Shown here: in pieces, positions 1 to 28,115 of the stretch | Layout: every line of letters begins with the position of its first letter | Numbering within the stretch: the first letter of the stretch is position 1 | Assembly (NCBI RefSeq): GCF_000003605.2 | Contig: NW_003133346.1 | Span: 758,110 to 786,224, forward strand | Length of the DNA: 28,115 nucleotides | Reading direction: 5' to 3' | DNA from: Saccoglossus kowalevskii | Lineage: Eukaryota > Hemichordata > Enteropneusta > Harrimaniidae | Made by a program: the position numbers and the translations under genes | Notes under the pieces: model-generated | Seen by the model: only the letters and a program-made list of their open reading frames with translations | Told to the model about the DNA's origin: nothing | Databases searched by the model: none

Positions 1-306
1 CTTTTCTGAATCACTAGTTAAAGTACATGTGTATGTGTTCATTGACAGCATTTCCAATAGTGCATGTAGAGACCAGTTATAATTGGGAACACTGAAAAAC
101 TAACTCAGAGTGAATTATTTAAGATTGTCACTCAATTTATATATATTTGAAAAGAACAGAACCAGTAACAGTTGTTTCTGATGTGTTTTGCATTTAACAT
201 ATAGGTTTAGTTGCAGATGAACTGTCAACAAATATCATTTTTTCCAGCTTTTGTCATAAAATTCTCCACCAAAATATTTTTGTAACTAGTTTTCTCCTAT
301 TTTCAG
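1..306. other. EPS8 intron (left edge)
   Basis: AT-rich sequence leading to the TTTCAG acceptor at 301-306. No coding exon was recognised in it. Confidence 0.6.
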
Positions 307-456
307 GAAACGTTAGAAAATTTCCCCTTGAACACAATCATCATGACAACGGCGGTGATAAACGAGTGTAATTACAACAGCGTGCTTGTGTTTTCTTGTA
401 AAGATCACTCACAGAAAACACCGGATATGCACCTTTTCCAGTGTGATCATATCCAG
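307..456 (+). CDS. EPS8: EPS8 exon: second half of PTB domain
   Basis: Acceptor TTTCAG ends at 306 and donor GTAAGT starts at 457; 50 codons, phase 0 at both ends. The peptide has the EPS8 PTB pattern: ETLENFPL, then [16 protein letters not shown], then [11 protein letters not shown]. These are the last beta strands and the start of the C-terminal helix. The first half of the PTB must lie left of the window. Confidence 0.93.
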
Positions 457-3400
457 GTAAGTTTTGATATTATTTCAATAACCTTTCTCTACCAAGGGTG
501 GCTTATGAACTGGAAAATCAGATAAAGTTGGTTTCAATAAATACATTTACATTGTATCTGTAAAATAACATACAGATTTTGCATATTTTTTAATTCATGC
601 ACAGACTTGACTTTTTTAGTGAGCACCAAAAAGTGTTAATGAAAACCACTACCTCTCTATTGCCTTCCTACATTTGTAAGAAATATTTCCAAGATTATGA
701 ATGACAAAGGTGTTTCTACCGTCAAAATAGGTCTTTAATACTTTATAAATGTCATTTTTATTTCATTAGTTCTTCTCGTTCAAATACGGTATATGTTACA
801 ATTTCAAGCCAGTAACATTTTCAGCTGCACTATCCCTCATCTATTCAACCTTATTTATCCCTTTCCATGGTAATGTTTCAATGAAAAAAAAATGCACTTG
901 GTTTGTTACTGTTAATTGTTTTGATTACATGGGTGACAGTTTTTCAGTAAATTTTAGGAGTCTGGGAACAGAATTGTGCTGCAATGAATGATTTCCTTAG
1001 GTTTTTGAAGATGCAATATGGCTATATGGCATTATAACTGTTTTAATATTTATTAATACATTGTATTGTTATTTTATACTTTATACTGTAGACTGAAGCA
1101 GACTATGAATTATTATAAACTTCTTGCATTTGCAACTCAGATGAGTGCTACAGGTCATGATAAATCACAGTCACAGTGTCATAGTTTCAAATGTTAAACT
1201 ATGTATCCTGTTCTGTAAGCATCAGATTGCATGATTAATCTCGTCCCGTAATTGTTAGAATATGTCTACTCTTGATTCGCAGGCTGATGTTATTGCTGCT
1301 GAACTACAGAGCTCGATGGAATATGCAACGGGTAAAAATAAGCAAAAGAGAAAGAAACCGCAATATGGCAGACCAGTCCCTGCCGTTGTATCGAACCACC
1401 AATCGTATCAACCAAACATGAGACAGGCCTCGCATACGAGACGTGAAGAGATGATGATTCCACCCCCTCCCAATGAGCCAGCTCCTAGTCCACCAGATGA
1501 GTCCGGTAACGTACGCAGTAAAGTATTAATGTACTCCCAGGCACAAGCCCAGGCACAGAAAGGTTAGCTTGATGAATATGTCGTTATTGAGATTGACAGA
1601 TTGATATGTGTATGTGTGTGTATAGTTTACATAATTTGAATGCTCAGTAGTGTCAGAACAAAGTTAAATTGATTAGTTTTTCCCCTCCTGCCTGACATGT
1701 TTTAATTTGTTACTCTATATCTGGAATAATTGCGCAATATCACTGCCCTTTTCCCCCTGCTCACGTTGAATGTGTGCCACAGAGTAGACATTCTGACTCC
1801 TTTAGATACCGGTGTTTGCTTTGCAGTCAGTTGTTGCTAACCTGCTAAATGATAAAAATGTGATTATCTAGGAATGAACTTGTCATGGTCAGATTGTGTC
1901 AGGGACATTTTCAGTAAAAACTGGCTAACACGAGAACTTTGTCACGTTTAATATTTAATTATTATATCTCAAATATTGAATTGTTTGACAGTTTTTTTTT
2001 TAGAGATTACAGCATGGCGAAGTTGAACCACTATTGGTTGATTTAATGACATACTTTAACAAAGATATATCACTGACACTAAAGCCTGCAAATGGTTAAA
2101 TGTTGCATTGTAGGGAAGTTTTCAAATTGATGATTCAATGACTTGGACAGATGATTTTAATGATAACTGTTCTATTCCTTAAAGGAGTACATCAGCACAA
2201 TTCAAATCGTTTTCTCTTTTCCCCATGTCAATTAAATCTTACAGCATGAAATTAATGCAATTTTTTGCTTATGTATGCTTCTATCAGGGATGCTTTTCTA
2301 ATAGAGTAATTACGATATATATGAATGTAGTATATTGGCTTCACTAAAAATGAAGTAGTTTGTTGTTTGACAGAAAAGCTGTGAATTGCTGGTACCAGCA
2401 AAAGTTTTTCTCGTTAATTTAACAAGGTTTTATTGAAAATTTGTAATTGATTGTCGCTCTGACTGTGGCTGAAAGTATGTTGGAGCCACCCTGAGTTTGT
2501 TTGTGGATTCATATTAAGCCCAGTCTCTTGACATTTCTCTTCTCTTGTTGCAGTTAATGGCAATTCTCAGGGGAATCCAATGCGTGCATCTGGTCTTGTA
2601 CGGCAAATGTCGGTGAGTCCAAGGGGTCCTCATGATGAAGACTCTGTTGAGATGTTAGCAATGAGAACGGAACGTGATGTGGTAAGTTGTCGCTTGACTT
2701 GTACCAGAATAGCATTTATCACAACTCAAAAAAAAAAAAAGTATTATTCTTACCTTAGAGCGTAACTGATAACTTTATTACTGTTTCTTTCCCTCCAGGA
2801 GATACTGAACCATTGCTTTAGTGACGTTGAGGCCTTCGTAGCTAAACTCCAGAAAGCTGCTGATGCTTTTAATGAGCTATCAAAGCGGCGAAAGACTCGA
2901 AAGAACAAGATTAAACAACCTGGTGATGGTGTATTACAAGCGAGATCCCGACCTCCTTCAGAGGATGAATATGTTGACGTGTTCCAAAAAATTAAATATG
3001 CATTCAATTTACTGGTAAGTGACGCTTTATTATTTATTTTGTTTTTGTAGGGATTGAAAAATGAAATTGAATAACATGCATGTACTTGTAGATCAACTCT
3101 TGTCATAATCGCAAAAGATGTTAAAGATTATATAATTACTAGAACGTGTCTAAACCAAACTCCAAATGAAATATTAAAATTGTTTGTTTTTCGATTTATG
3201 AAGGTCTGTTATTTGTGTTCATGTCTGTGTATTTGGAAAACGTTTTTAGACAGGTATTTGGTTCAGTCAGGATTTCCTTTAAATAAGTTTACTGTTGATC
3301 CAAAAAGGCAGTGGTCAGAGAAAATAACTTTGTAGTGAATGACTAAATGATCAGGTGGCGCCTGTTGATGATCATTTGAGACAAGACAGTTTTATGAGAC

Positions 3401-6400
3401 AACAAGCATTATTTTTTACGTTTGTTTTTATTGTGAAACATCATAAAGAAAAGGAGGCAGTATCATCTGTATTTGTAGCTGTGGTTTGAAAAACAGTTCT
3501 ACCTGCTGTACTTGGTTTACAACAATTCATTAAGTTACCTCCAGTATACCACTCTTCTGTCACATGTACTTGCATGTCAGTAGCACTCAAATCTGATGGA
3601 ATGTAATTGATTTTATCTTGTGACTTGCCATTCAAATGTCATTTTATGTGGCATATCTCATACCAACCAAAATCATTGTAGCGTTCCCAAGTCTTTTGTC
3701 ATCTCTGTGTTTAATGATGTGTGCCACATTCTATCCAAAGTTGAGTTAGGGGGTCATTGAAATATTTAATTGAACTAACCCCACTTAATATTACTAATAA
3801 TAATTTTGATAGTTGCATGGCATCTTTTTCTGTTATTAAAATAAAAAGAGAAATAAAGTAATAGCTGTATCTCTCTTCAATTCCTGCATTGGTAGGAAAG
3901 TAATTTATTCCGAACCTTATTGAATAGCGTGTACATTTGATAGTTAGGCATTCAGCATAGCTCAACCAGTGAACACATATCCAGTTTCACTGGGATAGTG
4001 CAAAAAGGTTGTTTTATAATGTGTCACTGGACATTTGCTATTTCTTATCTCTAGATAATCAACCTACATTTATGACCTATAGCCCCGAATTTTGATTGGA
4101 GGCTGATTTATAACCTGAATTTTGATTGGAGGCTGATTTATAACATGAATTTTGATTGGAGGCTGATTTATAACCTGAATTTTGATTGGAGGCTGATTTA
4201 TAACATGAATTTTGATTGGAGGGCAATTTATAGCCCAGCTTGTTACTGATGCTCAATATTTTATACCAATAATTGGCTACTGGTTTGATAATAATATATA
4301 GGGTACTATATTACAGGCTGTGCACAATTAAACAGCACCTAGATAGCTGCCTATGTACATATAAACAGCACCTAGGCAGCTTGCTATGCATTCGTAGCCA
4401 TTACCTAGACAGCTAGAAGGTTAATTCTAGTTTGAATTCATATATAGCTAGCATACTAAGTTTAGGTCATGTGACCAAGCTATGTTCATTTGCTGCATTA
4501 AGTGTTCATTTATACAAATTAAAAACAATGACCACTATTTGAAAAAAGAGACTGCTTAAAAAAAAATTCTCTATTCAAAGCATATCTCAATATAAGTTGA
4601 TATATAGTAGATAGTATTTGGTAATCGTTGTCCTAAGTAACTATTAAAAATAGTTAGACGTTTCAAGCAATGGTTCTTTTTCGATAGCATAGAAGTAAAT
4701 GATTGAAAAATATTTAACTCTTATCTGGTCAAGTCAATAGAAAAGTACATACAACTTGAAGGTTAAGGGTTAAATAACACATTTTATCCAGTTCTACAGG
4801 TAGTCGTTCTTGGGGACAACCTGTAACTCTGTAATTAAGATACTTTTCATTTTGAGTCTGGATTATGAAAATAATAACTTGTTGAATGCCGTCTTAAAAT
4901 TAGCATTCTCCTCAACGTTTTACTTTAGATCTAGGTTAGATATTCATCGATTTCAAATAAATAGCATCCTTCAACTGATTTCTTTGTTTTGTTACAGGCC
5001 AAGCTGAAAGCACACATCCATGATCCAAACTCTCCAGAGCTGGTACACTTTATGTTTACTCCATTGGAACTAATTGTACAGAGTTGTAATGGACCAGAGT
5101 TAGCCAGAAGTGTCCTTTCACCTTTACTTACAGTTCAGGCAGTGGAATTGTTACGAAATTGCCTCACATCCAGAGAAGGTGAACTGTGGGTATCGCTTGG
5201 AACTGCATGGACGACTCCAAAGTAAGTCAAGGTCATGATATTAAGGGCTAACACTTTTCAAGTTGATTTTGTTTAGGGGTAATGTGAGTTTTTCACTCTG
5301 CAGGAATTATAGATCCTCACCTTCCTGTATGCAGATTATTTTTTCCAGCTTTGCAGATTTATTTTTCCTGATTTTACCTTAGTTACCCCCTCCCCGTGGT
5401 AGTAATGGTGCAGCCCTAATGTGTGTTAGTTCATGTACTTTATTTTGAATAATTCATAGTGAATTTATGACATCTGTACCTCATCATACACTTTATCTGA
5501 TGTCCCACTATAACTTCACCTTTGAAAGTAGGTCATTACCTTAATTTATTATTTTGTTCACAGAGCCGCCTGGCCAAAAGATCATTATGTTGCACAATAT
5601 GTACCAAAATTTCGAGATGGCTGGGAGCCCCCAGTGGTGCATAGTTCACATATAGACTCGGCTCGTGAAGAGATATCTGCTGCTGTAGCTGCCAATGCTG
5701 CCGCCATTGCTAGAGCCGAGGAAGTCAGGAGAGCACAAAAGGAGGTTGGTGTGTTACATTTTTCTATGACATGCTTATTCACATATGCCATTCACAAGGC
5801 TCTACAACTAGACTGATGTACATAACTAACACATGTGAACAGCAGCTGAGACTATTGAACTTTTAGTAAATTATGAAATATTCACCAAATTTAGGGATAC
5901 TGAATATTATCATTTTAATATGGAATATTGTTTATATATAAAAACTGATGTATCTGTACTATTCCTGAGAAGAAAGTATAACATGTGAAATACATAATTA
6001 TTAGAAGAAATATTATGCTGGTTGCCATTTAATTTGTTGTGAATATTCTCTACACGACTTAGTAGAGTTCATTGTTTTTTTGTCAAAACTACTGGATTTG
6101 ATGGATGTAATACATCACAAATATTATGGTGGCCATTGCAGCCTCCTCATGAGGGTGACACATCAGGGAAGATTAGCAGAAAATATTCTAAACTTTGACT
6201 AGCATATGATGCTTATTGAATGTCTGTTCTTGACTGTAGGGTGAGGAGCATGTGTTCCAGTTTCCTCCTCCAAGTGGAGCTAATTACAGTGAAACTTACT
6301 ATGCACGTCACATTGGTAATGGTAGGACACGTAGTAATCAATCGTCAAGTCCAACCCCGGGACCACATTCAGCTGAACCAGCAAGTGTTGCTGCTTTCAA

Positions 6401-9400
6401 AGCAAATGTGGCTAAACATGTTGACAGGTATGTTACAATTTTAAATACCTTATGACATCAATTCATATTGTAATCAGGATTTCTTGTGTATGATTCAATC
6501 TCATTGTGCCCAATAGCATCATCAGTCTCGTTTCAAAACAAGTCTACTTGTCTTATTTTGAAAGTTTGGAATGTGTGTGGAATGTATTTGAAAGTGCTGA
6601 CCCATGCAAATTGTCAGACTAGCTACTAAGTGAGAAAGTGTTTGATTGTGGTGCCATAGCTTAGGAATTGATATTTATTTTTCAAAATGTTAGAATTAAC
6701 CAAGAATTTCATACAGAAACTTGTAATTATAAGAAGGAAATTAAAGGTAATATTACTCTGTTTTGAAATCTACAGGAACAAAGAAGCCCATGCACGAGTC
6801 AAACAACAAACTGAAATCGACAATGGTCGCCTTCAGTATCATCAACACCAACCTGTGCTGCCACCATCATCGCAATATCAACAGCACAGTCCCCCAACAC
6901 AGTCTCCGAGGGAAGGGAGAGTAGTCGATGCCAAATATGACTTTGTTGCTCGGAATCAGAAAGAGCTGACAATCATGGCGGGTGAAGTTTTGGAGGTAAG
7001 AATATCATGGCATGTAAATGTGTATTTTCTTAGTATGTGTGAGTCAGTAGGTAGTAGTAATCAAGTGCTGTTGTGCTTCTACATGTCTGACAAATGCTGA
7101 ATGATTTTGATATGTTATCTCTCCTAAACTATTACTACAAAGAGGGAAAAGATGTACATGATAAGGTTACCACGAGAATACCACAAAGTATGCACTCAGG
7201 CAGTACAGGATCACATCAACCTTTGTACTTTTGTTCGGCTGATATGCATACTTTGTAGGATTGTGGTTACTTCAATGATTTCTTGATTCACACTGTTTTT
7301 TTTTGCTGTAGGTCGTTGATGATAGTCGCATGTGGTGGTGTGTGCGCAATTCATCGGGACAGACTGGTTTTGTGCCATCTACCATATTGGACCCAACACA
7401 TGCCAACACTGCAGCAAGTAGTAGGATTCCCTCGCCACCACCACAGTCTCCACCACCACCGCCATTAACGATGGCTACTGGCAACAACCAGGAACCCGTC
7501 TATCACCATCATCTACAACAAAGAGCAATCAATCAGGTATTTATTGATTTCTAGCGTACTTCACATTTTTATTTACTTTTTACTTGAACAATCAAATAAG
7601 TAAACAAAAACAGTATGTGACAGCTATATTTACAACTCGCTATGGCATCAAAATAATTTAGCTTTTGTTTTGGAAATAAAACTTACTTTGAGATTCCTGA
7701 CAAGTCAATGGAAAGTCTCAGCTTAGTTACCAGTACACAGTTGCGTTGCACGCATCTCTAGTCTGTATGTTTCAAGCAGTTATGTTAGCTCTGTTTTTAC
7801 TAAGGTTTAACAATCATAGCAAAAGTTGTGGAAGAAAAGGCACGTCTGTCTGCGTGAGTCTGCATCGGTTTTGTTTTTGTAAAATCTGTATTAGAAGCTG
7901 CGGCTTCAATTAAAATGGTACAATGCAACAGATGGATGCGGCTTCTATTAGAGCACCTACACATATGAGAAATGATGAATTTTTTATTCTCAGCTATTCA
8001 AAAAGAATGGGTGCAACTTCTATTAGGGGTGCGGCTTCTAATACAGATTTTACGGTAGTAATGAGTCAGTGATTGATCAGATCTGAAGGAGGCACCTCAA
8101 GCTTGTGAACAATAACTCACTGATAATATGTGTAAATATTATATATTTTCTTGCAGACCACAGTTACTCAGAACAGAGACTCGATGTATTCCAGTATGAT
8201 TCCAAAACAGCCGCCACCCCAGCAGCAGCAACAGTTACCACAGCAGCATCCTGCTCCACCACCTCCTCCTCCACCATTGTCTGTGCCTCCAGTACCACCA
8301 CCAACATCACACTATGCCCAGTCTAAAAAGACTAGCAGGCAGTCTTCAATCAAAAGAGGTCAGTCAGTCTCCAACAATATTGACAATTAGTTATGAAAAT
8401 ACTGATATTATTCAAATTTAGAAATGTTGCTACATTAAGTTCATCTATCTCTGAGAATTAAACTTGTCTTATTTCTTTTTATTTCAGACCAAGACAATGC
8501 GAATGATTTGAAAAATCAACTCAGGAACAGGCAAGCCTTGAGGAAGACAGACATGGAAATTGAAAGAGGTAAATGATTCAGAAATAAATGAGTTGAAAAG
8601 CACCCTCTATAGATTTTTTGGTGAGAGAGGACATTCATCTGAATTGTATAGTATTATGTGACATAAAGTCCACAATTTTCATATTTTTTCTTTATTTTTT
8701 AAATTTTCAGCTAAAACGACAAATGATTTGCATGAAGAACTTAAGAGACGTGTGAATCAAGGCCCAAAGAGGAATTTCCAAGCCAGACAACGAGCTCCAC
8801 CTGTGAATATTAATCCTGATTCAAACCCGGATGAGGTCACTAACTGGTTATTGACTAAAGGATTCAGCAAACTGTAAGTTTTTATACAACATTACATAAT
8901 AACTGACCTCATTTAAGACCCATGTGCTTTTCTTTTTTGTGTGCAGTTTGTATATACACACATGTGACTCTCTTATTTTTTTTGAAAGGACGGTGGATAG
9001 TCTTGGTGTACTCACAGGTGCACAACTGTTTAGCCTTACTAAAGAGGAATTAAAACAAGTGTGTTATGAGGATGGATCACGAGTGTACAGTCAACTGATG
9101 GTCCAGAAATCCAGGCTAGAGGTCAGTTTACATCTTTTGTTTATTTTCTCAAGTCTTTCTGCTATTTTACTTGATTTTAACAGGTGGCGTGGTAATTAAT
9201 GTGGTATACTAACTTCATGGGCACTTCATAGTCTTATCCATTCTTAATCTTGATATAATACATATTCTTAAATAGAGACAACACCCCCTACCTCCACCTC
9301 CACCCCATAGAACACGTATTTGTAAGTTTGTTATTACTAATTTTGTACTTGTGTGTAGGATTCGTTGAATGGTTCGGCTGAACTTCAGGCAATTATGCAA

Positions 9401-10554
9401 AGACGCAAGGAAAGGGCCAACTCAGGCTCTGATATTTACGACGATACTGGTATTTTACATCAACCACCGCCAGATTTTGCCCCAGCTACCCCTCCTGGCT
9501 ATGCTCAGAACTCATCTGGAGGTAGGCATAATCAGTGTGCTGGCTTCTGCTCAAAGTGATCTAGCTGACATTGGTGGCGCTTGCTTTACAGGGTTTTCAT
9601 GCATATGGCGCATGATGGGAGAAATGCTATAATAATTGCTTTTTTTTTAAACAATATTTTATGGCCATTATAACAATAATGACTGATGGGGAACATACTC
9701 CATTTGATTAATACATAGATGCAAATTTCGTGGATCAGGAGGAACATTTTGCTGGTATTAATTCATTTACTTTCAAGTTTGTAAATTTCTGTACCCACAA
9801 AATCCACCAAATTATCCAATCGTGATCCTTTTTAGTGGCAACAATTTTACATTTTACCTTCGGAGCCAGGAGAGTCTGCACCAATGGGGTGTGCCAGAGT
9901 CAGTGTCCCCCTGAAGATAACATTTCTTATGGACTATTGTGACATCCCATTTTCTGATTTCATAATCTCTGCACAAAATACTGAACGAATATTAGCAGTG
10001 TAACTATGTAACAGTGGCATACAAACCGTTAATACACACACACTCAAGTGCACAAAATAACTCTTCACATTAAAGTCTATGGTTCATCTGCAATACAATC
10101 CAATAACATACACAATCTTTATACCGTAAATCGTCAAGTGTATGCATTTTGTGATTTTCATGACTTGATAATTTTATTGGCATTCACAGGGGGGTTACAT
10201 TTCGTGATAATCACCATGACGCTCTCTTTATGTGTAGCAAAGTGTTCAGGATATCCTTGACTTGAAATTTGCGGAAAATGTTGTCTCTTCCAAAATTCAG
10301 AGCACTGCATGTTGTATTAATTAACAAATAGGTGCACGTAGTGTTGTATTAACATGTGAAATAATGGACATTTTGATCTATCTAACAAATGGTGAAATGT
10401 GAGAGTAAAATCAGTCATCAAAATGTATAGTGTTGGAAAAAAAATTTTACATTATTATTATAAGTACGAATTATAAATTATTATTTTTTAGTCTTAGCTT
10501 TTACAATTTTTTCTTTTTTTCTTTCTCATTTCAGACAACTCGCCTGGATGGTGA
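307..10554 (+). CDS. EPS8: EPS8-family actin regulator, 3' part of gene (15 coding exons, 5' end outside window)
   Basis: EPS8 proteins cap and bundle actin filaments and, with ABI1 and SOS1, relay receptor tyrosine kinase signals to Rac; they act at the cortex, microvilli and stereocilia. Fifteen exons read through without a stop and with matching phases give about 857 residues: end of the PTB domain (1-75), conserved middle region (170-400), SH3 (506-557), Pro/Gln-rich linker (558-670), basic stretch (672-730) and SAM/PNT-like effector domain (731-797), then a short acidic/proline tail ending NSSGDNSPGW. The order matches vertebrate EPS8. Exons: 307-456, 1283-1562, 2554-2681, 2799-3014, 4998-5221, 5564-5744, 6240-6427, 6776-6995, 7312-7536, 8157-8358, 8488-8568, 8711-8873, 8989-9121, 9359-9521, 10535-10554. 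The N-terminus and promoter lie to the left. It could be the single invertebrate ancestor of EPS8 and the EPS8L paralogues. Exon joins are deduced from sequence, not from transcripts. Confidence 0.95.
457..1282. other. EPS8 intron
   Basis: AT-rich intron of 826 bp between PTB exons. No open frame with recognisable protein and no clear repeat were seen. Confidence 0.75.
1283..1562 (+). CDS. EPS8: EPS8 exon: end of PTB helix and proline-rich linker
   Basis: Acceptor at 1281-1282, donor GTTAGC at 1563. It continues the PTB helix ([12 protein letters not shown]), then a basic patch ([10 protein letters not shown]), then a linker with [14 protein letters not shown] and the conserved [11 protein letters not shown] segment. 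It ends in phase 1. An ATG lies at 1262, but this stretch reads back into the intron, so it is an internal exon and not a start. Confidence 0.92.
1563..2553. other. EPS8 intron
   Basis: An intron of 991 bp. It has a short GT-rich stretch around 1605-1622 and a T run near 1992-2000; nothing else stands out. Confidence 0.75.
2554..2681 (+). CDS. EPS8: EPS8 exon: linker to middle region
   Basis: Acceptor TTGCAG ends at 2553; donor GTAAGT at 2682. Enters in phase 1, leaves in phase 0. It ends with [13 protein letters not shown], matching the EPS8 segment (MxAxRxxRDV) that precedes the conserved helical region. Confidence 0.9.
2799..3014 (+). CDS. EPS8: EPS8 exon: conserved helical middle region
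   Basis: Acceptor CTCCAG ends at 2798, donor GTAAGT at 3015; 72 codons in phase 0. It contains [20 protein letters not shown], then a lysine/arginine-rich stretch ([13 protein letters not shown]) and [18 protein letters not shown], all typical of the region between PTB and SH3 in EPS8. Confidence 0.94.
3015..4997. other. EPS8 intron with tandem repeat
   Basis: The longest visible EPS8 intron (about 2 kb). It contains the 30-bp tandem array at 4087-4236 and, just downstream, two copies of AAACAGCACCTAG (near 4330 and 4364). The rest is AT-rich and without recognised features. Confidence 0.75.
4087..4236. repeat. 30-bp tandem repeat, five copies
   Basis: The unit starts GAATTTTGATTGGAGGCTGA and is 30 bp long. 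Copies start at 4087, 4117, 4147, 4177 and 4207. The first four are identical except for the last bases, which alternate CCT, CAT, CCT, CAT, so the array grew by duplication of a 60-bp pair. The fifth copy has diverged (GGGCAATTTATAGCCC). There are no unique spacers between copies. Confidence 0.95.
4998..5221 (+). CDS. EPS8: EPS8 exon: middle region
   Basis: Acceptor GTTACAG ends at 4997, donor GTAAGT at 5222; it leaves in phase 2. Peptide [20 protein letters not shown], followed by [20 protein letters not shown] and [14 protein letters not shown], a strongly conserved EPS8 block. This is the most recognisable stretch outside the named domains. Confidence 0.95.
5564..5744 (+). CDS. EPS8: EPS8 exon: end of middle region, alanine-rich helix
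   Basis: Acceptor TTCACAG ends at 5563 and completes the split Lys codon. [23 protein letters not shown] is the family block; after it comes an alanine-rich helix ([19 protein letters not shown]). The donor GTTGGT at 5745 is weaker than the others, but phase 0 here and phase 0 in the next exon support it. Confidence 0.9.
5745..6239. other. EPS8 intron
   Basis: An intron of 495 bp, AT-rich. No feature was recognised. Confidence 0.7.
6240..6427 (+). CDS. EPS8: EPS8 exon: linker before SH3
   Basis: Acceptor CTGTAG ends at 6239, donor GTATGT at 6428; it leaves in phase 2. Peptide [20 protein letters not shown], then a Ser/Pro stretch and [12 protein letters not shown]. The last part matches the EPS8 segment just before the SH3 domain. 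Confidence 0.88.
6428..6775. other. EPS8 intron
   Basis: An intron of 348 bp before the SH3-encoding exon. No feature was recognised. Confidence 0.7.
6776..6995 (+). CDS. EPS8: EPS8 exon: Gln/His-rich linker and first half of SH3
   Basis: Acceptor CTACAG ends at 6775, completing a split Arg codon; donor GTAAGA at 6996, phase 0. A Gln/His/Pro-rich segment is followed by [20 protein letters not shown], the ALYDY-type RT loop of the SH3 domain. An ATG at 6687 upstream lies in the intron. Confidence 0.93.
6996..7311. other. EPS8 intron splitting the SH3 domain
   Basis: An intron of 316 bp in phase 0 that divides the SH3 domain after VLE. It ends in a pyrimidine-rich tract and CTGTAG. No repeat was recognised. 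Confidence 0.7.
7312..7536 (+). CDS. EPS8: EPS8 exon: second half of SH3 and start of proline-rich linker
   Basis: Acceptor CTGTAG ends at 7311, donor GTATTT at 7537; 75 codons in phase 0. [22 protein letters not shown] completes the SH3 with its paired tryptophans and the G-x-VP signature. The usual SH3 tyrosine after VP-x-N is replaced by isoleucine (VPSTIL), as in EPS8 proteins. A PPPPPP tract follows. Confidence 0.93.
7537..8156. other. EPS8 intron carrying a MITE
   Basis: An intron of 620 bp; the segment 7879-8053 is a miniature inverted-repeat element, listed separately. The rest is unremarkable. Confidence 0.75.
7879..8053. mobile_element. Miniature inverted-repeat element (MITE) in EPS8 intron
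   Basis: The left end GTAAAATCTGTATTAGAAGC (7879-7898) is repeated exactly as its reverse complement at the right end (8034-8053), followed on both sides by a similar GC-rich stretch. Inside, the motif GCGGCTTCTATTAG recurs (near 7937 and 8011). At 175 bp with no coding capacity it fits a non-autonomous DNA element. No clear target-site duplication was identified, so the superfamily is open. Confidence 0.8.
8157..8358 (+). CDS. EPS8: EPS8 exon: polyglutamine/polyproline linker
   Basis: Acceptor TTGCAG ends at 8156, donor GTCAGT at 8359; it leaves in phase 1. It encodes a low-complexity segment with QQQQQ and an uninterrupted seven-proline run, then [15 protein letters not shown]. In EPS8 this region carries partner-binding proline motifs. 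Composition alone would be weak evidence; phase agreement with both neighbours fixes it. Confidence 0.87.
8488..8568 (+). CDS. EPS8: EPS8 exon: basic helical linker
   Basis: A short 81-bp exon, phase 1 to phase 1. Acceptor ATTTCAG ends at 8487, donor GTAAAT at 8569. Peptide [20 protein letters not shown] with a charged tail (TDMEIER). It corresponds to the charged region before the effector domain. Confidence 0.82.
8711..8873 (+). CDS. EPS8: EPS8 exon: start of C-terminal effector domain
   Basis: Acceptor TTTTCAG ends at 8710; donor GTAAGT at 8874; it leaves in phase 2. It encodes [13 protein letters not shown], an Arg-rich segment, then [20 protein letters not shown], the first helices of the SAM/PNT-like effector domain that binds actin. 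Confidence 0.93.
8989..9121 (+). CDS. EPS8: EPS8 exon: core of C-terminal effector domain
   Basis: Acceptor TTGAAAG ends at 8988, donor GTCAGT at 9122, phase 0 out. [20 protein letters not shown], then [20 protein letters not shown]. This is the best-conserved part of the EPS8 C-terminus, with the SLGVL-GAQLFSL signature intact. Confidence 0.95.
9359..9521 (+). CDS. EPS8: EPS8 exon: C-terminal tail
   Basis: Acceptor GTGTAG ends at 9358, donor GTAGGC at 9522; it leaves in phase 1. It begins [20 protein letters not shown], the last conserved helix of the effector domain, then an acidic and proline-rich tail ([17 protein letters not shown]) not typical of vertebrate EPS8. Confidence 0.9.
9522..10534. 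other. Last EPS8 intron
   Basis: An intron of 1,013 bp. The segments near 9715-9840 and 10120-10200 look like old interspersed repeats in style, but no terminal repeats were found. No coding exon was recognised. Confidence 0.6.
10535..10554 (+). CDS. EPS8: EPS8 terminal coding exon (DNSPGW stop)
   Basis: A strong acceptor (long pyrimidine tract, TTTCAG to 10534) opens a very short terminal coding segment: Asp (split codon), Asn, Ser, Pro, Gly, Trp, then TGA at 10552-10554. The phase fits the previous exon. If the 9522 donor were skipped, translation would run on into 9522-9559 and stop there; an alternative ending is possible. Confidence 0.8.
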
Positions 10555-11307
10555 AACATACAATGGATTATATAACTCTCATCTTGATTTTTAGATACAT
10601 AAAAATATATATATATATTGTAAAACATGTAACGGAACTATTGTATAAACGTTGCAGGATTTTCTCTTCACAGTTTGGACAGTGCTGCCGTTAGATTGAA
10701 TATAAGATTGCGTCACCCAATCTGTTACATACATACAAAACGAATTAAAAAAACAATCAAATTTATTTTTATGAATTCACAGTCAGGTTAAAATTGTAAA
10801 TAGTTTTTCTTACGATGAAGACGGAATTTGTGCGTAACCAATGGACTATTTACTATAAAGCGAATCTACAAAACATGTTACTGTATATTTCACAACTGTG
10901 TCAGTAGTTTATCTAGCGATGTAGAACCCTATAATCTGCTTGGATGTAAACTTTGTGAAACCAAGTTTTCTTCGTGGCACTATTGAAGAATGTTTTCTGC
11001 CCATACCTACAAGCTTTGTGGTAAAAGAGAGAAAAAAGGATGCAACAGTTGATTGGACATCTGCTTCTCATATATTTCTTTGAGACTACAATGCCGTGTA
11101 TACAGTTTTCACCTTGAGAGGAAAACAAGTGATTTTTTTTTGTTTTATGATAGACCAACTCTGTTGTAGTTTTTAGTTTCAGCATTCTTATTGTATGTGA
11201 GTCATCAAATGTACGTTGAAAGGACGACTGATTTCAAATTTGTTTTTTCATGGAGATTACGTACATTTGATTAAACGATAGAAGCAACAGAGAGCTGTAG
11301 TTTTAAT

Positions 11308-11313
11308 AATAAA
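11308..11313 (+). terminator. Candidate EPS8 polyadenylation signal (AATAAA)
   Basis: Canonical AATAAA about 755 bp after the EPS8 stop, followed by a (TA)n run and then a region with G/T-rich words. A second AATAAA lies at 13592-13597. Placement relative to the stop is plausible; use is inferred. Confidence 0.35.
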
Positions 11314-11314
11314 T

Positions 11315-11340
11315 TTTATATATATATATATATATATGTA
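11315..11340. repeat. (TA)n microsatellite
   Basis: An alternating TA run just after the candidate poly(A) signal; simple-sequence repeat. Confidence 0.85.
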
Positions 11341-13591
11341 TACTGGGAGTTATGTGTTTCAAAATATGCAATAATCTTGTAATCAGTCTACCCACCTGTA
11401 GTTTAATTTTATAGCTTTTAATACCATTCATTGTAATACCGTTCATTTTAATGGTACCGATTTAGTTTAACCATTCTTATATCATTCCTATTGATACGCG
11501 AAATGTTTCAACCATATGATTTTATGTACACAGATTATTATCATCAGAGTTCCTTGATCATAATAACCTTTGACCTATTAAAGTCAAGATTTTTTTTTTA
11601 ATTTGTACAGGATTTACTTTTGAATAATATTTTTGTTTGTTTGATAAATGTTTTAAAATAATGGTAATGTATATTTTTGCTACCATTCAGGCCAAAATAA
11701 CTACTGATAGATTGTTGAAAACAAAGTAATGATTTTGAAGGTGGTTGTTTTTGCATTTCGCGTACGTATATACTTTCAACATATTTAGAAAAACTGTTTC
11801 AGATTATTTACTATTTAATACAGGGATGTTGGTATCTTACCCAGGATGATGTAAACAGAAATATTTATCCAATTTCCTTAGCTATTATGCCACAGATGTC
11901 GTGGAGAATTGTCTGAGGAAAATAGGTATAGGGATATTTTTTTTTTTGTGGTGATGGGACAAGCCTGTTTACCAGTCAGTATATCGCAGTATTATTCCAC
12001 TTGATGAATGAGTAAAGTAAGCCCAAAATAATATACAAATTACATGCATTTAACTTGGTTTTATAACTGCTGAGTTTTCAAGAAAAAAAAATGACAACAA
12101 TTTGTATTTTTAACCATATTGCTGCCTGCTTCATTTAACAATAACATGCTATTTACCCTATTATACCTCATTTTATTCACTATATCTATCTCAATGTCTT
12201 TTGTTTCAACCAAACATAACAAACTATGTACTCAGTATTCTGGATAAATTACACCTGACCTGATACTTAAAAGTTTCACCCATTGCAAGCTGTCAAATTT
12301 GTTGTGGTTATCTTAGACAGACTTGTAGTACCGGGGTATGTTGAATTAAACCATAATTAGTGATGCTACTGTATTTATTTTGGAGGCTACACACCAATGC
12401 TAAACGATAGCAGACGGTTTCCAAATATAAACAGGAAATTAAAATTTGTATTTACATTAACACATCGTCTTCTGATGCTGAGGCTTCTAGCAGTGATGTG
12501 TTTAAGAAGAAAACAAAAATTCAGAATTACCACAAGAGAGAGAGAAGTGGCAAATAATTTGTTTTTTATGGAAACCATCATGTCACCTTGAAGTGTTTTA
12601 GCAAATGAATCAGATGTAGTTGTTTTCTTTTTTTATTAGTTATTCTTAGCAAGATGGAAACAAGTTTACTATTGATTGCTTGTTTATGTTTGGTGTGATT
12701 TTCATCTTTTGGGAAGGGTAGGGGAGACTGTTAAAGCTTTCTTATAAATATGTATACATACTGTAATTATTATTCAAAGTCAAAATAACACATTCCATTT
12801 ACACGAATCTTTACGTTAAATTTTACAGGAATAGGTCAGTTACTTATAGAAAGTAGACTATTTGCAAGGGTTCTATGTTGCATCATATCTGAGTATGATA
12901 ATGTAGTTATGATATAATCACTCAAATCAACACCCATTTGTACCATGCTTTGTGTGAAATTGCTGGGTGATCATACCCAACAACTTCGTACAAGTTCTTA
13001 AGATATCCTCAGAGTATCTAATGCAGCTGAACACCCTGTGAATGGTATATTGGAAGAATGCTATGTTTGTGTTTTCACTGGCTGCCCAATGTTTAGATAT
13101 GCAGTGTAAATAACCAGTGAGATCTAGTGAGTTAACTTGCACAGAGCTAGCTGGTCTACAACAAGTGATAGTTAAAACAAAAATAGTTATTGTATGTTAA
13201 CTCAGTTTGCGGATGCTATACTGCAAGAGTGAACACCTGCTTGATGCAGGTCAGCATTCTCATTTTATTCTTCTTTTAATTTCTCATCTACCTGAGATTA
13301 AGTATATCTGTGGTATTGAATAATGTATCACTGTTTGGTTGATCCTTACGGTTCGATCAGAGGTTTCTTATATTTGTAAATTTTCGCTGAAAAATGAATT
13401 GCTTCAAGAGATCCTGAGATCTTTTCTTAGTTTGTGTTGGAACCTCTGTTTTTGAACCACACGTTTCTGTTTTCATACAAATGTCATGTAATTATTTAAT
13501 TATCTATACCAGACAGTATGTTAATATTTGCTTAACTCTTGTGTATTCATTTCATTTGATATGATGGTAATTTCATTAATATGCTTTGGTT

Positions 13592-13597
13592 AATAAA
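13592..13597 (+). terminator. Candidate distal polyadenylation signal (AATAAA)
   Basis: AATAAA in GGTTAATAAAACAATATTC, about 3 kb after the EPS8 stop, followed within 40 bases by a G/T-rich stretch (GAGTGGTGTTATTTTTATC). This is a good local context for cleavage and could define a long 3' UTR isoform. Confidence 0.35.
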
Positions 13598-14016
13598 ACA
13601 ATATTCAAACTAAGAGATGAGTTTTCAATGAGTGGTGTTATTTTTATCTTGCTTTTTAAACTGAATTCAATCCAGACACATTTGATTTTGAGCTGATGTA
13701 GGTAAATTTATTCAAGTAAATTGAACTTGCAAATGTTACCTTTGCAAAACCAATCTGTATCAATTCATTGTTTATTTGAATTAAATTTTTTGTCACTTAG
13801 AATATTTTCTTGTCACAATGTTTGATACACAATCACTCTATAATAGAGGATGATAGAAAGACTGTTCTTGATCTTAACATTGACTTGTGGTCTGACAGGG
13901 TTTATTTTCACACATACTAATTGCACAACACTTTACCAATCTCAATCTGCTGGTTAAAAAAAATGTCATCTCATGTACAACTCGTTTTGAAAATTCTTCC
14001 TGCTCTATTATTAGCT

Positions 14017-14054
14017 GGGTTTTATTTTTCCCTAAATGTGCTAAAATAAAACCC
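14017..14054. repeat. Short hairpin with 12-bp perfect arms
   Basis: GGGTTTTATTTT at 14017-14028 pairs exactly with AAAATAAAACCC at 14043-14054 across a 14-base loop. It could be a MITE remnant or an RNA hairpin. No run of T or C2H2-type context suggests a function. Confidence 0.6.
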
Positions 14055-15884
14055 TAAGAGTATGCAAAGTTCTAACATTAGAATGTATTGTTTCCTTCAC
14101 AAAACCATTAATTAAAAAGATACAGAATATCCCTGCTACACCAAGGGTGCATACCGAATGTCTCTCAAAGTTTTAGGTGCATAAGCAAATACAGAAAACC
14201 TGCTTACTACAAATAGTTTTTACACTGTCGCATATTAAACAGGATTTATTCACAAAGGACTACTATTTTCCCGTCTCTGCCCTTGAATCTAACTCAACCT
14301 AATCTTGAGCAATGTTCAAGTAATCATTATACATCTGGCATACAATCAATACTGTGATATTCATCCTTGTGATTTGCCGAAATATGGACTGGTTTTATTT
14401 CTTGTAACCGTGAAATATACAAGTTTACTGGGTCTCTTGTCTGAGGTGTTGTCTGTACACTGATTGGAGACATGATAGCTTTTCTCCTAGGTCCATCATC
14501 TAGTCAGAACACAGTGTATGATGCACAAGTGTACGAGTGTAAATGGAATATTTATGCCAGTAAATTGGACATGTATAACTGGGAGGTTGTCAGACAGTGG
14601 CCACGTAGACTTAAAACAATCCCACAACAGTGCTTAAAAATTATACTAGTATTACATTTTTGGAGAAATATGAACCATTGACCTTAAAAGCACAACATTG
14701 CATGGGTTACTATCAGTAACCTGTCTAGCATTATGGTAGGAGGAGCTTCTGTAAGTCTAAATCAACAAATATGTACATTGTTTAATCAGGGGATTATAAG
14801 TACAGCTAGGATGACTCTTTTGACATGTGAAATCCAACTCAAGATAAAATGTTGAGACATTTTATTGTGGATACGACTTTATATCAAAGAAATGTCCATA
14901 CTTTTGAAGGCCTTCGGCGAGTCCTGTAAATTATTTTGCATCAAATTTGTAATGAAAAAGTAACCATGCCCCTGTTTTCAAATTGAATATGCTGTAAAAG
15001 GTAAAACACTTGTCACGGAATGTGTGAATGTAGTACACGTGTGCACGAGTGTTGCTGACCTTTTGGAATATTCAGTAATCGAACATGAGTAATCATAGAA
15101 TGAAATACTAGTAGCCCAAAAGCCAATGACCGGCATAAAGGTCCAGTGCCTGCAAATAAAAAAATTGCGAGATCCGCACTAGATGCTGAATCTACAAGCA
15201 CCTAAAATTAAAATTATTACCGGTATATTGGGCACGTGTTCATATAAGAACTGTGAATGTGTACCAGTAATTAAATGTGTTGAGCACCCTCTGTAGTCAC
15301 GTCAAACTGATTAAAAAACTCACCACAGAGGGCGTTATCATATTCCTGTAAATTTAAACATGCTGGACTGGTTGCCATTTCTTGTAAAATGACAAGTTTA
15401 AAGAATATGCATCCCACAAACCCTTGGTGTATTTTAAATCCTGGTTTGTAAATAATATTCAGAAAAAAAAAAAGACTACGACTCCATCTCTTCCTCAATG
15501 TACGGGTACAATACAGGCAAGGTACAACACTCCTGTTTGATAATTAAACTCATAAAGTCTAAAAATAGATGTACTAGCACCGCCTAACAGTGTATATACC
15601 TGGTAGACATAAGATTGTACGTTATATGCATAGACCTTTTTGTTAGTTCAGTTTATCATATTTTGTGATTTTGAACAAGATTAGCAAGTAAAAAAAAATC
15701 TAAGAAAGCTTAGAAAGAACTGCTGTGTGCTGAAGGTATTTGAGGCATGAAGTACAAATACTGTATAAAAACACATCTTCAATACACTGAAGCAAAAACT
15801 GTTCATTGCATGCAAAATCATTGAAGTACGCCTCATTTTGACCATAGACTTGTCTTTGTCCTATATTTTTACACAAAGCACAGT

Positions 15885-16080
15885 ATTTAAAAATTTAAAA
15901 TGGCCTAATGCCAAGCATCTACACGTATATGTATCAAGTTTCATTGAAATTAATATGCACAGATTTCAACTAAAAACTAATCAGGCCTGAGCATTATCCC
16001 AGTGCATCTATGTACCGTGATAATTGGTTCATGAGATATCAGAGGAACAGATGCACACACAGACAGACAGAAAGATGCAC
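15885..16080. repeat. Interspersed repeat-like segment ending in CAGA-type microsatellite
   Basis: Contains the phrase TATCAAGTTTCATTGAAATT, then a GTGATAATTGGTTCATGAGATATC-like stretch and a short ACAGACAGACAGA tail. This arrangement (a 'caagtttcattgaaat' core, 'gagatat' and a CAGA tail) is typical of abundant invertebrate dispersed repeats. A related phrase, CCAAGTTTTGTTGAAAT, occurs at 21084-21100. Recognition is by pattern only. Confidence 0.4.
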
Positions 16081-16378
16081 TAACCGCAAAGACTTCTATT
16101 CGCACACAGGAGTCAAAAATCAAGACTACATTTATATTTCACGAAATGAATTTATTACTTTTTTTTCCACGCTGTACAATTACCCTCCCCCCAACCCCCA
16201 TATACCCAATAGAGCATCCCTACAAGTTTAATCTAGCCGTAAATTTACAATACAAGACAATAAAATGGTGCCTCAAAGAGTCCCTTGGATTGACAAACTG
16301 ATCTTGAATGACTGGGCGGTAAATAGAATACTGTATAATATTTTGTCGCTTGAAATATTTTTCTGAAAATATATGAAG

Positions 16379-16545
16379 NNNNNNNNNNNNNNNNNNNNNN
16401 NNNNNNNNNNNNNNNNNNNNNNNNNNNNNNNNNNNNNNNNNNNNNNNNNNNNNNNNNNNNNNNNNNNNNNNNNNNNNNNNNNNNNNNNNNNNNNNNNNNN
16501 NNNNNNNNNNNNNNNNNNNNNNNNNNNNNNNNNNNNNNNNNNNNN
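16379..16545. other. Assembly gap (167 N)
   Basis: A run of N bases from 16379 to 16545. Open frames that appear to cross it are artefacts. Confidence 0.99.
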
Positions 16546-18228
16546 GACAGGACAAAATCTGACCATGTGATTAGCAGAATTATCTTGACATGGTTGGTAC
16601 ACCTTAACATAAGCTTGTGCGTGAGTGAATCTAACAGTCGGAGCCAGGGGGCTACACGACAGGCTACAGAATACTGAGATTTGACGGAAGTGACACATTT
16701 CAATTAATTTGACAATACCATAAAACAATGTAATGTGTACTATCAGACATTTTGTCTTGTTAAATCAAATTTATCTTGCTGGTATCTGAATTGACCTATA
16801 AGCAGACACCAACAGAAGCAAAAACATTGTTATCTTATAAACAAACATTGGATGGCCACCCAATCACACCCCATTTTGCACAATCCGGTCTGAGAAATCA
16901 ACAGTGCAAGTCCTGACCTAGCGATTTTGAATAAATGCCAAATTACGTTTTGTGTACGTTAGCGTGATCTTGATCAGGCCCACTAGACATTCATTATCAA
17001 TAGGAGGTCATCAGCTGTACATGCCAAAGCCTTTTGATCATTGATCTATGTAAATAATGCACTAATACTTCAATTAATATCAGTCTGCATAGTTTGAGGC
17101 ACTAACCCACTTCCAAGCAGCAGCAATAATGACATTTAAAAGTTAAAGGACCACAGTCGTAAAGTATTTAATATGGGTGCCATCTTTATATACCAATACA
17201 TGCTGTACAATGACAGACTTTTTTATAAGACAATACATCACACCAGTGACAAATTTGTGAAACTCGTGGGAATTCACAAAAATGAAAACATTTGGTGTTC
17301 TTCAGTCATAGTGACATTGACCATATTCCAAAGTCCAACAATTACCACCATTATTGTCCTTAAGATGTCTATTAGACATAAAATCGCCAAAATTATTTTT
17401 GAATATTGTACAATAAATCATAAATCAGTAACGAAAATAAATTCCATTTCCAGTAATGAAATACAGATATTTGTAAGATGAATATCACTAATTCACTCAA
17501 GATAAATATTTTTTTTTTCTGTAATAATTCTGAAATATTCACAATAATGTAATCAAAATATCCGAAGCCATGTCCTGAAACCTGAATTGTTTTTTTGTAT
17601 AAAGTGAATTAGTGTATTCAAGGTTTGTGTGTGAGTGAAGTATTAAAAGAATGCAAGGCGAGATATGTAAGTAATCTACATTCAACTTAATAAATAGATG
17701 TACCGATACTCATTCATATGTTAAATATTAGTTTCATATATTAGTTTTCCCTCAAATTCAATACATTGGTTGGAAAATAAATCTTGTATAGACTACTAAA
17801 TACATGTACTATGCAGCTCTGAGGCAATAGACATACTACCGTATTTGTTCTATTAGAAATGCATAGTATACTGAAATATTAATATATTACTTGATTTAAG
17901 TTTAATGCACTAATAATAGAGCAACTACAAAACCATAGTACGAAGCTAAAACATTCGCTATCATAAATTAACTCATCAAGAATTTTATGTCATCGAGTAT
18001 GCTCCATGAAAAAGAGTCTTCCCAGAATGCTACATCAAATCAAACCAATCGGGAATACAAGAAATTTGAAAGTCCATATCATTTTTCATACCCCCACCCC
18101 CAAAGTCTTGAGCACAAACACTGCCACGTGATTGCATAATCTATTACCCGTACAGCAAAATCTATTGCATATATTAGTATTTATCATTACATACATTATG
18201 CCTATATATTACGCATACATATCTCACA

Positions 18229-18234
18229 TTTAAT
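18229..18234 (-). terminator. Candidate IDH1 polyadenylation signal (ATTAAA)
   Basis: ATTAAA on the minus strand, about 95 bases after the IDH1 stop codon. It is the nearest plausible signal; no AATAAA was noticed on this strand nearby (the next is near 16151-16156). Weak evidence. Confidence 0.25.
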
Positions 18235-18325
18235 TAAAAGTGCTTGTCATATCTACCCCTCCCCTTATATGATAGCCATATTATACAGTGTCAGTCTTGA
18301 TTTAATTGCGGTGAAGTCATTCCCA

Positions 18326-23699
<5,374 letters not shown>

Positions 23700-24830
23700 C
23701 TACAGAGAAATAAACAAGAAAATAATTACTTTGACAATTTATTTTAATTACTTCAAAGGATAAAAAATAATAAGTATGAAATACAAGAAAAGCTAGCTTG
23801 ACTATTCATTTGTAATTTGCCTGTATGTGGTCTGTTAATAATTGAATTCAGTTTGTCCATCTGTTCTTGACAAACAGTTAAGTACATTACAGAGTATTGC
23901 AGCATATATGGTTAATTTTGAGCTGCATTTATAACAGCTTTTGACAAATTTTCCATAAAAACCATAGAATTTTGTAACAGTTAACATTTCTCTGGGACCA
24001 TACATATACCCGGTACAAGACAACTTGTCAGCGACTCTAACAAAATTTTGCCTTTATGATACCATAAAAATCATCAAAAATGGCAAAAATTTCTAGCAGC
24101 AAAAATTAAGTGGTTGGCAGTAGTTTTCCTATAGAGGAATCTTTAAAGCAATTGGGATCTAATCATAATCACCTAATAATAGGGTCCTACTTTCAGTGCT
24201 TAATGTATGACAAATTATACAGAGAATATTAATATTACCAGATTCGGCTGATACCTTGCCCTGGAAAATTTGATTTTTTTTAGAAAAATGTGTGTGGACC
24301 AAAAGATCGCCCGGGCGATGTTTTGGCAGATTTTACGAAGTCCATATTGTCTGGAAAAATAACCCTGCGTTGATAAAAATAGTCTCAGAAAATATTTAGA
24401 AAAAATAATGTTTCGCGTTGACCAAATATAATCATGCAAAGTATAAATTCAAAGTGTTTTAATTAAGAGCAAATGTCTGTAAGAATCAAACAATGGTGGC
24501 AGGGGTCAAAAAATAGATTTGGCTCATATTTTGCACAGTGATAGTACTTAAATTGGTCCACAACCCCTCAAAATAGCTTTCTTTTAGATCAAAACTCCTT
24601 GTTGCCATGGTAACTGGCAAACAAAGTTTTCTGGCCATTTTCCCCAATTTTCGCATGTCAAAAACACGGAAATCAGCATATTTTACGGCACTGTCTCGGC
24701 AACAACTTCAAACCTACCATAAAAACAAAACAAGATCTGAATAGACCAACATTTTGGCTTTTTCAAAATTGTTGTGCAATTTCCAAAGACAAACATTTTA
24801 GTTCTTGGGCAGCCTGAAAACAATTAGATA
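23700..24830. other. IDH1 intron 5' flank of the large transposon
   Basis: Part of the large intron upstream of the first visible IDH1 exon. Up to about 24480 nothing was recognised. From about 24485 (GGTGGCAGGGGTCAAAAAAT) to 24830 the sequence has repeat character and may be the outer end of the large element; it includes the palindrome GTTGCCATGGTAAC at 24601-24614. The matching right outer end would lie beyond the window. Confidence 0.5.
24601..24614. promoter_or_regulatory. Palindromic X-box (RFX-type) motif
   Basis: GTTGCCATGGTAAC is a perfect 14-bp palindrome fitting the RFX X-box consensus (two GTTRCC half-sites spaced by two bases). It lies in an intron, at or near the outer edge of a transposon, so a regulatory role for IDH1 is only a possibility. 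Confidence 0.3.
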
Positions 24831-25710
24831 TTTGGCCCAAATTTGTAACACTATAAGTGCCGCTCTGGTATTTTTTTTGGCTTGAAACTTGTACCATATA
24901 TAGATAATTGGAACATCTATCAAAAGCATTTTTGCAAAATTTGGTACCTTGTTTGGTTGTCACGTGACTGTCCCTTAAATTAGGCCACTTTTTATGTGTT
25001 GCGAAAATTTTGAACTTTAGCCATGTTCAAAGTACGCTACATGACGAAGTAAAATATATTTCTAATTCAACTTATTATCAAAGGTGAATCTATGTATTGT
25101 CTCTATCAAATAAATGCTTGTAGAGTTTCGAGTCATGACATTCAGTCACGTGGTTGTCCCTGAAAGTAGGCCATTTTTTGAATTTGACAAGAATTGTGAA
25201 TTTTAGCTTTGTTAGCGTACACTCCGTGACGAAGTGAACAATAATTCTAATTCAACTTTTGGTCAAATGTACATCTATCTATTGTCTATCAAATGAATGC
25301 TTGTAGAGTTTCGGGTCATGACGTTCAGTCACGTGGTTGTCCCTGAAAGTAGGCCACTTTTTGCATTGTGAATTTTCAAAGTATGCTACGTGAAGAAATG
25401 AAGAAGAATTCTGATTCAACTTCTGATCAAATGTACATCTTTGTATTTTTTACTGAATAAATGCTTGTAGAGCTTCGGGTCATGACATTTAATCACATGG
25501 TTGTCCCTGAAAGCAGGTCACTTTTTGTGCTCAACGAAAATTGTGAATTTTAGCTATGTTCAAAGTATGCTACTGTACCTGACAAATCAGGACTAACTCA
25601 ACTTCTTCTTAAGCCAGTCATCTATGTGTTGCCTATCAAGTAAATGCTCGTAGAGTTTTAGGGAGTGACGTTTAGTCCCGGAAGGTTTCTGAACATATGC
25701 CATATTTAGA
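24831..25710. repeat. Left inverted arm: tandem units of about 183 bp
   Basis: Equivalent points in each unit (the start of GTCACGTG-x-x-TGTCCCT) fall at about 24958, 25144, 25327, 25491 and 25674, so spacings are 186, 183, 164 and 183; the last copy is truncated by about 25710. Each unit carries GTGGTTGTCCCTGAAAGTAG, a GGCCACTTTTTG-like stretch, AATTCTAATTCAACTT and AAATGCTTGTAGAGTTTCGG. Confidence 0.9.
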
Positions 25711-26022
25711 AATTGTGTATCACCTGAATGTTAGGAACTTTTGTTCCTGTGTTAGTGTTCTTTTTGATATGCATTATAGAACATAGCTGAATTTAAAACA
25801 ATATCTTAGTTTCTTTATTACAAATTGATATTTACACGGCGCTTAACTAAACTTCAAGTTAACACTGTAAGTGCATTATCAGTCATTGTAGTACTAACAT
25901 AATATACATTGGACATTGACAATGTTAAAAGAAACAAACTGTTCAAGATGCATCTTCTCCAAAGTAACGGAACATCCTAACAGCATTTATCTAACTAAGC
26001 CTACATAAGAACACACAAACCT

Positions 26023-27535
26023 CTACGTCTTAGTACACTCTAGTTTTACACAAACCAGGCAGAAACTCGAGTACTCTTGAAGTTTTGCAACAAATGCCGA
26101 CTTGCGCCGACGGTCAGTGATGGAGGATACGTCGACATCAAAGTGCTCGCAAATGGACCTTAATAGTACTATGCCAATCTCATACAGGCCTCCCCTCTTT
26201 GCCAAGTCACAAAGGTTGAATGTATCGTACAGGACAGGGTGACATAGTTCGGCGTTGGTGATGATTTCCTCCTGTATGCGACTGTTAGAGGATTCGATTA
26301 CAGCAGGGTCCTGTTGCTCCTCCTCGTCGTCGTCGTCGTCGTCTTCTGAAGCTTTACGGCATTTAGCTGCCAGTCGGGAGAAATAGCTAGAGACTTGCTG
26401 GCCAGTCAAAAAGTCCTGCACCTGGAATAGCCATTGGCCTTGTGCATCACACGCATGCCTCATCTTTTTGGACACAGTAGCTTGTCCAAGCCGAAACCGC
26501 TTATCAAGGTCCTTTTTTTGCTTGTGGCTAAACCTGACAGTCTTCTTCGGACTGCGCAGTGCCCATCCTTGCCGTGGCAAAGGTGTTGTTCTTCTGACAG
26601 GCCCTGTGCAAGCTTTTCTGCGTACTTCAACTTTGTCTTGTCCAGCAAAGTCTCTCTTCCAAGCCGACGTTTGTGCTTTCCGACAGCTACATGAGCCTCC
26701 AGACCTTTGCATGTTTGATAAATCTTGACGCAGCTCTCTTCTGGACAAGGGAAAAGGCTACCACTGAGTGGGTTGCACAGTCTCATGACGTGCCGCATCT
26801 TCATCAGAATCTGATTTCTTGTTAAGCTTGCACCTTCATCTGCCTTGACCTGATGGGTCGAAATGCAGAACCAGGATTTGACGGCTGACTGACAATCTTC
26901 AGCAGCGGTGGTTCTATGGCAGGCAATCGCAGCCAAGGGACAATATTCCCTTCCCCGATGTTGTATGCTCGCCAGACACGTAGACCTGCATCACTAAACT
27001 CAAAGAGTTTGGTGATTCCATCCAGTTTCATGGATGTCGATGCAACATCTGCAACCACTTCACACAGAAAGACTTTACTCCCGGGATTCTACCACAAGAC
27101 TCAATGGCAATCATAAACTCCTCGGCCGTCTCAACATTGTGGCCCTCATTGATCCAGGTCTTATGTGGGACTTCACTGTTGTGGCCTGTCTGTCACATGA
27201 CCCTTTCCCCCCTTGTGGGTCGCAATAGTCCAGCCGTCTGATGGTGACTCGTGCTGTTTCGTTGATATGCCTAGCTGCTTGAAGTATGAGTGTGTTGTGA
27301 TAACACCCAGCATAGTCACTTCGAAGGTATAAGGACTTGGATAGATCCTTTGCTGGTATGCTACCGTGATGTGCCATGGTATGCCCCGCTTTCTAAACCA
27401 GTCTGTTCGGCTCTCCCTGTACCTCCTTGGCAGGAACTTCATGGCCCAGTCCATTACCAGAAGCACACTTGTATTATCCAGGTTATTCAGAAGTACATGC
27501 CAGGCATCATTTTGATTACACTTTGTCCCGTAGAG
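26023..27535 (-). pseudogene. Broken DDE-transposase-like gene with C2H2 finger (unnamed invertebrate family)
   Basis: Protein similarity continues on the minus strand but jumps frame at least four times, so this copy is dead. In order: VMDWAMKFLPRRYRESRTDW (about 27465-27405); LYLRSDYAGCYHN and CDPQGGKGSCDRQ (about 27340-27185); WINEGHNVETAEEF (about 27155-27110, another frame); KLDGITKLFEFSDAGLRVWR (about 27030-26965); a C2H2 finger with Cys-x4-Cys-x12-His-x5-His (about 26755-26685); VRFSHKQKKDLDKRF and FQVQDFLTGQQVSSYFSRLA (about 26555-26360); an acidic run of six Asp; and HPVLYDTFNLCDLAKRGGLY to a stop at 26023. The Asp residues in MDW and RSDYAG look like DDE catalytic positions; a segment between them and the N-terminus seem missing. 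I know the family only as unnamed repeat-associated proteins; the transposase role is inferred from position between inverted arms. Confidence 0.75.
26324..26343. repeat. CGT trinucleotide run
   Basis: TCGTCGTCGTCGTCGTCGTC encodes the Asp run of the transposase-like pseudogene on the minus strand. Confidence 0.9.
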
Positions 27536-28115
27536 TACTTTGAAGATGGCTAAAATTTCATTTTTTTGGCAAATGCAAAAAAAGTGGCCCACTTTCATGG
27601 ACAGCCACGTGACTAAACATTAGACCCAAAATTCCACAAGCATTCATTTGATAGACAATACATAGACCTACATTTGACCAGAAGTTGAGTTAACGTTCTA
27701 ATTCACTTTGTCCAGTATAGTACTTTGAACATGGCTAAAATTCCAAAATTCTGCCTAGTGCAAAAAATGGCCTACTTTCAGGGACAACCACGCGACTAAA
27801 CATTATGACCCGAAACTCTACAAGCAATTATTTGATAAGTAATTCATAGATCTACATTTGAAAAGAAGTTGAGTTAGAATTCTATTTTACTTTGTCATGT
27901 AGAGTCCTTTGAAGATGGCTTACATCCACAATTTTGGTCAAATGCAAAAAATGACCTACTTCTTGGGACGACCACGTATGAACCAAACAAGTTACCAAAT
28001 TTTGGAAGATATTATTTGAAAGATATTTTAATTATCTATGTATGGTAAAAATTTCAAGTAAAAAAAAATACCGGAGCGGCACTTATAGCATTACAAAGTT
28101 GGGCAAAAAATTACA
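27530..28115. repeat. Right inverted arm: the same tandem units in opposite orientation
   Basis: Reverse-complement copies of the left-arm unit. Equivalent points (CCACGTGACT and variants) start at about 27605, 27788 and 27972, spacings 183 and 184. The inner end merges near 27530 with the transposase-like ORF. The arm continues to the window edge. Confidence 0.9.

Follow-up and report, generated by a model that had tools for sequence, protein, structure and literature searches.

Inverted arms of tandem ~183-bp units in a dispersed, probably TTAA-targeting DNA-transposon family of Saccoglossus kowalevskii

Near the right end of a 28,115-nt stretch of the Saccoglossus kowalevskii genome (the window, bases 758110-786224 of contig C2503; the assembly comprises 572 Mb in 4830 contigs), tandem copies of a ~183-bp unit stand on both sides of a broken coding remnant, in opposite orientations. 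Is this arrangement a transposable element with inverted arms built from tandem units, or satellite DNA that happens to flank a gene remnant, and what would the units be for? Here, we show that a dispersed DNA-transposon family has one of its copies in the window, inside an NADP-isocitrate dehydrogenase intron, and we argue that this copy is very probably a relic of a non-autonomous, TTAA-targeting family with foldback-like arms.

Results

Borders and host site of the window copy

The original prediction had placed the element at 24831..28115. The element is real but its left start was set too far in: the outer end lies 364 bp further out, at 24467, directly after a TTAA at 24463-24466. In most copies homology starts at window 24459-24468; the differing starts are those of L025 (24521), L029 (24648) and L022 (24426), the last being a chance extension into AT-rich flank. 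The right outer end lies beyond the window, where a 1447-N assembly gap (L021 4726-6172) starts directly past base 28115. The features of the window copy are as follows.

24463..24466, no strand: TTAA next to the left border, presumably the target-site duplication; TTAA at 14/20 termini in L021-L037 and 3/3 in L065 and L066
24467..24958, plus: left arm, outer stretch without tandem units (with respect to the coding remnant, this is the 3' arm); its terminal sequence is GAGCAAATGTCTGTAAG, with TTAA immediately before it
24959..25144, plus: left-arm unit 1, outermost class
25145..25327, plus: left-arm unit 2, middle class
25328..25490, plus: left-arm unit 3, short class, with an internal deletion
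25493..25674, plus: left-arm unit 4, innermost class
26026..27517, minus: broken transposase-like coding remnant, without an accepted Pfam match
27513..27613, minus: right-arm inner partial unit
27623..27796, minus: right-arm unit 2
27798..27977, minus: right-arm unit 1, outermost
27978..28115, minus: outer right arm, part only, the remainder inside the assembly gap

The host gene lies on the minus strand, the same strand as the coding remnant. Its exon at 23448-23699 (minus) matches solved cytosolic NADP-isocitrate dehydrogenases (best E 5.9e-24) and its exon at 22519-22764 (minus) has an Iso_dh match, while the exon before these, identified by visual inspection of its sequence, is found past the assembly gap (L021 9350-9499, minus); the element sits in the intron between this exon and 23448-23699. 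Elsewhere in the window, possible exons at 6687-7100 and 1262-1567 (both plus), the former with a partial SH3 match under the Pfam cut-off (20.8 vs 22.9 bits), belong to what we take to be an EPS8-like gene, and a minisatellite with a 30-bp unit occupies 4087-4222 (4.5 copies, 97% matches).

A dispersed family with TTAA at its termini

When 24831-28115 was used as query against its own genome, 84 matches on 17 contigs were obtained, which places the unit and arm pattern beyond chance. Seventeen places were fetched with their flanks (L021-L037) and the outer arm alone as query added two more (L065 and L066), so that the family is present at at least 19 places; all genome match counts given here are lower bounds. 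At least one recognisable terminus is present at 18 of the 19 places, L029 being without any. A fuzzy terminus search yielded 23 termini, 17 of which adjoin an exact TTAA (14/20 in L021-L037, 3/3 in L065 and L066) and six of which do not, against a background TTAA frequency of 0.7% among the tetramers of the fetched DNA. Two purines (5'-RR) open 22 of the 23. Both termini are present at five places, and in four of these, L022, L024, L032 and L065, TTAA stands on both sides; the fifth, L028, has TTAA on one side and TTAC on the other. The two-ended copies measure 3517 bp (L022), 3747 bp (L024), 4414 bp (L028) and 2705 bp (L032), and L065 (2429-2732; C2617, ~81.9 kb) is a derivative of ~304 bp with zero 183-bp units, which suggests that the units are perhaps not needed for movement.

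The copies also differ in what they have lost. L023 is without a right-type arm, and the arm of L037 stops before the units with no assembly gap there. In L026, L027, L029 and L030 the match to the left part ends at window 26014 in all four, and these copies likely form a subfamily with a common deletion. The right flank of L024 (5398-5480; C446, ~407.9 kb) starts with a short high-copy repeat of ~80 bp, for which 40 of 1152 first-look candidates were scored. An empty-site test, carried out for L024 alone among the two-ended copies, did not recover an empty site beside it: the sequences upstream of six repeat copies are unlike the left flank of L024, and a seventh (L068) gave a match only at a more internal position.

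Arms in register, with a variable number of units

Each arm consists of an outer non-repeated part of ~490 bp followed by units of ~183 bp, four on the left and ~2.6 on the right in the window, in opposite orientation. The two arms align in register over ~540 bp (24828-25368 vs 28111-27571) at 80% identity, bearing out the proposed inverted arms of tandem ~183-bp units; the foldback-like architecture, in which long inverted terminal repeats contain tandem units, is present here. The left units start at 24959, 25145, 25328 and 25493, with spacings of 186, 183 and 165 bp, and the last spacing (164 bp by another measurement) is small because the third left unit is shortened. Four full left units plus a partial one had been predicted; nhmmer finds the four, the third of them shortened, but does not detect the partial fifth as a unit of its own.

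L021, L022, L024, L026, L028, L029 and L031 all have an array in each arm, and the number of units differs between arms as well as between copies, from six and five in L028 to three and ~2.6 in L022. The outer 480 bp of the arms have a left and a right type: between copies, left-type arms are 88.8% identical (45 pairs) and right-type arms 88.7% (6 pairs), in comparison with 83.3% for left vs right in different copies (37 pairs). Within a copy, the two outer arms are 84.0% identical in L022 and 83.9% in L032, and 93.7% in L028. Compared in 100-bp blocks, the arms of L028 are 90-98% identical in the first five and 72-88% in the next seven, and one outer arm may have been copied onto the other; this arm-to-arm contrast is weaker in L022 and L032 (80-92% across the first five blocks). 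L024, where one outer arm is for the most part missing, is outside the block comparison.

Units belong to the element and are not a satellite

That a satellite with a 183-bp unit flanks a gene remnant by accident would fit the head-to-tail order of the units, yet the genome speaks strongly against it. One unit as query gave 74 matches on 14 contigs, and all 74 lie inside known element places; at the sensitivity of this search, in which counts are lower bounds, free satellite arrays of the unit were not found. Moreover, the arms recur around the remnant in the same order, and the units retain their positional identity from copy to copy (below). We therefore reject the satellite reading at that sensitivity and regard it as exceedingly improbable, and the statement that this is not satellite DNA, for which the one-unit search had been proposed, holds.

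The predicted co-occurrence of the open reading frame with the arms is likewise seen. The C-terminal protein stretch has 18 matches at nine places in the genome, eight of which have at least one arm. Both arms with units surround the remnant in L021, L022, L024, L028 and L031; L032 has one arm with units and the outer part only of the other; L023 has a left-type arm only; and L025 has a right-type arm only, with an assembly gap on its other side. The ninth place, L056 (C1605), is a distant relative with 29% identity in the C-terminal stretch and without these arms.

Units keep their position across copies

When 73 units of 14 loci, each spanning at least 120 model positions (shorter ones were dropped), are placed in a tree, they group across copies by arm and position, 30 of the 70 inner forks being under the drawing threshold. 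The left classes are the outermost (12 units, support 100/100), middle (19, 99/97), short (9, 100/99) and innermost (11, 100/100), and the right units group together (21, 97/87) and contain an outermost class (6, 100/99); the right unit L026_F4 joins none of these groups. Two units of L034, whose arm was unlabelled beforehand, fall into the short-left and innermost-left groups. Mean identity is 0.84-0.93 inside groups and 0.68-0.83 between groups.

Because the positional classes are common to the copies, the array must have been already differentiated in the family ancestor and inherited as a block. Each copy has one outermost and one innermost left unit, and any surplus units stand between them; L024 duplicates a block that includes the short unit. 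As read from these sequences, the array came from a master copy and its changes in number are local, mostly affecting units in the middle of an arm. The differing unit numbers had been put down to unequal exchange or gap repair, which is half borne out: such changes are indeed seen, mostly in the middle of one arm, but the separate identities that the arms keep across copies speak against regular copying from arm to arm, with L028, whose outer arms are unusually similar, as the one exception. The unit resembles neither the outer arm nor the inner spacer above the level of shuffles, and conservation clusters weakly along its length (an equally high value arose in 218 of 5000 shuffles).

A broken transposase-like remnant and its distant relative

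The coding remnant of the window, which lies on the minus strand, is spread over several frames between 27517 and 26026. Its pieces are 27350-27517 with the motif MDWAMKF, 27159-27347 with SDYAGCYH and DPQGGK, 26463-26990 with a possible C2H2 finger recognised by eye, and 26026-26757, the C-terminal part. Pfam returned an accepted match neither for these fragments nor for those of L056, and the transposase-like character of the remnant rests on its motifs and its position.

L056 (6998-8801, minus, on C1605) has an open core frame of 254 codons that ends early; arms or inverted ends were not detected around it, and it may be a relic or a host gene. Its frame matches the two window core fragments with identities of 57% (51 aa) and 45% (56 aa), and five acidic residues common to both, D113, D196, D225, D228 and D237 (L056 numbering), are candidates for a DDE/D triad. 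Approximately 45 residues of L056 between the core halves are absent from the window, and this gap is common to all three copies that span the region (window, L024 and L025), L024 and L025 aligning to the window without a large gap. Judging by similar proteins of corals, we assume that these residues were lost in the family and not gained in L056.

An intact coding copy was not encountered. The open reading frame lists of six other copies contain no long intact frame, L032 has stops in the matched stretch, and with the L056 core as query none of seven matches at six places in the genome is intact; nor was an autonomous partner found in the genome. The original prediction of a complete element family is therefore upheld for a DNA-transposon family with a transposase-like remnant, but not for completeness, as the coding copies examined are broken, the upstream coding part is missing and the core gap is present in 3/3 spanning copies. 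Lack of an intact coding copy together with the common core gap makes it probable that an autonomous partner mobilized the family.

Searches further afield gave little. One core fragment as query found no match among PDB sequences, and protein relatives were found neither in viral contigs (471 pattern matches for the C-terminal stretch, 6 for the core fragment) nor in prokaryote genomes (587 pattern matches); the translations of 12 viral contigs from the pattern scan were judged unrelated by eye and rejected. An AlphaFold2 model of the L056 core from a three-row alignment was too weak (mean pLDDT 51.8, pTM 0.40), and Foldseek on this model gave 802 matches at E up to 10 and zero at E <= 0.001. 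HCMV terminase nuclease or RuvC, which we take to be RNase-H-like, accounts for nine of its first 13 rows; this is suggestive only.

Discussion

Altogether, our results support a model whereby the window copy is a relic of a non-autonomous DNA-transposon family that inserted at TTAA and carried foldback-like arms, a reading that we consider very probable. In this model, a full-length element with an RNase-H-like transposase would once have existed, and a derivative lacking the upstream part of the gene and ~45 core residues would have arisen from it and been amplified in trans by a full-length relative that recognised its arms. The number of units would have drifted by unequal exchange or slippage, chiefly in the middle of an arm, and the copies would then have decayed to the ~89% mutual identity now seen in their outer arms.

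The superfamily can be named tentatively at best. Sola3, a group of the Sola superfamily, generates TTAA duplications, matching the TTAA borders seen here, and the core layout MDWAMKF, SDxAGCYH, DPQxGKxxCDR presumably recalls Sola-like proteins; against this, the literature, in the parts available to us, names Sola3 without stating its target-site duplication, and we lean somewhat away from this placement. A Kolobok origin is doubtful. The rule for that superfamily, as worded in the available portion of the source, is TTAA duplications with 5'-RR termini (PMC9587614), in agreement with 17/23 and 22/23 of the termini, respectively; however, a C/DxxH motif after the second acidic residue was seen neither in the L056 core (residues 197-254) nor in the second window fragment, although these frames end early, Pfam gave no match, and KolobokP is described in the same partial source with long terminal direct repeats (PMC9587614), unlike the inverted arms with tandem units here. 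For piggyBac, too, the fragments gave no Pfam match.

As to function, the units are likeliest to be transposase-binding sites, by analogy with Galileo, whose tandem TIR repeats were shown experimentally to bind transposase according to the part of that study at hand (PMC3688188); in our model they would most likely be extra sites of this kind. This role is weakened because L065 has TTAA on both sides without units, because conservation clusters weakly along the unit, and because the arm of L037 is unit-free without a gap. The units might instead be functionless, a neutral duplication in the master copy that was carried along. L065 and the weak clustering also favor this alternative, as does a similarity between unit and outer arm that is not above shuffles, and it is weighed down by the arrays in both arms of all seven copies listed above and by the Galileo binding data in the same excerpt (PMC3688188). 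We judge it a serious but minority possibility. A bolder proposal, which we consider unlikely, is that a TTAA-specific transposase family, unclassified and outside Pfam (core MDWAMKF ... SDxAGCYH ... DPQxGKxxCDR), independently evolved Galileo-like arms, in which the array would be copied as a block of position-locked units in transposition, only its middle would change, and the units would bind transposase in a different role at each end. The remnant points to a transposase-like family outside Pfam, and units that keep their positions while the middle of the array changes offer a direct test of array growth.

The architecture itself is already known, its nearest counterparts being the Galileo F group and Tetris, both with longer border duplications; what is seen here is its presence in a TTAA-inserting element. 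A literature search found no report of such a TTAA element within its reach, outside which lay most subscription papers and Repbase itself. In the Galileo F group of Drosophila mojavensis, the accessible text describes TIRs with internal tandem repeats of ~210 bp, compared with units of ~183 bp here, repeat numbers that differ between the two TIRs of one copy, as here, and long-TIR copies that are mostly non-autonomous, like the family described here (PMC3573991). Galileo has a P-superfamily transposase and 7-bp border sequences by the same partial account (PMC3573991), in contrast to the TTAA of the present family, and a P or THAP Pfam match was found in none of the fragments, from which the N-terminal part, the expected THAP site, is absent. 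Tetris of Drosophila virilis is comparable in design, with foldback-like TIRs containing internal tandem repeats of ~220 bp, but is described in the available extract as making 8-10-bp duplications, in place of TTAA, and as a suggested member of the Mutator superfamily (PMC4079207). Its units also form satellite-like arrays and have 37 bp in common with another part of the TIR, again as given in that extract (PMC4079207); neither is seen here. The tandem-unit inverted ends of Drosophila elements have been explained as arrays of extra transposase-binding sites, and their counterpart in a TTAA-type element suggests convergent evolution of this design.
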